Shown: piece by piece, positions 1 to 64,000 of the stretch
How the letters are laid out: each line of letters begins with the position of its first letter
How positions within the stretch are numbered: the stretch's first letter is position 1
Assembly (NCBI GenBank): GCA_019359235.1
Contig: JAHHHT010000002.1
Coordinates: 186,001-250,000, forward strand
Length of the DNA stretch: 64,000 bases
Direction of reading: 5' to 3'
Origin: Oscillatoria princeps RMCB-10
GTDB lineage: Bacteria; Cyanobacteriota; Cyanobacteriia; Cyanobacteriales; Oscillatoriaceae
Made by a program: the position numbers and the translations under genes
The notes under the pieces: model-generated
What the model was told of the DNA's origin: nothing
What the model saw: only the letters and a program-made list of their open reading frames with translations
The model's database searches: none

Positions 1-33
1 TATTGCAGTATTAGGTATCGTTATTTTATATTT

Positions 34-1758
34 TCATCTTATTGTCGCACAGACTTTGCCTGTAAAGCGGCAAAATTCATCCTGCCTGGTAATCTCCCCC
101 CCCCTAGCCTCTCCCCCCCCTAGCCCTTCCGTGTGGGCTGGGCAGCTGCTAGCATTTGCGCAGACAGACCCGGCTTTTTCCGATAAATTTAGGTGCGGTA
201 GCTCAGGGGCAGCGCAGCTGCTAGCATTGGCGCAGACAGCTGCTGCCTTTGCCGGTTCCTGGCAATTTGAGGTCAGGGGAATTTCAATGACAAACTCGGT
301 GCCTTTTCCCAATTCGGAGACGCACCGCAAAAAACCTTGATGTGTTTTTATAATCTGGTAGGATATGGCCAGTCCCAGTCCGGTTCCGTAACCGATGGGT
401 TTGGTTGTGTAAAACGGATCGAAGATTTTAGCCATCACTTCAGGAGCCATGCCGGTGCCACTGTCAGCGATTTGGATTTGCACCCACTCGCTCTCAACTA
501 AAACCGTGCGAATCCAAATGGTGGGCGTGGGGCGTGGGGAATTGGGCATTGGGGATAAGTTTTCTTTGCTCTGCGCCCTCTGGCCATTCCAGTTGCCCTC
601 TTCCAGGGCATCAATAGCATTCGCTATCAGATTCATGAACACTTGATTGAGCTGCCCCGCGTAACACTCCACCGGCGGCAGCTCCCCATATTCTTTAATC
701 ACTTGAATCGCTGGCCGGTTTGGCTGCTCTTTCAAGCGGTGTTGCAAAATCATTAAGGTACTGTCTATCCCTTCATGGATGTTGACTTTTTTCATCTCCG
801 CTTCATCCAGCCGGGAAAACGTGCGTAAAGATTTCACGATCTCTTTTATGCGCTCAGCTCCTATTTTTAATGACGACAAAATGTTTTTGATATCGTGCGC
901 TATAAAATCTAGGTCGATACTTTTTATCCTCTCCTCGATTTTGGGAGCCGGATGGGGGCAATAATTTTGATACAGGTCGAGCAGTCCTAAAATATCCTGG
1001 ATGTACTCAGCCGCCGGGGCTATATTGCCATAAATGAAGCTAACTGGGTTGTTGATCTCGTGAGCGATCCCGGCGACCATTTGCCCCAAGGAGGACATTT
1101 TTTCCGTGTGAATGAGTTGAGTCTGAGTCAGCTGCAGTTGCTGCAGGGCTTGTTCGAGCTTCTGCGCTTGACGTCGGAATTTAGCTTCCGATTGCCGCAA
1201 TGCTTCCTCAGCCAAGGAGCGCTCGCGGTTCTCCTGCTGCAAAAGTTGATTCGCTCCCTCTAGCGCTGCAGTTCGCTCCCGCACCCGCTGCTCTAGCTCC
1301 AGGGTCAGCAAGCTGAGCGCCTCCTGAGTTTGTTTGCGCTGCCCAATCTCATTTTGCAGGGCCCAGTTTGCAGCCGCCAGCTGGTCCGGACTGGGGATAG
1401 CCAGCACTTTAGGGATCAAGTGCACCATCACCGCCGCCGTGCACAGGGACACGCCGGCAGTAATGGCTTTCAGGAAACCGGACAGCCAATAAGTCGGGTG
1501 CCAAAGTGTCCATATTTCCATAATGTGGGTGATCCCACAGCAGACAATGAAGGAGCCAAACAGCATGAAAATCCAGTCAAAAGGCAGGTCACCTCGCTTC
1601 TTTACGATGTAAATCAGCTCCAGGGGAATTGTGAGGTAAGCCAGTGCGATCAGGGTGTCCGAGACAATGTGCAGCCCCACCAATCCGGGCTTCCACAGGT
1701 AGCAATGCCCGTGCGGGATAAAATAACCTGAAAAAAAGTGGTGAACCATTTCTGTCAC
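34..1758 (-). CDS. Sensor histidine kinase with ethylene-receptor-type membrane domain
   Basis: Membrane sensor kinase of 574 residues. Residues about 25-120 form three membrane helices that closely follow the ethylene-binding domain of plant ETR1 and cyanobacterial Etr1: S-D-x-x-I-A-L-A-Y (Asp34) and C-C-G-I-T-H (Cys74, His78) match the copper/ethylene ligands Asp25, Cys65 and His69 of ETR1. A coiled coil (about 130-220) leads to a HisKA H-box (AGIAHEINNPVSF, His233) and a HATPase_c domain with D-S-G-T-G-M and G-T-G-L-G-L. There is no receiver domain and no obvious partner beside it. The start is GTG: GGAGGG lies six bases upstream, whereas the ATG three codons later is too far from it. The last ~70 residues are a low-complexity tail in which the block VCANASSC occurs twice; the DNA there is an imperfect direct repeat. 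Ethylene, or light as in Synechocystis Etr1, is the inferred input. Confidence 0.9.
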   Translation of the reverse strand: MTEMVHHFFSGYFIPHGHCYLWKPGLVGLHIVSDTLIALAYLTIPLELIYIVKKRGDLPFDWIFMLFGSFIVCCGITHIMEIWTLWHPTYWLSGFLKAITAGVSLCTAAVMVHLIPKVLAIPSPDQLAAANWALQNEIGQRKQTQEALSLLTLELEQRVRERTAALEGANQLLQQENRERSLAEEALRQSEAKFRRQAQKLEQALQQLQLTQTQLIHTEKMSSLGQMVAGIAHEINNPVSFIYGNIAPAAEYIQDILGLLDLYQNYCPHPAPKIEERIKSIDLDFIAHDIKNILSSLKIGAERIKEIVKSLRTFSRLDEAEMKKVNIHEGIDSTLMILQHRLKEQPNRPAIQVIKEYGELPPVECYAGQLNQVFMNLIANAIDALEEGNWNGQRAQSKENLSPMPNSPRPTPTIWIRTVLVESEWVQIQIADSGTGMAPEVMAKIFDPFYTTKPIGYGTGLGLAISYQIIKTHQGFLRCVSELGKGTEFVIEIPLTSNCQEPAKAAAVCANASSCAAPELPHLNLSEKAGSVCANASSCPAHTEGLGGGEARGGEITRQDEFCRFTGKVCATIR

Positions 1759-2888
1759 AATAAACCCTCCGCTATTTTGCTCCGTCCAGTTTTGAACTCC
1801 TGTCCGCTAACCTGTTTAGTAAACCGGTCTGTCCCAAAGCGCCAGCGTCTCACTCCCGCAAACGAGCCCGCAACCGCACCCCCAGCGTCTTATCCCCAGA
1901 GGCGGGGATTCCACCCTGTCCCGCCGCTCCTTCGGAGCCGCTGCGCTAACGCGGGAAGGGGAAACAGGGCGAGAGGTTAGACTGTCAGGAAATTTTTACA
2001 AAATGGAGATGCTCCCGATGCTTCCCCCAACCGTGCGCCGGTGCGGGCGGGCGCGTACCGCATTGCGGAGCGTCCCGCTGCTCTTGACCGTAAATCTGAT
2101 TTTAAGCTGTCCCACATAATCGCAAAGCAAATTATTAAGAAGAACGCCCTGGCCTTTCGGCGAAAATGGGCGTCCCGCGCTCTCTCCCTGATTTTTCTCA
2201 GAGTGAGCCGGACGTTTGTGTCTGGCTGACCCTTCTTGATTAGCGTACCTCAAGTCTGCTTAACTTTCGCGCCTCTTTTGTCACATCTTTAGCTGCTGAA
2301 ACCGGCATTCGATGTGACATTCGATGTGACATGGCTCACCGGCGGTTCATGCCGGCTGAGGGCACTGGCCACTGACAGCCGCGCACACCCTATTAGTTGC
2401 TTTTTGTCAATCTATCTAAGGTTAGATTTTTGGATAACTCCCCCGGCTCTACAAATTGCGAACTAACAACTTGTGACGATAGCGCCGCCCTCATGATAAA
2501 TTTGCCTCACCAGTCAAGCCGGCTTTTCAAGGGTAGGGGTTGGAAGCTTCGATCCCCCCAACCCCCCTTAAAAAGGGGGGCTTATGCCACGCTTGTTGGT
2601 GGGCGTTGCACAGTAGAAGGATGATTGAACTTTTTGCACTCATCCAAAACCCTCTCTTACTCCCCCTCCCCGCAGGCGGGGAAGGGGGGGCCCCCTCTGG
2701 GGATAAGGGGGCTCGGGGCCCCCTCTGGGGATGGGGGTAGAGGGGTTGGGGGGGTGGGGTTCATCCGGCAATTATGCCACGCTTGTTGGTGAGGCTTTTC
2801 TGCTACAACTCAAAACCGAACACGCGACGCGATCGTGTGTCACAATTCAAGCAGGCACGAAGTTTGACCCCTGTGCAGAGAGTATTTT
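1759..2888. other. Long intergenic region with short repeats, no convincing gene
   Basis: About 1.1 kb without a credible coding frame. It contains a tandem ATTCGATGTGAC pair near 2308-2331, a G/C-run palindrome around 2555-2580 (CCCCCTTAAAAAGGGGGG), C/G-rich direct repeats at 2655-2755, and two copies of TTATGCCACGCTTGTTGGTG at 2582 and 2772. Short frames in it have atypical composition and no recognisable motif. The last 60 bases form the leader of the following broken gene. Confidence 0.6.
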
Positions 2889-4214
2889 ATGACGATAGAT
2901 GAAGTCCTACAGATCATTCGCGCCAAATGGCAAAAAGATTTAACCCCCGTACAGGAAGTCGTCCTCCGCAAAGTCTGGGACAGCCAGACATATTCTGACA
3001 TAGCAGAGGGCTCTAAATATGGGTAAAAATATCTGAGAAACACGGCCTCCGTTTTGTGACAGTCGCTCTCTGAAATATTTCAGATACCTGTGACAAAAGC
3101 CAACTTGCGCTCCACTCTGGAGCCGCGCTCCCTGACAGACGGAGAGCGAGAGTTTATCCAGGAATTCATCCGCCGGCAAAAGCAAACCGCGCCCCCAGAA
3201 TTTCCCTCCGTACCAGTGCCACTCGGCTCCCCATTTTACATCCAGCGCCCGCCGGTGGAAGAACTTGTTTATAAAGAAATTGCAAAACCGGGAAGCGTCA
3301 TCCGCATTAAAGCCCCCAGAAAGATGGGTAAAAGTTCCCTGATGCTGCGGATTTTAGAGCGGGCGGTTTATCTTGGCTACCGGACGGTGACTTTGGACTT
3401 TCAGCAAGCAGAAGAGGCAATTTTTGACAGCCTGGATAAATTTTTGCGCTGGTTTTGCGCCTGCGCCAGCCGGCAGCTAAAGCTGGAACCGGCACTGGAC
3501 GATTACTGGGATGAGGATATGGGCAGCAAAGTCAGCTGCACCATCTATTTTCAAGGCTACCTGCTGCAGGAAACGGAAAGCCCAGTGGTGCTGGCCTTAA
3601 ATGAAGTGAACCGGCTTTTCGAGTATCCGAAAATTGCCGGTGAGTTCTTGCCCCTGCTGCGCAGCTGGCACGAAGAAGCTAGGCGGTGCGATATCCTGAA
3701 AAAACTCCGGTTAATTGTCCTGCACTCCACCGAGGTTTATATTCCCTTAAAGCTGACGCAATCTCCTTTTAACGTGGGGTTGCCGGTGCAATTGCCCTGT
3801 TTTACAAAAGAGCAGGTAATCGCTTTGGCCGACCGTCACGGACTGGACTGGACAGATGGCACCTGCGCCGAGCGACTGATGGCAATGGTAGGGGGGCACC
3901 CTTACTTAGTGCGGCTGGCTTTCTATCACCTCTGTCAGGGAAATGTGACCCCAGACCGGCTGCTGCGAGAGGCTCCCACAATGGCCGGCATTTATAAAGA
4001 ATACTTGCGCAGTCTCTGGGCAACACTGCAAGAACATCCAGAACTCTTTGCCGCCCTCAAAAATGTAATCGCAACCGGCGATAGCAAGGTGCAATTAGAA
4101 CCTATATTAGCCTATAAGTTAGACAGTTTGGGTTTGGTAAGCCTGGATGGCAATTCATGCACGCTCAGCTGCGAGCTGTACCGCCAGTTTTTTTACTGCC
4201 TCAATCTTGTTTAG
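2889..4214 (+). pseudogene. HTH/AAA-like ATPase gene interrupted by two in-frame stop codons
   Basis: From the ATG at 2889 one frame reads a vMAP-type N-terminal HTH region (MTIDEVLQIIRAKWQ...QTYSDIAEGSKYG) and then continues without frame change into an AAA-like (AAA_35 type) ATPase ending at 4214. Two stop codons interrupt it: TAA at 3024-3026, where relatives have Glu before K-Y-L, and TGA at 3057-3059, where relatives have Trp in the V-L-W-Q motif. Each is one base from the expected codon. The ATPase part has a P-loop-like A-P-R-K-M-G-K-S-S and the family end V-S-L-D-G. A GTG at 3090 could start a shortened 374-residue protein, but it lacks a Shine-Dalgarno sequence. Probably a decaying gene; the truncated ATPase may still be made. 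Confidence 0.75.
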
Positions 4215-4257
4215 AGGGAGCGGCTGCACCTTTTATGCTACAGTTGAAGTGATTTTC

Positions 4258-4286
4258 CTCGTTCCCAGGCTCCGCCTGGGAACGAA
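4258..4286. repeat. Dispersed palindrome CGTTCCCAGGCTCCGCCTGG-type
   Basis: Perfect hairpin: GTTCCCAGGC, a short centre, GCCTGGGAAC. Further copies lie at 4499-4523 (inside the upstream part of the WD40 relic), 7649-7673, about 24143-24167 and 24368-24393. It sits just after the broken ATPase gene and could act as a transcription barrier, but the number of copies points to a mobile or repetitive palindrome. Confidence 0.65.
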
Positions 4287-4368
4287 AAACAAGAGGCTCA
4301 GCCTCTTGTTAAGAAAAGGCCGGCCCGGCGCGATAGACGCCAGGCAACCAGGCATGCTATTCTACATT

Positions 4369-4460
4369 TATAGCGGTTTTCAGTTGGATGAAGTACCAGA
4401 AACCCGGTTTCTTAAAGAAACCGGGTTTCTCAGTACCTCACTCATACGAAAACCGCTATA
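4369..4460. repeat. 92-bp MITE-like element with 13-bp terminal inverted repeats
   Basis: The ends TATAGCGGTTTTC (4369-4381) and GAAAACCGCTATA (4448-4460) are perfect inverted repeats. Inside is the palindrome AGAAACCCGGTTTCTT followed by its mirror half. A diverged copy with the same internal text (CAGTTGGATGAAGTA..., CAGTACCTCA) lies at 29488-29581, and related TATAGC-type ends flank other AGAAACC palindromes of the window. It carries no gene, so it would need a transposase from elsewhere. Confidence 0.7.
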
Positions 4461-4578
4461 ATCTGCGCGTGTGCTGACGAGGCAGAGCCTCTGGATCTGG
4501 GTTCCCAGCCTGAGGCTGGGAACCAGGAAACCAGGAAAAATCTCGGAGAGATATGAGCAAAAGCTGGGTGGGGCGGAC

Positions 4579-6244
4579 AGCAATACTGAGCGTCAGGTGG
4601 GAGACGCACTGCGGCAAGCGGTTTATGCAACAAATGAATACAACCGTTTATCGGGTCACAAAGCGGCTGTTATGGCTGTGGATGTCAGTCCTGACAGTTC
4701 TATAATTGCCTCGGCTAGTGTGGACAGCACCGTCAAGCTTTGGCAGCGTGACGGTACAGGACTGGCAACGCTAAAAGGTCACAAGGGAATCGTCAGGGCA
4801 GTCAAATTTAGCTCGGACGGTGAGATAATTGCTTCCGGAAGTGACGATGGCACCATTAAACTGTCGCCGCAGACGGAAGCCTGCTAAGAACTCTTTCAGG
4901 TCACAGGGGCGGGGTGTGGGCAGTTGCCTTCAGTCCTGATCGGAAAACACTCGCCTCCGCCGGTCTCGACCAAACTGTTAAACTCTGGAAGCGAGACGGG
5001 ACTTTGCTCCAGACTCTCCGAGGTTCCGCGGCTGGGCTGTCCTCAGTGGCGTTCAGTCCGGATGGCCAGACTCTGGCTTTATCGGGTGCGGACAGTACGG
5101 TCAGGCTGTGGGAGCGTTCGGGGGCGAGCTGGGAGAAGGCAGAGCCTGCCGGAACTCTGGAAGGTCACACGGGTGCGGTGTCTGCAGTGGCGTTCAGTCC
5201 GGATGGCCAGACTCTGGCTTCGGCGAGTGCGGACAATACGGTGAAACTCTGGAAGCGTTCGGGCGCGAGCTGGGACAGCGCAGAGCCGGTGGCAACTCTA
5301 GAAGGTCATGCGGCTCCGGTATCCGCAGTGGCGTTCAGTCCGGATGGCCAAACCGTTGCCTCTGCCGGTCGGGACAAAACTGTAAAGCTTTGGAATGCTG
5401 ACGGTACAGAGCTGGCGGCGCTCAGAGGGCACAGTGCGCCGCTTTGGGGAGTGGCTTTCAGCCCCGACGGCAGTTTTATTGCTTCGGCGGGTGCGGATAA
5501 CACCGTCAGGCTGTGGCTGAGTGAGAACCCACTGCAGAAAACCGTCACCGCTCACAAGGGTGGAATTTGGGGAGTGGATATCAGTGCTGACGGATCTGCG
5601 ATCGCTACCGGCAGTGAGGACGGCACGGTTAAGCTTTGGAATCGCCAAGGCAAAAGAATCGCGACTTTTACGGGAAATAGCGGCGCAATTTACGCAGTTG
5701 CACTCAGTGGCGATGGCAAGTTCCTGGCTTCTGCCGGTGCGGACAAGACGGTGAAACTCTGGAAGCGGGACGGAACTTTGCTGGAGACTTTTGCCGGTCA
5801 CAGCGCTGCAGTATTCGCAGTTGCGTTCAGTCCCGACGGTGAAACCATCGCTTCGGCAGGTCTGGACAGTACCGTTAAGCTTTGGCAGCGCAGCGGTATT
5901 TTACTGCAGACTCTGACAGGAGATAATGCGACACTTTGGCAGGTGGCATTTAGTCCCACCGGCTTACGCGTCTGGAAGCGCGGACAGCACGGTCAAGCTG
6001 TGGAACAAAGACGGCACCGAAATTACCACCCTGATAGGGCACAGCGCTGCAGTCCGGGGAGTTGCTATCAGTCGCGACGGCACTTTTCTGGCTTCCGTCA
6101 GTGAGGACAGCACGCTCGTCTTGTGGAATTTGCAGCGCATTCTCAATCTAGATGTGCTGGCTTACGGTTGCGAGCGCGTTCGGGATTATCTGCGAAAATT
6201 CAGAGGTGGAGCACAGCGACCGGCACCTGTGCGATGGAATATAG
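4579..6244 (+). pseudogene. WD40-repeat protein, C-terminal remnant with several frameshifts
   Basis: About twelve WD40 repeats of the cyanobacterial type (G-H...V-A-F-S-P-D-G...A-S-A-S-x-D-x-T-V-K-L-W) are readable, but in three frames. The frame breaks near 4863 (after I-K-L, where the Trp codon lost two bases), near 5958 (in repeat 11) and near 6205. After the last shift it resumes as E-V-E-H-S-D-R-H-L-C-D-G-I and a TAG at 6242, which is the usual C-terminus of these proteins. The readable part begins with S-N-T-E-R-Q...Y-N-R-L-S-G-H, normally the linker between an N-terminal ATPase module and the propeller. Upstream only repeat DNA is found, so the N-terminal half is missing. Two or three separate proteins are possible but unlikely. 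Confidence 0.85.
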
Positions 6245-6283
6245 GGCTTGGCTCATGAAATCAACAACCCGGTTAACTTTATC
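6245..6283 (+). pseudogene. 13-codon histidine-kinase H-box relic
   Basis: Directly after the TAG of the WD40 remnant, and in the same frame, 13 codons read GLAHEINNPVNFI. This is the phosphoacceptor box of cyanobacterial histidine kinases (compare AGIAHEINNPVSFI in the kinase at 34-1758). It then runs straight into an AGAAACCCGGTTTCT repeat. No more of the kinase is visible. It looks like a scrap left by a deletion or repeat insertion, though chance similarity of a short stretch cannot be excluded. Confidence 0.55.
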
Positions 6284-6325
6284 CAGAAACCCGGTTTCTG
6301 GTTCCTCCGCTGCCAGCTATCCATC

Positions 6326-7489
6326 CTACAGAATAGCCTCGAACAGTTCAGCCAGTTTCAAATCAGAAAACGCCGGCAAATACTGGTACTGTTCTAGCTG
6401 CCCCTTACTTCGCGGTAACAGCAAACCCAGACCCGATAAATTTGGATTGAGTTGTTGCGGGTTCTGCTGATACCTGTAAATCACTGAAGTTTGTAATAAC
6501 CCCACAAAATCATCGCAGCGGTTTTCAGCGCAACCCGACCGCTTTGTAAGCTCTTTCAACAAAAACACAGCATCCACGAAGAGTTCATCCCAGTACAGGT
6601 AAGGCTTCAGCTCGCTGCGGGAAATTGCCAGCCTCTTAGAAGACAGAGAAGACAGAATTTCATCTATCAGCGGATTAAGTCTTGCCGGCAGCTCGCGGAG
6701 ATACCGGTTCTCCGTCACCGTGTAGCTGCTGTACATATCGGGGCGCTCAAACTCCATAATCTTCTCAGCGAGTTGCCCCCCATTAACCCCTGGGTTGCTT
6801 CCCAGGAATTGCAGCACTTGTTCGTAATAGTAATTCGGAGCGCCGAGAAGTTTTTGAGACGCAAGAGTGTACCGGGCAGCCTCTCGCAGCGTGTAGTGAA
6901 CCTCAATCGTAGCCTTATTGCAGTTTTGCAAGAATAATAACTCCACCGGCTTGCCGATTTTCTTATTAAACTCCTGGATGACATCACTCAGCTTTTTGAT
7001 ATTCATCCACTGCGTTCCAGACTGAGCGGTTCCCGTATCTTCATCCGGACTGATTTCATCCAAACGCCCCCCGTGCCCCAAGAACACGATAGCCCACTTG
7101 TCGGCAACAAAGCGCGAGTTAGCCCAATTGAGGTATTCCACAAAGACTTCCTCACTAGCGCTGTTGGCAGTCTCTAGCTGTTCAACCTCTACCCGGTCTT
7201 TTGCGATCGCCCTTCTGGAAAGGTTTTTCGCACCCCAAAAATCCGATTCTACTGCCACAAGGATATTTTCACTCCGCACCCCTTTGGCAAGCATCTCCAG
7301 GATAGGTTCGCCAAAGCGCGACAGGTTGTTGTCGTAAGGCATCCAGTACAGGAAAATCCAGTCAAATCTTTGCTTCTCGTTCATGCTGGCAAAAGAACTC
7401 TCTGGCGGTTGAGGGTTTAGCAGACTCAGATTAACTGCAAATGAAGCGCTTCCCAAGGCTGCGGATTGAATCAATTTTCTCCGCTTCAT
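6326..7489 (-). CDS. Clostripain-like (peptidase C11) cysteine protease, exported
   Basis: 387 residues. The N-terminus M-K-R-R-K-L-I-Q-S followed by a hydrophobic stretch looks like a Tat-type signal. The mature part follows the clostripain/C11 fold: opening W-I-F-L-Y-W-M-P-Y-D-N-N-L, catalytic His in V-F-L-G-H-G-G (about residue 139) and catalytic Cys in L-F-L-Q-N-C-N-K-A (about residue 187). Such proteases cut after basic residues, and in cyanobacteria many are secreted or periplasmic; the substrate is unknown. It stands alone, convergent with the WD40 relic upstream. An ATG with no better alternative was taken as start. Confidence 0.85.
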   Translation of the reverse strand: MKRRKLIQSAALGSASFAVNLSLLNPQPPESSFASMNEKQRFDWIFLYWMPYDNNLSRFGEPILEMLAKGVRSENILVAVESDFWGAKNLSRRAIAKDRVEVEQLETANSASEEVFVEYLNWANSRFVADKWAIVFLGHGGRLDEISPDEDTGTAQSGTQWMNIKKLSDVIQEFNKKIGKPVELLFLQNCNKATIEVHYTLREAARYTLASQKLLGAPNYYYEQVLQFLGSNPGVNGGQLAEKIMEFERPDMYSSYTVTENRYLRELPARLNPLIDEILSSLSSKRLAISRSELKPYLYWDELFVDAVFLLKELTKRSGCAENRCDDFVGLLQTSVIYRYQQNPQQLNPNLSGLGLLLPRSKGQLEQYQYLPAFSDLKLAELFEAIL

Positions 7490-7526
7490 ATTTTATGATA
7501 TGATAGTTTAAATATGCTTGTTCAAG

Positions 7527-7638
7527 AAAGGAGGCAGTCGCTTCGGAACTGCGCACACCGCCACCGATGAAAATTGTCAAGGGGGGCGGGGCGAGCACGG
7601 GGGCATCGCCCCTACAAGACTATTTTCAAGTCAGAGCC
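7527..7638. repeat. 111-bp dispersed element (GGAGGCAGTCGC family), copy 1
   Basis: Begins AAAGGAGGCAGTCGC, continues with AACTGCGCACACCGCCA, ATGAAAATTGTCA and a GGCGGGGCGA block, and ends TATTTTCAAGTCAGAGCC. A full-length relative lies at 39504-39614 and a 5'-part copy at 21388-21443. The 7490-7821 gap also holds a GTTCCCAGGCTC palindrome (7649-7673), a direct repeat of GGGCTAAAGCCCAACTACAA (7690-7742) and a C/G-run palindrome (7758-7790), but no gene. Confidence 0.7.
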
Positions 7639-7821
7639 TCCAGCCCCCCGTTCCCAGGCTCTGCCTGGGAACGAGGTCAAACGAGGTCAAACTGTGGGCT
7701 AAAGCCCAACTACAAACATGGGCTAAAGCCCAACTACAAACATAGACCCTTTCTTACTCCCCCTCCCCGCCAGCGGGGAGGGGGTTGGGGGGTGGGGTTC
7801 TTCATGTCTAAATAATAAGCA

Positions 7822-9651
7822 CTAAGTCCCCAGCATCTGCAGCTGGTAAAGACTCGCATAGAGCCCCCCTTGCTGCAGCAATTCTTCATGACTGCCTTGC
7901 TCCACCAGCTGACCCCGTTTGAGCACCAAAATCCGGTTGGCATTGCGAATCGTAGAAAGCCGGTGAGCGATGATAATCGCGGTGCGTTCCACCAGCAGCC
8001 GGTCGAGGGCGTCTTGAACTAGCGCTTCCGTACCCACATCCAAACTCGCCGTTGCCTCATCGAGCACCAGAATCCGGGAATTGCGAATCGCAGCGCGAGC
8101 GAAAGCTAGCAGCTGTTTCTGTCCGCCAGAGAGATTCGTACCCCGCTCCCGCAGCTCGGTGTCGTAACCTTCGGGAAGCCCCTCAATAAAACGCGCCACA
8201 TTTGTTCGCTCGGCGGCTGTTCGGATTTCCTCGAAGGAATAGCTGTCTCCCAGGGTGATGTTGCTCTTGACATCACCGACAAACAAAAAGCCATCCTGCA
8301 AAATCACGCTCACGTGCCGGCGCAATTCAGCCTGAGGCATATCCCGAATATCAACGCCATCCACGAGAACCCGCCCCTGGCTGGGTTCGTAAAGCCGGCA
8401 CAGCAGGCGGATAATCGAACTTTTGCCCGCGCCGGTGGGCCCCACCAAAGCCACTCTCTCACCCGGACGGATGGTAAAATCCAAATCTTTGAGGACGTAT
8501 TCATCTCCCTTGTAGGCAAACCAGACGTGATCGAAGCGGATTTCCCCCGTTTTCTCAGGGAAGTCGGAAGGGGAGATCCGGGTGCCGGATACTTCTGGAT
8601 CGCGGATTTCCACCGGCTCGTTAAAGATGTCGGTGATGCGCTCAATTGCGGTGAAACCGGCTTGCAGGGCGGTGAATTTTTCAGCAAACTGCCGCAAGGG
8701 GTTAAAAAGCCGCTGGGCGAACAGGATAAACGCCGATAGAGTCCCAAAACTGAGAGATTGCTCCAACAGGCGCGCCCCACCCAGCCAGAGCACGCCGGCA
8801 ATCGCCACCAAGGCAATCCACTCCAGCGTTGCGGAAACGGCGGAGTCGTGAAAGATGGTTTTGTCCACCTGTCGCACATAGCGCTGGTTGATGGTGCGAA
8901 ACAGTTCGGCGTTGAATTGTTCGCGGCGGAACAGCTGCACCACGTTAATGCCAATGATGTTTTCTTGCAGGGCGGCGTTGAGGGCGGAGAGCTCTTCTCG
9001 CGCCCGGTAATTGGCTTTGCGGTACTGCTGCTGGAAGTAGATCACCACACCGGCAACCGGCACCAGCATCAGCACTAACATCAAAGCCAGCTGCCACTGC
9101 AAGGCAAACATAGTGATGGCAATCACCACAATGGAGAATAAATCAGTGACAATCCCAATCGCGCCGGTGGAAAACACCTCTCCCAGGGCGTCCACATCAC
9201 TGGTGAGGCGGGTGATCAGCCGCCCCACGGGAGTGCGGTCAAAAAATCGCACCGCCAAAGAGGTGACGCGATCGAACAAGTCGTTGCGGATATCGGCAGT
9301 AATTTTTTGGCCCACCTTCTGCACCAGATAGGCTTGCAGCGATTCCAGTCCGAGGCAAACTGCTATGGTTAGGAATAGCAAGCCGGTCAGAACATTCAGC
9401 CCCCAAGACAGGGGTTTGTCCTGGAAAAAAGCCCAAATATTCGGTTCTTGGCGAAGCAGGGAGATGGCTTGCCCGATGATAATCGGCTGAATGGCACTGG
9501 CGACTGACAGCGGCAGCAACAGCAGCATGGAAATTAGCAGCAAACGCCCGCTGTGACGGGCATAGGGCACCAAGCGCAGGAACAAGCGCCAGTCGTTTTC
9601 GCGGCGGGGCCGGTCTTCCCGATCCTCTCTCTGGGGTGATATGCTAGTCAT
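7822..9651 (-). CDS. ABC transporter, fused permease and ATPase (exporter type)
   Basis: 609 residues. The N-terminal half has six membrane helices (about residues 35-330) of the ABC_membrane type. The C-terminal half is the nucleotide-binding domain: Walker A G-P-T-G-A-G-K-S-S (about residue 400), signature N-L-S-G-G-Q, Walker B I-L-V-L-D-E-A and the switch His in A-H-R-L-S-T. This is a half-transporter of the MsbA/multidrug family, acting as a homodimer or with an unseen partner to export a lipid or hydrophobic compound. No substrate can be read from the neighbourhood; genes on both sides are separated by repeat-rich gaps. Confidence 0.93.
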   Translation of the reverse strand: MTSISPQREDREDRPRRENDWRLFLRLVPYARHSGRLLLISMLLLLPLSVASAIQPIIIGQAISLLRQEPNIWAFFQDKPLSWGLNVLTGLLFLTIAVCLGLESLQAYLVQKVGQKITADIRNDLFDRVTSLAVRFFDRTPVGRLITRLTSDVDALGEVFSTGAIGIVTDLFSIVVIAITMFALQWQLALMLVLMLVPVAGVVIYFQQQYRKANYRAREELSALNAALQENIIGINVVQLFRREQFNAELFRTINQRYVRQVDKTIFHDSAVSATLEWIALVAIAGVLWLGGARLLEQSLSFGTLSAFILFAQRLFNPLRQFAEKFTALQAGFTAIERITDIFNEPVEIRDPEVSGTRISPSDFPEKTGEIRFDHVWFAYKGDEYVLKDLDFTIRPGERVALVGPTGAGKSSIIRLLCRLYEPSQGRVLVDGVDIRDMPQAELRRHVSVILQDGFLFVGDVKSNITLGDSYSFEEIRTAAERTNVARFIEGLPEGYDTELRERGTNLSGGQKQLLAFARAAIRNSRILVLDEATASLDVGTEALVQDALDRLLVERTAIIIAHRLSTIRNANRILVLKRGQLVEQGSHEELLQQGGLYASLYQLQMLGT

Positions 9652-9723
9652 CTACAGTCACTGCAGAAATTTCTGCTACAAAAAAGCACGCCCTCTTAAT
9701 CTAGCGCAGACAGCCCGACTGGG

Positions 9724-9774
9724 GCATTGGGCATCATCGCATTGGGCATCATCGCATTGGGCATCATCGCATTG
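9724..9774. repeat. Tandem 15-mer repeat (GCATTGGGCATCATC x3)
   Basis: Three exact units plus the beginning of a fourth, in the gap between the VanW-type gene and the ABC exporter. Just beside it, at 9801-9837 and 9856-9890, GCGTTCCCTCCCAGGAAACGCA plus CTAATTGTTT occurs twice; the second copy covers the end of the VanW gene. Confidence 0.75.
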
Positions 9775-9881
9775 CTAATCCCCCAAGTTGCTACAGTAGG
9801 GTGCGTTCCCTCCCAGGAAACGCACCCTACTAATTGTTTGGCAAAGCTGCAGTAGCGTTCCCTCCCAGGAAACGCATCCCA

Positions 9882-10685
9882 CTAATTGTTTTCCAAAGAC
9901 TCAATGGAGTATTTCACTTCCGAAAAATTCTTAATGACGAGTTCTTCTTTGAGTTTATTGCCCGCGCTCTTATCGATAACTTCTCTCCAAATCTCATTCG
10001 TCCGATAGGTTTTGTCACTCTCGCGCAAAAAGCGGTGTTCTTTTTCGATGATATGGTAAGATAAGGGCCACTCTTTGCCGGTGCGCACAGCTCCTTTTAA
10101 ATGCTCATCTGTTAGCCAGACCCGAAGTTGAAAGGATTGCTCGGTTGGGTTGGAAAAACGCAAATCGATATAATTGTAAAAAACACTAGCCCCACTGCCA
10201 AAAGGCAAGACTCGCCGCTCGTCCGGGAACGGGTCAAAGCTGTGGTGGTGGCGCTCAATCACTTCCAGAGGGGTGTGCAAAACCATCCAATATAACAGGT
10301 TCCCCAGCTGGCACAGCCCCCCACCCGTGCCGGTTTTCACATCTCCCTTGGATAATTGTAACCCTTCCACATATCCTTTGGCAGCGGTTGGGTTGCCGAC
10401 CCGACGCCAAAAGGAAAAAATTTCCCCTGGCTGAATGATGAGGCCGTCTATTGTTTTGTGGGCAATTCCCAGGTTGACAATTTTATTTTCCTGTAACTGG
10501 GGATCTGTGCTGCCCATTTTTCTTCGCAGCAGGGATTGGTGCTTGATGCAAGTGTGGGGCAAGTTTTCTAAGGACTGTGTTTGGGCAAACCGGCTGGCTT
10601 GCCAAACATTGGCAGTCCCGCGAAACAGTCGTTTCTGCTGGACGCGCAGGTGATAGAAAACTGGGTGGACTTGGGATAGACGCAT
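9882..10685 (-). CDS. VanW family protein
   Basis: About 267 residues from the ATG at 10685 (MRLSQVHPVFYH). The core G-E-I-F-S-F-W-R-R-V-G-N-P, G-Y-V-E-G-L, G-T-G-G-G-L-C-Q-L-G-N-L-L and E-R-H-H-H-S is the VanW fold, related to L,D-transpeptidase-accessory domains; its biochemical role is not established. The frame is open further upstream to 10775, but that part reads repeat DNA (GGGCATTGGGCA) and a motif also present near 16000, so the inner ATG is preferred although it lacks a clear ribosome-binding site. Its C-terminal codons lie in a duplicated sequence. Confidence 0.8.
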   Translation of the reverse strand: MRLSQVHPVFYHLRVQQKRLFRGTANVWQASRFAQTQSLENLPHTCIKHQSLLRRKMGSTDPQLQENKIVNLGIAHKTIDGLIIQPGEIFSFWRRVGNPTAAKGYVEGLQLSKGDVKTGTGGGLCQLGNLLYWMVLHTPLEVIERHHHSFDPFPDERRVLPFGSGASVFYNYIDLRFSNPTEQSFQLRVWLTDEHLKGAVRTGKEWPLSYHIIEKEHRFLRESDKTYRTNEIWREVIDKSAGNKLKEELVIKNFSEVKYSIESLENN

Positions 10686-10843
10686 GGCAAATACACTCTT
10701 TTTTATCTCGTCAGGTTGAATACCTATCATATCTCTAAGGACGGGCACTGGGCATTGGGCATGGGGCACTGGCAACTGAATTGGGGTTCACCAGCCCGAC
10801 ATGATATAGCAGTTATAAATGATTTGTGAGAGAGCGGGGGGCC

Positions 10844-10876
10844 AGAAACCCGGTTTCTTAAAGAAACCGGGTTTCT
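10844..10876. repeat. AGAAACCCGGTTTCTT palindrome
   Basis: Perfect inverted repeat of the commonest family in the window. Related copies at 24300-24332, 27173-27205, about 30212-30243, 39823-39855, 42063-42142 (three half-units), 49770-49990, 53228-53412 and, within a reading frame, 31137-31205. It is preceded here by TATAGCAGTTATAAATGATT, which resembles the terminal repeat of the 4369-4460 element. Confidence 0.75.
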
Positions 10877-10891
10877 GCGCTTTCAAAGTCA

Positions 10892-10922
10892 AGAGGGGTG
10901 CCTATCGGGCAGCACCCTCTTT
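10892..10922 (-). terminator. Possible intrinsic terminator of hisG
   Basis: Read on the minus strand, GAGGGTGC, a loop of about ten bases and GCACCCCTC form a strong stem that is followed by TTGACTTT. It lies directly after the hisG stop codon. The T-run is poor, so the call is tentative. Confidence 0.45.
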
Positions 10923-10925
10923 ATA

Positions 10926-11570
10926 TTAAACTGCAGCCAGGGTTGCAGCTCGCAGCTGCGAAATCAAATCGCCAATCCCATCGGTGTTGAGGCGGTAGCT
11001 TAGGGGATGGGCCACCAGCTGCGCTGTGCTTTCAAAGAGTACGGCAATTTCAATTAAGCCGTTTTCTCGCAGGGTGCGACCGCTGGAAACCAAGTCAACA
11101 ATCGCCTCTGACATGCCGGTGATTGGCCCGAGTTCGACGGAACCGTAGAGGGGGACAATTTCCACCGGCAAGTCCAAGCTGTGGAAGTATTCGCGGGCGC
11201 ACTGGACAAACTTGGACGCCACTCGACCGTGGGCCGGCAGTTCTACCGGTCGCCGGTAGTCGCTGGATTCCCTCACCGCTACGGACAGGCGACAGCGGCC
11301 AAATTTCAGGTCAGCCAGGTTAGCCACCTTCGGGTTTTTCTCCCGCAGCACGTCATAGCCCACAATGCCCAGCTGGGCTTGGCCATATTCCACGTAAACC
11401 GGCACGTCTTGCGCCCGGACGAGCAAAGCTTTGGCTGTGCCGGTGGGATCTGGGATTTGCAGCTGCCGGTTGGATGAATCGAGAAAGGCGCTGAAGTCCA
11501 GACCGACTCCTCGCAGCAGCCGGATGCTGTCGGTTAGCAGGGCACCTTTGGGCAATGCGACGGTGAGCAT
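10926..11570 (-). CDS. hisG: ATP phosphoribosyltransferase, short form (HisG)
   Basis: Catalyses the first step of histidine synthesis: ATP plus PRPP gives phosphoribosyl-ATP. At 214 residues this is the short form, which lacks the regulatory C-terminal domain and works with HisZ. Seen: start M-L-T-V-A-L-P-K-G, the ligand region [11 protein letters not shown], and the PRPP loop [13 protein letters not shown]. No other his gene is in the window, as is usual for cyanobacteria with scattered his genes. It is divergent from the response regulator at 11643, with about 70 bases between the starts. Confidence 0.95.
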
Positions 11571-11642
11571 AGGATAATTTTAGGTTTCAGATTTTAGATT
11601 TTAGATTGGAAAGGAATGCAAAATCCCAAATCCCAAATTGAT

Positions 11643-12332
11643 ATGCGCATTCTTCTGGTTGACGATCAGGTGGAACTGACCGATCCGCTGAGTCGGGTGC
11701 TCGCCCGCGAGGGGTACAGTGTCGATGTGGCTTGTGATGGCACAGCTGGCGAGCGCCTGGCGCTGCAGGGGGTGTACGATCTGCTGATTCTCGATTGGAT
11801 GCTCCCGCAGCTGTCGGGGCTGGAGATTTGCCAGCACCTGCGCGAGATCGGGCGTTTGACGCCTGTGCTGTTCCTGACGGCCAAAGATACGATAGACGAT
11901 CGGGTGCGCGGTTTGGATGCCGGTGCTGACGACTACCTCGTTAAGCCTTTTGAATTGCGGGAGTTGCTGGCGCGAGTCCGCGCCTTGCTGCGCCGGGGAG
12001 CGACGCAAGAGTCCGGTGCCGGCACCCAAAGGCTGCGAGTCGAGGATCTGGAGCTGGATTTGGAGAGCCTGCTCGCCTACCGTCGGGGACGGATCGTTGA
12101 GCTCTCTGAAAAAGAAAGCCGGCTGCTGGAATATTTCATGCGCCACCCCGGCGCTCTGCTGAGCCACGCGCAAATTCACCAGCATGTGTGGGGGGATGCG
12201 GATAAACCCAGCAGCAATGTCCTGGCGGCGCAGATTCGCCTGCTGCGGCGCAAGATAGAGGGTGCCGGTGAGCCGCCTCTGATTCACACTGTCTACGGCA
12301 AAGGCTATCGCTTGGGAGCTACAGATAGTTAA
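11643..12332 (+). CDS. rppA: OmpR-family response regulator, RppA-like
   Basis: 229 residues from the ATG at 11643 (MRILLVDDQVELTDPLSRVL). An upstream ATG at 11616 would add nine residues of repeat-like text and has its purine run too close. Receiver domain: D-D near residue 8, phosphoacceptor Asp in L-I-L-D-W-M-L-P (about 52), Lys in Y-L-V-K-P-F-E. The C-terminal winged helix ends G-K-G-Y-R-L. The text A-L-T/V-E-L-T-D-P-L-S-R and L-L-I-L-D-W-M-L-P matches RppA/NrsR-type regulators of Synechocystis, linked there to redox or nickel response. The cognate RppB kinase is not adjacent, so the assignment rests on sequence resemblance only. Confidence 0.8.
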   Translation: MRILLVDDQVELTDPLSRVLAREGYSVDVACDGTAGERLALQGVYDLLILDWMLPQLSGLEICQHLREIGRLTPVLFLTAKDTIDDRVRGLDAGADDYLVKPFELRELLARVRALLRRGATQESGAGTQRLRVEDLELDLESLLAYRRGRIVELSEKESRLLEYFMRHPGALLSHAQIHQHVWGDADKPSSNVLAAQIRLLRRKIEGAGEPPLIHTVYGKGYRLGATDS

Positions 12333-12440
12333 TTTAATCAACCGCATTGACGCCACAGGACGCAAGCTCCGTCTCGGAGCGGTGGGCTTCCCGCATTGCA
12401 GAGCGCCAAGAGAGTTTGCCTGGAGCAAATTTTCAATTCT

Positions 12441-13721
12441 TTACTTCGGCTCGACAATCGAACCCATAAACAAGACGGTGCCGGTTTCTTCGTCCCGAAT
12501 CGCACAGAAAAAGGGGCGGTCAACAATCATGGCGATGTCGGGCTCTCCGCCTCTAGTGCCCCCTATTGCCGTGACGCCAGCCGCTTCCGTGCCCTCTTCA
12601 CTCACGTCCAAAAATGTCTTGTGTTTAATTTTGCTAATCGCGAAACCTTTCGGAGTTATTTCTGTGAAATCTGCACCGGCATCAAAAACTTTCTCCATCC
12701 CCAGGGCTTTGAGACTTTCTTTCAGATCGATTTCATACTCCACATGGAAGCGAGGCAAACCGAGGATAACTCCCTTTTCTTCCGTCTCAAACTGGTCGAG
12801 CCATTTTTCCCAGTTCTGGGCGTTGAGGCTTTCGTAGAAGGTTTTGAGACTGACTCCCTGATGGGGGAGAAAGATGTACATGCTCAACCGGCCCTCGCCA
12901 TAGGGCAGGCCGATCGCCTGAAACATCTCATTCTTGTAGTAGGAAGCGTAATCAACCTTCTGGAACATCATCGGGTGCCGCTTCTGAGAGCCATCGCTCA
13001 AGGTAAAGGGGCGCTCTTGGGTTTTTTCTTTGGAAAAGGGCACCATCCAGTCAGCATGAAAATAGATAGCATTGATTAAAACAGCAATGGTTGAGGCGTC
13101 TATGTCATTTTTTTCCAGGATTTTATCTATCTTGCTGTTTGTACTTTGCTTCACCCAGCTGTTAATAACGTCCGGGGCATTGGGAGCGCCGAAGTCCACA
13201 TTCCTGACTTGGGCACCGTAAAAGTCCTGAGTTCTCTTGATAAATTCTGGCTTAAAGGGTTCGCCCTGCCGGCCCCACAGGGAGTTAGCAATGGCCAGGT
13301 TAACTTTGGCGTCCAGATTGGCAAGCGACGCCTTCAGGGCGGCATTGCCAAGGTTTACTTGTTGCAAGCTTAGCTGTTGCAATTCTAAGGTTTTGGCGAT
13401 TGCCTGCCCAGTTTGGCCACCGGCACCGTTGTAAGTCATGGCCAGCGCCAGCGCCAGACTGGCGGGAGAGATAAAAATATTGTGGTTAGCATCCCGCTTG
13501 CGGATTTCCGAGAACAGTTTGAAGCCAAATCTGGTATTAGCCGCAACCAGCTTTTCGCGCCAAGCCTCACCTGCAGCCTGCGCCCCAGCGCTCGATTGTG
13601 GCGCAGCGGCTGCAGAACCGGCGGGTTGCTGTGCCGGCACGGCAAAAGCCACACCCAGAACAGCTAAACCCATACCAGCGGCAACCATTATCCCAAAAGA
13701 ACTAAAAAAATGCTTTCTCAT
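12441..13721 (-). CDS. Secreted serpin (serine/cysteine protease inhibitor)
   Basis: 426 residues. Residues 1-32 are a signal peptide (M-R-K-H-F-F...G-V-A-F-A), followed by an Ala/Gln-rich linker and a full serpin domain: N-I-F-I-S-P-A-S-L-A-L-A-L-A-M, F-H-A-D-W, L-P-Y-G-E-G-R-L-S-M, L-P-R-F-H-V-E-Y. The hinge of the reactive loop is E-E-G-T-E-A-A-G-V-T-A-I, small residues as in inhibitory serpins, followed by G-G-T-R-G-G, so the scissile bond probably lies near the Arg; the end is R-P-F-F-C-A-I-R-D. It would trap a protease in the periplasm or outside the cell. A decayed second serpin lies immediately upstream on the same strand. Confidence 0.95.
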   Translation of the reverse strand: MRKHFFSSFGIMVAAGMGLAVLGVAFAVPAQQPAGSAAAAPQSSAGAQAAGEAWREKLVAANTRFGFKLFSEIRKRDANHNIFISPASLALALAMTYNGAGGQTGQAIAKTLELQQLSLQQVNLGNAALKASLANLDAKVNLAIANSLWGRQGEPFKPEFIKRTQDFYGAQVRNVDFGAPNAPDVINSWVKQSTNSKIDKILEKNDIDASTIAVLINAIYFHADWMVPFSKEKTQERPFTLSDGSQKRHPMMFQKVDYASYYKNEMFQAIGLPYGEGRLSMYIFLPHQGVSLKTFYESLNAQNWEKWLDQFETEEKGVILGLPRFHVEYEIDLKESLKALGMEKVFDAGADFTEITPKGFAISKIKHKTFLDVSEEGTEAAGVTAIGGTRGGEPDIAMIVDRPFFCAIRDEETGTVLFMGSIVEPK

Positions 13722-13726
13722 TTGGG

Positions 13727-14540
13727 TCAGCCCAATCGCCTGTGTTCTTGGGGATCTGCAACCGACCCCACAAATAATAGTGTTCCCGTTTGACTGTCGC
13801 GAATCGCGCAGGAGAAGGGGCTCCCCACCACCATGCTAAATGGCATCTCCACCCGCTCGCCCGCCGCCCTGTAGCCGCCACCCGTCACGGCTGCAGCTTC
13901 GGTGGCTTCTTCGCTCACCCCCACAAAAGTTTTGTGCCTCACCCGATCGAGGCAAGCCCTGTGCGGGCGTCATCCCTGAAAAATCTCCCCGCTGCCGGTC
14001 AAACGCCACCCCCATCCCCAAGGCTTTCAGGGCGTCATTTAGCGAGATATCATACTGCAATTTGAAGCGGGGCAGCACAATAGAACCTTCCTTGTACTGG
14101 AATTGCTTCATCCCCGAATCCCAGTTGTCGGCGTTCAAACTGTCGTAGAATCTTTGCAAATTGACTCCCTCTTTCGGTAAAAACACGTACAAACTCAGCC
14201 TTCCGTCACCATAAGCCAAGCTTATTTCCTGAAACTGCTCAGAATTCTGGCTTGAACGAGACATCCTTGTTCGCCCAAAGCGAGTTGGCAATCAGCAGCT
14301 GCATTTTCGCGTCCGCACTCAGCAGGGATGCTTTCAGTGCGGCGTATGCAGAGTTAACGTCTTGCTTGCCTCAGCTGCTGCAATCCTAAGGTTTTGGCTA
14401 TTGCCCGCCCAGTTTGGCCCCCGGCACTATTATAAGTCATGGCGAGTGCGTTAACCACACTAGCGGGAGAGATAAAAATGTTCAGGCTCGCATCCCGCTT
14501 GCGGATTTCCGAGAACAATAAGTATTAGCCCCACGAGCGC
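13727..14540 (-). pseudogene. Second serpin, decayed tandem copy
   Basis: Read on the minus strand, serpin text appears in order but in several frames: L-F-S-E-I-R-K-R-D-A-S-L-N-I-F-I-S-P-A-S near 14460-14525, I-A-N-S-L-W-A-N-K-D-V-S-F-K-P-E-F near 14245-14290, then E-Q-F-Q-E-I-S-L-A-Y-G-D-G-R-L-S-L-Y-V-F-L-P, and the reactive loop S-E-E-A-T-E-A-A-A-V-T with the end F-S-C-A-I-R-D. Compared with the intact neighbour about 105 codons are missing between K-P-E-F and Q-F-Q, and the frame shifts again before and after the H-K-T-F-V-G-V-S-E-E segment. No signal peptide is left. A tandem duplicate that has become a pseudogene. Confidence 0.85.
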
Positions 14541-14632
14541 ACGGGCTTTGTATGTATAGCGGCAGACTTCAGTCGGACGGATTGCGTTTTACGAACCCAA
14601 AATTTGCCGCACTCAGCACGAGCGCGGGGGCA

Positions 14633-15466
14633 TCAAGCCCTGACTAAGGTGATGGCTGTGACTTCTGGCGGGCAAAACAGGCGTCCGGGGAGATAAGTGC
14701 CCAGCCCGCGATTGACGTACAGCTGGTTCGCCCCCACCTGATGCAATCCCTCAGCCCACTCCCAGTGGTGAACTACTTTATCACACCCGTCTGACATATA
14801 AGGAATCCAGCGCCGCAGCGGTTTGGGAATCTTGCGCCGAATCGATTTGATCCGCTGGAGAACCGGCCCCACACCGGGGATGACAATTTGGCCACCGTGG
14901 GTGTGACCTGACAGTTGCAAGTCCACTCGCCACCGGCGCAGCAGCTGGGCGCTGTCGGGATTGTGGGACAGGACAATCCGGGGGATGGCGGCACCCACCT
15001 GCGCCAGCACCGCAGTTGGGTTGAATTCGCGAGACCAAAAGTCCGGCAGCCCCACCAGGGCTAATTCTGGCCCCAGGGGGCAGACAGCTTGATTCCACAG
15101 AACGCCAATCCCTGTGCGAGTCATGGCGCGGGTGATTTCTGATTTTGAGTGCCGGTAGATCAGGTCGTGGTTGCCCAAGACGGCATAGATGCCGGCGCGA
15201 CTTTGCAGCTGTTTGAGGCGCAGCGCCAGATCGTGAATCGGTGCTGGGTCTTCGGTAACATAGTCGCCGGTCAGCAAAACCAGGTCTGGCTGTTGCTGGT
15301 TGCTGGCGGCGATAGCTTCGTCTAAAAGGGCGTCAGACAGCCTGAAGCCATCGTAGTGGAAATCCGACATCTGGACTAGCTTTGTGCCTTGCAGGTGTTC
15401 TGGCAAGTCTGCCAGCGCAATGGTTAATTTTTCAACTCGCAACGGGCCGGTTAATAATCTGTGCAT
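14633..15466 (-). CDS. Metallophosphoesterase (YkuE/calcineurin-like)
   Basis: 277 residues with the full two-metal phosphoesterase signature: S-D-F-H-Y-D (about 34), G-D-Y-V, G-N-H-D, S-H-N-P-D and G-H-T-H-G-G-Q. Members of this branch are membrane-associated phosphohydrolases; B. subtilis YkuE is one example and some relatives act on UDP-diacylglucosamine. The substrate cannot be read here. There is no clear signal peptide, but the first ten residues are mildly hydrophobic. It is a single gene, upstream of the serpin pair on the same strand with about 90 bases between. Confidence 0.9.
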   Translation of the reverse strand: MHRLLTGPLRVEKLTIALADLPEHLQGTKLVQMSDFHYDGFRLSDALLDEAIAASNQQQPDLVLLTGDYVTEDPAPIHDLALRLKQLQSRAGIYAVLGNHDLIYRHSKSEITRAMTRTGIGVLWNQAVCPLGPELALVGLPDFWSREFNPTAVLAQVGAAIPRIVLSHNPDSAQLLRRWRVDLQLSGHTHGGQIVIPGVGPVLQRIKSIRRKIPKPLRRWIPYMSDGCDKVVHHWEWAEGLHQVGANQLYVNRGLGTYLPGRLFCPPEVTAITLVRA

Positions 15467-16273
15467 ACTTTTAAGTTCTGTTTATACCATTTGCTTGGCC
15501 GCTGCCTGGAAATGCTATGCTTATGTTTCAGCTCGTTGAGTAGTAGCACTGACAATCCCGTTGAATCTCTGTGAGGGATTGAAATTACACAGAAGAGATT
15601 CTAGTTTAACAAACCAGCCGCAGGGCGCGGGAGAACCGGGACGAACGACCAAGGGGAGCAGGCTCCCCGAAGCGGAATGCAGCTCTGCAAACAGCGCTTA
15701 GATTTCCAAGTATTTGGCGGCGGGCGGGTTGAATGCAGCGCCACCCCCTGGAACGCGCCCGGTGCCGGTGGATTGCTGCCACCCCCAGCACCTGATGCCC
15801 GCACCTGCCTTTCGGGGTTCCACAGCGGAGATTTCCAGAACAGCCGGCATTTCTATCTCAGGCCAGCCGCCTATGAATAGCACCGGCACCTTGCGCAGCG
15901 CGAGCGCCCCACAGCTCAACTGTTCCGCCCCCCGCTGGATAAATAAGTAATTTTTGCTAGAGTCTCTAAGCCCGTGCACCTGTAATATGAAGTTCCGTTG
16001 AATACCCGTAATATCTCTGAGACAAGGGCGTTCGATCTCTGGGCATTGGGTCAATTATCACTGACTTCCCAACCCCTAACCCCCAACCCCTAACCCCTAA
16101 CCCCGCGCCTCCTGGCCTCGGGCATTGCTAATCCCCGGCTCCCGGAGCCTAATTGCGGGCGCTCAACGGCAGGTGATAGAAGTTCCCCTTGGCGCTGATT
16201 TTTATTAACGCTATGCTAGGAGAAAGCTATCGCACCGAATGGCTGCAGTTTATTCCTGGGAAGTGAAGCTCGA
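15467..16273. other. Repeat-bearing intergenic region upstream of the STAS gene
   Basis: About 800 bases. At 15560-15590 TTGAATCTCTGTGAGGGATT resembles the reverse complement of a cyanobacterial CRISPR repeat, but it stands alone. At 16069-16104 is a telomere-like tandem run of CCCCTAA-type heptamers. A minus-strand frame at 15698-16054 (118 codons) begins with text related to the repeat near 10730 and has no recognisable motif, so it was not called. The final 60 bases contain GGAAGTGAAG, the likely ribosome-binding region of the STAS gene. Confidence 0.5.
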
Positions 16274-16609
16274 ATGAAAAATCTGAACCGTGCGGTTAAA
16301 ATTGTTCAACCTTCAGGCATTTTAGACAAAAATAAGGCCCTTCAATTCCAGCGCCAGATTAGCGACGTTGTTGACGAGGGGGCCAACATTGTGTTAGTGG
16401 ATTTTCAGGATGTAACCTTTATGGACAGTTCTGGCCTTGGCGCTTTAGTTTCCGCATTAAAAACCGTGAGAGCCGCCAATGGTAAGCTCGCAGTCTGTTC
16501 AATCAACCATCAAATTAGAATCCTGTTTGAAATCGCCTGCGTAGATACATTGATTGAAATCTTTGCCAGCCAGGATGACTTTAAGAGCGCCGAATTTTTG
16601 GCGAAATAA
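16274..16609 (+). CDS. STAS-domain anti-sigma factor antagonist
   Basis: 111 residues, a single STAS domain of the SpoIIAA/RsbV type. The phosphorylation loop T-F-M-D-S-S-G-L-G-A-L is intact, with Ser52 the expected site. The kinase partner (19217-19720) would phosphorylate it and the phosphatase partner (16715-19066) would reactivate it. It is convergent with the phosphatase gene, so it is not in the same transcript. Related free STAS proteins in filamentous cyanobacteria (HmpV type) take part in hormogonium regulation; that link is only an analogy here. Confidence 0.92.
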   Translation: MKNLNRAVKIVQPSGILDKNKALQFQRQISDVVDEGANIVLVDFQDVTFMDSSGLGALVSALKTVRAANGKLAVCSINHQIRILFEIACVDTLIEIFASQDDFKSAEFLAK

Positions 16610-16714
16610 TTGCTGGCCTTATAGGGGTTTTGGGCCTGTTAGTCTGGAGTCTATCTCAAATCTCAAATCTCAAATCTAAAATCTCAAATCTCAGGGGCAG
16701 CGGGGAAAGCCAAG

Positions 16715-19066
16715 CTAAGGTGCAGCGCGAAACCTCACCTGCAGGAGAGACACGTCGTCATTAAAAGCACCTTTCCCCGTCAAACTCCGAAGCGACTGCA
16801 ACACTTGATCCAGGTTGAGCGGATTGACCCGATTGGAATCCGCCAGCCAGTCGATGAAAGCATCGAAGCTCCAAACCGTGCCATCCGGTTGCATAATTTC
16901 GTAAACCCCATCGCTAAAAATGTACAGGGTGCTGCCTTCTTCTACAGAATAGCAAGCATTGGCGTAGCTGGCATCGGGAAACATTCCAATCGGCAGACCG
17001 TTCGGGGTTTTCAGCTGTTTGACTCGCCAAGTCGCAGGCTCCCTTCCCGAGAGCAACAGTGCCGGCGGGTGCCCGGCGCTGGCACAAACCAGCTGGCGCT
17101 TTTGCCGGTTGTAAACCCCATACCAGATGGTAAAGTACATATTTCGCTGGCTTTCCATCTGGAAAGACTGGTTCAGGGCGTTGAGGACTTCACTGGGCTC
17201 GTAAAAATTAGTCTGGAGCCGGGAGCGCGAGCGCAGCAGGCTCAAAACAGAAACCGACAGCAGCGCCGAACCCAAGCCGTGTCCAGACACGTCCAGCAGA
17301 TAAATTGCCAAATGGTCTTGATCCAGCCAGTAATAGTCAAAGCAATCGCCCCCCAACTGTTGCGAGGGAATAAACCGGGCGTCAATCGCCACCGGCTCGG
17401 TTAAAGGGCGGGGCAAAAGCGAGCGCACATACTCAGCCCCTTCCGCCAATTCCGCCTGCAGCTTCGCCTCCGCCCGCTTGCGCTCAGTAATATCTATCCC
17501 CACAAACACCGCTGCCCGATCTTGCAGCCACTTCTTGGCCATCACCAAATGACTGCGGGGAGCGCCATCCAGTTGGGCATCAATTTCTACAGACGCTTCC
17601 TTATCCGGGGAAGCAAAAAACTCGCGCACAAATTCGCCAAACCTCGACTGGCGAAAGCCCACTTCTTGATTGGCAAAAGCCTCCAAGGGCAATTTGTAGG
17701 TCGCCGCTAAATGCCGGTTCACCCCCAGATAGCGCAAATCCGAGCTAATTAGCGACACCGTACCGGGAACCGCATCCAGCACCGCCTGCAGCTGGTCTTT
17801 TGCCAGCTGCAGCGTTTCCTCGGCCTGTTTGCGTCTGGTCACGTCCTGGACGAACCCCTCCACCCCCACCGGTCGCCCGTGGGCGTCGCTGAGGAGCCGC
17901 ACCGTTTCGGAAACCCAAATCACCGAGCCATCCCGCCGGCAGACAAGAGCCTCCCGCTCATCCACAAAGCCATCCGCTTTTAACCGGCGCAGGGACTCAG
18001 CCCAGTGCCCGGGCTCGACATAGAGTTGGGCAATATTTTCCACCCCCTTGAGGAACTCGGCTGGGGAGTCATAGCCGTAAATGCGAGCCAGGGCGGAGTT
18101 CGCCGTGCAGTAGCGCCCCTCCAAGGTGACTTGAAACAGCCCCTGCGCCGCATGTTCAAAAATTTGCCGGTATTTGCGAAGGGTGACATTGCGAAAAATC
18201 CATCGGGTGGCATAGGGTTTGCCATTTTCGCACAGGCAATTCACATTCCCTTCCACCCACACCGGCTCGGAGTCCTTGGTCAAAAAAATCATCTCCACCG
18301 GCTCGTGAGCTTCGATCAGCGAGAATTTTTCCACCTGCTGCCACAGCTGGCGATACTCGGGATGGAGAATATCCCACACCTTTAGCTGGCCCACTTCCTC
18401 TTCCGTATAGCCCAAGGTCTGCCGCCACGTCCGGTTGACATAGGCAAAGCCCCCGTCAGAAAGACGCACCGTTTGAATCAAAACCTGCGCCCTGTCGAGA
18501 AAATCCTGTAGCTGGGACTTGATATTTTCCATGTGCATCAGCTGCCGGCGGGAGTCCAGCAGAACCATTATCTGACGCGCCAGCATTTGCAGGGCATCTT
18601 GCTTGTCCGGACTCAAAGAGCGCGGCACGCAGTCCATGACGCACAAGATGCCCACCGCAAAGCCATCGGGCGCGATCAGCGGCGTGCCGGCATAAAACCG
18701 GATGTGAGGTTCCCCCACCACCAGGGGATTGCTGGCAAACCGGGCGTCCTTCAAGGTATCTCCGACAACAAAAACTCCGTCGTGCCCGATGGCGCTGGCG
18801 CTGAAAGCCATGATATCGCCTGACGCCCCTCCCCTAGTCCAGCCCACCTTTGATTTTACCCAGCACCGGTCAGAGTCAACCAAGCCGGTCAGCGCCATTG
18901 AGGTTCCGCAAATGTGGGCCGCTAGGCGCACCAGATCGTCAAATGCCGATTCCGCTGCCGGATCGAGTAGCTGATACCGCCGCAGGGCTTCAATTCTCTG
19001 GACTTCGTTAGCAGGCAGTGGTGCCTTTATCATTGGGGTGCGACCGGTTGCGAGAGAAATAACCAT
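16715..19066 (-). CDS. GAF/PAS-PP2C (SpoIIE/RsbU-type) serine phosphatase
   Basis: 783 residues. Order: a GAF-like domain after R-I-E-A-L-R-R-Y-Q-L-L-D (about 25-175), three PAS domains (about 185-300, 300-420 and 425-535, the second with R-R-D-G-S-V-I-W), a short coiled coil, and a C-terminal PP2C/SpoIIE domain with metal-binding Asp in L-G-G-D-C-F-D, L-L-D-V-S-G-H-G, and F-S-D-G-V-Y-E and N-D-D-V-S-L. It would dephosphorylate STAS-type antagonists in response to a signal sensed by GAF or PAS. It is the last gene of a minus-strand row: STAS-sugar transferase, kinase, phosphatase, with gaps of 93 and 150 bases. An ATG 11 codons further in is a possible alternative start. Confidence 0.93.
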   Translation of the reverse strand: MVISLATGRTPMIKAPLPANEVQRIEALRRYQLLDPAAESAFDDLVRLAAHICGTSMALTGLVDSDRCWVKSKVGWTRGGASGDIMAFSASAIGHDGVFVVGDTLKDARFASNPLVVGEPHIRFYAGTPLIAPDGFAVGILCVMDCVPRSLSPDKQDALQMLARQIMVLLDSRRQLMHMENIKSQLQDFLDRAQVLIQTVRLSDGGFAYVNRTWRQTLGYTEEEVGQLKVWDILHPEYRQLWQQVEKFSLIEAHEPVEMIFLTKDSEPVWVEGNVNCLCENGKPYATRWIFRNVTLRKYRQIFEHAAQGLFQVTLEGRYCTANSALARIYGYDSPAEFLKGVENIAQLYVEPGHWAESLRRLKADGFVDEREALVCRRDGSVIWVSETVRLLSDAHGRPVGVEGFVQDVTRRKQAEETLQLAKDQLQAVLDAVPGTVSLISSDLRYLGVNRHLAATYKLPLEAFANQEVGFRQSRFGEFVREFFASPDKEASVEIDAQLDGAPRSHLVMAKKWLQDRAAVFVGIDITERKRAEAKLQAELAEGAEYVRSLLPRPLTEPVAIDARFIPSQQLGGDCFDYYWLDQDHLAIYLLDVSGHGLGSALLSVSVLSLLRSRSRLQTNFYEPSEVLNALNQSFQMESQRNMYFTIWYGVYNRQKRQLVCASAGHPPALLLSGREPATWRVKQLKTPNGLPIGMFPDASYANACYSVEEGSTLYIFSDGVYEIMQPDGTVWSFDAFIDWLADSNRVNPLNLDQVLQSLRSLTGKGAFNDDVSLLQVRFRAAP

Positions 19067-19216
19067 GATAGTACCTGCTTTCCGCCACTACCAGAACCTA
19101 CAAGCTCTTTCTTAACATCTAAATTGACATGCCGCCTGACAGGCGAAATCCTCCCCTAGGTTGATTTTCATCTCTTCTGCCAGGAAGATTATTAGCGCCC
19201 ATTATCAAGCGCAACT

Positions 19217-19720
19217 TCACTCTCCGGTAATTCTTTTTCGCAGCAGCAGGCAATTGCGACCGTCGGGAGTGCGCCTGTAATAAAGCTCATCCGTCAGAGC
19301 TTTCATAATTCGCAGTCCCCTGTGATGTTCGTCCCAGAGATCTATGGGTCTTTTTAACAGCTCTTCCACATAAGCTTCCAAATCAAACGGATCGCCCCGA
19401 TCCCAAATTCGCATCTCCACGTAGTGCGCAAAAACTATCACCTCCAGCTCGATCGGGGTTGTCTGGGGCAAGTGGCAGTGAGCGTGGGTCACCGCATTGG
19501 TAAAGCCTTCTACCAAGGCGGTTTCGCACTCCCACCACTCCTTGCACGAGAGCGGCGCTGTGTTGAACTGCTCGAACCATCGCAAAACATCGTCTAAAGC
19601 CGTCAGATCCGTACAGACTTGAAGCTGCGCTTCCTTGAGCGGTCGCTCATTTGCCGCCGGCTGTATTCCCCTCCCGGAGGCTAATCCTTTCCACCAGCTG
19701 CCAATGTTTCCTAACATCAT
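19217..19720 (-). CDS. Anti-sigma-type serine kinase (RsbW/SpoIIAB-like HATPase)
   Basis: 167 residues with the HATPase fold of anti-sigma regulators: E-T-A-L-V-E-G-F-T-N-A-V-T-H-A-H (N box), I-W-D-R-G-D-P-F-D (G1 box), H-H-R-G-L-R-I-M (G2 box). Expected to phosphorylate STAS antagonists using ATP and to bind its target when they are phosphorylated. It lies between the phosphatase and the STAS-sugar transferase on the same strand, which fits a partner-switching operon. No sigma factor gene lies nearby. Confidence 0.92.
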   Translation of the reverse strand: MMLGNIGSWWKGLASGRGIQPAANERPLKEAQLQVCTDLTALDDVLRWFEQFNTAPLSCKEWWECETALVEGFTNAVTHAHCHLPQTTPIELEVIVFAHYVEMRIWDRGDPFDLEAYVEELLKRPIDLWDEHHRGLRIMKALTDELYYRRTPDGRNCLLLRKRITGE

Positions 19721-19813
19721 CCTGTCCCTCCAAAATGTGCAATTTATAATCCTGAATCAAGACTCAAGACTCAAAAATTAATATTTTTCCTCTCTCAGCC
19801 CTCAATTCCTAAT

Positions 19814-20815
19814 TCAATAAGCGCCACTGTTTTTCTGGAATAAGCGCAGGACGGTTTTCAAAATTAGCTCCACGTCATACCGGAGGCTCCAGTTTTTTTG
19901 GTATTTCAAATCCAGGCGGATGACATCCTCAAAACTGCGCACCTGAGAGCGCCCGTTCACTTGCCATTCGCCTGTCATTCCCGGTTTGACATCTAAACGC
20001 TGCCATTCTGGAACCTCATAGCGCTCAACTTCATCCGGTGTGGGCGGTCTGGTGCCGACCAGACTCATCTCCCCTTTGAGCACGTTCCAAAACTGGGGCA
20101 GTTCGTCCAGGCTCGTCCGCCGCAGAAACCGGCCCACCCGCGTAATCCGGGGGTCGTTTTCATTCTTAAACAGGGGACCCTGTACTTGATTAGCGATTTG
20201 GGATTTGAGCGCCTCCGCATTCACGCACATGGAGCGGATTTTCCACATGCGAAATCGCCGGCCCATCCAGCCGCAGCGAATTTGGCTGAAGAAAATCGGG
20301 CCCGGACTGTCCAGTTTAATGGCAATGGCAATCGGAATCAGCAAAACCGCCGTAATCGCCAAACCCACCAGCGCACCGGCAACGTCTATCCAGCGTTTCA
20401 CCCAGGAGCGCACAGAGGGGTGGGTCGCCGGCAGCGAGCTTTTCACAGATGAGCTGCGGACCTGCTTGCTCGGAGTCTCCGCTGCCCCCTCGATGGTCAG
20501 CATCTGCTCCAGTCCCGTTATGGACAGCACTGACCTCACCTGCGGCTGGACATTCCGCAGCACTAATTTAATCCCCAGCTGCTGGGTTGTTCTGAGATTG
20601 TTGACTAAGGCACCGATGCCACTGCTGTCTATGAACGTGGTCTGGCCAAAATCTAGGAGGATTTGGCTGGGATAGGGACTCTCTTGGCAAAGCTGCAGGC
20701 AGGTTTGCTTAAAGGCTACCGCTTCCAGCACGCTCAAGCGAGGGGGCAACTGAACCAAGGGAGTTTCGTTCGAGAATGAAATCCGAAAATTTTGGTCTTG
20801 GGGTTGGTTTACCAT
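19814..20815 (-). CDS. STAS domain fused to exopolysaccharide-initiating sugar transferase
   Basis: 333 residues from the ATG at 20815, which has GAGGG six bases upstream; an ATG at 20833 lacks this. Residues about 10-110 form a STAS domain with an intact switch loop, [11 protein letters not shown]. After a Ser-rich linker comes a bacterial sugar transferase (WcaJ/WbaP catalytic part): one membrane helix in [10 protein letters not shown], then [33 protein letters not shown], and M-S-L-V-G-T-R-P-P. Such enzymes transfer a sugar phosphate to undecaprenyl phosphate and start capsule or slime synthesis. The next genes encode an RsbW-like kinase and a PP2C phosphatase, so the fusion suggests that phosphorylation of the STAS part controls polysaccharide synthesis. 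That control is inference. Confidence 0.93.
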
Positions 20816-20833
20816 GTAACCCTCATGTTGCAA

Positions 20834-21263
20834 CTTGATATTTTAATTCTGAAATTTTAAGACACTATTTTCACAGTCGTCTTGCCATCCTACCTCAGAC
20901 ACCCGCTATTCTCCATCAAACCCAATCTTTCCCAATCAACTCTCCCGGCCAGCTGACTCAAAGGCCACCCCCTCCCCCCCCCAGAAGCGGGGCTTACAAG
21001 GGCAGGTTTTTTATTCCACCAAGAGGTATCCGCCAGGGCCCACTCGCTACACCCCTTATATTTTCCTCACTTCTACCCTGATGCTGTTGCAACTTCCAGC
21101 CACAGAACCTGTCCTTCCTGTCAAGTCCGGTTGATTGCCCGCGATCGCGATCCAGAGTCTGAGGCGGTGAGCGGGTGAGCGGTTGACGGGGAGGAGAGCC
21201 AGAGAAAAATCAATTCCGGTCAATTGACCTTAAATTATATCACACCTGCGAGAATCTGCCGGC
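20834..21263. other. Intergenic region upstream of the sugar transferase operon, no gene seen
   Basis: Holds the promoter side of the partner-switching operon. It has a C-rich run at 20970-20985 and GCGATCGC at about 21141. No coding frame has plausible composition, and no clear operator is visible. Confidence 0.5.
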
Positions 21264-21294
21264 CAAAAAAAGCCAGCCCACTGGCATGCTGGCT
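21264..21294 (-). terminator. Intrinsic terminator, minus strand
   Basis: On the minus strand AGCCAGC, a ten-base loop, and GCTGGCT form a seven-pair stem immediately followed by a run of Ts. It would end transcripts coming from the small gene at 21537-21923, about 240 bases upstream. Confidence 0.6.
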
Positions 21295-21303
21295 GTAGCT
21301 AGT

Positions 21304-21335
21304 CTTTCAATCCCTGATAGGGATTCACACAAAAC
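21304..21335. repeat. Solitary CRISPR-repeat-like sequence
   Basis: CTTTCAATCCCTGATAGGGATT followed by CACACAAAAC resembles the direct repeats of cyanobacterial CRISPR arrays. A relative lies at 56227-56262 (two changes in the core), a more distant one at 15560-15590. None is followed by a second unit at spacer distance, and there is no cas gene, so these are orphan repeats or a different palindrome family. The next 110 bases include a partial copy of the GGAGGCAGTCGC element (21388-21443). Confidence 0.5.
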
Positions 21336-21536
21336 TTCCCCAAACCTATATGTAACTCAAGTTGCTACTTAACCAAAGTTGCAACTTTTGGAGGCAGTCG
21401 CGATGAACTGCGCACACCGCCACCAATGAAAATGTGTGGGCCATAACCCCATGTTTGTAGTTGGGCTTTAGCCCTCCCGTCGGGTTCTGACTCAGCGCCG
21501 GCTCGTGCGTTTTTGCGCAACAGCCGCACTTTAATT

Positions 21537-21923
21537 TTAACTTCCCGTATCGCAACTGTTGGAGAATATCTTGCCCAGCATCAACCTAGGCGGAAGCTGC
21601 CTTGAGTCTGAAACGGGGTCAGCGCCATCTTCCTCACTGGCGGGGGGAATGGCGCAGATCGCCGTCAGCTCGACTCCAGCCACCAGTCGGGAAACTTGCT
21701 TGAGAATGCTGTCAGTGCGTTCCATGAGTTGCTCTGCCACAGCCACAGAAGGAGCCACAATGAAAAAAGTTTTCACTCCAGCCGGACTGGGGGCAATCCC
21801 AAATCTGCATTCCTGTAACAGCGCCTGAGTGGAACTGTCAAACGAATTGCAAAAGTGGCGCAACAGCGATCCGTAAAAGGATTCAGCCAGACTTCGATCG
21901 TCGAAACTGGGTTTAGATAACAC
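21537..21923 (-). CDS. Conserved-looking small protein of unknown function
   Basis: 128 residues, soluble, no signal or membrane segment. It opens M-L-S-K-P-S-F-D-D-R-S-L-A-E-S-F-Y and has F-D-S-S-T-Q-A-L-L-Q-E-C-R-F-G and a strand-helix pattern (V-K-T-F-F-I-V-A-P-S-V-A-V-A-E-Q-L). The C-terminus is acidic, then Pro/Leu-rich. Codon use matches the neighbours. I have an impression of similar small cyanobacterial proteins but cannot name a family. It is monocistronic, with a likely terminator at 21264-21294. Confidence 0.7.
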   Translation of the reverse strand: MLSKPSFDDRSLAESFYGSLLRHFCNSFDSSTQALLQECRFGIAPSPAGVKTFFIVAPSVAVAEQLMERTDSILKQVSRLVAGVELTAICAIPPASEEDGADPVSDSRQLPPRLMLGKIFSNSCDTGS

Positions 21924-22182
21924 GGCAAGTCCCTCCTACGACTCTTGCTGCCATAACAAAGACGTCTGTACTGCTAATATGAACCATCTTTTTACATCCG
22001 TCTGTGACGGCAGTCTGGGACGGTAGGTGACAGGTTTGCGCCCGCACTGTAATCTCAGTCACAGGGGCAACACCTTGGCCAACACCGGATAATATAACAG
22101 ATGCGCACAGCCTCACCAATACGAAATGTTACGGATTTTAGACAATTGCAAAGGCGCTCCTCTCTCTCCCCCAGTAAAAGCT

Positions 22183-24102
22183 CTAACCGGCTCTCTGCCA
22201 TAACTTCACCGTCTTGTCCCGACTGCCACTGGCCACCCTCTGCCCGCCAACAGCCGCCACCGCGCACACCGAGTCCGTATGCCCAACCAGGGTTTCCACT
22301 TCTTCCCCCGTCGAAACCCGCCACAGCTTCACCGTTTTGTCCCAGCTGCCACTGACCAGCATCTCCCCACCGGCACTGAAAGCCAGAGCCGCCACCGACC
22401 AGGAATGCCCCGAAAGCGTGCTTCTCACTTGTCCCGTCTTCACTTCCCACAATTTGATCGTATTGTCCTCACTGCCCGTGGCCAGAATTTTCCCGTCCGG
22501 ACTGAAGGCGGCGGCCAGCACCGGCCACAGGTGCCCCTGCAATACCGTCCCCGCACCCCCCCGCTGGCGCAAATCCCACAGCCGCACCGTCCTGTCAAAA
22601 CTGGCACTGGCCAACATCTGCCCGCACGGGGAAATCGCCACCGCCGCCACCTGCAATCCGTGCCCCCTCAGAGTGCAAATCTCTTCCCCACCACCCACCT
22701 CCCACAGTCTCACAGTTTTGTCCCAACTGCCGCTGGCCAAGAATTGCCCGTCCGGACTGAACGCCACCGACTTAACCGCGTGCGAGTGCCCCGTTAGGGT
22801 GCGCAACAGCCCCCCGCCCGCCACATCCCACAATTTCACCGTCCGGTCGTCACTGCCGGTGGCCAAAACACTCCCGTCAGGACTGAAGGCAACCGACTTG
22901 ACAAAATTTGCGTGACCTGCTATAATCCTCAAACATTCTCCCGTGTCTGTATCCCACAAGCGGGCAGTTTTGTCATCGCTGCCGGTGGCGAGGAGATTCC
23001 CTTGAGCGCTAATCGCCACAGAATTCACACCGGCTGACAGCCCCGAATGTCCCGTCAGAGTGCGGACGCAGTGCCAAGACGAGCTCGGTGTTCTGGCGCG
23101 GGAAGCAAAAGGGAGATTCATCGCCCGCATCACCTCACCCACCGATTGAAACCGGCGATTTACAGCATTCTCCAGCAGCTTGTCTAAAATTTCACCCAGG
23201 CGCTCGGACACAGGCTTGATGCCGGTGCTAGACACAGGCTTGATGCCGGTGCTACGATCGGACACAGGCTTGATGCCTGTGCTACGACTATTCCTCAAAT
23301 AATCTCGCCACACCCAGCAGTCATTGGCAGCATCGAACAGCTGAAAAGGAGAAATACCCGTGAGCAGATAAACGCAAGTCACCCCCAAACTGTAAAGATC
23401 GCTGGCAAAAACCGCTTTTCCTTTCGCTTGTTCTGGCGCGACATATTCCGCGCTGCCGGTTGCCCCTCCCCACAAATCAGCGCCACTCACCAGCTGAGCA
23501 GCGCCAAAGTCAACCAAGACAAGCTGCCCCTCTTTTTCCCTAAGATCCCCCCCCTGCCCCCCCTTAAAAAGGGGGGGTGAACAGGCACAGCGAATAATAT
23601 TCACCGGCTTAATATCCCCGTGGATAATTTCCCGGTCGTGGAGAACCTTCAGCACCGGCAGCAACTCTTCCAGCAATTGCCATATCTGAGCTTCGCTGAA
23701 CCTTCCCTCCTCTTCAAGCACCCTTTCCAGATTGCTTCCCTCAATATATTCCAGCACCAAATACAGGCGACCGTCCTCTTCAAAATGCGCCATTACGGCG
23801 GGAAAATTCGGGCGATCGCCCAATTCTTCCAAGCGCAGCGCTTTTTGGCGAAAACCCTCTGCGGCTTTCTGGAAAGCTGCCGGTGTGCTATCCTGCGGCC
23901 AAAATTGTTGGATAGCGCAAAACATTGGCGGAGATTCGCTTTCAACCACACCCAAGTAAGTTCTGCTAAATCCCCCCTTACCAATTAACTCGATCGCGCG
24001 AAAACGCTCTCCCAACAGTAAGTCAGAACCGCACCCCTGACAAACTTTATCAAACTCAGAGTTTTGTGGCTTTGGGCAGTCGGGGTTCAGGCAATAGCTC
24101 AT
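22183..24102 (-). CDS. Ser/Thr protein kinase with seven WD40 repeats
   Basis: 639 residues. Order: zinc-ribbon-like Cys motif (C4, C9, C21, C24), kinase domain (about 34-335), then seven WD40 repeats forming one propeller. G-K-G-G-F-S, H-G-D-I-K-P-V-N-I (Asp163), D-F-G (about 198-200) and Y-V-A-P-E are present. The beta-3 Lys (A-I-K in relatives) is Gln65, codon CAA, one base from AAA. Between the catalytic loop and D-F-G is an extra block (about residues 172-190, P-P-L-F-K-G-G-Q-G-G-D-L) that reads as the dispersed CCCCCTTAAAAAGG palindrome. Three S-T-G-I-K-P-V-S units before the kinase end read another repeat (23207-23287). Activity may therefore be reduced; the propeller is intact and likely binds proteins. 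Confidence 0.92.
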   Translation of the reverse strand: MSYCLNPDCPKPQNSEFDKVCQGCGSDLLLGERFRAIELIGKGGFSRTYLGVVESESPPMFCAIQQFWPQDSTPAAFQKAAEGFRQKALRLEELGDRPNFPAVMAHFEEDGRLYLVLEYIEGSNLERVLEEEGRFSEAQIWQLLEELLPVLKVLHDREIIHGDIKPVNIIRCACSPPLFKGGQGGDLREKEGQLVLVDFGAAQLVSGADLWGGATGSAEYVAPEQAKGKAVFASDLYSLGVTCVYLLTGISPFQLFDAANDCWVWRDYLRNSRSTGIKPVSDRSTGIKPVSSTGIKPVSERLGEILDKLLENAVNRRFQSVGEVMRAMNLPFASRARTPSSSWHCVRTLTGHSGLSAGVNSVAISAQGNLLATGSDDKTARLWDTDTGECLRIIAGHANFVKSVAFSPDGSVLATGSDDRTVKLWDVAGGGLLRTLTGHSHAVKSVAFSPDGQFLASGSWDKTVRLWEVGGGEEICTLRGHGLQVAAVAISPCGQMLASASFDRTVRLWDLRQRGGAGTVLQGHLWPVLAAAFSPDGKILATGSEDNTIKLWEVKTGQVRSTLSGHSWSVAALAFSAGGEMLVSGSWDKTVKLWRVSTGEEVETLVGHTDSVCAVAAVGGQRVASGSRDKTVKLWQRAG

Positions 24103-24412
24103 ACCGATTTTAGATTTTGGATTTTAGATTTTGGATTCCCCTCGTTCCCAGGCAGAGCCTGGGAACGCCCCTTTGGAGGCTCTGCCTCCTTTCAAGGGAC
24201 AAGCAGCATTATTAGCCTAATATCATAGACAGACAACCCGTAGGGCAGGCGTCTCGCCTGCCCTCAACAACATTTTATTATAGACGGGGCTAAATATTGA
24301 GAAACCAGGTTTCTTTAAGAAATCTGGTTTCTGAAACTAGAATAGTCGGCAGAGCCGACTGTCTTTCGTTCCCAGGCTCCGCCTGGGAACGAGGGAACGA
24401 GGGAAAATATCC
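24103..24412. repeat. Repeat cluster between kinase and SPFH genes
   Basis: No gene. Contents: a TTTTAGATTTTGGA tandem run at 24109-24137, two GTTCCCAGGCTC-type palindromes (about 24143-24167 and 24368-24393), an inverted GGCAGGCGTCTCGCCTGCC (24244-24262), and an AGAAACCAGGTTTCTTT palindrome (24300-24332). Confidence 0.7.
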
Positions 24413-26653
24413 TTACGAAACAGCAGACCGTTTTGGCAGACCGTTGTCTGGGTCGGGTATCAACTCACCAGAAATAGAAGCCGGCTTGTCTAGCAGCTCT
24501 AGCGGGGATTCCGGCGTGTTTGTTGCCAGCTGATTTTGCAGCGGGTTTGGCGTTCCCAACTTGCCGGTTTGATTCCACAAAAGCATCGTTAATAGCCCGT
24601 CCACCAAACCGTTATGGCTGCCGTTACCGCCGCCGACTAAAATATCAGGAATCAGGCGGACTTTGCGGTCGCCGATAATTTGCATCAGCTGCATGGCGGT
24701 GTAAGGTTGCGAGCCCAACGCTCCCACACCGGCACGGTAGGTTTCCGCTTTGGCGGTGCCGGTGGCGCGGATAGATTCCGCTTCTGCAGTGGCTTTCAGG
24801 CGGATAGACTCAGCCTCACCGGCAGCTTTAATCCGGATAGATTCCGCCTCGCCGGTCACTTCTTTAACTTTCGCAGTCGCCTTGAGTTCAGCAATCTGCA
24901 CGCCTTGTTCAGATTTTACCACTTCTTGCTGGATGTCAGCTTTCGCCTTGAGTTCAGCAATCTTCACACCTTGCTCAGCTTTCACCATATCTTGCTGGAT
25001 GTCCGCCAGCGCAGTGGATCGCACCAGTTCTTGTCGCTGCGTCTGCGCCATCTGCTGCACTTCATAGGTTTTCTGCTGCTCCTGAGCAATTTTGCGGTCG
25101 GTTTGAGTTTGCATCAGCGTCGCCGGCGGCTGGATGTCGCCAATTAAAGTGTCGATCGCCTGCACGTCATAAGCTCGCAGCGCTGTTTTAATATACTCAG
25201 CCGCCTCAGCCTGACGCTCGCTGCGAGCGCTGAGAAAGTCGAGCACGGTGTAGTCTTGAGCGGAGTTGCGGAAATAGTTGCCAATGGTGGGTTCCAAAAC
25301 GTGGTCTACCAGATTTTGCATGGAGCCAACGCGGGAGATCACCTTGGGGGCGTCCAAAGCGCCGACGTGGATAATCTGCGCCACTTCCAAATCAAACGCA
25401 AACCCATCTCTGGAGCGCACGGTCAGGGAGGCGAGTTTGGAGTCGTAGTTGTGGCGCTCGCTGCGGGCTGACCAGTTGAGCACGATATTAGTAGTCGGCA
25501 CCAGTTCGACTTTCATCACCCGCATGTTGACGGGGTGTTTTCCCGGGTAAAGGGGTTCTGTCCACACGCCTTTGTGTCCGGGGCGCACCAAATCGCCGTG
25601 GGTGAAGGCGGCTCCGCTGACGTCTTCGTGGGCTTTACCGATGTAGGAAATCACCACGCCGACGTAGCCGATGGGAATTTCGGTCATGGCGACTTGCTCA
25701 ACCCGGACAAACCAGGGGTTGAGGTTCCAGGAACCGGAGAGGAGAATTTGCTCTTGCAAGCCGCGCCGCCCGCCTTTTTCGATGAATTTCTGCCCATTTT
25801 GGAAGTTTTCGTGGGCGGGGACGACAGGACCTGCAATTTCGCCCGCTTCTATGGAAGTGCCGTCTAGGGTGGTGACGATGCCCACTTTGTCGGAGGCGAC
25901 GGCATAAACCTGCAGCCGCTCTGGGCTTGTGCCGTGCTGGCTGGCGTTGGCGGCGGTGATGATGGTGAACAGGGCGGTGTTGATGCGGTAGGTGCCGGCG
26001 GTGAGGAAGCCGATTTGCCGGCCTTTTTCGCCCCCGCCGGTGAGGAATTTGCGGGCGTCTTGGAAGTTGTCGCAGCTCACCACTTTGCCGAGGATGCGTT
26101 CTGGCGGGATAGATGCGCCATCGGCGGCGACAATTAGGGCGATTTCGCCTTGGGGGATTTCTATCACCGACTCTTTGCGAATGGCATACTGCCAGGGCCA
26201 ATAGGCCCAGTGCCAGCCGGGAGCCAGGGTGTCTGCTTGGTAGCCGGCTTCGCCATGCAGGGCGATCTGGCGACCGGGCGGGAGGCTGCTGGTGGAAAAT
26301 TTCTTGGCAACTATGCCGACTTCTCGCTCGCCGATCACCACTAGACCGGAGGCGAAAGCGATTGCGCCCAAACCGCCGACAATAATAATGGGAACGACTG
26401 CCCAACTTAGAGTGTCGGCGGCGCTCACTTGCGCCACAGCCGGTTGCGGAACTGACGCGGTGAGGTTTGCCCGATTGGTGTCCAAGGCTGTTGGGGAACT
26501 CTCCGCCCGAGCCGGCTCGATGCTGCCGGTTGGTGTGAGGGCACCCACCAAAGGTGCTCCTGCAGAGATGGCGAGAGATGCCAGTAGGGATGCTGCTATC
26601 TGAGCGGGAAGCCCAAGCCGGCTCTGGCGCATCTTAGCGAGAAAACTTTTCAT
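24413..26653 (-). CDS. SPFH/Band 7 (flotillin-like) membrane protein
   Basis: 746 residues. The N-terminus (1-45) is a hydrophobic signal-like segment, then an Ala/Pro-rich stretch and a membrane helix (about 83-108, V-V-P-I-I-I-V-G-G-L-G-A-I-A-F-A). Two related blocks of about 75 residues follow (A-D-G-A-S-I-P-P-E-R-I and L-D-G-T-S-I-E-A-G-E-I), then a Band 7 domain to about 520 and a long coiled coil whose units A-E-L-K-A, G-E-A-E-S-I-R-x-K-A repeat four to five times. Flotillin-like scaffolds order membrane microdomains and proteases. The ATG is preceded by GGGAGACTCC. An HicB-like gene and a HicA-like remnant lie just upstream on the same strand, without an obvious functional link. Confidence 0.88.
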   Translation of the reverse strand: MKSFLAKMRQSRLGLPAQIAASLLASLAISAGAPLVGALTPTGSIEPARAESSPTALDTNRANLTASVPQPAVAQVSAADTLSWAVVPIIIVGGLGAIAFASGLVVIGEREVGIVAKKFSTSSLPPGRQIALHGEAGYQADTLAPGWHWAYWPWQYAIRKESVIEIPQGEIALIVAADGASIPPERILGKVVSCDNFQDARKFLTGGGEKGRQIGFLTAGTYRINTALFTIITAANASQHGTSPERLQVYAVASDKVGIVTTLDGTSIEAGEIAGPVVPAHENFQNGQKFIEKGGRRGLQEQILLSGSWNLNPWFVRVEQVAMTEIPIGYVGVVISYIGKAHEDVSGAAFTHGDLVRPGHKGVWTEPLYPGKHPVNMRVMKVELVPTTNIVLNWSARSERHNYDSKLASLTVRSRDGFAFDLEVAQIIHVGALDAPKVISRVGSMQNLVDHVLEPTIGNYFRNSAQDYTVLDFLSARSERQAEAAEYIKTALRAYDVQAIDTLIGDIQPPATLMQTQTDRKIAQEQQKTYEVQQMAQTQRQELVRSTALADIQQDMVKAEQGVKIAELKAKADIQQEVVKSEQGVQIAELKATAKVKEVTGEAESIRIKAAGEAESIRLKATAEAESIRATGTAKAETYRAGVGALGSQPYTAMQLMQIIGDRKVRLIPDILVGGGNGSHNGLVDGLLTMLLWNQTGKLGTPNPLQNQLATNTPESPLELLDKPASISGELIPDPDNGLPKRSAVS

Positions 26654-26677
26654 ATAAGGGAGTCTCCCCCAGATACA

Positions 26678-26812
26678 CTACTGCAACCGTAGCATTCTGG
26701 CAAGCCTCTGCGGGGGAATTTTAATGATTCTTAAAGGAACTCCCGGGAGGGATTGAGGATGCCGTCCGCCGGCATAGGGACCTTCAAATCCCAGTTCGCG
26801 CAGGCGCTTCAC
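26678..26812 (-). pseudogene. HicA-toxin-like remnant
   Basis: Beginning with GTG at 26812, 44 codons read V-K-R-L-R-E-L-G-F-E-G-P-Y-A-G-G-R-H, the typical front of HicA toxins including the catalytic G-G-x-H, and end with V-P-L-R-I and R-L-A-R-M-L-R-L-Q before TAG at 26678. The same frame is open back to the HicB stop at 26846 (C-P-D-K-R-R-F-L). The usual K-Q-F/M segment after the His and the C-terminal helix are shortened, so the toxin is probably inactive. The order antitoxin then toxin is reversed from the common hicA-hicB order but also occurs. Confidence 0.5.
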
Positions 26813-26845
26813 CGCCCCAAGAAACCGGCGTTTATCGGGACATTT

Positions 26846-27091
26846 TCAGACCGCCTCCGTGAGTTTATTTAAGTCGATCCCGTCTAGAACTGGAATTTGC
26901 AGCCCCAAACGCAACCGCAGCGCAATCCAGTCGCTCAGCGCCTCTCGCAATTCGCGCCGGCACCCTTCTAGGTTGGTGTGACGCGCCCAGACTCCCTGGA
27001 GTCCGGGGATTTCCCCCCAGTAAGTTCCGTCATCTTCAATAATCTCGTAAACCGCCTGTTCCAGAGCCAGGTCAATGTAGCTGGCAAGCAT
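26846..27091 (-). CDS. HicB-like antitoxin (UPF0150 type)
   Basis: 81 residues with the degraded-RNase-H fold of HicB: Y-E-I-I-E-D-D-G-T-Y-W-G-E-I-P-G-L-Q-G-V-W-A, then C-R-R-E-L-R-E-A-L-S-D-W-I-A-L-R. There is no C-terminal DNA-binding domain, so it is of the short type. It is followed on the same strand by the HicA-like remnant and would have neutralised it; it may now be an orphan antitoxin. Confidence 0.8.
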   Translation of the reverse strand: MLASYIDLALEQAVYEIIEDDGTYWGEIPGLQGVWARHTNLEGCRRELREALSDWIALRLRLGLQIPVLDGIDLNKLTEAV

Positions 27092-27129
27092 TGGGTGTTT
27101 CCTTCCCTATTTGTCGGCTGTATTCACTA

Positions 27130-27305
27130 TTATATAGCAGTTCTCAATGATTAGCGCAACCGCTGGGGGCCCAGAAGCCCGGTTTCTTTAAGAAACCGGG
27201 TTTCTGAAATTTCCGCAAATGATTTACGCAATAGCTTTTTTCAACGAGCGCGAGCCAACCCGGTTTTTTTTTTAACCGGGTTTCTTAGACGTACTTCACA
27301 CAATT
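27130..27305. repeat. Repeat cluster with AGAAACC palindromes
   Basis: TATATAGCAGTTCTCAATGATT opens the cluster, then AGAAGCCCGGTTTCTTTAAG and its mirror (27173-27205), a second half-element at about 27259-27285, and TTGATAACTGCT at 27303-27314, which pairs with the opening AGCAGTT. The whole may be one larger MITE-like unit of about 185 bases. No gene. Confidence 0.55.
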
Positions 27306-27409
27306 GATAACTGCTCTACACCTCAGTAGGGTGGGTTATGAACGCACCCTCCTGGCAGCGCTGTTGTGCCGGTGCGGCGCAAGCTTTACGTTAAATCGCC
27401 GCCCTCACC

Positions 27410-27745
27410 CTATTGCTTTTGCCAAGCTTGACTCTCGCTGGGTGGGAACAGAGTTGTCCCCCTGGCCAGTTCTTCTGCCTTGCAGCGATTAGCGGACAGA
27501 AGTCCTTGCAAGACTTCCATAAACTTTTTGTAAGGTTCTCTTTGCGTGTGTTCCTGGAAAGCCGCTTCATCTTTATATACTTCATACAGGAACATAACAT
27601 TGGGATTTGATGCGTCTTCGATGACATCAAAACGCCGGGTGTCCGGCTCGTCTTTCAGCGAACCTTCCCCATCCTCAACGAACGCCTTGATTAACGTATC
27701 CCTAACCTCACGATCGACAGTAAATTTCACAAAAATGGCAAACAT
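27410..27745 (-). CDS. Antibiotic biosynthesis monooxygenase (ABM)-domain protein
   Basis: 111 residues of the YgiN/LsrG type: F-A-I-F-V-K-F-T-V, a helix with F-V-E-D-G-E-G-S-L-K-D-E-P-D-T-R-R-F-D-V, then F-L-Y-E-V-Y-K-D-E-A-A-F-Q-E-H-T. Small dimeric ferredoxin-like-fold proteins of this family act as cofactor-free monooxygenases on quinols or as isomerases; the substrate here is unknown. The last few codons run into repeat-like DNA. Single gene. Confidence 0.88.
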   Translation of the reverse strand: MFAIFVKFTVDREVRDTLIKAFVEDGEGSLKDEPDTRRFDVIEDASNPNVMFLYEVYKDEAAFQEHTQREPYKKFMEVLQGLLSANRCKAEELARGTTLFPPSESQAWQKQ

Positions 27746-28028
27746 ATTTTCGTTAAATTCGGTTTCCCCGCTAGTGGGGAGTTACAATACTATTAAACTC
27801 CATTTCCGGCGCAATGTCCAGAGGTGGATATTAAGAATTCCTGACACTAGGGACAGGCGAGACGCCTGTCCTACGCCTGGTTTGGGGACAGGCGTGCTTC
27901 GGAGCAGCGCATGCGCCGGAGAGAGCGACGCTTGTCCTACGCCGGGTTTCGGAATTGCAATGGATTTTTTCTCCCCCTCCCCGCCGGCGGGTAGAGGGGT
28001 TGGGGTGCCGGGTTCATCCCTGTTGCAG

Positions 28029-29456
28029 CTACGCCAGCCCTCTCCTCCACCGGAAAAACGTCTGCAAAAACCTCTGCAGCCGGCTATTATTCGCATACTT
28101 CTGCTTGGTGAGCAGCAGCGCCGCCTTGCTGTTCACCTCCGCCAAAGTCGGGTAAATGTGAGTCATCCGCGTCAGCGCAGAAACCGGCAACTTGTGCGCC
28201 ATCGCCATCACAACTTCGCCGATTAACTCCCCCGCAGAGGCCCCCACCAAATGCGCCCCCAAAATCTCGCCATTCCCCCGCACGACAATCTTGGCAAACC
28301 CGTCCGTCGCCGCTTCCGCCACCGCCCTGTCCACACCGGCAAAATCCTGCTTCAGCACGCAAACATCCTCCCCGTAGCGCTCCCGCGCTTCCCTCTCCGT
28401 CATCCCCACCCTAGCCAATTCTGGCTCGGTAAAGGTACACCACGGCATCACCCGGTAATTCACCTCGCTCACCGGCAAAAACAGCGCATTCTTCAGCACC
28501 ACGCTCGCTTCGTAGCTGGCGGCGTGCGTGAACTGGTAGCCCCCAATGACATCCCCACAGGCATAAATGCGCGGATTCGCAGTCCGCAATTTTTTGTTGA
28601 CAGCAATCCCTTTTTCTGCTATAATAACACCGGCAGCTTCCAAGTTGAGAGATTCCACATTCGGAACCCGACCGGCAGCCAGCAAAATCTCATCAACCGC
28701 CAGTCTCAGAGAACCGGCACAGATAACCTTTTTGCCGCCAGCCATTTCAACTCGCTCGGCTCGCACCGGCGTCAAAATCCCGATTCCTTCCGATTCCAAC
28801 TGCTGGCGCACCACAGCAGTAGCTTCCGGATCTTCTTTCGGCAAAATCTGCTCGCGACTGCCAATAATTGTCACCTGACATCCCAACCGGGAAAATGCCT
28901 GCCCCAATTCGCAGCCAATCGGGCCAGCTCCAATGACGGCTATGGATTCCGGACGCTTCTGCAACTCGAAAACTTGCTCGTTCGTCAGGTAGCCGGCTTC
29001 TGACAAACCCGGGATTTGCGGAATTTTGGGTCGGGAGCCGGTGGCAATAACAAAAGCGCGGGCGCGGAGTTTTCTCCCGCTGACTTCAAAGGTCTGCCGG
29101 TCAGTAAATTGCCCTGACCCAAAAATCACCTCCACGCCCAAACTTTCAAAGCGTGCCGGTGAGTCGTGCGGTTCAATTGTCCCGATAGCTCCCCGGACGT
29201 GAGCGCTAGCTTTGGCAAAATCAATCTCGATATTTTCGCAGTTAATTCCGAAACTGCTGGCATTTTTCACCTCGTAAGCGGCGCGAGAGGCGCGGATGAG
29301 CGATTTGCTGGGAACGCAGCCAAACCACAGACAGTCCCCACCGAGCCGGTGGCGTTCCACCAGCGCCACTTTCGCTTTCAGCTGCGCCGCCGCACTCGCC
29401 ACAACCAGCCCGCCAGAACCGCCGCCAATAATCACCAAATCGTATTCAACTGCCAC
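28029..29456 (-). CDS. Pyridine nucleotide-disulfide oxidoreductase, MerA-like
   Basis: 475 residues. FAD site G-G-G-S-G-G (11-16), redox pair Cys42 and Cys47 in G-G-D-C-L-W-F-G-C-V-P-S-K, NAD(P) site G-A-G-P-I-G-C-E-L-G (about 175), C-terminal dimer motif H-I-Y-P-T-L-A-E with the active-site His replaced by Tyr, as in mercuric reductases rather than dihydrolipoamide dehydrogenase. The heavy-metal N-terminal domain and the C-terminal Cys pair of true MerA are absent. Such proteins are common in cyanobacteria and probably reduce an unknown small molecule or metal. No mer genes are near. Confidence 0.9.
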   Translation of the reverse strand: MAVEYDLVIIGGGSGGLVVASAAAQLKAKVALVERHRLGGDCLWFGCVPSKSLIRASRAAYEVKNASSFGINCENIEIDFAKASAHVRGAIGTIEPHDSPARFESLGVEVIFGSGQFTDRQTFEVSGRKLRARAFVIATGSRPKIPQIPGLSEAGYLTNEQVFELQKRPESIAVIGAGPIGCELGQAFSRLGCQVTIIGSREQILPKEDPEATAVVRQQLESEGIGILTPVRAERVEMAGGKKVICAGSLRLAVDEILLAAGRVPNVESLNLEAAGVIIAEKGIAVNKKLRTANPRIYACGDVIGGYQFTHAASYEASVVLKNALFLPVSEVNYRVMPWCTFTEPELARVGMTEREARERYGEDVCVLKQDFAGVDRAVAEAATDGFAKIVVRGNGEILGAHLVGASAGELIGEVVMAMAHKLPVSALTRMTHIYPTLAEVNSKAALLLTKQKYANNSRLQRFLQTFFRWRRGLA

Positions 29457-29487
29457 AATTTCACCCGCTGTTCTTATAATCTGCGAT

Positions 29488-29581
29488 TATAGCGATTTTC
29501 AGTTGGATGAAGTATGTGCCAGAAACCCGGTTTCTTAAAGAAACCGGGTTTCTCAGTACCTCACGGATGAAAACCGATCTA
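29488..29581. repeat. Diverged copy of the 4369-4460 MITE-like element
   Basis: TATAGCGATTTTCAGTTGG, GAAGTA, the AGAAACCCGGTTTCTTAAAG palindrome, CAGTACCTCA and GAAAACCGATCTA occur in the same order as in the first copy. The terminal repeats are imperfect here. Both copies are next to ATAATCTGCG. Confidence 0.65.
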
Positions 29582-29644
29582 TCTCTTGTCCCCCCTCTCC
29601 GCAAGCGGAGAGGGGGTTAGGGGGTGAGGTTCCGGCGAGAGTGC

Positions 29645-30106
29645 CTATTGCGGGTTCGCCGCCGGCACTTCGGACGCCTCAGCACGCGGGAAGAACTTCT
29701 GGCTCACCCAGTAGGTTACAATGTGCGACAGCAACCCCAGCGGGCCGGCAAACAGGCACAGCGCAATGGAGTGGACAGTCAGGACGCCGGTGCGCTGGCC
29801 CTCCAAATAAATCCACCGGCCGGCAAATAAATCCATCACCAGAAAGTGCACCCAGCCGGTGGCTGCAGCTCTTTCCTCTGCGAAAAAGCGGGCAATATCT
29901 GCGAGCTTGGGATTGGCCAGGGCTTGCGCCGATTCAGAGGTAATCGTGCCGGTGAGCAAATACAAATATAAACCGGCTAGCACCGCAAACGGTATAAACG
30001 ATTGCATGACTTTTCGCGTCACCCCCCAGTTGGGCAAGAAAATCATCAGCGCCCAAAAGGGCAACACGAACAAGTTAGCGCCGGCAAACAGTTGGTCAAT
30101 CGTCAT
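29645..30106 (-). CDS. ABA4-like membrane protein (DUF4281)
   Basis: About 153 residues from the ATG at 30106, which has AGGAG eight bases upstream. Four membrane helices: L-F-V-L-P-F-W-A-L-M-I-F-L-P, P-F-A-V-L-A-G-L-Y-L-Y, G-W-V-H-F-L-V-M-D-L-F-A-G-R-W-I and L-C-L-F-A-G-P-L-G-L-L. The G-W-V-H-F..D-L-F-x-G-R-W-I signature belongs to the ABA4 family. In plants ABA4 is needed for neoxanthin formation; the role in cyanobacteria is not settled, so a carotenoid link is only suggested. Single gene. Confidence 0.88.
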   Translation of the reverse strand: MTIDQLFAGANLFVLPFWALMIFLPNWGVTRKVMQSFIPFAVLAGLYLYLLTGTITSESAQALANPKLADIARFFAEERAAATGWVHFLVMDLFAGRWIYLEGQRTGVLTVHSIALCLFAGPLGLLSHIVTYWVSQKFFPRAEASEVPAANPQ

Positions 30107-30176
30107 CGCTACTACTCCTGAATGTCTCACTGATTATCATCCGCTACAGATGCCCAGACAATCTATTTTAACCTTT

Positions 30177-30281
30177 CTAGCGGTTCTAAATCACAGGTGC
30201 CCCCAGGGCCAGAAACCCGGTCTCTCAAAGAAACCGGGTTTCTAGGTCTCACAACATAAATAGAAACGCTACAGGCGAGAC
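30177..30281. repeat. TAGCGGTT/AACGCTA-bounded element with AGAAACC palindrome
   Basis: CTAGCGGTTCTAAATCACAGG at the left, AGAAACCCGGTCTCTCAAAG with its mirror at 30212-30243, and AGAAACGCTACA at the right. It resembles the MITE-like elements at 4369 and 56443 in layout. Confidence 0.5.
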
Positions 30282-30351
30282 AAGCCAAACGGCCAGGAAA
30301 CTACTTGGATATTGCCGGCAAGCACGCGAACATCTAAAAAAAATATTAAGA

Positions 30352-30383
30352 TTTTCCACAAAAGGTGGAAAAGATGCTATAGT
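30352..30383 (+). promoter_or_regulatory. Palindromic operator with -10 box upstream of a 31-codon ORF
   Basis: TTTTCCAC, AAAAG, GTGGAAAA is a perfect 8-5-8 inverted repeat at 30352-30372, followed six bases later by TATAGT (30378-30383). A dimeric repressor bound there would block the promoter. The leader to the next ATG would be about 120 bases. It might instead be a minus-strand terminator stem, since a T-rich tract follows on that strand, but no minus-strand gene leads into it. Confidence 0.5.
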
Positions 30384-30507
30384 AGTATTTAATCAAGCGC
30401 GGCAGGAACTTTCTACTGCCTGCGGCTGAACAACTGAACTGAATTGCCGGCCTGAACCCAATCATGCCGGCAGGCGTTGGACAAAACCAAGGGAAGGCGT
30501 CGATCGC

Positions 30508-30603
30508 ATGTCATCACACGATCTCTTAATGCTGGGTATGCTCCTGTTCCCCGGTCTGGCACTCTCCATAGCAATTATGGCAGCCTTCGCCGCCGGCGGT
30601 TGA
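30508..30603 (+). CDS. 31-residue single-helix membrane peptide, unknown
   Basis: ATG at 30508 with GGAAGG about ten bases upstream; TGA at 30601. The peptide starts M-S-S-H-D-L-L-M-L-G-M-L-L-F-P-G and ends A-A-F-A-A-G-G: polar first five residues, then one hydrophobic helix. Size and layout resemble the small subunits of cyanobacterial photosynthetic or NDH complexes (PetN, PsaM and similar), but it matches none that I can recall. It has its own likely promoter and operator. Confidence 0.5.
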   Translation: MSSHDLLMLGMLLFPGLALSIAIMAAFAAGG

Positions 30604-30751
30604 GCGCAACTGGGGCGCAAAGAAACGCGCCCCAAAACTGCACGGAAAATTCGCAGGGAGCCGCACCTTTACTGCCAAGTAATATCAGATAAATGCTCCG
30701 CTGTCAACCCTGAGGGGAGATAAATTTTCTGGCGAGCGCAGATGAGTAAAG

Positions 30752-30906
30752 AGGGCGAAGCATTTGCGAATCGAAATATCGGGCGCGGTCGTAAAGACCC
30801 TCACGCAAATGCTTCGCCCCTACATTGGATCTCCTGTAGGGGCGAAGCATGAGCGCCAGGATATTTGCTACTTAACCAGGATTTAACAACGCTCATGCTT
30901 CGCCCT
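30752..30906. repeat. Two adjacent inverted-repeat elements built on GGGCGAAGCAT
   Basis: GGGCGAAGCATTTGCG (30757-30772) is mirrored by CGCAAATGCTTCGCCC (30802-30817). GGGCGAAGCATGAGCG (30839-30854) is mirrored by CGCTCATGCTTCGCCC (30890-30905). Each pair would fold into a long hairpin with an unrelated loop of about 30-35 bases. No gene in 30604-31057. Confidence 0.7.
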
Positions 30907-31057
30907 TTCGATGCGGGAAAGAGAAAAAACCTACCCTTGTAAGGGTAGGGGGGTGGGGTTCACCCCACTGATCTGCCACCGGCAATGTTTTGGCGGATTG
31001 AGGATTGCGCCCCCGGCTTGCAGCAAACCGAAATCCGCCCCCAGGCTGGGTTTTATT

Positions 31058-34000
31058 ATGAACGACCGGCAAGATTTAAATTTAATATCAGAAGACTCTC
31101 ACCGGCACCCTCAAGAGCGCCGGTCAAATAATCCTAGAAACCAGGTTTCTTTGGGGACTGACAGCGAACAAACGGTCGATTTTGGCAAAGAAACCCGGTT
31201 TCTTAACCCCGAAAGCGAAGACTTGACCAGTGCTCTAGATGCGTGTCAGGCACAGCTGCGCCAAACCCAAACAGAACTGGAGCGATCCCGGCAATACCAG
31301 GCCGTCTTCGAGCTGGCGTTGGACGCCATCCTGATTGCCGGCGATCGGGGCGAGTATGTGGAAGTCAACCCCGCCGCCTGCGAACTGTTCGGCTTGCCGG
31401 CAGATCAACTCATCGGGCGCTGCATAGCAGACTTCGCAACCGCCGGTTTCGACTTCCCGCAGGCGTGGCGAAGCTTCCTGGAAAAAGGACAGGAATCTGG
31501 CGAATTCCACCTGCAGCGTCCAGACGGAACTCAACGTGTGGTTGAGTATGCCGCCACCGCCAACATTGTCCCCCACCGGCACCTGTCCGTTTTGCGGGAC
31601 ATAACCCAGCGCGTACAGGCGCAACAGGCACTGCAAGAGAGCGAGCAGCGCCTGCAAGCTATTATAGATAATTCCCCCGCACTTATCTACCTCAAAGACA
31701 CTACAGGCCGGTATATTTTGGTTAACCGCCAGTTTGAAATCAACTGCCACGTTACCAGAGAGCAAGCCAAAGGCAAGACCGACTGGGATATCTTCTCCGA
31801 AGAAACCGCAGACAGGTTTGCGATCAATGACAAAAAGGTGCGGTCATCGGGAGTTCCTTTAGAGTTTGAAGAAATACTCGATCTTGACAGCGGCACCCAC
31901 ACGTTCCTGTCGCTCAAATTTCCGCTTTATAACTCCACCGGCACTCCCTACGCCGTCTGCGGCATCTCCACCGACATCACCCAGCGCGTACAAGCAGAGC
32001 GAGCTTTACGCCAAAGTCAAGCACTCCTGGAAAACCTGTTAGAAACCCTGCCGGTGGGCGTTTGTATAGCAGACGCCACAGGTCGCCTTTTGCACGCCAA
32101 TCAAGCCAGCCAAAAAATTTGGGGGGGTGCCCAGTATATAGGAATTCAGCAATACAGCGAATATAAAGGGTGGTGGCACGAGACCGGCAAGCGGATAGAA
32201 CCCGCAGAGTGGCCAATTGTAAAAGCCATCGCTACAGGAGAATCTTATCTCAATGATGTCACAGACATCGAGAACTTGCAAGGTCAGCGCAAAACCCTTC
32301 TCAACTCAGCAGTGCCCCTGCGCAGCGAAAGCGGAGAAATCATCGGAGGCATTGCCGTCAATCAGGACATCACCGAATATGAAGAGACGCGACATCTCGC
32401 CTCTTTACACGAGAAGGCGCTCTGGGAAAACCAGCGCTTAATTCAGCAAATTGCCCAGGCAACGCCGGCAATGCTGTATCTCTATGACCTGATCGAACAG
32501 CGCAATGTTTACGCCAACCGGCAGCTGACAGAGATTGTCGGCTACTCGCCGGAGGACGTGCAAAACATGGGAGCGGGGTTTCTGCAAAAACTCATTCACC
32601 CTGAGGATTTAGCCACAGTTGCTGCCAGCGCTGATCGATTGGTAGCAGCGCCCGACGGTGAAATTGTTGAAGTTGAGTACCGCATGCGACACGCCCTCGG
32701 TGAGTGGCGCTGGCTTTACAGTCGAGATACAGTATTTACCAGAACCGCTGACGGCGCACCGCAACTGATTCTCGGCACAGCGCTCGACATCACCCACCGC
32801 AAACAGGTAGAAGAAGAATTGCAGCAATACAGGCAACACTTGGAGCGGCTGGTTGAAAAGCGCACCGCCGAACTGACGAGAGCCAATCAGCAGCTGCAGC
32901 AGGAAATCGCCGAGCGCGAGCTGATAGAAACCCAATTAATCGCCTCCGCACAGAAACTGGAGGTGGTGAGCGAGCGCCTAGCCACAATCACCGGCAATAT
33001 TCCCGGCGTTGTCTATCGCATGATCGTTCACGCAGATGGCAGAATTTCCATACCCTACATCAGCGCCGGCGTGCGGGAACTCCTCGGAATCGAACCCGAT
33101 GACATCACCGCCAACCCAAACCTGATTTTAGACCGGATTCATTCCGACTGCCGGCAGGGGTTCGACCGGGCGATGAGATTCTCAGCGCAGACTCTAGCAC
33201 GCCTGAAGCACGACTGTCGCGTCATCTCCACTTCCGGGCAAGAAAAATGGGTTCGCGCCCTGGCACGACCGCACCGGCTCCTTTGTGGCGATGCTGTCTT
33301 TGACGGCTTAGCGCTTGAGATCACCGCCCGCAAAGCAGCCGAAGAAGCGCTGCAGCAGAGTGAAGCGAAAAATCGAGCCCTAGTCGCCGCGCTTCCCGAT
33401 CCCCTGTTTCGCATCCGCAACGATGGCACCTATGTGGGCTTCATCCCTGCAGATCGCTTCCAGCCCTCAGTACCGCCCAGTCAGTTTTTAGGCAAAAAAG
33501 TCACAGAAATCCTGCCCGAACCAGTCGCTGGGCAGTTAATGAGCGCCATAGCGCTCGCCACAGAAAGCGGAAGCGCGCAAGTCTGCGAGTACCAGCTGGC
33601 CGAAGACGGTCATCCAAAGCATTACGAGACTCGCATCGCCGTCTGCGGCGCAGATGAAGTCTTAGCGATTGTGCGCGACATCACCAAGCGCAAGCGAGCC
33701 GAAGTTGCCCTGCAAGAAAGTGAGGAGCGGTTCCGCCAGCTCGCCGAAAACCTCACCGACGTCTTCTGGATGGTTACAGCCGACAGAACCCAGACGCTCT
33801 ACGTCAGTCCTGCTTACGAGCGTATCTGGGGACACACTCGCGAGAGTTTGTACCGGCAGCCCGCATCTTTCAGGGATGCCATCCACCCAGAAGATCGCCA
33901 GGGCTTCATTGCTGCCTTTGAAAAAGAGTTCCGGGGAGATTTCGACCAAGAATATCGGATTGTCAGACCTGACGGGTCAATTCGCTGGATAAGAGAGCGC

Positions 34001-36673
34001 GGCTTTCCAGTTCGCAACGACAGCGGAGAAATCTACCGCATCGCCGGCATTGCCGAAGACATCACCGACAGGAAGCGAGCGGAAGAAGAGCGAGACCGCT
34101 TTTTCAACTTGTCTCTCGATATCCTGGCTGTCGCTGGGGCGGACGGCTATTTCAAGCGCGTCAATCCTGCCGGCACACTCATCTTAGGATACACCACGGC
34201 AGAGTTTTTGTCAATACCTATTATTGATTTTATTCATGCCGACGACCGCGCCCGCACAAGCCATGAGTTCCAGCACAAATTAATCACCGGCGAACCCAGC
34301 CTTAACCTGGAAAATCGCTACCGCTGTAAAGATGGGTCGTACAAGTGGCTGGCGTGGACAGCAGTGCCGGTGCCGGCAGACCGATTAACCTATGCAGTTG
34401 CCCGCGACATGACCGAGCGCAAGCAAGCCGAGTCAGCCCTGCGAGACAGCGAACAAAAATTCCGAACCCTAGCGGAAAACACGCCCGATATTATCGCTCG
34501 CTTTGATAGAGAGCTGCGCTATGTCTATGTCAACCCAGCTGTTCAAAAGGTAACTGGACTGTCTCCCCAGGAAGTCACAGGCAAAACCAACCGAGAGTTA
34601 GGCATGCCAGACACCCAGGTATCTGACTGGGAAAAAGTGTTGCGGCAAATTTTTAAAACCGCCCATGAAACTGTGATAGAATTAGAGTATAACTTATCTA
34701 AAGGAGCCAGAATTGAGCGCTCGGGTTCCAGAATAAAGACCTCCGGCTCCGTAATTAAGAAACGGGGAGCCAGTCATGAATTAGCCTCCCGAATTCAGAA
34801 ACCGTGCCCCCTGCTTCACAAATTAGACAGCCAAATTAATGCAGCAGCAACCAGAATTCAGGAATCAGGAGCCAGAATTCAGATATCCGGAGCCAGGATT
34901 CAGGAATCAGGAGCCAGAATTCAGAATACTCTCAATTCTCCCTTCTTGAAGTCACAGGATTCTGAAGTCAGATATTATCAAACGCGAATTGTACCGGAAT
35001 TGGCGGCAGATGGAACAGTTGCATTCATCCTGTGCGCCACCCGCGATATCACCGAGCGCAAGCAGATGGAAGAGTCGCTGCGAGTGGCTCAAGCCCGCCT
35101 GCACCACCTGCTCACCGCCAGCCCATCTGTTATTTACAGCTCCGTGGCATCGGGAGATGGCGGCATCACTTTTATGGGTGAGAATGTCACTTCCATGCTG
35201 GGCTACGAAGCGCGGGAATTCTTGTCAGATTCCCATTTTTGGACTGACCGGCTGCACCCGCAAGAGGCAGAGCGGGTCACAGCCAAGCTGTCAGAGCGGC
35301 TGTCAGGAAACTGTCAAGCCCTGGAATACCGCTTCCTGCACAAAGATGGAACCTACCGCTGGATGTATGACCAAGTGCAGGTGGTGCGAGACGCCCAAGG
35401 CAACCCCTTAGAATTCGTCGGTTCCTGGACAGACATCACGGAGCGCAAGCTAGCGGAGGCTTTATTGCAGTATCGGGTTGTTCTCGAACAGCTGATCGGC
35501 GACATCTCCACCCACTTCCTGAATCTGCCACCGGCTGAGACTGACCGGGGAATCCACCAAGCGCTGCACGCCCTCGGAGAATTTCTCGGCGTTGAGCGCA
35601 CTTATGTGTTCCAGTTCGCTGAGAGTGGCGCGACGATCGACAATACCCACGAGTGGGTAGCTCCGGGGATTGAACCGCGCACCTGCCGGTGGCAAAATGT
35701 GCCTGCCGGTGCCTTGTCCCCGGTTTGGGACACTATCAAGCGGGGAGAAGTGCTGGCGCAATCTCCCGCAACAGAGGAATTTCAGCTTGAAGGCATTCAA
35801 TCGCTGCTCTATGTGCCGCTGATCGCCGGCGGTACTGTGGTAGGATTTGTCGGGTGCGACGCGGTGCGCACTGCCAAAACCTGGACGGAAGACCACATCG
35901 CCTTGCTGAGAATTGTCGGAGAAATTTTTGTCACCGCCATCGAGCGCCGCCGGTTCGAGCAGGAACTGGAGTTGCGGGCGGCAGATTTGGCCCGTTCCAA
36001 TGCCGAGTTAGAGCAGTTTGCCTATGTCGCCTCCCACGACTTGCAAGAGCCCCTGCGTGCTGTCACCGGCTACACGCAACTCCTAGCCCGGCGCTACTCT
36101 GGCCAACTCGACGCCAAAGCAGACGAATACATCGCCTTCGCTGTTGAGGGAGCCACCCGCATGCAGCAGCTGATCAAGGACTTGCTGATGTATTCCCGGG
36201 TGGGAACGCGGGGGAAAGAGCTCGAGCCGGTGGACTTTCTGACGGTGTTCCAGGCGGCTGTGGCCAACCTGGAGGTGGCTGTGGCAGAAAGTGGCGCGAC
36301 TCTCACTCACGGCGACTTGCCAACTGTCAAGGGGGATTTCACCCAACTCGCCCAGCTATTGCAAAATCTTCTCAGCAATGCCCTCAAGTACCGCAGCGAC
36401 CAAGCGCCGGTGATTCATGTCAGCGCTCAGCAACAAAACGGTAACATGCGGTTCTCCGTGCGCGATAATGGTATAGGGATCGACCCAAAATACAGCGATC
36501 GCATTTTTCAGCTGTTTCAGCGCTTGCACACCCGCGACGAGTATCCCGGCACCGGTATCGGTCTGGCTATTTGCAAGAAGATTGTTGAAAGGCACGGCGG
36601 TCGCATTTGGGTCGAGTCCGCACCCGGTCAGGGATCGACTTTCTATTTCACGATTCCAGGGGAACAGGTTTAA
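31058..36673 (+). CDS. Ten-PAS, GAF sensor histidine kinase
   Basis: About 1871 residues from the ATG at 31058 (MNDRQDLNL). The frame is open to 30911, but that part reads repeat DNA. Order: about ten PAS/PAC domains (31.28-35.45 kb), many ending in D-I-T-x-R-K-x-A; a GAF domain (35.46-35.95 kb); HisKA of the phytochrome type (V-A-S-H-D-L-Q-E-P-L-R) and HATPase_c (G-T-G-I-G-L-A-I-C-K). No membrane helix, so a cytosolic multi-input sensor. The bases at 31137-31205 are AGAAACC repeats used as codons. At about 34700-34960 some 85 residues (units A-R-I-Q-E-S-G) of tandem GGAGCCAGAATTCAG repeats split the ninth PAS domain without a frame break. The kinase type and the following Rcp1-like gene suggest a sensor-regulator pair. 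Confidence 0.93.
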   Translation: MNDRQDLNLISEDSHRHPQERRSNNPRNQVSLGTDSEQTVDFGKETRFLNPESEDLTSALDACQAQLRQTQTELERSRQYQAVFELALDAILIAGDRGEYVEVNPAACELFGLPADQLIGRCIADFATAGFDFPQAWRSFLEKGQESGEFHLQRPDGTQRVVEYAATANIVPHRHLSVLRDITQRVQAQQALQESEQRLQAIIDNSPALIYLKDTTGRYILVNRQFEINCHVTREQAKGKTDWDIFSEETADRFAINDKKVRSSGVPLEFEEILDLDSGTHTFLSLKFPLYNSTGTPYAVCGISTDITQRVQAERALRQSQALLENLLETLPVGVCIADATGRLLHANQASQKIWGGAQYIGIQQYSEYKGWWHETGKRIEPAEWPIVKAIATGESYLNDVTDIENLQGQRKTLLNSAVPLRSESGEIIGGIAVNQDITEYEETRHLASLHEKALWENQRLIQQIAQATPAMLYLYDLIEQRNVYANRQLTEIVGYSPEDVQNMGAGFLQKLIHPEDLATVAASADRLVAAPDGEIVEVEYRMRHALGEWRWLYSRDTVFTRTADGAPQLILGTALDITHRKQVEEELQQYRQHLERLVEKRTAELTRANQQLQQEIAERELIETQLIASAQKLEVVSERLATITGNIPGVVYRMIVHADGRISIPYISAGVRELLGIEPDDITANPNLILDRIHSDCRQGFDRAMRFSAQTLARLKHDCRVISTSGQEKWVRALARPHRLLCGDAVFDGLALEITARKAAEEALQQSEAKNRALVAALPDPLFRIRNDGTYVGFIPADRFQPSVPPSQFLGKKVTEILPEPVAGQLMSAIALATESGSAQVCEYQLAEDGHPKHYETRIAVCGADEVLAIVRDITKRKRAEVALQESEERFRQLAENLTDVFWMVTADRTQTLYVSPAYERIWGHTRESLYRQPASFRDAIHPEDRQGFIAAFEKEFRGDFDQEYRIVRPDGSIRWIRERGFPVRNDSGEIYRIAGIAEDITDRKRAEEERDRFFNLSLDILAVAGADGYFKRVNPAGTLILGYTTAEFLSIPIIDFIHADDRARTSHEFQHKLITGEPSLNLENRYRCKDGSYKWLAWTAVPVPADRLTYAVARDMTERKQAESALRDSEQKFRTLAENTPDIIARFDRELRYVYVNPAVQKVTGLSPQEVTGKTNRELGMPDTQVSDWEKVLRQIFKTAHETVIELEYNLSKGARIERSGSRIKTSGSVIKKRGASHELASRIQKPCPLLHKLDSQINAAATRIQESGARIQISGARIQESGARIQNTLNSPFLKSQDSEVRYYQTRIVPELAADGTVAFILCATRDITERKQMEESLRVAQARLHHLLTASPSVIYSSVASGDGGITFMGENVTSMLGYEAREFLSDSHFWTDRLHPQEAERVTAKLSERLSGNCQALEYRFLHKDGTYRWMYDQVQVVRDAQGNPLEFVGSWTDITERKLAEALLQYRVVLEQLIGDISTHFLNLPPAETDRGIHQALHALGEFLGVERTYVFQFAESGATIDNTHEWVAPGIEPRTCRWQNVPAGALSPVWDTIKRGEVLAQSPATEEFQLEGIQSLLYVPLIAGGTVVGFVGCDAVRTAKTWTEDHIALLRIVGEIFVTAIERRRFEQELELRAADLARSNAELEQFAYVASHDLQEPLRAVTGYTQLLARRYSGQLDAKADEYIAFAVEGATRMQQLIKDLLMYSRVGTRGKELEPVDFLTVFQAAVANLEVAVAESGATLTHGDLPTVKGDFTQLAQLLQNLLSNALKYRSDQAPVIHVSAQQQNGNMRFSVRDNGIGIDPKYSDRIFQLFQRLHTRDEYPGTGIGLAICKKIVERHGGRIWVESAPGQGSTFYFTIPGEQV

Positions 36674-36917
36674 AGTGGGGGCGTGCCCCCACCGTCGCGC
36701 CCCCCACTCCCCCAACCCCTGCAGGTGGGTCTGCGTCTGGGGGATGATTTTTTCCTGCAATGAGTGGCTACAGAGCCAGTCAAGTAATCCCAGAAACCGG
36801 GTTCTTGGGAGCCGCCACTTTATTTTCCTGTTTCCAGATACTTTTAATCTGTTTTTTTTACCCCTATTTTTAATACTTGACTCGCCCTCTAGCCGATTTT
36901 CAACAATAAGGAGCGCA

Positions 36918-37385
36918 ATGGCCAATAGAAGAGCCGGCAATAAACCGGTGGATATTTTGCTTGTGGAAGACTCACCCAGCGATGCTCACCTGATGAAAGA
37001 AGTGCTCGGCGAAACCAAGTTGCTCAAACACCTGCATGTTGTCAAGGATGGGGTGGAGGCGCTCAACTTTCTGCACCGGCAGGGCAAGTACGAACACGCA
37101 CCCCGCCCAGCCCTCATCCTGCTGGATTTGAACTTGCCCAAAGTGGATGGCAGCGAGTTATTAGCCGCGATTAAAACCGACCCGCACCTGCAACTGATTC
37201 CCGTGGTGGTTTTAACCACATCCGCCACCCCAGCGGACATCCTCAACAGCTACAAACTCCACGCCAACTCGTATATCGTCAAGCCTTTGGACTTGGACGA
37301 TTTCATTGAGGTGGTTCAAGCTATTGTGCATTTTTGGCTGGGAGTGGCGACGCTGCCGGCAGATGCCCTCGGGACTGCCTGTTAG
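36918..37385 (+). CDS. Rcp1-like single-domain response regulator
   Basis: 155 residues. AAGGAG lies five bases before the ATG at 36918. Receiver only: L-V-E-D-S-P-S-D (Asp pair), phosphoacceptor Asp in L-I-L-L-D-L-N-L-P-K, T-T-S-A in the Thr position and Y-I-V-K-P-L (Lys). The L-N-L-P-K-x-D-G text is typical of Rcp1, the partner of cyanobacterial phytochrome Cph1, and of the small regulators that pair with D-L-Q-E-P-L-type kinases. It lies 244 bases after the ten-PAS kinase, which is the probable phosphodonor. The last ~15 residues are variable. Confidence 0.92.
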   Translation: MANRRAGNKPVDILLVEDSPSDAHLMKEVLGETKLLKHLHVVKDGVEALNFLHRQGKYEHAPRPALILLDLNLPKVDGSELLAAIKTDPHLQLIPVVVLTTSATPADILNSYKLHANSYIVKPLDLDDFIEVVQAIVHFWLGVATLPADALGTAC

Positions 37386-37387
37386 GG

Positions 37388-37425
37388 GCCCGGCACCGGG
37401 CACCGGGCACCGGGCACCGGGCATT
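37388..37425. repeat. Heptamer tandem repeat (GGCACCG)n
   Basis: About five heptamer units directly after the stop of the Rcp1-like gene. The rest of the 37386-37836 gap has no gene; an A/T-rich stretch at 37690-37760 may hold the promoter of the next gene. Confidence 0.75.
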
Positions 37426-37836
37426 CAGGTTGACAGCTGCACCCGCTACTTTGTCTGCCATTGGTAGACATTTCTTACTTCCGGAAGAAAGCATACATAC
37501 AAAACCCGACTCAAGGGCGTCTTTTGTAAAGACCACTCTTTCGGATAGCCTCAAATTTGAGGCAGTGGCGTCCCCGGTACGGAGCGCTCCCCCGGGATGG
37601 GGCATGGGGCATGGGTGACGGGTTGCAGGACAGCTAACCCCCCAGTTGCCAGTCCCTGGGAGTTCCGCATTTTTTCAGATCAGTAGTTTCACGTAAATTT
37701 TATACTAAAATATTGTATTATTCAGTAATTTTACGGTCGCAAAATGTAAATTTTTGTTAAAACCGCACCCCCCAGAAACTCCCCAGAGCCTATCCTGAAG
37801 AGGAAGCCAGGAAAAATCGGCTATAAACCTTCTATT

Positions 37837-39333
37837 ATGCAACTACTTTTGGTGGAAGACAACCGCGCCGATGCGGTAATGTTGCAGGAGCTTCTGACAG
37901 AAGACTCTGCGGTGTCGGTGCGGCTGACGGTGGCTAGGCGGCTTACTGAAGCAATCGAGAGGCTGGAGGCAGAGAACTTTGACATCATCTTGCTGGATCT
38001 GTCGCTGCCAGACACGCAAGGGCTGGACACCCTCCTGCAGGTGCAAGAGCGGGCTCCCAGTCTGCCGATTGTGGTGATGACCGGCACAGACAGCGAAGAA
38101 CTCGCCGTGGAAGCCGTCCGCCAAGGGGCGCAAGACTACCTGGTCAAGGGTCAGGTGGACGGGCAGCAACTGATGCGGGCCATGCGCTACGCCATTGAGC
38201 GCAAGCACACCCTGGAAGCCTTGCGCGACAGTGAGGAGCGGTTTCGCCTGCTGGTTGCCGGCGGCAAAGATTATGCCATTTTCACCCTTTCTTCCAAGGG
38301 GCGCGTGATCAGCTGGAACCCCGGAGCTGAACGCATCCTGGAGTATCGAGCCGAAGAAATCCTCGGCGAGCATTTCTCGCGCTTCTACGTTGCGGAAGAC
38401 ATTGAAGCGGGCTTGCCGCAGCAGCAGTTGCAAAGAGCAGGGGTGGAGGAGCGGTTCGAGGGGGAGGGCTGGCGCAGGCGGAAAGACGGCTCGCGCTACT
38501 GGGCGGCGGTGACCGTCACCGCCTTGCGAGATGAGGGGGGACAGCTGCGGGGGTTCGCCAAAGTGATCCGCGACTTGAGCGAGCCCCAGCGAGCGGAGGC
38601 AGAAATCCGAAAGCTGCACGAAGATTTGAAGCTTCGGGCTGCGGATCTGGAAGTGGCGAACAAAGAACTGGAAGCTTTCAACTATTCAGTTTCCCACGAC
38701 TTGGGCAACCCGCTGTCAATTATTGACGGCATGAGCTGGGCGCTGCTGCAACAGTGCGCAGACCTGCTCGACGAGCAAGGCAAACACTACCTCGACCGGA
38801 TTCGCGCCGCCTGCAAGCGCATGCAGCAACTGATTGAAGATTTGCTGCACCTGTCGCACGTCAGCCGCAGCGAAATGCAAATTGCCAGGGTTGATTTAAG
38901 CGCCCTAGCGCAAAAAATTGCTCAGCAGCTGCAGCAGGCGCAGCCAGAACGTCAGGTGGAGATCGACATCGCTGCCGGTGTGGCGGCGATGGGGGATGAG
39001 TGCCTGCTGCAAATCGCACTGGAAAATCTGCTGGGCAATGCCTGGAAGTACACCGGAAAAAAGCCGGTCGCCCGCATCAGTTTCGGGGTGACTCAGCAGG
39101 AGGGAGAAACGCTGTATTTCGTGCGCGACGACGGTGCCGGCTTTGATATGGAGAGCGCCGGTCAGCTGTTCGTTCCCTTCGGGCGGCTGCACGACAAAAA
39201 AGAATTTGAAGGCACCGGCATTGGTTTGGCGACTGTAGATCGCATCATTCACCGGCACGGGGGGCGGATTTGGGCGGAGGCTGAGGTGGGCAAAGGTGCG
39301 ACGTTCTACTTCACTCTCGCCGGAGACAAGTAG
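37837..39333 (+). CDS. Receiver-PAS-histidine kinase hybrid
   Basis: 498 residues. Receiver domain (1-125: V-E-D-N-R-A-D, Asp in I-I-L-L-D-L-S-L-P, Lys in Y-L-V-K-G-Q), PAS domain (about 135-255: G-G-K-D-Y-A-I-F, R-K-D-G-S-R-Y-W), HisKA with the phytochrome-type box Y-S-V-S-H-D-L-G-N-P-L (about 285) and HATPase_c with R-D-D-G-A-G-F-D and G-T-G-I-G-L-A. The G-N-P-L ending of the H-box in place of the usual R-A-P-L/E-P-L is a small oddity. With a receiver at the front it can be fed by another kinase, so it could act downstream of the two preceding genes. All three are on the same strand. Confidence 0.93.
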   Translation: MQLLLVEDNRADAVMLQELLTEDSAVSVRLTVARRLTEAIERLEAENFDIILLDLSLPDTQGLDTLLQVQERAPSLPIVVMTGTDSEELAVEAVRQGAQDYLVKGQVDGQQLMRAMRYAIERKHTLEALRDSEERFRLLVAGGKDYAIFTLSSKGRVISWNPGAERILEYRAEEILGEHFSRFYVAEDIEAGLPQQQLQRAGVEERFEGEGWRRRKDGSRYWAAVTVTALRDEGGQLRGFAKVIRDLSEPQRAEAEIRKLHEDLKLRAADLEVANKELEAFNYSVSHDLGNPLSIIDGMSWALLQQCADLLDEQGKHYLDRIRAACKRMQQLIEDLLHLSHVSRSEMQIARVDLSALAQKIAQQLQQAQPERQVEIDIAAGVAAMGDECLLQIALENLLGNAWKYTGKKPVARISFGVTQQEGETLYFVRDDGAGFDMESAGQLFVPFGRLHDKKEFEGTGIGLATVDRIIHRHGGRIWAEAEVGKGATFYFTLAGDK

Positions 39334-39503
39334 CCTCTATTTTCTATCTTCTTGTTTGGCTTATTTGCCGAATTGTAATAGTTGGAAATATTCAGTTAGG
39401 GCGTGGGCTGCGGGCGCGGTAAAAGAGCTTTAACAAAAGAAGCAGTTAGATAATAAAAAGTTGCGAGAGATAAGCTGTTCCGATTTTAATCAGCATGTGG
39501 TCG

Positions 39504-39614
39504 AAAGGAGGCAGTCGCGATGAACTTAGCACACCGCCATCCGTGAAAATTGTCACGCCCGGCGGGGCGATCTCGGGGGGAAAGCCCCGACAGCACTATT
39601 TTTAAGTCAGAGCC
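39504..39614. repeat. 111-bp dispersed element (GGAGGCAGTCGC family), copy 3
   Basis: Same order of blocks as copy 1 at 7527-7638: AAAGGAGGCAGTCGC, AACTTAGCACACCGCCA, TGAAAATTGTCA, GGCGGGGCGA, and the end TTTTTAAGTCAGAGCC. The gap 39334-39946 also holds a GGACAGGCGTCCCGCCTGTCC palindrome (39663-39683) and an AGAAACCAGGTTTCTTAAAG palindrome (39823-39855). No gene is seen in it. Confidence 0.7.
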
Positions 39615-39946
39615 AAAGGAACGAGGGTTCCTTTGGGAAGCGGCGTCTGTAAAAAAAGACGTAGGACAGGCGTCCCGCCTGTCCTATGTTCAAGTCAGAG
39701 CCGAACGAGCCGCGTTCCGGAGCTGTAGGGGCGGGCCCTTCCGCCCAGGAACGAGGGGAATGTCCTGAGCAATGTGGCGAGTGGTACAGAGAAGTAGGCA
39801 GACAAAACTAAACGGAAAACAAAGAAACCAGGTTTCTTAAAGAAACTTGGTTTCTAGCCGGATCGCCGGGGCGAAGCGCGGAACTCGGGCGCGAAATTAA
39901 TGAGGCGAAATTAACCCGATTTGATATGAATCGCCAGCGGGGGAAG

Positions 39947-41119
39947 TCAGCCGGAGGTGAGAGGAGCCGGCACAGCCAAGCAATCTTTCAGAGTGTAGAC
40001 CACCTGAGCCTGCAGCTCCGGAGAAAGCTCGGGGAACATCGGCAAGGAGAGCACCTCAGTAGCGACTTGCTCAGCAACAGGCAGGTCGCCGGCTTGATAG
40101 CCCAAATCGGCGTAGACGGGTTGCAAGTGCAAAGGCAGGGGATAGTAGACCATCGAGCCGGTGCCGCGCTCCTGCAGCCGGCTGCGCACCTGATCGCGAT
40201 AGGAGCCCGGTGTTGAGTGAAAGGCTGGATCGAGCCGGTTGCCCTGCAGGCGGATGGTGTACTGATTCCAGACGCTTCTACCTCCGGGGAGTTCTTGGGG
40301 GAGAATCATACCCGGAAGGGGGGCGAGCAGGTGGCGGTAACGCGCCGCAACTTGCCGGCGCAAGTCATTCCAGGTATCGAGATAGCGCAGTTTAACTAGG
40401 AGAATCGCGGCTTGCACGGCGTCCAAGCGACTGTTGATGCCGGTAGCTTCGTGATAGTAGCGTCTGTTGGAGCCATGTTCCTTGAGGGTGCGAATGGCCT
40501 CTGCCAGTGCCGGATCGTTCGTGGTCACAGCGCCGCCATCCCCGCAGGCACCCAGATTCTTGGTGGGAAAGAAACTGAAGCAGCCGGCATGGCCAATGCT
40601 GCCGGTCTTTCGCCCCGCCCACTCAGCGCCGGTCGCCTGCGCGCAGTCCTCAATCACAGCCAAACCGCGAGACTCGGCAATGGCCATCAAGCGGGTCATA
40701 TCCACCGGCTGGCCAAAAAGGTGCACCGGCACAACCGCCCGAGTTTTGCTGGTAATAGCAGCCGGCAGCTGGTTGAGGTCGAGATTGTACGTTTGCGGGT
40801 CAATATCAACAAAAACCGGCGTTGCGCCCACAAGAGTGATAACCTCAGCAGTGGCAATAAAAGTGAAAGGCGTGGTAATCACCTGATCTCCGGGGCCAAT
40901 TTTCAGAGCCCGCAGGGCCAGATAGAGGGCGTCTGTGCCAGAGTTGCACGCCACACATTCCTCAACACCGACATAGGCGGCAAACTGCCGCTCAAAGTCC
41001 TGCACCGGAGGACCGCCGATGTAACGCCCAGAGGCGAGTACCTCCAAGACCGCCTTGCTCACTTCTTCACTGATGGTTTGGTACTGTTGCGCCAAGTCAA
41101 GAGGGGGTATGCTATTCAC
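39947..41119 (-). CDS. DegT/DnrJ/EryC1/StrS-family sugar aminotransferase
   Basis: 390 residues. PLP-dependent aminotransferase of nucleotide-sugar pathways: A-C-N-S-G-T-D-A-L-Y-L-A-L, F-I-A-T-A-E-V-I, V-I-E-D-C-A-Q-A-T-G-A, Schiff-base Lys in F-F-P-T-K-N-L-G (about 188), then H-G-S-N-R-R-Y-Y-H and G-I-N-S-R-L-D-A-V-Q-A. It makes an amino sugar, probably for cell-surface polysaccharide, O-antigen or a glycosylated product. No other sugar-nucleotide genes are adjacent. The C-terminus is normal and the start ATG is preceded by a weak purine run. Confidence 0.93.
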   Translation of the reverse strand: MNSIPPLDLAQQYQTISEEVSKAVLEVLASGRYIGGPPVQDFERQFAAYVGVEECVACNSGTDALYLALRALKIGPGDQVITTPFTFIATAEVITLVGATPVFVDIDPQTYNLDLNQLPAAITSKTRAVVPVHLFGQPVDMTRLMAIAESRGLAVIEDCAQATGAEWAGRKTGSIGHAGCFSFFPTKNLGACGDGGAVTTNDPALAEAIRTLKEHGSNRRYYHEATGINSRLDAVQAAILLVKLRYLDTWNDLRRQVAARYRHLLAPLPGMILPQELPGGRSVWNQYTIRLQGNRLDPAFHSTPGSYRDQVRSRLQERGTGSMVYYPLPLHLQPVYADLGYQAGDLPVAEQVATEVLSLPMFPELSPELQAQVVYTLKDCLAVPAPLTSG

Positions 41120-41322
41120 GCGCTTACACCACGAACGGTTAATTTCTTGTGATTATCTCAGACGGAGCCAGAAGAGAGCAGACAGGACGGCGGCATTCAA
41201 GGGCGGCGCTGGGAGAGAGGGTTGAACTCTCCCGTTCCTTCGGCGCTGTTCCTTCTTCGCTGAAGCTTGCTGCCGTAATGCCACAATTAACGGAGATTTA
41301 GCCTTTAGTACCCGACCCCGCT

Positions 41323-42063
41323 ATGCCCATTGTTACCCTGACCCTGGTTAGTTTCGTTGCCTGGTTCATCAGCACCTTAGCGGGCGGAGGCTCTCCTCTG
41401 GTATTGGTTCCGCTGGTTAATTTCCTGCTGGGCCCGGCAGCGGTAGCGCCGGCGATCACCACCGGCATGCTGCTGGGGAATTCCCAGCGCATTTTTATGT
41501 TTTGGCGGCACATCAACTGGCCAGTGACGCTGTGGTTCTTGCCCGGAGCGCTCACCGGCGCTGTGCTGGGGGCTTATGCCTTCACCAAAATCCACCTGGA
41601 ATGGCTGGAGTTGCTGATTGCGGTGTTTCTTTTGGTGGCAGTTTTCAGTTTTGGGTTTGGCAAAAAAGAGCGCACCTTTACCGCCCAGGCGTGGCAGTTC
41701 TTGCCCGCCGGTTTCCTGTTTGCCTTTGTTTCGGGACTGATCGGCAGTAGCGGGCCGGCGATGAACCCGCTTTACCTGAATTATGGCTTGCTCAAAGAAG
41801 AGATGATTGCCACAAAAGCCACCAATGTCGTAGTGGTTCACACTGTTAAAATGGGAACCTACGCTGCCTTGGGTGCCTTAACGGCGCAATCCCTAGGTTA
41901 CGGTTTGGCTATCGGGCTGGCGGCGGCACCGGCTAACTGGGGGGCGCAGCACCTGCTCGGCAAGATCAGCGACGTGCAGTTTCGCCAGCTTGTCCTTGGT
42001 ATGATGGCGATTGCCGCCGTCTTTATGCTGTGGGGACAGCGAGATTTGCTGATGTTTTGGTAG
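41323..42063 (+). CDS. TauE/SafE-family membrane transporter
   Basis: 246 residues, about seven to eight membrane helices with the two-fold repeat of the family: F-I-S-T-L-A-G-G-G-S-P-L near the start and F-A-F-V-S-G-L-I-G-S-S-G-P-A-M-N-P near residue 140. Members export sulfite, sulfoacetate or other small organosulfur anions; the substrate is not readable here. Immediately after its stop three AGAAACCCGGTTTCT half-units follow (42063-42142). Monocistronic. Confidence 0.88.
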   Translation: MPIVTLTLVSFVAWFISTLAGGGSPLVLVPLVNFLLGPAAVAPAITTGMLLGNSQRIFMFWRHINWPVTLWFLPGALTGAVLGAYAFTKIHLEWLELLIAVFLLVAVFSFGFGKKERTFTAQAWQFLPAGFLFAFVSGLIGSSGPAMNPLYLNYGLLKEEMIATKATNVVVVHTVKMGTYAALGALTAQSLGYGLAIGLAAAPANWGAQHLLGKISDVQFRQLVLGMMAIAAVFMLWGQRDLLMFW

Positions 42064-42750
42064 AAACCCGGTTTCTCTGCCCCCGAGGTTAAGAAACCCC
42101 GGGTTTCTCTGCCCGCTGCCCAAAGAAACCCGGTTTCTCTGCCTGCGAGGTTAAGAATCCTGCCCCCCCTCCCCCACTCCCACTCTTCCCTGGAGCGGAG
42201 TTGCTCCCAAGTCTGTGAGAGATTCTTGTGACGCACTCCCATCGAGACTGTCACATCTTCTGGCAGCCTTCCATCACTGACGGCAAGCCGAAACAGCGCC
42301 TATCATTAAAGTACGGAGATGCCTGCGCTGCGCAAAGGAAGAGCGCCAAACTCCAGAAGCGAAGTCGGATTGACTTCGGGCGGTACGCCTGGGGAATAAA
42401 GGCTCTGGCATCGCACGCACTCAAGCCAGGGAGCAAGCCGGACTTGGCTCGCTAGCAGCTGCGCCAGCTCCTCCCACAGCAGACCAAATTGAGCAATCCC
42501 ACCAAAGGAGGAGCGCTATTTGAACGAGACAGGTTAGAAACTGAGGTGATGTATGCCCCAGGGCGGCTTTTATCCGCCGGCTGCCGGCGTAAAATGGACA
42601 GGGCCAAACTGCAAGCGCATTTCTCCAGACTGCCGTCAACTTTACTCGTACCGCACCAATAAGGGCGAGCCGCAAGTTGGCGACAAAACTTGATAAGCCG
42701 CCCGCACCAGACAGTCCTGAGACATTCAACAGTCAGGGGAGGATCTACCG
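42063..42750. other. Intergenic region with AGAAACC half-repeats, no gene seen
   Basis: Three spaced AGAAACCCGGTTTCTCTGCC units occupy 42063-42142, with GAGGTTAAGAA between. The following 600 bases hold short open frames on both strands, but none with a recognisable motif or ribosome-binding site. The segment before 42751 ends in GGGGAGGATCTACCG, a ribosome-binding site for the next gene. Confidence 0.55.
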
Positions 42751-44172
42751 ATGTCCACAAATCAGGAAAAACCTGATATTCTGAAAGATACTTATTTTCA
42801 AGTAAAGGAGCAAAAAAAGCTGCTTCAACAGGCTCAGGAGCGACTCTACTGCCTTTGCATGGAGCGCGTAAAAACATACCCGTCAGAAAAAGTTCTGCTG
42901 GACTTTAAAAATCTCTTTATTCACCTGTTAGATGAGGAAAATCCTGAGACAATACCGGCTCTATACGAACTAATTCTATTCAACGATGAAGTCGAGTTTA
43001 GAAATACGCTTAAGCGGTGCTGCTATATTCTGATTAACAACTGGACGACGCGCCGGAACCCGGAGGCCATCCAAAAATTAATAGAGCTATTTGGCGACCC
43101 AGCCCTTGAGGAAGAAACCTTATCGATGAGTTTAAACCGGCTCAGGGACTGGCTGAAGAACTTCCGAAACAGCAAGGATTACGAGGAACTCAAGCTATTT
43201 CTTGCCAGATACGAAGAGCGTGAGCAACGTCACTGGAGTGAGCGCTACGCTTCTTATCTGCTGGTGCCTCAATACGTGAATATGAGCAATTCGCCGGAAC
43301 AGAGAGAAGCGGCCAGAATCCAAGCCCAGCAACTGAGAGAGCGGTTTAAATTTGACCTGGCCATGTACACAGCTCGCCTTCACTCAGCATACGAACGTCA
43401 GGGCGAACCGGGCAAAAATCCGACCGTCTTTGGGGATAAAGTCCTGAAGCTGATCAAGATGATTATGGCAAAACGTGGCCAATTTAGCTATAAAAACATC
43501 GCCAACATCTTTCTCGAACAAACGAAAGGTCTTCTTTATAAAGACTTCAAGATAAGTCTGCAAAAATACTTAATTTATTCGGTACAAAATCTGGACTTTG
43601 TGGCGCTGATTAATAACCAGCTCTCAAAAATCCTAAAAAATCTCTATGAGAACAACGACGACAAGCCCTTGACAGACGCCCTGCTGTTAAGGACTTGCAA
43701 GCGGGCCATTGAATTTTTAACGACACAAAACCACAAAACTCCTTCCCCACTGTTTATTTTGCTGGTTTCTCAAGGACACGCCCTGACGCTGGTGATTATC
43801 CTGCTCAAGATTACCCTGCTCTGCAAGCCGGTGCGCACTCACCTGGAAACCTGTCTGGCTGAGCTGATCGCGTATTACGTCGATTACTCGGAAGAAGAAT
43901 GCAAGTGGGTGGTAAATTTTCTGGAAATCTTGAAGATAACTTTCGTAATCTATGATGAGAATATGCGCTACAACTTGCTAGCAGTCAAAAATGAGAGTGG
44001 AAAGGGTTCCCCCACAATCGATTTGGACAGCTATCGAATTTTCTCCCAACAAAGATTGAACCTAAAAGACCGTGGGGAAGCGGATTTAGACCGGCTGCCT
44101 CCGGCAAAGGACGCTGGGGAAACGGATTTGGACGAGTTGGCCAGCGAGTCAGACGATAGCGCAGGCAGTTAA
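42751..44172 (+). CDS. Large helical protein of unknown function
   Basis: 473 residues, with AGGGGAGG upstream of the ATG. Mostly amphipathic helix with high Lys/Glu/Leu, reminiscent of helical-repeat (HEAT- or ARM-like) folds: Q-A-Q-E-R-L-Y-C-L, D-P-A-L-E-E-E-T-L-S-M-S-L-N-R-L. Residues about 340-375 are hydrophobic (L-F-I-L-L-V-S-Q-G-H-A-L-T-L-V-I-I-L-L-K) but probably a buried helix. The C-terminal 50 residues are acidic and contain a duplicated motif (D-R-G-E-A-D-L-D-R-L and D-A-G-E-T-D-L-D-E-L). No signal peptide. I do not recognise the family. It is convergent with the YbhN-like gene. Confidence 0.85.
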   Translation: MSTNQEKPDILKDTYFQVKEQKKLLQQAQERLYCLCMERVKTYPSEKVLLDFKNLFIHLLDEENPETIPALYELILFNDEVEFRNTLKRCCYILINNWTTRRNPEAIQKLIELFGDPALEEETLSMSLNRLRDWLKNFRNSKDYEELKLFLARYEEREQRHWSERYASYLLVPQYVNMSNSPEQREAARIQAQQLRERFKFDLAMYTARLHSAYERQGEPGKNPTVFGDKVLKLIKMIMAKRGQFSYKNIANIFLEQTKGLLYKDFKISLQKYLIYSVQNLDFVALINNQLSKILKNLYENNDDKPLTDALLLRTCKRAIEFLTTQNHKTPSPLFILLVSQGHALTLVIILLKITLLCKPVRTHLETCLAELIAYYVDYSEEECKWVVNFLEILKITFVIYDENMRYNLLAVKNESGKGSPTIDLDSYRIFSQQRLNLKDRGEADLDRLPPAKDAGETDLDELASESDDSAGS

Positions 44173-44200
44173 ATCGCGCAGGGGGATTGCCCCTACAGTT

Positions 44201-45295
44201 TCATCCCCCAATTGTGCGACGCCGCAGATCGCAGCAAGCCAGAAGCGCACCGGCAGCCTCAGCCAGTACGCTGACCAGCCGGTAAAAGGCGGCGGCGATT
44301 AAAATCGCGCCGGCCCCAAAGTGGCCATCCAGCAACACCGTCACAGTCGCTTCAAACACCCCAATTCCTCCAGGTGCTCCCGGCACAACCAGACCCAGCA
44401 GCCACGCCCAACTAAAAGCGCCCAACACCACCGGCAGCTTGGCCAGACTCACCGGCGCGACAGCTTGCAACGCCAGCACAAACCCCGCACCTCGCAATCC
44501 CAAAAAGCCCAACTCTCCGATCGCCGGCCAAAACGGATAGCGCTCAATTCGGAAATATTTATCGCTGCCATAGTTGGTGAACTCCTCAACGGGAGGCTGT
44601 TCCCGCTTCACACTCATTCCGTTTTCCGATAGTTCCCTCCTTTTTAAACCGGGTTGGCGGGAACTCGCCGCCGCAATCGCCTTCCCCTTCAGGCTGACCA
44701 GAAATTGCATCACAGGATTCAAAATCCTGGGATGAATCCCCCCCACCACCGCCAAAAGCAGCAGTCCCAGAGTGCCGGTGGGAACCGCAGCGGCGGACGC
44801 CAGTCCATGAGATTGCCCATTTGCTGCTATCAAGTTGCCGGTTAAAGCAATCAGGAGAGCGTCAGCCGCCATCAGCACCGGCTCGAGCAGCACGCTCAGC
44901 GCCGCCACACCAGGGGAGACACCGGCAGCCGTCACCGCCAAAATTCGGCCATAAAAGTGCCAGACATTTCCCGGCAAATACTTGGCGATATTCGTTTTCA
45001 GGTAAACCCGCACAGCCAAAGACACCGGCACCGGCGGGCTGAACGAGCGGACAATCCCCGCCCAGACGCGAGCCGCCCAAATGTGGGCCAGCAGCGTCAG
45101 CAAAAAAGCCAGGGCCAGGGTTAGCCAGCCGGTGGCGTCCATACGGAGAGCCGCCACTTCCGCAGCGCAATCCTTAAGGGTTTTGCCGAGAAAAAACAGC
45201 GTCCCGCCGAGAATCGCCCACCGCAGGAAAGGCTTCAGGCGCGAGCCTGCTGGCTGGATCTGCTGTAAAAATTTCCGGAAATCAAGCCGCCACAT
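44201..45295 (-). CDS. YbhN/UPF0104 family membrane protein (LPG synthase TM-like)
   Basis: About 364 residues from the ATG at 45295 (MWRLDFRKFL); the frame is open to 45388 but the extra 31 residues are unlike the family. Seven to eight membrane helices, with the marker Y-L-P-G-N-V-W-H-F-Y-G-R (about 115) and near the end G-L-V-V-P-G-A-P-G-G-I-G-V-F-E. The family comprises the transmembrane half of lysylphosphatidylglycerol synthase and its relatives and is thought to move lipids. A hydrophilic loop of about 50 residues in the middle contains R-R-E-L-S-E-N-G. No synthase half lies nearby. Confidence 0.85.
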   Translation of the reverse strand: MWRLDFRKFLQQIQPAGSRLKPFLRWAILGGTLFFLGKTLKDCAAEVAALRMDATGWLTLALAFLLTLLAHIWAARVWAGIVRSFSPPVPVSLAVRVYLKTNIAKYLPGNVWHFYGRILAVTAAGVSPGVAALSVLLEPVLMAADALLIALTGNLIAANGQSHGLASAAAVPTGTLGLLLLAVVGGIHPRILNPVMQFLVSLKGKAIAAASSRQPGLKRRELSENGMSVKREQPPVEEFTNYGSDKYFRIERYPFWPAIGELGFLGLRGAGFVLALQAVAPVSLAKLPVVLGAFSWAWLLGLVVPGAPGGIGVFEATVTVLLDGHFGAGAILIAAAFYRLVSVLAEAAGALLACCDLRRRTIGG

Positions 45296-45522
45296 CTTGC
45301 TTACCGATACATTTTTGCTAACAACCTTTAACAGTTGCCAACAAATACATAAGCTGAGAGATTTTCTCAACCAAGGCGTATCAACCAATGCCCGCAGTCA
45401 AATCCCGCGAGCACAGCAGCCAAGTTCATGATATTGCCCACCTTCTTTTAAGAAGAAGTCACTTGAACTAGCTTGAAGGCCACTCATCCTTTAGAGTTTC
45501 AGGCTTTGTGGCAGTTTCCGGG

Positions 45523-45614
45523 ACAGCCACCCGCCTTTGGTTCTCAGGTCTAGGTGACTGTTTTGAGCTTTTCAGAGCAGCCACCCGCCTTTGGTTCTCA
45601 GGTTCGGGTGGCTG
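45523..45614. repeat. Two tandem hairpins with an identical loop
   Basis: AGCCACCCGCCTTTGGTTCT followed by CAGGT occurs at 45525 and again at 45579. In the second copy CAGCCACCC (45578-45586) pairs perfectly with GGGTGGCTG (45606-45614); in the first the right arm is AGGTGACTGT with two mismatches. The loop is conserved while one arm has drifted. It sits between the divergent YbhN-like gene and the repeat/hydrolase gene, 150 bases before the latter. There is no T-run, so it is not a simple terminator. The remaining gap to 45763 shows nothing else. Confidence 0.6.
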
Positions 45615-45763
45615 TCTTCAGTAAAGTATAGCATAGATTGGAAGATGGAACGCAAATCACCTGCTGTTGCCAGCCTTTTTATTGGCGCGGCTGCACCCCA
45701 AAAGACCGCCAAGCGCTATTGTTAGCTCTAAACCAGCCTAACAGTCAACCCCAACTTTAAAGT

Positions 45764-47569
45764 ATGTTAGACACCAGCACCCTATTTGACGAAAAGTTTT
45801 ATCTCGCCCAGAACCCGGATGTGGCCAGTGCTGTTGCCGCCGGCCAGTTTGAAAACGGGTTGGAACACTTTAATATATATGGCGTAGTGGAAGGGCGCAA
45901 CCCCAGCGCCTACTTCGACAGCAGCTATTACCTGCAAGAGAATCCAGATGTTGCCCCTGTTGTGGGCAACTTTGACACTACCGCCTTCGATCACTTCCTG
46001 GAATTCGGTCAGTTTGAAGGTCGCAACCCCAGCCCCCTGTTCAATCCCACCTGGTATGCGCTGAAAAACCCAGACGTCGCCGCCGCTGTGTCCAGAGACG
46101 AATTCACAGGGGAGTACGAGCACTTCGTCGAGTATGGGGACAGTGAGAAGCGCGACCCTTCCGCCGCCTTCGATACCAGCTATTACCTGCAGCAGTATCC
46201 AGATGTCGCCGCCGCTGTTGCCAGAGACGAACTCACCGGCTTTGAGCACTTCGTCGAGTACGGTACTGATGAGCGGCGCAACCCCAGTCCCCAGTTCAAT
46301 ACCAGTTTTTACCTGCAGCGGTATCCGGATGTAGCCAGCGCCATAAGCGCCGGCGTTTTCGACGCGGGGGCGATTGAACACTTCGCAGCCTTTGGCTACA
46401 AAGAAGAAAGGGAAACTGTCCCCTCCTTCCCCCTGCCAGATCCCACCGGCTCCTTCGGAGTGGGCACCACTTCCTACGAGTTTACCGACACCTCCCGCGA
46501 CGAAATCTTCACCCCAGATCCGGCGGACAAACGGACTGTCACGGTTAAGGTTTGGTATCCCGGTCAGCCAAATCCGCTGGCGCTAGGGCTGGTTCCGCCT
46601 TACCTGGACAACTTGGGCCCGCTGGTGGCTCCCGCTCAGGGCTTGCCATCTGATTTCTACAGCGAGATCGGCCAGAATGTCATTCCCGCCGCTGACGTTT
46701 CATCCGCTCAAGCGAGTTATCCGGTTGTGCTATTTTCTCACGGACTGGGTGCCTTGCCCGAGTCCTATACCGCTCAGATCGAAGAACTCGCCAGTCACGG
46801 CTATATCGTCGCTGGCATCAATCACACCGGCGTTTCTGGCGTCAACGCACTTTCCGATGGGCGAGTCGTGCCCTTCGCCTCCAGTTTCGTGCCGGCGAAT
46901 CTTCAAGACTTCCCAACCGCCCTCGCTCAAATCGTGGGAATCACGGCTGCAGATACCAGCTTCGTCCTCAACCAGCTCACCGCTCTCAACGCTAGCGACC
47001 CGAAAGGACTGTTTGCCGGGCGTATGGACTTGAGTCGGGTTGGCATGTTTGGCCAGTCCTTCGGCGGCGTCACCACCACCGCAGCAATGGAGCTTGACCC
47101 CCGCCTGCAAGCCGGTATCAGTCTGGATGGCCCTATCCTGTCGTCTGCCCTGACTCAAACGCCGATCACCAAGCCATTTATGCTGATGAATGCTGGACAG
47201 ACATACAGCGATACGCCGGTCGGTCAAGCTGTCGGGCAACTGGAACAGCGGCAAGCGGTTTATCAAAAGCTGACCAGTGCCGGTTATAATGTTACAATTG
47301 CCGGCACGGAACACTCCGATTTTTCCGACCGCTCCCTGCTATTGCCGCTGATTTCGCTTTATTCGCCCGAGCAGCTCGGTTCAACCGGTACTGTCAGCAA
47401 TCTCGGGTTGACTGATAGTGGGCCTATTGAGGGAACGCGAGCCCACGATATTATCGATGCCTATACGGTGGCTTTCTTCGACAAACATCTCAAGAATCAG
47501 AGCGAGCCTTTGCTCGCCGGCGCTTCCACTGCCTATCCAGAAGTCCAGTTCCAGTCCCGCAATACTTAA
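45764..47569 (+). CDS. Five-repeat N-terminus fused to PAF-acetylhydrolase-like hydrolase
   Basis: 601 residues. The first ~225 hold five repeats of about 43 residues with the pattern F-D-x-x-Y-Y-L-x-x-N-P-D-V-A-A-A-V...E-H-F-x-x-F-G-x-x-E-G-R-N-P-S, a unit often found in cyanobacterial and RTX-type secreted proteins. The rest is an alpha/beta-hydrolase of the platelet-activating-factor acetylhydrolase type: V-V-L-F-S-H-G-L-G, nucleophile in G-M-F-G-Q-S-F-G-G-V-T (about residue 430), acid near S-L-D-G-P, His in T-E-H-S-D-F-S-D. No signal peptide, so export would need another route. The fusion suggests a surface-anchored or exported esterase. Confidence 0.9.
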   Translation: MLDTSTLFDEKFYLAQNPDVASAVAAGQFENGLEHFNIYGVVEGRNPSAYFDSSYYLQENPDVAPVVGNFDTTAFDHFLEFGQFEGRNPSPLFNPTWYALKNPDVAAAVSRDEFTGEYEHFVEYGDSEKRDPSAAFDTSYYLQQYPDVAAAVARDELTGFEHFVEYGTDERRNPSPQFNTSFYLQRYPDVASAISAGVFDAGAIEHFAAFGYKEERETVPSFPLPDPTGSFGVGTTSYEFTDTSRDEIFTPDPADKRTVTVKVWYPGQPNPLALGLVPPYLDNLGPLVAPAQGLPSDFYSEIGQNVIPAADVSSAQASYPVVLFSHGLGALPESYTAQIEELASHGYIVAGINHTGVSGVNALSDGRVVPFASSFVPANLQDFPTALAQIVGITAADTSFVLNQLTALNASDPKGLFAGRMDLSRVGMFGQSFGGVTTTAAMELDPRLQAGISLDGPILSSALTQTPITKPFMLMNAGQTYSDTPVGQAVGQLEQRQAVYQKLTSAGYNVTIAGTEHSDFSDRSLLLPLISLYSPEQLGSTGTVSNLGLTDSGPIEGTRAHDIIDAYTVAFFDKHLKNQSEPLLAGASTAYPEVQFQSRNT

Positions 47570-47613
47570 TCCGCATCTAATTTGCAAGTAAATCGGTTAA
47601 TTTAAAGTGGGAA

Positions 47614-47648
47614 GTAGGGTGCGTTACGCTTTGCGTAACGCACCCTAC
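47614..47648. repeat. Perfect 16-bp palindrome GTAGGGTGCGTTACGC
   Basis: GTAGGGTGCGTTACGC, TTT, GCGTAACGCACCCTAC. It lies between the convergent hydrolase and LarC genes and may stop transcripts from both sides. A second near-identical copy (17-bp arms) is at 61164-61200, and half copies occur near 9797 and 27326. Confidence 0.75.
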
Positions 47649-47660
47649 AGGCTTCCCACC

Positions 47661-49022
47661 CTACCGGCTGTGCCAAGCTTGCAGCGCCAGCCGGTGCACC
47701 TCGCGCCAGCTGAGATTGTGCTGCCGAGCCAAAGCCGCGCAATCTTCATATTCCGGCTGCACATTTATGATACAATTATTATCGCTAGATTTGGCAACTT
47801 TCACCCGCACCTCCCCCAATGGAGTTCGCACCGGCACAATCTCGCGCAGCAAAATCGAGCGCTCCTGAAGTGACCGGCGAATTCCCAAAGTAGTAGTTTC
47901 CCGAAACATAACTGCCTCACAAGCCGGCTGATTTTCAGGATGGCAGATAGCAGTCAGCAACACGCCGGGGCGGCTTTTTTTCATGCCGGCAGGCACAGTA
48001 AAAACATCCAAAGCGCCGGCCTCAAACAGCGCCTCGAACACATAGCCAATTGCTTGCGGACTGAGATCGTCAATTTGCGTTTCCAGCACCGCAATCGTTT
48101 CAAGGGCACTGGGCGTGGGGCACTGGACATCGGGCATGGATGATTCTTCCCCATGCCCAATGCGCGATGCCCCATGCCCATCTTCACCCACCCACAATCG
48201 CAAAATGTTAGGCACCGGCAAGTTGCGGGAACCGGCACCCAAACCAACGCGCCCGAGAGTCATGGCGGGGGGTTTGCCAAAACCGGCTGCTAGAGTCACG
48301 GCAATCGCCGCGCCGGTGGGCGTCACCAACTCCTTCTCAATGCCATTACTGTACACCGGCACCTGTCCCATTTCCCACAATTTCAGGACAGCCGGTGTGG
48401 GCACCGGCATGCGCCCGTGCGCCGCCCAAACCGTACCGCCGCCTGTAGGCAAAGCCGAACAGTAGAGTTCCTCAATCCCCAGCCAGTCCAGCCCCAGACA
48501 AGTCCCGACAATATCCACAATCGCATCCGTCGCCCCCACCTCGTGGAAATGCACCTTGTCTGGGGCAATCCCGTGCACCGCCCCTTCCGCCTCAGCCAGC
48601 TTGCGAAACACCGCCAGACTCCAAGCCTCAACCCTAGCCGGCAGCCCCGCCGCCACAATCATCCCCTCGATTTCTGGCAAGTGGCGGGTGTGTTCGTGGG
48701 GGTGGTGTTCGTGCTCGTGGTGGTGTTCGTGGTGGTGTTGGTCAAAGGTAGGCGCTTCCAAAGGTTCGCCCGGTTCCAGCTCGCCGGCAGGGGACAGGGT
48801 TGCCGGCTGTCCCGCCATCTTTTTTAAGTCCACATACACTTTAGTTGCCTGCTGACCGCTGCGATCGACCAGTTCGGCGCGTAACTCGCACTCCTGGGAA
48901 ATGCCCAGACGGTTCAGGTTTTCGATTAAGTAATCTAGCGTAACACCGGCGCTCACCAGGGCACCCAGGCACATATCACCGGCAATTCCGGTGGGACAGT
49001 CAAGGTAAGCTATCTTTTTCAT
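47661..49022 (-). CDS. larC: Nickel pincer cofactor biosynthesis protein LarC
   Basis: 453 residues. LarC inserts nickel into the pincer cofactor of lactate racemase LarA; related proteins occur in many bacteria without LarA. Seen: start [15 protein letters not shown], a His-rich block (about 95-112, [12 protein letters not shown]) for metal, [21 protein letters not shown] and, at the end of the larger domain, [10 protein letters not shown]. The two domains are fused in one frame. Between them residues about 296-320 read a GGGCATGGGGC-type repeat (48095-48190) not expected in the family. LarB and LarE are not in the window. Confidence 0.93.
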
Positions 49023-49093
49023 TGGCGGTTTTAGATTTTAAATTTTAGATTTTATATGGAATGCTAAGAGTGAAATCTAAAATATAAAATCCA

Positions 49094-49762
49094 ATGGCTA
49101 CTGTTTACGAAATCCACCCGCAGACCCCCCAAGCACGCAGAATCGAGGAAATTAAGGACGCGCTCCAGAATGGAGCGGTAATGCTATATCCTACGGATAC
49201 AGTGTACGCGATTGGCTGCGATCTGAACGCCAAATCAGCGATAGAGCGCGTCAGGCACATCAAGCGGCTGTCCAACGAAAAGCCCCTGACCTTCCTCTGC
49301 CCCTCCCTGTCCAACGTGGCGCACTACGCTGTGGTCACTGATTCAGCGTACCGGACTATGAAGCGCCTGATTCCTGGGACATACACGTTCGTGCTGCCGG
49401 CAACCAAGTTAGTGCCCAAGCTGGTGATGAACCCCAAGCGGAAAACGACTGGGATTCGCGTCCCGGATCATCCCGTGTGCCAGTCGCTGTTGCAGGCGCT
49501 GGGGAATCCGATTATTTCCACTTCAGCTCATTTGCTTAGCGAGGAAGAGACGCCCGACGGGGCGGAAGCGGAACGCAGTCCAGGTAAGGCGGAGCTGTTT
49601 GACCGGCTGGACAAGTTAGTGGATCTGATTGTGGACAATGGCCAGGAGGCGGGATATCAGGTGTCAACTATTTTAGATTTTACCGGCCCTGAGTTGGCCA
49701 TAGTGCGGCAAGGGTTGGGATGGGAAGCGGTGGCGGGTATCGCTTCTGCAGCCAACAACTAG
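49094..49762 (+). CDS. L-threonylcarbamoyladenylate synthase (Sua5/YrdC/YwlC)
   Basis: 222 residues. Forms threonylcarbamoyl-AMP from Thr, bicarbonate and ATP for the t6A modification of tRNAs. Seen: M-L-Y-P-T-D-T-V-Y-A-I-G-C-D-L-N, I-K-R-L-S-N-E-K-P-L-T-F-L and the late S-T-S-A-H (about 145). It lacks the extra Sua5 C-terminal domain, so it is of the YrdC/YciO length. Divergent from larC, with a TTTTAGATTTTA-type repeat in the short space between. Confidence 0.9.
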   Translation: MATVYEIHPQTPQARRIEEIKDALQNGAVMLYPTDTVYAIGCDLNAKSAIERVRHIKRLSNEKPLTFLCPSLSNVAHYAVVTDSAYRTMKRLIPGTYTFVLPATKLVPKLVMNPKRKTTGIRVPDHPVCQSLLQALGNPIISTSAHLLSEEETPDGAEAERSPGKAELFDRLDKLVDLIVDNGQEAGYQVSTILDFTGPELAIVRQGLGWEAVAGIASAANN

Positions 49763-49769
49763 GGTGGGC

Positions 49770-49992
49770 CAGAAACCGGGTTTCTTGTTGCGGGGGGTTG
49801 AGAAACCGGGTTTCTGAACCAATCTTTCGGGTAGGATGCAAAAATTGTCGCAGAAAGCCGGTTTCTTGGTTGCGGGGGGTTGAGAAACCGGGTTTCTGAA
49901 CCAATCTTTCGGGTAGGATGCAAAAATTGTCCCACAAAGCCGGTTTCTTGGTTGCGGGGGACCAGAAGGGGGCCAGAAACCGGGTTTCTGAA
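49770..49992. repeat. Tandem composite repeat with AGAAACC units
   Basis: A unit of about 90 bases occurs nearly three times: AGAAACCGGGTTTCT, GAACCAATCTTTCGGGTAGG, ATGCAAAAATTGTC, GCAGAAAGCCGGTTTCTTGG, TTGCGGGGG. A related unit is found at 53228-53425 with AAAATCTCGGTTAGGATGCA in the middle. No gene in the 49763-50145 gap. Confidence 0.75.
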
Positions 49993-50145
49993 CCAAGGAA
50001 TAGCGCCTCTTTTCCTTCTCCTGCACCTGTAGAGAGCGCCAAGATACTACCCCAGAGCGGGCAATATTTGGGAGGCGAAGGCGGTGGGAAGAATGCAAGT
50101 ATAAAAGTGGCCAAGGGAAAGCAGCCGCTTCCAGAACCTACCACT

Positions 50146-50409
50146 TTAGCCAAAGAACTGCTCGTAATTTTCATGGTTGCCAATCCAAAACCACGTTACA
50201 GTGTCTTCCTCTTTGAATCCCAATGCTCGATACCCCCGCGTGACTCTAACTGACCAAATATTTTCTTCTTGGTTGATGCACTTGAAATGAAGAGAGGGAT
50301 GAAACGGATTCTCAGCCCACAGCTGATATGCCTTGCGGGCACGTTCCCGAACATCATCACTTAACTTGCGATACTCCGCCCAAAACGAAGGAAGAACTTC
50401 AGATTTCAT
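50146..50409 (-). CDS. RelE/ParE-type toxin
   Basis: 87 residues with the fold of small ribonuclease/gyrase toxins: F-W-A-E-Y-R-K-L-S-D-D-V-R-E-R-A-R-K-A-Y, then I-W-S-V-R-V-T-R-G-Y-R-A-L-G, and the end F-W-I-G-N-H-E-N-Y-E-Q-F. It overlaps the preceding antitoxin gene by four bases, as is usual for such pairs. Residues for mRNA cleavage (Arg and Tyr in V-T-R-G-Y-R-A) are present. The last codons lie close to repeat DNA. Confidence 0.85.
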   Translation of the reverse strand: MKSEVLPSFWAEYRKLSDDVRERARKAYQLWAENPFHPSLHFKCINQEENIWSVRVTRGYRALGFKEEDTVTWFWIGNHENYEQFFG

Positions 50410-50636
50410 AACTGATCGTAATCCATCGCAGTTGCTTGTCCCGCAGCTCGTTCCTGTTTAGCCTGTCGCGCCGCCGCCACCAACGCTGACTGGGTTCGAC
50501 TGAATGACGCATCCCACTTCTGCTCATCCTGAAGATCGGCAATATACTCGCGCAAATGCTCTACCACTTGTTCCTGTACCTCACTGGGTAAAGCCTCTAC
50601 CATCTCCACCAAATCTTTGATTGCTGCTGATGACAT
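50406..50636 (-). CDS. Antitoxin of the RelE/ParE-type pair
   Basis: 76 residues, acidic and helical: I-K-D-L-V-E-M-V-E-A-L-P-S-E-V-Q-E-Q-V-V-E-H-L-R-E-Y-I-A-D-L-Q-D-E-Q-K-W-D-A-S-F. This layout, with W-D-x-x-F and a flexible C-terminus, is the usual partner of the cyanobacterial toxins of this type. It precedes and overlaps the toxin gene; translational coupling is likely. Confidence 0.85.
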   Translation of the reverse strand: MSSAAIKDLVEMVEALPSEVQEQVVEHLREYIADLQDEQKWDASFSRTQSALVAAARQAKQERAAGQATAMDYDQL

Positions 50637-50650
50637 AATGTTCTACTCCC

Positions 50651-50764
50651 TTTAATAAGGTTCGTTGTTGGGCTTTAGCCCCTTTTCCTGTCCAACCGCG
50701 CAAAACCCCGCCCAATAATAAGGTGATTATAAGGTTCGTAGTTGGGCTTTAGCCCCTTTTCCTT
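50651..50764. repeat. Direct repeat of AATAAGGTTCGTTGTTGGGC
   Basis: TAAGGTTCGTTGTTGGGCTT plus TAGCCCCTTTTCCT occurs at 50655-50689 and, with one change (GTAGTT), at 50729-50763. It lies upstream of the antitoxin gene and may include its promoter. Confidence 0.6.
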
Positions 50765-50820
50765 GGATCGTAGCACATTTCCTGCCGCCGTCCCTCACTG
50801 ATCAACCGGCATCCCCCAAT

Positions 50821-51100
50821 TCACTCTAACAACTCCGCCACCGGCGCTTCCCGCATCCACTCCTGGGTTTGCTTCAGCGCCAACGCCACCGGCGGGTGGT
50901 TTTCCCCCAGGAGGGTTTCATAAAAGCCAATCCTAAAAATCGCCGTCGAGATATGATTCACCGCCCATAACCTCCCCAACACATTCCGAGAGCCGGTAAA
51001 GAAAAACCCCGCTATAATTGTGATATACTTATAGCTGCCTGCCGGTGCGAATATTGGGGATGCCGGTGTGACAGGCGGACAGGGCAAGTATGTGGGAAAT
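50821..51100 (-). pseudogene. CHAT-domain protein, C-terminal relic with a frameshift
   Basis: On the minus strand, L-A-L-S-A-C-H-T-G-I-P-N-I (around 51050-51085) matches the catalytic Cys motif of caspase-like CHAT domains. After a frame change the text continues G-F-F-F-T-G-S-R-N-V-L-G-R-L-W-A-V-N-H-I-S-T-A-I, F-Y-E-T-L-L, A-L-K-Q-T-Q-E-W-M-R and stops at 50821, which is the normal end of a CHAT domain. The catalytic His half and any TPR or partner region are missing. A remnant of a larger gene. Confidence 0.75.
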
Positions 51101-51272
51101 GGGCATCAAACCGACAAACGGAAAGGGGCGAGCGCACTTTCTCCAGCACCGCACGGTTTGGGGGTTGTGAGAAGTGCGAACGCTCGCTGTTTTGGGGTGA
51201 GGTGCGTCGCCTAGGGGTGAGAAACCGGGTTTCTTCACAATTATCTCGGTTGAAATGGCAACTTGCTCGCGC

Positions 51273-51611
51273 TTAAACGAACCATTTACTATTAGCTGTT
51301 TCACCTCCTATGCCTAGATCAACGCGGTACTCCTTTCCGGAATACTTAAATTCTTTCCTAGCCGCAGGTATATCCCCATTACCTTGGTAACTGGTTCCTC
51401 TGTTGTTTCCCAGCCAAAGAATTGCTTCATCTACAGCTGACTCAAAATCTTCATGAGCTTTTTTAGGCAGTTCAGCTTTTCCTAGACTTTTCAAGCCTTC
51501 GACAACAGCGACAGCTTCGCTATAAGTTGGGGGCTGAGAGAATTGTTTATCTGAGGTAGCTAAATTAGCTCTGTCCTGTTGCAATTGAGCGTAGAATCGA
51601 TATGTAGCCAT
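51273..51611 (-). CDS. Small hypothetical protein
   Basis: 112 residues, soluble: Y-R-F-Y-A-Q-L-Q-Q-D-R-A-N-L, S-E-A-V-A-V-V-E-G-L-K-S-L-G-K-A-E-L-P-K-K-A, then A-I-L-W-L-G-N-N-R-G-T-S-Y-Q-G-N-G-D-I. A purine run precedes the ATG. The base composition is lower in G+C than in the neighbours, so it may be acquired. I do not recognise the family. It is divergent from the vMAP/NB-ARC gene. Confidence 0.55.
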   Translation of the reverse strand: MATYRFYAQLQQDRANLATSDKQFSQPPTYSEAVAVVEGLKSLGKAELPKKAHEDFESAVDEAILWLGNNRGTSYQGNGDIPAARKEFKYSGKEYRVDLGIGGETANSKWFV

Positions 51612-51760
51612 GTATTACTCCATTTAGCTGACTGTGCTTTCTGAATATTTAAGATTTCTCCTATCTTCCCTTATAAATCAATCCCTGTCACCCCCGAAAA
51701 TGTTCAAATTTGCCGCGCCCGGTTCACCGAATTTCACCCCCAAAAGTCTAAATTAGTCCT

Positions 51761-51799
51761 AAAATGTACTAAAATGTGCCAAAAAGTCCAAAATGTGCT
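51761..51799 (+). promoter_or_regulatory. Three phased AAAATGTRC direct repeats
   Basis: AAAATGTACT at 51761, AAAATGTGCC at 51771 and AAAATGTGCT at 51790: spacings of 10 and 19 bases put them near one face of the helix. They end about 35 bases before the ATG of the HTH/NB-ARC gene, in the expected promoter position. A natural guess is autoregulation by the HTH domain of that protein. Confidence 0.5.
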
Positions 51800-51832
51800 A
51801 TCCTATACAAAACGCTTGCATCTTACAGCCCC

Positions 51833-53203
51833 ATGAATCTTAAAGAAATGTTACAGCTGGCGGATCAGATAGTCTTTACCAAAACCGGCCAGCACCTGGA
51901 CGACTTACAAGCAGCGGTACTGCGAGGGACCCTGCAAGGTCAAATATACAAGAAAATAGCTAGGGACTTGGACTGTTCGGAAAGTAGTGTGAGGAATGCC
52001 GGTTCGCAATTATGGCGGATACTTTCAGAAGAGTTAGGCGAAGAAGTCAGTAAAACGAATTTTCGCTCTACAATGGAGAGGTTGCAAAGCTCTAATGCTA
52101 ATGTTTTAAACTTTTCACGGGTAAACAATATCTTTAACATCTGTGGAGACACGCCACACTCACCCAATATCCCAAACTCAAACCGGCCAACCGAACAAAC
52201 ATCCAACTCCCAACAACCCCCAATACATCAAGATTTAAGTGAGATGCCCGAGTTGGGTGCTTTTTATGGACGCACCGGCGAACTGGAAAACCTGACAAAC
52301 TGGATTTTACAGCAAAGCTGTCGCCTGATAGCCCTCACCGGCATCAGCGGAATCGGCAAAACCACATTAGCCGTGAAACTCGTACAGCAAATAAAAGATG
52401 AGTTTGAGTGCGTTATTTGGTGCAGTCTGGAGGCATCCCCGACGCTAGCTGAATTTCAAGATCGTCTACACCACTTTTTTTCACCTTCAGAAAACCCCGA
52501 TACACCTAAAATTAAGTCTGGGCCATTACCTCTGATTAAGTATTTACAAAAATCTCGCTGTTTAGTCGTATTAGATGACGCTCACCACCTTTTCAGTAGC
52601 GGCGAATTGGCGGGAAAGTACAAAGCCGGCTATGAAGACTATCGCTCCTTCTTCCAACAAGTAGAAAAATTATACCATCAAAGTTGCTTTGTGTTAATCG
52701 GGTGGGAACTTCCCCGAGAAGTGGCGAAAGAGAACAGCCAAACTACTCCGATTAAGATTTTACAACTCGCTGGGGTGGATAGGGAAGCCGGTCGGGCAAT
52801 TTTGAGGGATTACGGGTTGGCGAACCTCAAGAACGAGTCAGCACTCCTTGACGGCTACCAAGGGAACCCGTTCTGGTTAAAAAGCGTCGCATCTCTGATT
52901 CAAGAGGTGGGATTAGGCGTGACTGATCTATTCCCCAATCATCCCATTTTGTTGCCGGAAGATTTGAAGGATGTTTTCCAGGAACAGTGGGAGCGGTTAT
53001 CGGAAATAGAAAAACAAGTGATGTGCCGGTTGGCTCAAGAGAGCGAGCCGGTCAACCTGGCAAAATTGCTAGAAAATGTAACCATGCCACCTTCGGATTT
53101 ACTCAATGCGCTTCAATCTTTATCGCGGCGCTGCTTGATAGAAAAACAAGACAATCTCTACAGGATTTACCGGGCTTTTGGGCAGTATATAGCGGGCTTA
53201 TAA
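51833..53203 (+). CDS. vMAP-type HTH fused to NB-ARC ATPase
   Basis: 456 residues from the ATG at 51833 (MNLKEMLQLADQIV); the frame is open upstream but that part overlaps the operator repeats. Residues 1-85 are the vMAP-type HTH seen in many cyanobacterial STAND proteins (T-G-Q-H-L-D-D-L-Q, Y-K-K-I-A-R-D-L-D-C-S-E-S-S-V, V-S-K-T-N-F-R). An NB-ARC ATPase follows: F-Y-G-R-x-x-E-L, Walker A G-I-S-G-I-G-K-T-T, Walker B C-L-V-V-L-D-D-A, then a winged helix. There is no C-terminal sensor repeat or effector domain. The protein may work with a separate effector or as a regulator. Confidence 0.9.
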   Translation: MNLKEMLQLADQIVFTKTGQHLDDLQAAVLRGTLQGQIYKKIARDLDCSESSVRNAGSQLWRILSEELGEEVSKTNFRSTMERLQSSNANVLNFSRVNNIFNICGDTPHSPNIPNSNRPTEQTSNSQQPPIHQDLSEMPELGAFYGRTGELENLTNWILQQSCRLIALTGISGIGKTTLAVKLVQQIKDEFECVIWCSLEASPTLAEFQDRLHHFFSPSENPDTPKIKSGPLPLIKYLQKSRCLVVLDDAHHLFSSGELAGKYKAGYEDYRSFFQQVEKLYHQSCFVLIGWELPREVAKENSQTTPIKILQLAGVDREAGRAILRDYGLANLKNESALLDGYQGNPFWLKSVASLIQEVGLGVTDLFPNHPILLPEDLKDVFQEQWERLSEIEKQVMCRLAQESEPVNLAKLLENVTMPPSDLLNALQSLSRRCLIEKQDNLYRIYRAFGQYIAGL

Positions 53204-53227
53204 GGGGACGTTTCTTTCTCGCGCACC

Positions 53228-53530
53228 AGAAACCGGGTTTCTTAGCAAAATCTCGCTTAGGATGCAAAACGTATCGCAGAAACCCGGTTTATTTCTTGTC
53301 GCGTGGGGGTTCAGAAACCGGGTTTCTTAGCAAAATCTCGGTTAGGATGCAAAATTTGTCGCAGAAACCCGGTTTCTTTCTCGCGCACCAGAAACCGGGT
53401 TTCTTAACCAAATCTCTCGGTTAGAAGTTCATCACTAACCCCATGCCCCATGCCCCATGCCCCACGCCCCATGTCCCATGCCCCATGCCCCATGCCCTCT
53501 GCCCGATGCCCCATGCCCCATGCCCTCTCC
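53228..53530. repeat. AGAAACC composite repeats followed by CCCCATG heptamers
   Basis: 53228-53425 contains composite units like those at 49770-49992 (TTAGCAAAATCTCGGTTAGG, ATGCAAAA, TCGCAGAAACCCGG). 53439-53528 is a run of about twelve CCCCATG heptamers with few changes, a short tandemly repeated repetitive (STRR) sequence of the type known from cyanobacteria. Confidence 0.8.
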
Positions 53531-54148
53531 TTTACCATAAAAGAGCGCAAAAAGATCAATTATAATATTTTCTAAATGCTCTGAAACACTGACCCAGGAT
53601 ACGGCATGTGGTGCAGCGCGTTGGGGTCGCAGCGGTGGTATTACGTCGGGGGCTGGTGCGTCCTGTCAAAAGCCGGTTGGCCCCGCCGCCAGGTGCACCG
53701 GCCTTGGGGAGCGTCTGCCAGCGGTCAAGAGAGTTCCAAAGCTTCCTCAGTTTTGTTCGGTAACGCACTGTTGAAAGGGGAGCGCGTCGGGTAGGCGCTC
53801 GCCAAGCAGGGTGGCTCACAGGAAGAGCGATTGCATGGGTGTCCGGATGGCGGAATTACCGAACGGAAGAGAGACTGGGTGTCTGAAGCTTGCAATGAAG
53901 GCCCTCTTGACCGCTACAGCTACAGGGGCGAGGAAAGCAGACAGCCGGTGGTGCCGGCACACCTCTGCGGCGAACCCGCCCCCACAAGAGCCTTGCAACC
54001 CCCACACCGCTCAATTGAAAAACCTTCCCGGCTTGAGCCAAAAATCCGGCGCAAATATCAGAAGTTTCCTGACAATCCACCCCACCCGTGTGCCAATTTT
54101 CGATCTGGCACATCAGGGTGCTGACCAGTTTCGGAACTGTCTGTAGGG
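53531..54148. other. Intergenic DNA upstream of hetZ, no gene seen
   Basis: Frames of 60-110 codons exist on both strands but share no motif and have no convincing start signals. In Anabaena hetZ also has a long upstream region. A structured RNA cannot be excluded; I see no long perfect stem. Confidence 0.45.
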
Positions 54149-54176
54149 TAGGGGTGTTACCCCTCACCCCTATAAT
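54149..54176 (+). promoter_or_regulatory. HetR-box-like palindrome and -10 box before hetZ
   Basis: TAGGGGTGTTACCCCTC (54149-54165) has arms AGGGGT and ACCCCT separated by three bases. This is the layout of the HetR site GAGGGGTCTAACCCCTC known from the hetP promoter of Anabaena (recalled from the literature). TATAAT follows at 54171-54176, so HetR would sit at the -35 region as an activator. The leader to the hetZ ATG would be about 300 bases, also long in Anabaena. The hetR gene is not in the window. Confidence 0.65.
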
Positions 54177-54479
54177 GTCAGCAACAGCAGGTCAGCATGG
54201 CGGGGAGTGCTTATCCAGCAAGAGTTTGCGCAATCGTGAACCAGTGGGACGCATCACCTCCAGCTCGGGCCGGCTTTCAGCCAGCCAGCGCACCGGCAAC
54301 TTGCCCCGATTGGACGATATGGATAGTAGCAACCTCAAACCCCTGGAGATAATTACAGCCGCCTAAAGTCGAAATGTAGAAAGTTGAGATGGTCGAGCGG
54401 GTGGCATCACCCCCAGCTTCCTCCCCTTAACCCCAAGTTCTTTGCAAATCACGTTCGGTGCGTCACCAGAGGCAAAACT

Positions 54480-55751
54480 ATGAACTCCCCACTAGCAAAC
54501 TCTTCTTATCAAATTTCCAACAGCTTCGGCATCAACCCAGAACCAGCAGGTGCCGGCAGCCAAGCCCCTCGGCATGGCCACGATGAAGACCCATCTGAAC
54601 ACAGCTCCTTGCCGGCAATGGACACCGAAGCCCTAGCCAAGCAAATGGAGAAAGAATTGCGCGAAAAGCTGCAATCAGCAACCAAGAGCGTGCCGGATGT
54701 CGCCATGCGCATTGCCAAAGAGATCGAGCGGATTTGCCAAAAAAGCGCTCGCATCCAAACATCCGGTCAAATTCGCTCCTGGCAGGTGGCCTTGGCGCGG
54801 CACCGGCTGCAAAAGTGCCTGGAATACTACGAGCTGGGCTCCAAACAAGGGCGCGTCGAACTGCACAGCAACCTCAGCGCTATGGTGTACCGGCACATCG
54901 CCCCGCTGCGGGCGCGGTTGGGCTTCCAAGCGCGGTACAACCTGATTGAAGACTTCCTGCAAGGCTTCTACATGGAGTCTCTGCGAGCCTTCCGGCGAGA
55001 AAACCAGCTGCCTGAGGGCTACACCCCCCGCACTCAGCTGGAACTGGCAGAATACATGGCCTTTACCGAACACTTCGCCAAGCGCCGCATCAGCTTGCCC
55101 GGTCGGGGTGCCCAGCAGCTGATTGTGCTGCGGGCCCAAGGCTTTGCCAACGGCCAGCCGGCGGAAACCGTCCTCGATATCGAACAGGCGGTTGAGTTCC
55201 CCAAAGGCGAGGAAGCCGAAGCCCAAAGTCGCTCCCACGCCGCCCAGCAGGTGCGAGAGCAGATGGTCGCCGATACCGTTGACCCAGCTGAGGCCGTCTT
55301 GCGCGATCGCGTCATCTCCGAACTGGTGCAGTACCTGGAGGCCCAAGGCCAAAAAGACTGCATTGATTACCTGGTCTTGAAACTCCAAGACATGTCCGCT
55401 CAGGAGATTGACGAAATCCTCGGTCTGTCGGCTCGCCAGCGGGACTACCTGCAGCAGCGGTTCAAGTACCATGTCGAAAAGTTCGCTCGCTCCCACAACT
55501 GGAAACTGGTGCACCAGTGGTTGGGTGCCGACCTCGATCAAAACTTGGGCATGCCACAAAAGCAGTGGCAAGCATTTCTCAGCAAGCTCAACCCCCAACA
55601 GCGCCAGCTGCTGGATCTCAAACGCGCCGGAGCAAGCGAGCCAGAAATCGCCCAAGCCCTCCAGTGCACGCCCAAACAGGTGCAAAAGCGCTGGACGGCC
55701 CTCCTAGACCTGGCCTGGGAAGCCCGCAACTCAGGACAGGGGGCGGAGTGA
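54480..55751 (+). CDS. hetZ: HetZ, regulator of cell differentiation
   Basis: 423 residues. The ATG at 54480 is chosen because it has AGAGG eight bases upstream and gives a normal N-terminus (MNSPLANSSYQ); the frame is open further up. A variable first 60 residues are followed by a well-conserved body: L-R-E-K-L-Q-S-A-T, Y-N-L-I-E-D-F-L-Q-G-F-Y-M-E, G-Y-T-P-R-T-Q-L-E-L-A-E-Y-M-A-F-T-E-H, R-Q-R-D-Y-L-Q-Q-R-F-K-Y-H-V-E-K-F-A-R and a C-terminal helix-turn-helix (A-S-E-P-E-I-A-Q-A-L-Q-C-T-P-K-Q-V-Q-K-R-W). In Anabaena HetZ is needed early in heterocyst formation; it is also present in filamentous strains without heterocysts. Whether this organism differentiates cannot be told. PatU, often linked, is not adjacent. 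Confidence 0.92.
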   Translation: MNSPLANSSYQISNSFGINPEPAGAGSQAPRHGHDEDPSEHSSLPAMDTEALAKQMEKELREKLQSATKSVPDVAMRIAKEIERICQKSARIQTSGQIRSWQVALARHRLQKCLEYYELGSKQGRVELHSNLSAMVYRHIAPLRARLGFQARYNLIEDFLQGFYMESLRAFRRENQLPEGYTPRTQLELAEYMAFTEHFAKRRISLPGRGAQQLIVLRAQGFANGQPAETVLDIEQAVEFPKGEEAEAQSRSHAAQQVREQMVADTVDPAEAVLRDRVISELVQYLEAQGQKDCIDYLVLKLQDMSAQEIDEILGLSARQRDYLQQRFKYHVEKFARSHNWKLVHQWLGADLDQNLGMPQKQWQAFLSKLNPQQRQLLDLKRAGASEPEIAQALQCTPKQVQKRWTALLDLAWEARNSGQGAE

Positions 55752-55932
55752 TGAGTGATGAGTTGCAGAGTGTTGAGCGATAGCGTGGAAAAAATCACCC
55801 CCTTCCTCAACAAACCTCAACACTCCACTCTCACCCCCCTGCTTTCCTGCGGAAGTTGCGGTTAAGGCACCCGCCAGAACCGGCTTCTCAAGGCCAGACA
55901 GCCAGCTTCACCGCCTTTCCCTCGCCAGTGAG

Positions 55933-56728
55933 TTACCGCAACCACCGGCTTTCTGCAATTGACGCTGCTAGCGGTTCAGCGCTGGGTGCAGCCAACTCCA
56001 GCCCACTCCACAGCTGATCAAACAGAAGAATTTTAGGATAGGGCGCAAGCGCACGGGCAATAGCCACCCGTTGAGCCTCTCCCCCTGCGATGTCCCGGCA
56101 TTTCCGCAGTGCTCCAACAGCTCACTGGAACAAAGCTGCCTTGGAAGCCGGTGCGGTGCAATTATCAGCAAAAGTTATATTGTCAATTCGATTCCGGTGC
56201 ACTAAAATGCTCAATGTAGAAAAAGATTTTTCAATCCCTGACAGGCATTCATACAAACAAACTGCGAAAAATCTGTATATTATAGCACATTTATAGCTGT
56301 TATCATTTGCATGTACTATGGCCCATAAACCTGATTTCGTAGGGGCGGTGCCCCCGTGCCCGCCCCTACCGAGTTTCTCCATAGCACACTAATCTGAGAA
56401 CCGCTATATTCGCAAAAGTTGTATTCGCCACGACTCAAAACTGCTATAGCGTTCCTAAATGATTTGTGAAACCTCTGGGTGTGGCCATAAAACCGGAAGG
56501 GTGCGGTCGTGCCGCACCGCCCCTACGAAACCGGGTTTCTCAGCTCTCACAACTCCAATAAAACCGCTATAACCAACTAGCCGGCGCTGTATTGAGGAAT
56601 GCGCTTTGCTCCGGGAACCCTGTCCCCGCCACCTGCAGGCACCCCCAGCCGCCGGTCGGCACGCTCGACGCCACCGCAGCGGAACTTTTGCCACCGCCAG
56701 AATGTCCAACAAGCGCAATCAACGTCAT
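55933..56728 (-). pseudogene. Shattered ABC-transporter ATPase (two relic pieces)
   Basis: On the minus strand, the piece at 56567-56728 starts M-T-L-I-A-L-V-G-H-S-G-G-G-K-S-S, a Walker A at the usual N-terminal place. The piece at 55933-56112 reads C-R-D-I-A-G-G-E-A-Q-R-V-A-I-A-R-A-L-A-P-Y-P-K-I-L-L-F-D-Q, an ABC signature followed by Walker B, ending at TAA 55933. Between them lie a TATAGCG-bounded repeat with an AGAAACC half-unit (about 56443-56573), GGGGCGGTGC repeats and a CRISPR-like solo repeat. The expected 90 residues between the motifs are missing. Order and strand agree with one decayed gene broken by repeat insertion. Confidence 0.65.
56227..56262. repeat. Solitary CRISPR-repeat-like sequence, second copy
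   Basis: TTTTTCAATCCCTGACAGGC then ATTCATACAAACAAAC. It aligns with 21304-21335 over nearly all of its length. It lies within the debris of the ABC ATPase gene, with no second unit nearby. Confidence 0.45.
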
Positions 56729-56864
56729 CTTGAGGCGAAACGGTGGCACCCTTTAGCCGGCCCCACTGTCCAGCACCTCCCTAAAGGCCTGCAGCCCTGA
56801 CTCGCTGTTTTTTAAGAAATATTTCGATATAGTAGATACAGACAAATTCCTCGGTCAGAAACTT

Positions 56865-57605
56865 ATGGCGGTCAATGCGGTCAATCTTGCTCGGGCTTCT
56901 CGTTCACCCACGCCGGCAGCACAGAATATGCCAGCACTAAAGCAAGTCTTTCAGACGATCAGTGCTGAAAGCTGTCCGCGTTCGCACAACTTTCACATGC
57001 ACACAACCTTCTCCGATGGCCATTTGAAGCCAGAAGAATTGATTGAGCAAGCGATCGCAATTGGCCTGAAAGGGCTGGCAATCACCGATCACCACAGCGT
57101 CGGCGGCTACCAAGTCGCTCAGCGCTGGTTAGACGACCGGCAAAAGTTCAGCGAGCGAGCTTCCGATCCAGCCGTCCCAGCATCCCCGCTGCCCCACCTC
57201 TGGACCGGCGTTGAAATCAACGCCTCACTGCTCGGCTGTGAGGTGCACATTCTCGGCTATGCCTTCGACCCACAACACGCCCACATGCAGCCCTACCTGC
57301 AAGGCAAGGCACCGGCAGGGTGTGACTATCACGCCAGCAGTGTCATTTCTGCCATTCACCGTGCCGGTGGCTTGGCGGTTCTGGCTCACCCCGCTCGCTA
57401 CCGCATCTCAGCCACTCAGCTAGTCCCCGCCGCTGCCGAACTGGGTATCGACGGCGCGGAAGCTTACTACGCCTACAAGAACCCCAACCCCTGGTGCCCC
57501 AGCCCCAAGCAAACCCAGCAGGTGCTGGAACTCAGCGCCACCTGCAATTTGCTTACCACCTGCGGCACCGACACCCACGGTCGCAACCTGCTCCAGCGCC
57601 TCTAA
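56865..57605 (+). CDS. PHP-domain metal-dependent phosphoesterase
   Basis: 246 residues. PHP motifs in order: N-F-H-M-H-T-T-F-S-D-G-H (about 42-53), G-L-A-I-T-D-H-H (about 72-79), G-V-E-I-N, L-A-H-P-A-R-Y (about 170) and C-G-T-D-T-H-G. Members hydrolyse phosphoesters with two or three metal ions, for example 5'-3' RNA/ssDNA exonucleases or 3',5'-nucleoside bisphosphatases of the YciV/RNase AM type. The text between the motifs fits that type. The residues before about 38 are Ala/Pro-rich. Same direction as hetZ, 1.1 kb downstream. Confidence 0.9.
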   Translation: MAVNAVNLARASRSPTPAAQNMPALKQVFQTISAESCPRSHNFHMHTTFSDGHLKPEELIEQAIAIGLKGLAITDHHSVGGYQVAQRWLDDRQKFSERASDPAVPASPLPHLWTGVEINASLLGCEVHILGYAFDPQHAHMQPYLQGKAPAGCDYHASSVISAIHRAGGLAVLAHPARYRISATQLVPAAAELGIDGAEAYYAYKNPNPWCPSPKQTQQVLELSATCNLLTTCGTDTHGRNLLQRL

Positions 57606-57737
57606 TGCCACAAAACAGCACCCTTGGTGCGCTCCCAGCGCACCCCACCCCTGTTTACAGCCGGCAACTACTTGACTTTTCTCCAAACGTGTGGTGAGCC
57701 AAGTCTCGTTCCTTAGCTAAATTATTTTTTAAATACA

Positions 57738-57918
57738 CCGCGCCTGAGCCAAGAGCGCCAAGGAAAGAAAAGAGAGAGGATTTCACAAATCCTTTAGAAA
57801 TGCGATATAGATGTAAAGTATAACCTTTGACGCCTTTGCCGTGCCTCTGCTGAAGACGCAAAAGTAACATTTTTATTTCCTTTTTCCTCTTTCTTCTTCG
57901 TTCTTGGCTCAGGCGCGG
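57738..57918. mobile_element. 181-bp element with 20-bp terminal inverted repeats
   Basis: CCGCGCCTGAGCCAAGAGCG (57738-57757) is mirrored at 57899-57918 with one mismatch. The inner flanks are purine-rich on the left (AAGGAAAGAAAAGAGAG) and the matching pyrimidine run on the right, so the paired region extends further. The middle has no gene. No clear target duplication is seen. It could be a MITE of an unseen insertion sequence or a long-stem RNA; size and ends favour the first. Confidence 0.6.
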
Positions 57919-58024
57919 TTCATGATTAATATCGTGTCAGGTTGATTAACCGCACAAATACCCCCTCTCTCACCAGGAGAAAGGGGGAGTAATAAAATGC
58001 AACAGCGGGTCTATTGCCGGCGAA

Positions 58025-58981
58025 TCAAACTAGCGCGGTTTGGCGGGAGAACCGGCGGTGATACCAGCGGCGGAACAAAAGCGTTGGTTTATCCGTTGTC
58101 ACGTGGCACTCTTCAGACATGGCTGGAATTTCACCCGATTGGGATTCAATCACCACCCGGTCTTCTACCAAGGGTTTAATGAATTCTTGAGCCGCAAACT
58201 CCTGTGCCTGAGCGTCCATCCCCTCTGCCATCTGAAGTATCATCGCGCATCGCGTTTGACGCTCATTAATTGGAATGGCAAAGAAATGCTCCCGCCGCAC
58301 CGGTAAGCCCATATCATCAAACTTCACCACAACCTGATTGGGCTGACGCCACTCCAGAGCAAAACTGGGTGGCACATTGGGATAGGGAGTGAAAACTTCA
58401 ATCCGCTCTTCTGTGTGTTCGATTTTGAAGTCGAGAATGTCGCCTGATTCCAGTGAGGCTTGAGCGATATTACCGAATGAGTTGCGGTGCACAAACGGCA
58501 AATGAACAAAGTCTAAGTTCGCTTCTATAACCCGGCTCCAGTGAGTGTTCCAGATTTCCTGATGAATGCAGTATTTCGCTTCCGGGAACCTCAAGCTGTC
58601 GGGAATTTGAAGTTCAGGTGGTTCGCCCTTACCTGTGAAGACCCAGACGAATCCGGCAAGAATTCGTGCCGGAAAACCGGCAGCAGACAGCCTAGATAAA
58701 TTAACGGCTTTAGCATCATTGAATGGAACATGGGTGCAGTTTCCACCCCCGTCAAAACGCCAGCCGTGATAGGGGCATTCCAGACAGCCTTCTTCAGTGA
58801 CGCGCCCCAAGGAGAGTGCCGCACTGCGATGGGGACAGCGATCGCTCAAGGCGCTAATGTCACCGGACTGGTTGCGAAACAGCACCAGGCGCTCTCCCGC
58901 TAGCTCCACCGGCACTGGTTTCTCTCCCACTTCACGCGCCGGCAGAACGGGTGTCCAAAAGTCAGGAAACATCTCAAACAT
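58025..58981 (-). CDS. Rieske-type aromatic ring oxygenase, alpha-subunit-like
   Basis: 318 residues. Rieske centre: Cys49-x-His51 in D-R-C-P-H-R and Cys69-x2-His72 in L-E-C-P-Y-H-G-W. Catalytic mononuclear iron motif D-F-V-H-L-P-F-V-H (about 155-163). GAGGAG stands nine bases before the ATG. The protein is of the PaO/vanillate-demethylase-like class, so a mono- or dioxygenase acting on an aromatic or tetrapyrrole-like substrate; which one is unknown. The reductase partner is not adjacent. The TetR gene just upstream and the shared operator suggest induction by the substrate. Confidence 0.9.
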   Translation of the reverse strand: MFEMFPDFWTPVLPAREVGEKPVPVELAGERLVLFRNQSGDISALSDRCPHRSAALSLGRVTEEGCLECPYHGWRFDGGGNCTHVPFNDAKAVNLSRLSAAGFPARILAGFVWVFTGKGEPPELQIPDSLRFPEAKYCIHQEIWNTHWSRVIEANLDFVHLPFVHRNSFGNIAQASLESGDILDFKIEHTEERIEVFTPYPNVPPSFALEWRQPNQVVVKFDDMGLPVRREHFFAIPINERQTRCAMILQMAEGMDAQAQEFAAQEFIKPLVEDRVVIESQSGEIPAMSEECHVTTDKPTLLFRRWYHRRFSRQTALV

Positions 58982-59020
58982 CGCAAGTTTTCTCCTCTAG
59001 ATTTTGTTTCGCGATTATTT

Positions 59021-59037
59021 AACCTAAAATTAGGTAG
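59021..59037. promoter_or_regulatory. TetR operator before the Rieske gene
   Basis: AACCTAAAATTAGGTAG, with core CCTAA-AA-TTAGG, lies 40 bases before the Rieske start. It agrees in 15 of 17 bases with the palindrome upstream of the TetR gene at 59653-59670. Confidence 0.7.
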
Positions 59038-59057
59038 TCACACCGGCTAAAAAAAAA

Positions 59058-59648
59058 TTAGGACTTCAGCGCCCCTTCCAGCAGCAGGGAAATCAAGTCA
59101 GCAACTAACTCATCGTCGGTCTTGACTCCATATCGCTTAAAGGTGTAGAGGGCTTCGATCGCAGACAAAAACGCCCCTCCAATGAATCCCGGATCGGCTT
59201 GCAATCGGTATTGCAACTGATGCCGGTGCTGCGCGAACAGCTGCTCGACGGGAGCAAACGCACAGCGGTACATGGCTTCCTCCAGTTGAGCCGATTTTTC
59301 AAAAGACAGCTCTGGCAAATCTGAGAGTACCATCCGTCCGGCGTTGAGGGGCGGTTGCTGAATCAGCCAGGTGCCAATTTGCAACAAACGTCCTTCCAGG
59401 GTGGGGGGAGCTTCCGCCATCAACCGTTCCAACATCACGCGCCGCCGTTCCAGGTGACGTAACATCACCTCCACATACAGTTCCTCCTTCCCCAGGGGAA
59501 AGTGGTAGTAGAGGGAGGCTTGTTTCATCCCCAGCGCCTCTGAAACGTGCTTAAGCGTGACAGCAGTATAGCCACGAGCGGCAAATAGCTGTTCGGCTGC
59601 ATCCAGCACGGCGTCGCGAGAGGAGTTGGACTGATATCGCTTCGACAT
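59058..59648 (-). CDS. TetR-family transcriptional repressor
   Basis: 196 residues. N-terminal HTH: A-V-L-D-A-A-E-Q-L-F-A-A-R-G-Y-T-A-V-T-L-K-H-V-S-E-A-L-G-M-K-Q-A-S-L-Y-Y-H-F (residues 13-50); the remaining two thirds form the ligand domain. It precedes the Rieske gene on the same strand by 77 bases. The two matching palindromes, one before each gene, indicate autorepression and repression of the oxygenase. Confidence 0.93.
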   Translation of the reverse strand: MSKRYQSNSSRDAVLDAAEQLFAARGYTAVTLKHVSEALGMKQASLYYHFPLGKEELYVEVMLRHLERRRVMLERLMAEAPPTLEGRLLQIGTWLIQQPPLNAGRMVLSDLPELSFEKSAQLEEAMYRCAFAPVEQLFAQHRHQLQYRLQADPGFIGGAFLSAIEALYTFKRYGVKTDDELVADLISLLLEGALKS

Positions 59649-59652
59649 ATAT

Positions 59653-59670
59653 CTACCTTAAATTAGGTAG
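59653..59670. promoter_or_regulatory. TetR operator before its own gene
   Basis: CTACCTTAAATTAGGTAG, a near-perfect palindrome (CTACCT...AGGTAG) that ends four bases before the TetR start codon. Bound repressor would block transcription of its own gene. Confidence 0.75.
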
Positions 59671-59850
59671 CTAAATTTGTCAAGGGGGAAAATTTTATTT
59701 TCTGTGACCGCACGCCTCCGCCGTTGGGCCAGCGGCAGGAGTGGCTGGATGCCGGCACTGACATCGTGACCTTGCGGGATTAACCTCTGTAGGGGCAGCC
59801 CCCCGTGGCTGCCCGCCCCCCGTGGCGGCTCAGAACGCGCACCAGCCCAT

Positions 59851-61029
59851 CTAAAGCTTGAAAAACCACCGGCGACGGTACAGGGCGTAGAGCACCAACC
59901 ACCACAGCAACACCGTGGTTAGGGCAAACGCCAGGGAACCGTTCATCTGGCCGGCTGCCGGCACAAACAGCCTCTCGTATATCCAAGTATAAACACTCGG
60001 CGCGCCCTCACCGGCACCGACATGCGTTTTAATCAAAATGCGGGCCACCATTCCAGAAGCGACAAACAGGAAAATAGCGTTCAAGCCCATAACTTCAAGT
60101 GGCCACGCCCACCGGCACCACCGGCGCACCTCAATTGCGTAATACAAGCCGGCAAGCAACAGCAGCGCCCAACCGGCAGTAAACACAGTATAGGAACTTG
60201 TCCACAGCTGCTTGTTGATCGGGAAGACAAACCCCCACAAATGCCCGACAATCAGACAGCTCACACCGGCAAGCGCCAGCTGGATGCTAGTTTCCGCTTC
60301 TGCCTTCCTCCCGCGCAGCCACTCACCGGCAAAATAGCCCATCAGCACCGTCACGACTGCCGGCAGAGTGCTCAACAGCCCCTCTGGGTCAAAACCGATG
60401 TCCCGCTTCAGCAGGTGCGCCGGCGTGAGAACGAGCCGGTCTATATAACCCACCAGGCTGCCTTCGCCTTGGGGCGAGAGGTTGCCGGCACCGTAACCGG
60501 GTACGGGAACCAGCTGCATCGCCCCCCAGTATCCCAGCAGCAACAGCAGCGCCAGCCCCCACTGCCCTTTTCGCGGCAGGTGCAGCGCCGCTAAACTGGC
60601 GAGCAGGTAGCACAGGCTAATCCGCTGCAGCACTCCCATGATGCGGATAGTGCCGAAGTCCAGGGGTTTGCCGTTGAGCAGCCAGTCGAGGGTTAAGGAA
60701 GTGCCGGCGAGCAGCAACCCCAGGGCAAATAGAAGGGCGCACCGGCGCAGGATGCGCCAGTAAACCGCTGCTGCGGGCCGGTTTTCTGGCGTGTGTTTGC
60801 ACAGAGAGAAGGACATCGCCACACCGACGATGAACAGGAAAAAGGGGAATACCAGGTCTGTGGGGGTGCAGCCGTGCCACTCTGCGTGTTCCAGGGGGGG
60901 ATAGATATAGTCCCAGCTGCCGGGGTTGTTGACGAGAATCATGCTAGCGATGGCGATGCCTCGAAACACGTCGAGGGACATCAGGCGCTTCTGCTGTTTC
61001 TGGGTTGGCTCGAATTGTTCGTCACTCAT
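59851..61029 (-). CDS. DUF5009/NagX-type membrane acyltransferase
   Basis: 392 residues with about ten membrane helices. The start R-L-M-S-L-D-V-F-R-G-I-A-I-A-S-M-I-L-V-N-N-P-G-S-W and H-A-E-W-H-G-C-T-P-T-D-L-V-F-P-F-F-L-F are the signature of the heparan-alpha-glucosaminide N-acetyltransferase (HGSNAT)/NagX family, with the active His in A-E-W-H-G. These proteins move an acetyl group across the membrane onto a glucosamine-type sugar; the bacterial role is little known. Not in an operon. Between its end and the TetR gene lies a GGGCAGCC hairpin that may serve as terminator. Confidence 0.9.
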   Translation of the reverse strand: MSDEQFEPTQKQQKRLMSLDVFRGIAIASMILVNNPGSWDYIYPPLEHAEWHGCTPTDLVFPFFLFIVGVAMSFSLCKHTPENRPAAAVYWRILRRCALLFALGLLLAGTSLTLDWLLNGKPLDFGTIRIMGVLQRISLCYLLASLAALHLPRKGQWGLALLLLLGYWGAMQLVPVPGYGAGNLSPQGEGSLVGYIDRLVLTPAHLLKRDIGFDPEGLLSTLPAVVTVLMGYFAGEWLRGRKAEAETSIQLALAGVSCLIVGHLWGFVFPINKQLWTSSYTVFTAGWALLLLAGLYYAIEVRRWCRWAWPLEVMGLNAIFLFVASGMVARILIKTHVGAGEGAPSVYTWIYERLFVPAAGQMNGSLAFALTTVLLWWLVLYALYRRRWFFKL

Positions 61030-61960
61030 CGGTGGGTGCCGGTGGTCAGTGTTTTCAGGAATACCGGGGAAGATATCATGGAGGCGGAGGATTGTGAATC
61101 AAGGGGATTTGTTTCAAATTATGTAGGAGCCGGGGGGAGCGCGTGACTGCCGGTTTAGACAGCAGTAGGGTGCGTTACGCTCCGCGTAACGCACCCTACT
61201 TTGTTTGCCGCAGTCAGTTTATAATCGCCTGGTTAGATTTGCAAAATGTTAAATTACCAGGTGAAATTCCCTAAATTTTAGGCAATTTCTGCGGTATATA
61301 ACTGCCAACAATTTCCTGTTATAATGTCTGAATAGCCTTTTCATGTGACTCCTGCTGTGCGGCAAAAGATTGAGGTAACTTTGCTGTTACCTGCCTCGGA
61401 AATTTACCATTGCAGAATTGCCGGCTATTTGGGGTGCCGGTGCCGCAACACGCCCAGATTAATCGGTGTTCGTTGCCTGGGCCGGCAGTTTCACCCCAGC
61501 ACCGGCAAGCCACGCCCAGCAGTGCGATAAACTAAAACTGATGGCGTTGCAGATTATAAAGATTATTGAACCAAATTACCTTCATCGAAACCCCCATCTC
61601 TTTCTCCCCCTCCCCGCATGCGGCGAGGGGGTAGGGGGGTGGGGTTCATCCCCGGAATATGCTTCTGACTAACGATGTGACGCTCAACCGGCTGACGGAA
61701 CTGCGCGTGCTGGTGCTCGCTGAATTGGAAACTGTCTGACACCGGCAGCTGCAATTAAAAACCGCCCCTGAACGCCGAAACACCCTGATTTATCTGCGTT
61801 TTAAATGTTACATTTGTATTACATTTTTTGACACTCATGCCGCCTGCGACACCGGCGTGCGTGGCCCATTTGCGATTGAACCTCTCTGACCGTGAGGTGG
61901 GCCTGCGGTCGAGCCGGCTGAACCTGGTTCAGTCAAGGAGCGTTTTGCCCCACCGGGAGG
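61030..61960. other. Intergenic region with palindromes, no gene seen
   Basis: AGTAGGGTGCGTTACGC/GCGTAACGCACCCTACT (61164-61200, 17-bp arms) is a copy of the palindrome at 47614. CCCCCTCCCCGCATGCGGCG with a mirrored G-run lies at 61603-61635. Short frames have no motif. One 26-codon frame at 61660 (MLLTNDVTLNRLTELRV) might be a peptide or a scrap; it has no ribosome-binding site. Confidence 0.5.
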
Positions 61961-62263
61961 CTACATGCAATTGCCGATCGCGGTGAAATGCCCTTGGAAG
62001 TCCAGATAGCGAACCTTGGAACCCCTGGCCGGTTTAAACGAGCCCACACTCATCGGGGAGTGGCGAACCGCTTTGAGCTCTTCTGGACAGTGCCGCTGCG
62101 GATCGTTAACTGAGCGGATGGGCTGCTCCATCACTGGATCGTCTTCGGCAATGGGATGGACAGCGCCCGGGCGCTGCTTCAGCTCAACCTTCCGTCCAGA
62201 GCGATGGTTCATCATTTCCTGCCGGTTTAACTCTTCATCAAACTTATTCTTGAGCGCCACCAT
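61961..62263 (-). CDS. Small basic/acidic protein, unknown
   Basis: 100 residues from the ATG at 62263, which has GAAGGG seven bases upstream (an ATG 16 codons earlier lacks it). Text: M-V-A-L-K-N-K-F-D-E-E-L-N-R-Q-E-M-M-N-H-R-S-G-R-K-V-E-L-K-Q-R, then P-I-A-E-D-D-P-V-M-E-Q-P and the end D-F-Q-G-H-F-T-A-I-G-N-C-M. Soluble and mostly unstructured in appearance. Codon use is normal. No family recognised. Confidence 0.6.
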   Translation of the reverse strand: MVALKNKFDEELNRQEMMNHRSGRKVELKQRPGAVHPIAEDDPVMEQPIRSVNDPQRHCPEELKAVRHSPMSVGSFKPARGSKVRYLDFQGHFTAIGNCM

Positions 62264-62980
62264 AAAATTACCCTTCACCGAGCTGCCTATCTCACTAAGG
62301 TTAGCTGCCAAACGTGAAGAACTTGTGAAGACTCATCAAATTGTTACCAAATTAACCAAAAACTTTTCAGTGCCATTTTTCCGGGGTTTGCTGGGGTTGG
62401 CTGTTGGGCGTCGGGTGCCCAAAACCGCGATCCCCAACTGTCGCCCCTCGATCCTTGTGCGCTTATCGCTCGCAGCAACCTGTTTCTGCCTCAATTTCCC
62501 ACGGGGGGCGGCGGGTGTTGAGAAAAGGCCCCGGGCGGGAATTCCTCTTATCCCAGTGCTCGGCAACCTTACCCAAAGGGAACCCCCAGCCAAAGGGAGC
62601 CACTACCCCAGCTAAAGCGAACTGCTTCCGAGTGCGGAAAACGCTTCGGCGTGCTCCTCGGGCTGCTTTCCTAATATCATGTTTTCATCCCTACTGCTGA
62701 CCGCGCACACAGAAATTTACAATTGGCTGCATTTTAAATCGTCATGGCCGGCGATAAATTGCTTTGAAATCCGAATAATTGATTTCAATAAGGGGCAAAA
62801 AGATCAAACCCTGTCAGCTCAAGGGTTTTACCGGCAAGCCGCAGGGTGGGTCGATCGGGCACCCGGCAACTTCGGGGCTTGCGCATTCAACCGGCAGACT
62901 GAGGGGGTGAGGGGGTGAGAGGGGAGAAAACCTGGAAAGTCAGGAATTTTGTTGAATCGGCTGGGCCCGTCTTATCCGTG
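62264..62980. other. Intergenic region, no gene seen
   Basis: About 700 bases. Several short frames exist on both strands, none with a motif. There is a GAGGGGGTGAGGGGGTGAGA run at 62900-62920. Nothing else stands out. Confidence 0.45.
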
Positions 62981-63676
62981 TTACTCTGGCGACAGAGACT
63001 GGTCTGCGGAACCGCCGGCAAGCAAGCGATATTCTCGCCAGACTTCCAGGCTGAGGATACAGGCAATCAGCCAAACCACACCTGCCGAATAGCCGGCGAT
63101 CACATCAGTAGGCCAGTGGACGCCCAGATAAAGCCGGCTCAGACCGATCGCTGCAATCAGCAAAACCGTCAAGGAGACAATCAACCCGCGCCAGCGGGGG
63201 AAGCGCTTGGCCAGCAAATAGCCCAGCAGACCGTAAACGACCATAGAAATCATGGCGTGACCGCTAGGAAAACTGTAGAAGCCGACATCAACAATGCGAT
63301 CCCACAGGGCCGGCCTGTCGCGAGAAAATAGATGTTTGAGCCAGTAGTTTAAACCGACTGCGCCGGCGGCGGCGATGCCCAGAGTTGTTGCTTCCGACCG
63401 CCGCTGGTTGCGCAGCAACACTGCTGCCGAGCCGACACACAGGGCCACCAAAAATTCCGGCTCGCCTAAAAAGGTGACAGCCACAACGGCACGGTCCAGC
63501 AGCGGGGTGTGCGTTTGCCGGAGAGCCTGTAAAATTGCCGTGTCAAAGGCGGCGGTTTGCTTGCGCAGCACTCCCTTAGCAATCCAGGAAAATGCCGACA
63601 TAGCCAGGCCAGCCTGGAGCAACCCCGCAATCCGAATCGTCGAAAGCAGTGATAAAAGCTTAGTTTTCAGTCCCAT
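62981..63676 (-). CDS. PAP2-family membrane phosphatase
   Basis: 231 residues, five to six membrane helices. The three-part active site is complete: K-H-L-F-S-R-D-R-P (about 115), F-P-S-G-H-A (about 137) and S-R-L-Y-L-G-V-H-W-P-T-D (about 185). Such enzymes hydrolyse lipid phosphates, for example phosphatidate or undecaprenyl pyrophosphate, at the outer face of the membrane. The extra-long first helices are common in cyanobacteria. Divergent from the lipoprotein gene that follows. Confidence 0.92.
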   Translation of the reverse strand: MGLKTKLLSLLSTIRIAGLLQAGLAMSAFSWIAKGVLRKQTAAFDTAILQALRQTHTPLLDRAVVAVTFLGEPEFLVALCVGSAAVLLRNQRRSEATTLGIAAAGAVGLNYWLKHLFSRDRPALWDRIVDVGFYSFPSGHAMISMVVYGLLGYLLAKRFPRWRGLIVSLTVLLIAAIGLSRLYLGVHWPTDVIAGYSAGVVWLIACILSLEVWREYRLLAGGSADQSLSPE

Positions 63677-63817
63677 TTCCAGGATTCACGCTCGCGCTTC
63701 TTGATTGAAGAAAATTTCTGCCGCAGAGTCACCGCCCGCCACCGTCCCACGTCACATTATATACCGCACAGCCCAGGGACTGAGTTGAGCCGTGCGGCAT
63801 ATTTTTTCTGTTTCGGA

Positions 63818-64000
63818 ATGCAACCCATGATCGCACTGTCAAGAAAACATCTTTTTACCTTCCTTCTCGCCCTCACACTGGCCAGCCTCCCCAGCTGCTT
63901 CCAGCAGGGGAAAACCACAGTCGCACAGCCACCGGCAGCTCAAACCCCCGTCACAGTCGCCCAAGCCGGCGATTCGCCCAGCTTTGCCATTCCCATCGAC
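63818..64000 (+). CDS. Lipoprotein, N-terminal part (runs off the window)
   Basis: ATG at 63818 or 63827 (same frame). The signal peptide L-S-R-K-H-L-F-T-F-L-L-A-L-T-L-A is followed by the lipobox L-P-S-C, so the Cys becomes lipidated. The mature start Q-Q-G-K-T-T-V is Pro/Ala-rich. Only about 60 codons are visible, so no function can be given. Confidence 0.75.
   Translation, partial: MQPMIALSRKHLFTFLLALTLASLPSCFQQGKTTVAQPPAAQTPVTVAQAGDSPSFAIPID

Follow-up and report, generated by a model that had tools for sequence, protein, structure and literature searches.

Partner switches are taught as controls of sigma factors, and both SpoIIAA/SpoIIAB/SpoIIE and RsbV/RsbW/RsbU act on one. The same three protein families and the same serine loop occur in a locus of Oscillatoria princeps RMCB-10 in which a STAS domain is joined to a sugar transferase, raising the question of what is being switched there. 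We consider it probable that the locus encodes a partner-switching module with the glycan-initiating enzyme itself, and not a sigma factor, as its output. While the SpoIIA and Rsb systems control a sigma factor, no sigma-factor domain was detected among the 17 proteins scanned, which lie in the interval 3090 to 36673 and are a subset of the ORFs of the window (the whole analyzed stretch of 64,000 nucleotides). This agrees with the claim of a preliminary description of this DNA that no sigma factor is nearby, and the system was therefore not filed as a sigma-controlling member.

The locus and its fused STAS-transferase protein

All four genes of the set described earlier were recovered at their positions with agreeing Pfam domains (Table 1). 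The three minus-strand genes are separated by gaps of 93 and 150 bp, neither of which contained a terminator-like site in a consensus scan, and the free STAS gene is convergent to them. The hairpin upstream of the fusion gene is a possible transcription-unit boundary, in a region where the scan returned 10 terminator-like sites compared to a shuffled mean of 7.1. Within the fusion gene, the ATG corresponding to residue 7 of the TTG reading, with GAGGG shortly upstream, is the likelier start because many relatives begin at this methionine.

Table 1. Features of the locus, in window coordinates (residue numbers follow the TTG reading unless stated otherwise)
Feature	Position	Strand	Basis or remark
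Free single-domain STAS gene	16274..16609	+	Pfam STAS, E 6e-19
GAF-PAS-SpoIIE (PP2C-like) phosphatase gene	16715..19066	-	Pfam; SpoIIE PF07228, E 6e-45
RsbW-like GHKL serine kinase gene	19217..19720	-	HATPase_c_2 PF13581, E 1e-21
STAS-sugar transferase fusion gene	19814..20833	-	339 aa from TTG; 333 aa from likelier ATG 20815
Monotopic phosphoglycosyl transferase domain, residues 145-339	19817..20401	-	PF02397 Bac_transf, E 2e-66, matching residues 146-332
Asp243-Glu244, catalytic dyad of the enzyme family	20102..20107	-	Conservation in 156 distinct proteins
Fused STAS domain, about residues 28-118	20480..20752	-	PF01740/PF13466, E 7e-15, matching residues 32-114; SpoIIAA alignment
Predicted phospho-serine codon, Ser70 (Ser64 from ATG), first Ser of D-S-S-G	20624..20626	-	
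Terminator-like hairpin and T run, upstream of the fusion gene	21272..21285	-	Consensus scan only

The D-S-S-G motif, reported earlier as intact, is kept in both the fused and the free STAS, and the alignment of the fused domain to SpoIIAA covers the phospho-serine loop. Among 156 distinct fusion proteins the column of Ser70 was serine in every case and was the only fully invariant column of a STAS domain that has a mean pairwise identity of 50%, compared to 75% for the transferase half. The latter aligns with WbaP (chains 30us, 9s7s and 8t53) from chain residue 279 onwards, and the long N-terminal part of WbaP sits where the STAS domain is found in the fusion. The Asp-Glu dyad, whose role in this transferase family is stated for CapM in PMC6441080, was present in 154 of the 156 proteins (the exceptions being one gap and one Glu-Gln), while Arg262 and Pro263 of the R-P motif were each found in 155. 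The fusion therefore carries the three features that define PF02397 membership (Bac_transf domain, Asp-Glu and R-P motif), and from its family the transferase domain is expected to contain a re-entrant membrane segment. Its scores stayed below the WcaJ/WbaP equivalog cut-offs (TIGR03023, 242.4 bits vs 410.75; TIGR03022, 215.8 vs 403) and that of TIGR03025 (294.6 vs 295.55), as the match is mainly to the C-terminal domain of the fusion. The enzyme probably starts the synthesis of sugar slime in many cyanobacteria.

The family profile of the kinase matches the structures of RsbW and SpoIIAB (anti-sigma F factor), and Glu71 and Asn75, which lie in the N-box of a GHKL kinase, were the same in all 27 aligned sequences. 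The phosphatase carries a GAF domain, at least two PAS domains and a SpoIIE domain (residues 583-779, profile positions 2-191 of 192) and is a probable sensor and antagonist of the kinase. Three parts of a partner-switching system, namely a STAS domain with the serine of D-S-(S/T)-G, an RsbW/SpoIIAB-type GHKL kinase and a PPM/SpoIIE phosphatase, are present in this locus.

Distribution and gene neighbourhood of the fusion

In a sample of 386 cyanobacterial genomes, the search for the STAS-PF02397 architecture that had been proposed for this locus found full-length fusions at 97 places (window included), spread over 87 genomes, and none in the other 299; the fusion was also present in four of 119 genomes from the gammaproteobacterial order of a purple sulfur bacterium. 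Absence from close relatives, named in the preliminary description as a sign of an assembly error, was not observed: identity was 95% in the single genome of the same genus that gave a full-length match and 76-78% in five genomes of the same family, and this conservation rules out an assembly artefact. An ordinary sigma-factor partner switch that adjoins and is fused to a transferase by chance would be composed of the same classical sigma-control parts (RsbW, PP2C and STAS), but is highly improbable, since beyond the window's own family the fusion occurs in 16 sampled cyanobacterial families and in genomes of a second phylum, and since no sigma factor was found among the scanned window proteins. 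In a transferase tree with many weak forks and unsettled bootstrap values, unfused enzymes nest among fused ones, by which a single origin of the fusion is neither supported nor excluded. No description of a STAS-sugar transferase fusion was present among the literature matches listed (titles and abstract beginnings, partly for a share of the matches).

An RsbW gene was located on the same strand and at most 1.2 kb downstream of the fusion in 38 of 95 fetched loci, in 30 of these within 200 bp or overlapping, and the arrangement occurred in 11 of 16 families. It was far more frequent outside one Nostoc-like family (33 of 46 loci) than inside (5 of 49), and no RsbW was found anywhere in 35 control loci with unfused transferases. 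Among the 57 fusions lacking RsbW just downstream are 44 of the 49 in the Nostoc-like family. A six-frame scan of these 44 loci revealed no remnant of a decayed RsbW, so that the kinase must either act in trans or the switch is unused. A neighbouring RsbW was likewise not found at the four gammaproteobacterial fusion loci. Sets of kinase, phosphatase and free STAS were observed in two layouts, one in the window, Laspinema, Oscillatoria L034 and L200, the other in L209, L216, L218 and L219, and the convergent orientation of the free STAS gene recurs in Laspinema (L032, L065), Oscillatoria L034 and L200. Even though the free STAS gene is part of the set in Laspinema, Oscillatoria, L200 and four Nostoc-like loci, it lay within the fetched flanks of only nine of the 95 fusions and is thus no general neighbour of the fusion.

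Over 54 pairs, RsbW distance correlated with that of the fused STAS at r 0.90, or 0.61 once the transferase half was controlled for, and with that of the transferase half at r 0.84, or 0.24 once the STAS was controlled for. RsbW thus diverges more in step with the fused STAS than with the transferase half, in a test by which shared ancestry and interaction are not fully separable. None of the 54 fusion-adjacent kinases grouped within either of two other RsbW lineages, which were drawn from genomes of the same kinds, and the RsbW of the group C PP2C-RsbW pair, likely HmpU-HmpW as guessed from gene order only, forms a lineage separate from them. These data also bear on the idea that the STAS domain stands in for the N-terminal domain of WbaP-type enzymes, with a role in structure or dimerisation and with a serine that is kept for folding and not phosphorylated. 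The larger WbaP-like relatives with a long N-terminal part at the same position, and the 57 fusions that keep the serine with no kinase just downstream, are consistent with such a role, but we regard it as improbable because no STAS position other than Ser70 is fully invariant, because RsbW repeatedly adjoins the fusion, in places together with phosphatase and free STAS, and none of the 35 controls, and because RsbW co-diverges with the fused STAS.

A candidate switch acting on the initiating enzyme

Taken together, the invariant serine, the recurrent adjacent RsbW with its control, the co-divergence, the exopolysaccharide context elsewhere and the absence of a sigma factor among the scanned window proteins make the initiating enzyme the best-supported switched object. 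To this extent the preliminary description stands, whereas phosphorylation and an effect on polysaccharide are what we infer. The RsbW-like kinase would phosphorylate the conserved serine of the fused STAS and the GAF/PAS-regulated SpoIIE-type phosphatase would reverse this upon a signal, with transferase activity set by whether the STAS domain is free, bound to the kinase or phosphorylated. When active, the transferase would attach the first sugar-1-phosphate to the lipid carrier, thereby starting exopolysaccharide synthesis. By analogy to SypA and HmpV the unphosphorylated form is expected to be the active one, phosphorylation or kinase binding turning initiation off, possibly via changed STAS pairing as in CapS. 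The fusion and the adjacent kinase in many genomes suggest that slime production may be switchable directly at the enzyme. Where encoded, the free STAS possibly competes for and titrates the same kinase.

In canonical partner switching it is the STAS protein that titrates the kinase, and the fusion could correspondingly be an input, its membrane STAS-transferase titrating the kinase according to the status of precursor or lipid carrier while the target of the kinase is the free STAS or some other effector in trans and the enzyme is not switched. In the window, Laspinema and four Nostoc-like loci the set includes a free STAS, and the window's genome, in which 12 matches to STAS exceeded the Pfam cut-off and seven to RsbW-like kinases reached E 1e-16 or better, offers other partners. 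Non-canonical cases of partner switching are described in PMC8256260. An input role nevertheless appears rather unlikely, as a free STAS flanks only nine of 95 fusions and the scanned window proteins include no sigma factor.

With regard to the polysaccharide that would be controlled by switching the enzyme, no other polysaccharide gene was detected by Pfam among the 17 window proteins scanned (positions 3090-36673), while some other fusion loci lie in exopolysaccharide clusters with genes for a Wzx-like flippase, GT2, PssD/PssE-like or Poly_export proteins. A table entry of 70.4%/8e-163 for hpsS (Npun_R5614) of Nostoc punctiforme (PMC10581220) fits a protein of the fusion's length, on which basis identity with the fusion was considered and is not claimed. 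The hpsU acetyltransferase is in one cluster with hpsS (PMC10830646), and an hpsU-like acetyltransferase was not seen by eye near the fusion in three Nostoc-type loci (L033, L041 and L053).

Comparison with known systems

The STAS protein SypA of Vibrio fischeri is phosphorylated on a conserved serine, its unphosphorylated form promotes polysaccharide biofilm, and its authors report no evidence of action as an anti-sigma antagonist (PMC4517449). It shares with the fusion a STAS domain with conserved serine and a tie to polysaccharide, but is a free STAS whose partner SypE combines kinase and phosphatase in one protein, whereas here the STAS is fused to the initiating transferase. HmpU/HmpV/HmpW of Nostoc punctiforme, a set comprising a phosphatase, the STAS protein HmpV and an anti-sigma-factor-like kinase and linked to motility and polysaccharide, resemble the window set in having STAS as output. 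HmpV is treated as a STAS-domain-only protein (PMC8256260 and PMC6495340), and the group C kinase that is probably HmpW, by the gene order mentioned above, is of the separate lineage. As far as the available text of these papers and of PMC4517449 extends, SypA and HmpV are STAS outputs acting on polysaccharides with the target left unknown. A STAS domain covalently within an initiating transferase, encoded in many genomes beside its probable kinase, would represent a concrete class of target.

In CapK/CapS, too, a STAS domain is joined to an output domain, and a neighbouring GHKL kinase phosphorylates its corresponding serine (PMC13373217). The output of CapS, however, is a DNA-binding repressor, and the HTH-STAS-GHKL protein CapK is activated by single-stranded DNA. 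CapM, the monotopic initiating transferase of the Staphylococcus aureus capsule, has its activity raised by the CapAB kinase and lowered by PknB. In contrast to the proposed switch, tyrosine or eukaryote-type kinases phosphorylate the enzyme itself, with no STAS or RsbW named in the accessible part of PMC6441080.

If correct, switching at the initiating enzyme would let cyanobacteria decide quickly and post-translationally when lipid carrier and carbon are to be spent on slime, with a bearing on biofilms, blooms and gliding motility. XssQ, a STAS protein, is a regulator of synechan; a link to it was dropped, the word STAS being absent from the three listed papers that name XssQ. As a tentative and rather doubtful extension, the fusion might serve as a Rosetta stone for a control of the first membrane glycan step by GHKL kinase, PPM phosphatase and STAS that is general in bacteria, in which case HmpV and SypA would each act on an initiating transferase or another polysaccharide synthase of their own cell. 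A STAS gene adjoins an unfused transferase at two loci (L082 and L083), and in a Nostoc-like genome (L272) a cellulose-synthase-like gene has an RsbW/PP2C/STAS module next to it, arrangements which fit this extension without proving it.

Organization of the predicted switch genes in the window

The predicted switch comprises three co-oriented genes, running from 20833 down to 16715, and a fourth that is convergent on them (see table). The two halves of the fusion were matched by the NCBIfam models for an anti-sigma factor antagonist and an exopolysaccharide glycosylphosphotransferase, and the WcaJ, WbaP and EPS_sugtrans models, which match mainly the C-terminal enzyme domain, fell short of their cut-offs, EPS_sugtrans by a single bit. 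WbaP structures aligned with the enzyme half, SpoIIAA aligned with the fused STAS half across the phospho-serine loop, and a profile of the kinase family matched the RsbW and SpoIIAB structures. Since many relatives begin at the methionine numbered 7 when counting from the TTG, translation of the fusion likely starts at the corresponding ATG. The gaps between the three minus-strand genes (93 and 150 bp) contained no terminator-like site in a consensus scan; the hairpin found upstream of the fusion comes from this type of scan only, in which site counts were near the shuffled mean. A Pfam scan of 17 window proteins from the interval 3090 to 36673 detected no sigma factor. Elsewhere in the window, a serpin-like reading frame noticed by eye just upstream of a complete serpin gene looks like a decayed second copy.

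Features of the window and of related loci, with coordinates
Feature	Location	Strand	Description
Gene 1 (fusion)	window 19814..20833	-	N-terminal STAS domain joined to bacterial sugar transferase domain (Pfam)
Likely start of fusion	window 20815	-	ATG
Gene 2	window 19217..19720	-	RsbW-like GHKL kinase (Pfam)
Gene 3	window 16715..19066	-	GAF/PAS protein with C-terminal SpoIIE-type phosphatase (Pfam)
Gene 4	window 16274..16609	+	lone STAS domain (Pfam)
Hairpin	window 21272-21285		terminator-like
Serpin gene	window 12441-13721	-	complete
Serpin-like frame	window 13836-14291	-	shorter than the serpin gene
Band-7/SPFH protein	window 24413-26653	-	746 residues
Histidine kinase	window 30911-36673	+	1920 residues, many PAS domains and a GAF domain
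Scytonema control locus	L082:7385-8624		free STAS gene and unfused transferase
Nostoc control locus	L083:8001-9136		free STAS gene and unfused transferase
Four-part protein, window's own genome	L239:3999-5999 (G000:C21)	+	PssE-PssD-STAS-transferase, loop D-S-M-A

Distribution of the fusion and its linkage to RsbW

In the window's genome and 39 relatives (40 genomes in all), STAS and transferase shared a single frame at 23 loci, one of which was truncated by a contig end. Seven genomes of the family to which the window belongs gave a full-length match, and each of them carried an RsbW gene directly downstream and a GAF/PAS gene after it, these loci stopping short of the phosphatase domain; the eighth genome (66% complete) gave no such match. 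In 386 evenly sampled cyanobacterial genomes, full-length fusions were found at 97 places in 87 genomes, one place with an in-frame stop, and none in the other 299; since scoring was limited to five candidates per genome, second copies may have gone unnoticed. The fusion was also present at 45 loci among 80 named matches kept from the GTDB species collection, with carriers including Nostoc, Calothrix, Planktothrix, Microcystis, Laspinema, Okeania, Synechococcus and Cyanobium as well as the purple sulfur bacterium Rhabdochromatium marinum. Four full-length fusions were found in 119 genomes of the order of this bacterium, itself included; all four had the D-S-S-G loop, and RsbW was absent from all four of these gammaproteobacterial loci. 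The transferase tree is compatible with one or more origins of the fusion.

Of the 97 places, 95 were fetched together with about 5 kb on either side, or less where a contig ended. A same-strand RsbW gene lay within 1.2 kb downstream of the fusion in 38 of these loci, spread over 11 of 16 families, and 30 of the 38 genes overlapped the fusion or started within 200 bp. This linkage was found at 33 of 46 loci outside the large family f33, termed Nostoc-like from its resemblance to named Nostoc loci, and at five of 49 inside it. It was seen at 12 of the 45 named loci and at 17 of the 23 from the window genome and its relatives, the three locus sets sharing lineages and some genomes. Neither RsbW nor the phosphatase occurred in any of 35 control loci around the nearest unfused transferases (flanks up to 8 kb). 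A STAS gene was present in three of these, directly upstream of the transferase in a Scytonema and a Nostoc locus, an arrangement that is the unfused counterpart of the fusion. The other 57 fetched fusions had no adjoining kinase, and no RsbW remnant was found in 44 Nostoc-like fusion loci. Each of 14 genomes searched afterwards, 12 of them from f33, encoded at least two RsbW-like genes, so that a kinase acting in trans is possible for such fusions.

Fusion, kinase, phosphatase and free STAS recurred together in two layouts. One is window-like (Laspinema, Oscillatoria and locus L200); in the other (L209, L216, L218 and L219), the free STAS is the third gene on the strand of the fusion and the phosphatase gene is convergent. 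Locus L222 had all but the free STAS, and in L215 kinase, phosphatase and STAS lay upstream of the fusion with no kinase downstream. A response-regulator receiver replaced GAF/PAS in the phosphatases of L209 and L215 and that of L200 carried PAS domains, which indicates a varying input to a constant core.

Conservation of the predicted switch serine and co-divergence with the kinase

An alignment was made of 156 distinct fusion proteins out of 168, with the repeated short loci L111-L139 excluded and four long and one partial protein included. The first serine of D-S-S-G, which we take to correspond to the residue that is phosphorylated in SpoIIAA and RsbV, was serine in all 156 and was the sole fully invariant STAS column, at a mean pairwise identity of 50% in STAS and 75% in the enzyme half. 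A report on CapS, a STAS-repressor fusion, calls its Ser54 equivalent to this phospho-serine (PMC13373217). The 95 fetched places encode 83 distinct proteins, whose loop was D-S-S-G in 30/30 with RsbW downstream and in 50/53 without, the others being D-S-S-A (two) and D-S-C-G (one). The Asp-Glu dyad was intact in 154 of the 156 proteins; the exceptions were a gap in the partial L026 and Glu-Gln in the four-part L239, which comes from the same genome as the window.

In a tree of 75 RsbW proteins, none of the 54 fusion-adjacent kinases fell inside groups B or C, two further RsbW lineages whose genomes belong to the same families. Group A, in which RsbW is encoded next to a phosphatase and a free STAS, lay near them and was not clearly separated, so the tree does not establish a single clade for the fusion-adjacent kinases; the long-branched L212 fell outside with weak support, and the tree program warned of meeting long branches. 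Over the 54 fusion-kinase pairs, kinase distances correlated with those of the fused STAS at r 0.90 and of the transferase at 0.84, or 0.61 and 0.24 with the other half held constant, and 0.61 was reached in 0/1000 permutations. Because permutation leaves shared ancestry in these values and saturation may differ in the transferase, which evolves more slowly, this co-divergence is support, not proof, for a pairing of kinase and fused STAS. Separately, an RsbW-like gene in seven loci of Nostoc-like genomes and the window's own (L270, L274, L277, L278, L281, L287 and L288) lies near genes that, from their N-termini, are presumably petB/petD, in some cases also near a GT4-like gene.

Polysaccharide context and proposed mechanism

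No polysaccharide genes were found among the window neighbours scanned. In L209, the region upstream of the fusion encoded a Wzx-like flippase, two enzymes of the GT2 family, PssD and a PssE-like protein that scored below its cut-off. L073 carried genes for a flippase, a GT2 and a pyruvyl transferase, with a Poly_export gene on the opposite strand. L236 (G362) encoded a four-part PssE-PssD-STAS-transferase protein, as apparently did L237 (G211) and L238 (G298), judged by length and sequence. These neighbours and four-part proteins point to exopolysaccharide initiation as the role of the fusion. These three keep the catalytic pair, unlike L239, their homologue in the genome of the window, which looks degenerate.

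We propose that the kinase would add a phosphate to the fused STAS and that the phosphatase would take it off again, whereby a sensed signal would set glycan initiation at the enzyme itself; the free STAS, where its gene exists, may be a competitor. In the respective reports, SypA is active in its serine-to-alanine and inactive in its serine-to-aspartate form by a mechanism given as unknown (PMC4517449), HmpV is active when dephosphorylated on a target given as unknown (PMC8256260, PMC6495340), phosphorylation of the fused STAS breaks the CapS dimer (PMC13373217), and kinases can raise or lower the activity of CapM, a monotopic initiating transferase of S. aureus (PMC6441080). By analogy with SypA and HmpV, we tentatively expect the unphosphorylated fusion to be the active form, with less confidence than we hold in the switch itself. 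The individual parts of the module are already known: like the fusion, CapS joins STAS to an output, and CapM is an initiating transferase under kinase control, as is proposed for the fusion. Their combination, a partner switch built into a glycan-initiating enzyme and conserved across cyanobacteria, is apparently new, no description of it being among the matches listed in the open-licence literature.

In three Nostoc-like loci (L272, L273 and L286), a module of RsbW, receiver-type phosphatase and free STAS adjoins a glycosyltransferase gene. Pfam classes the one in L272 as cellulose-synthase-like, and those in L273 and L286 have a look-alike N-terminus by eye. The arrangement is another connection of partner switching to a polysaccharide synthase.
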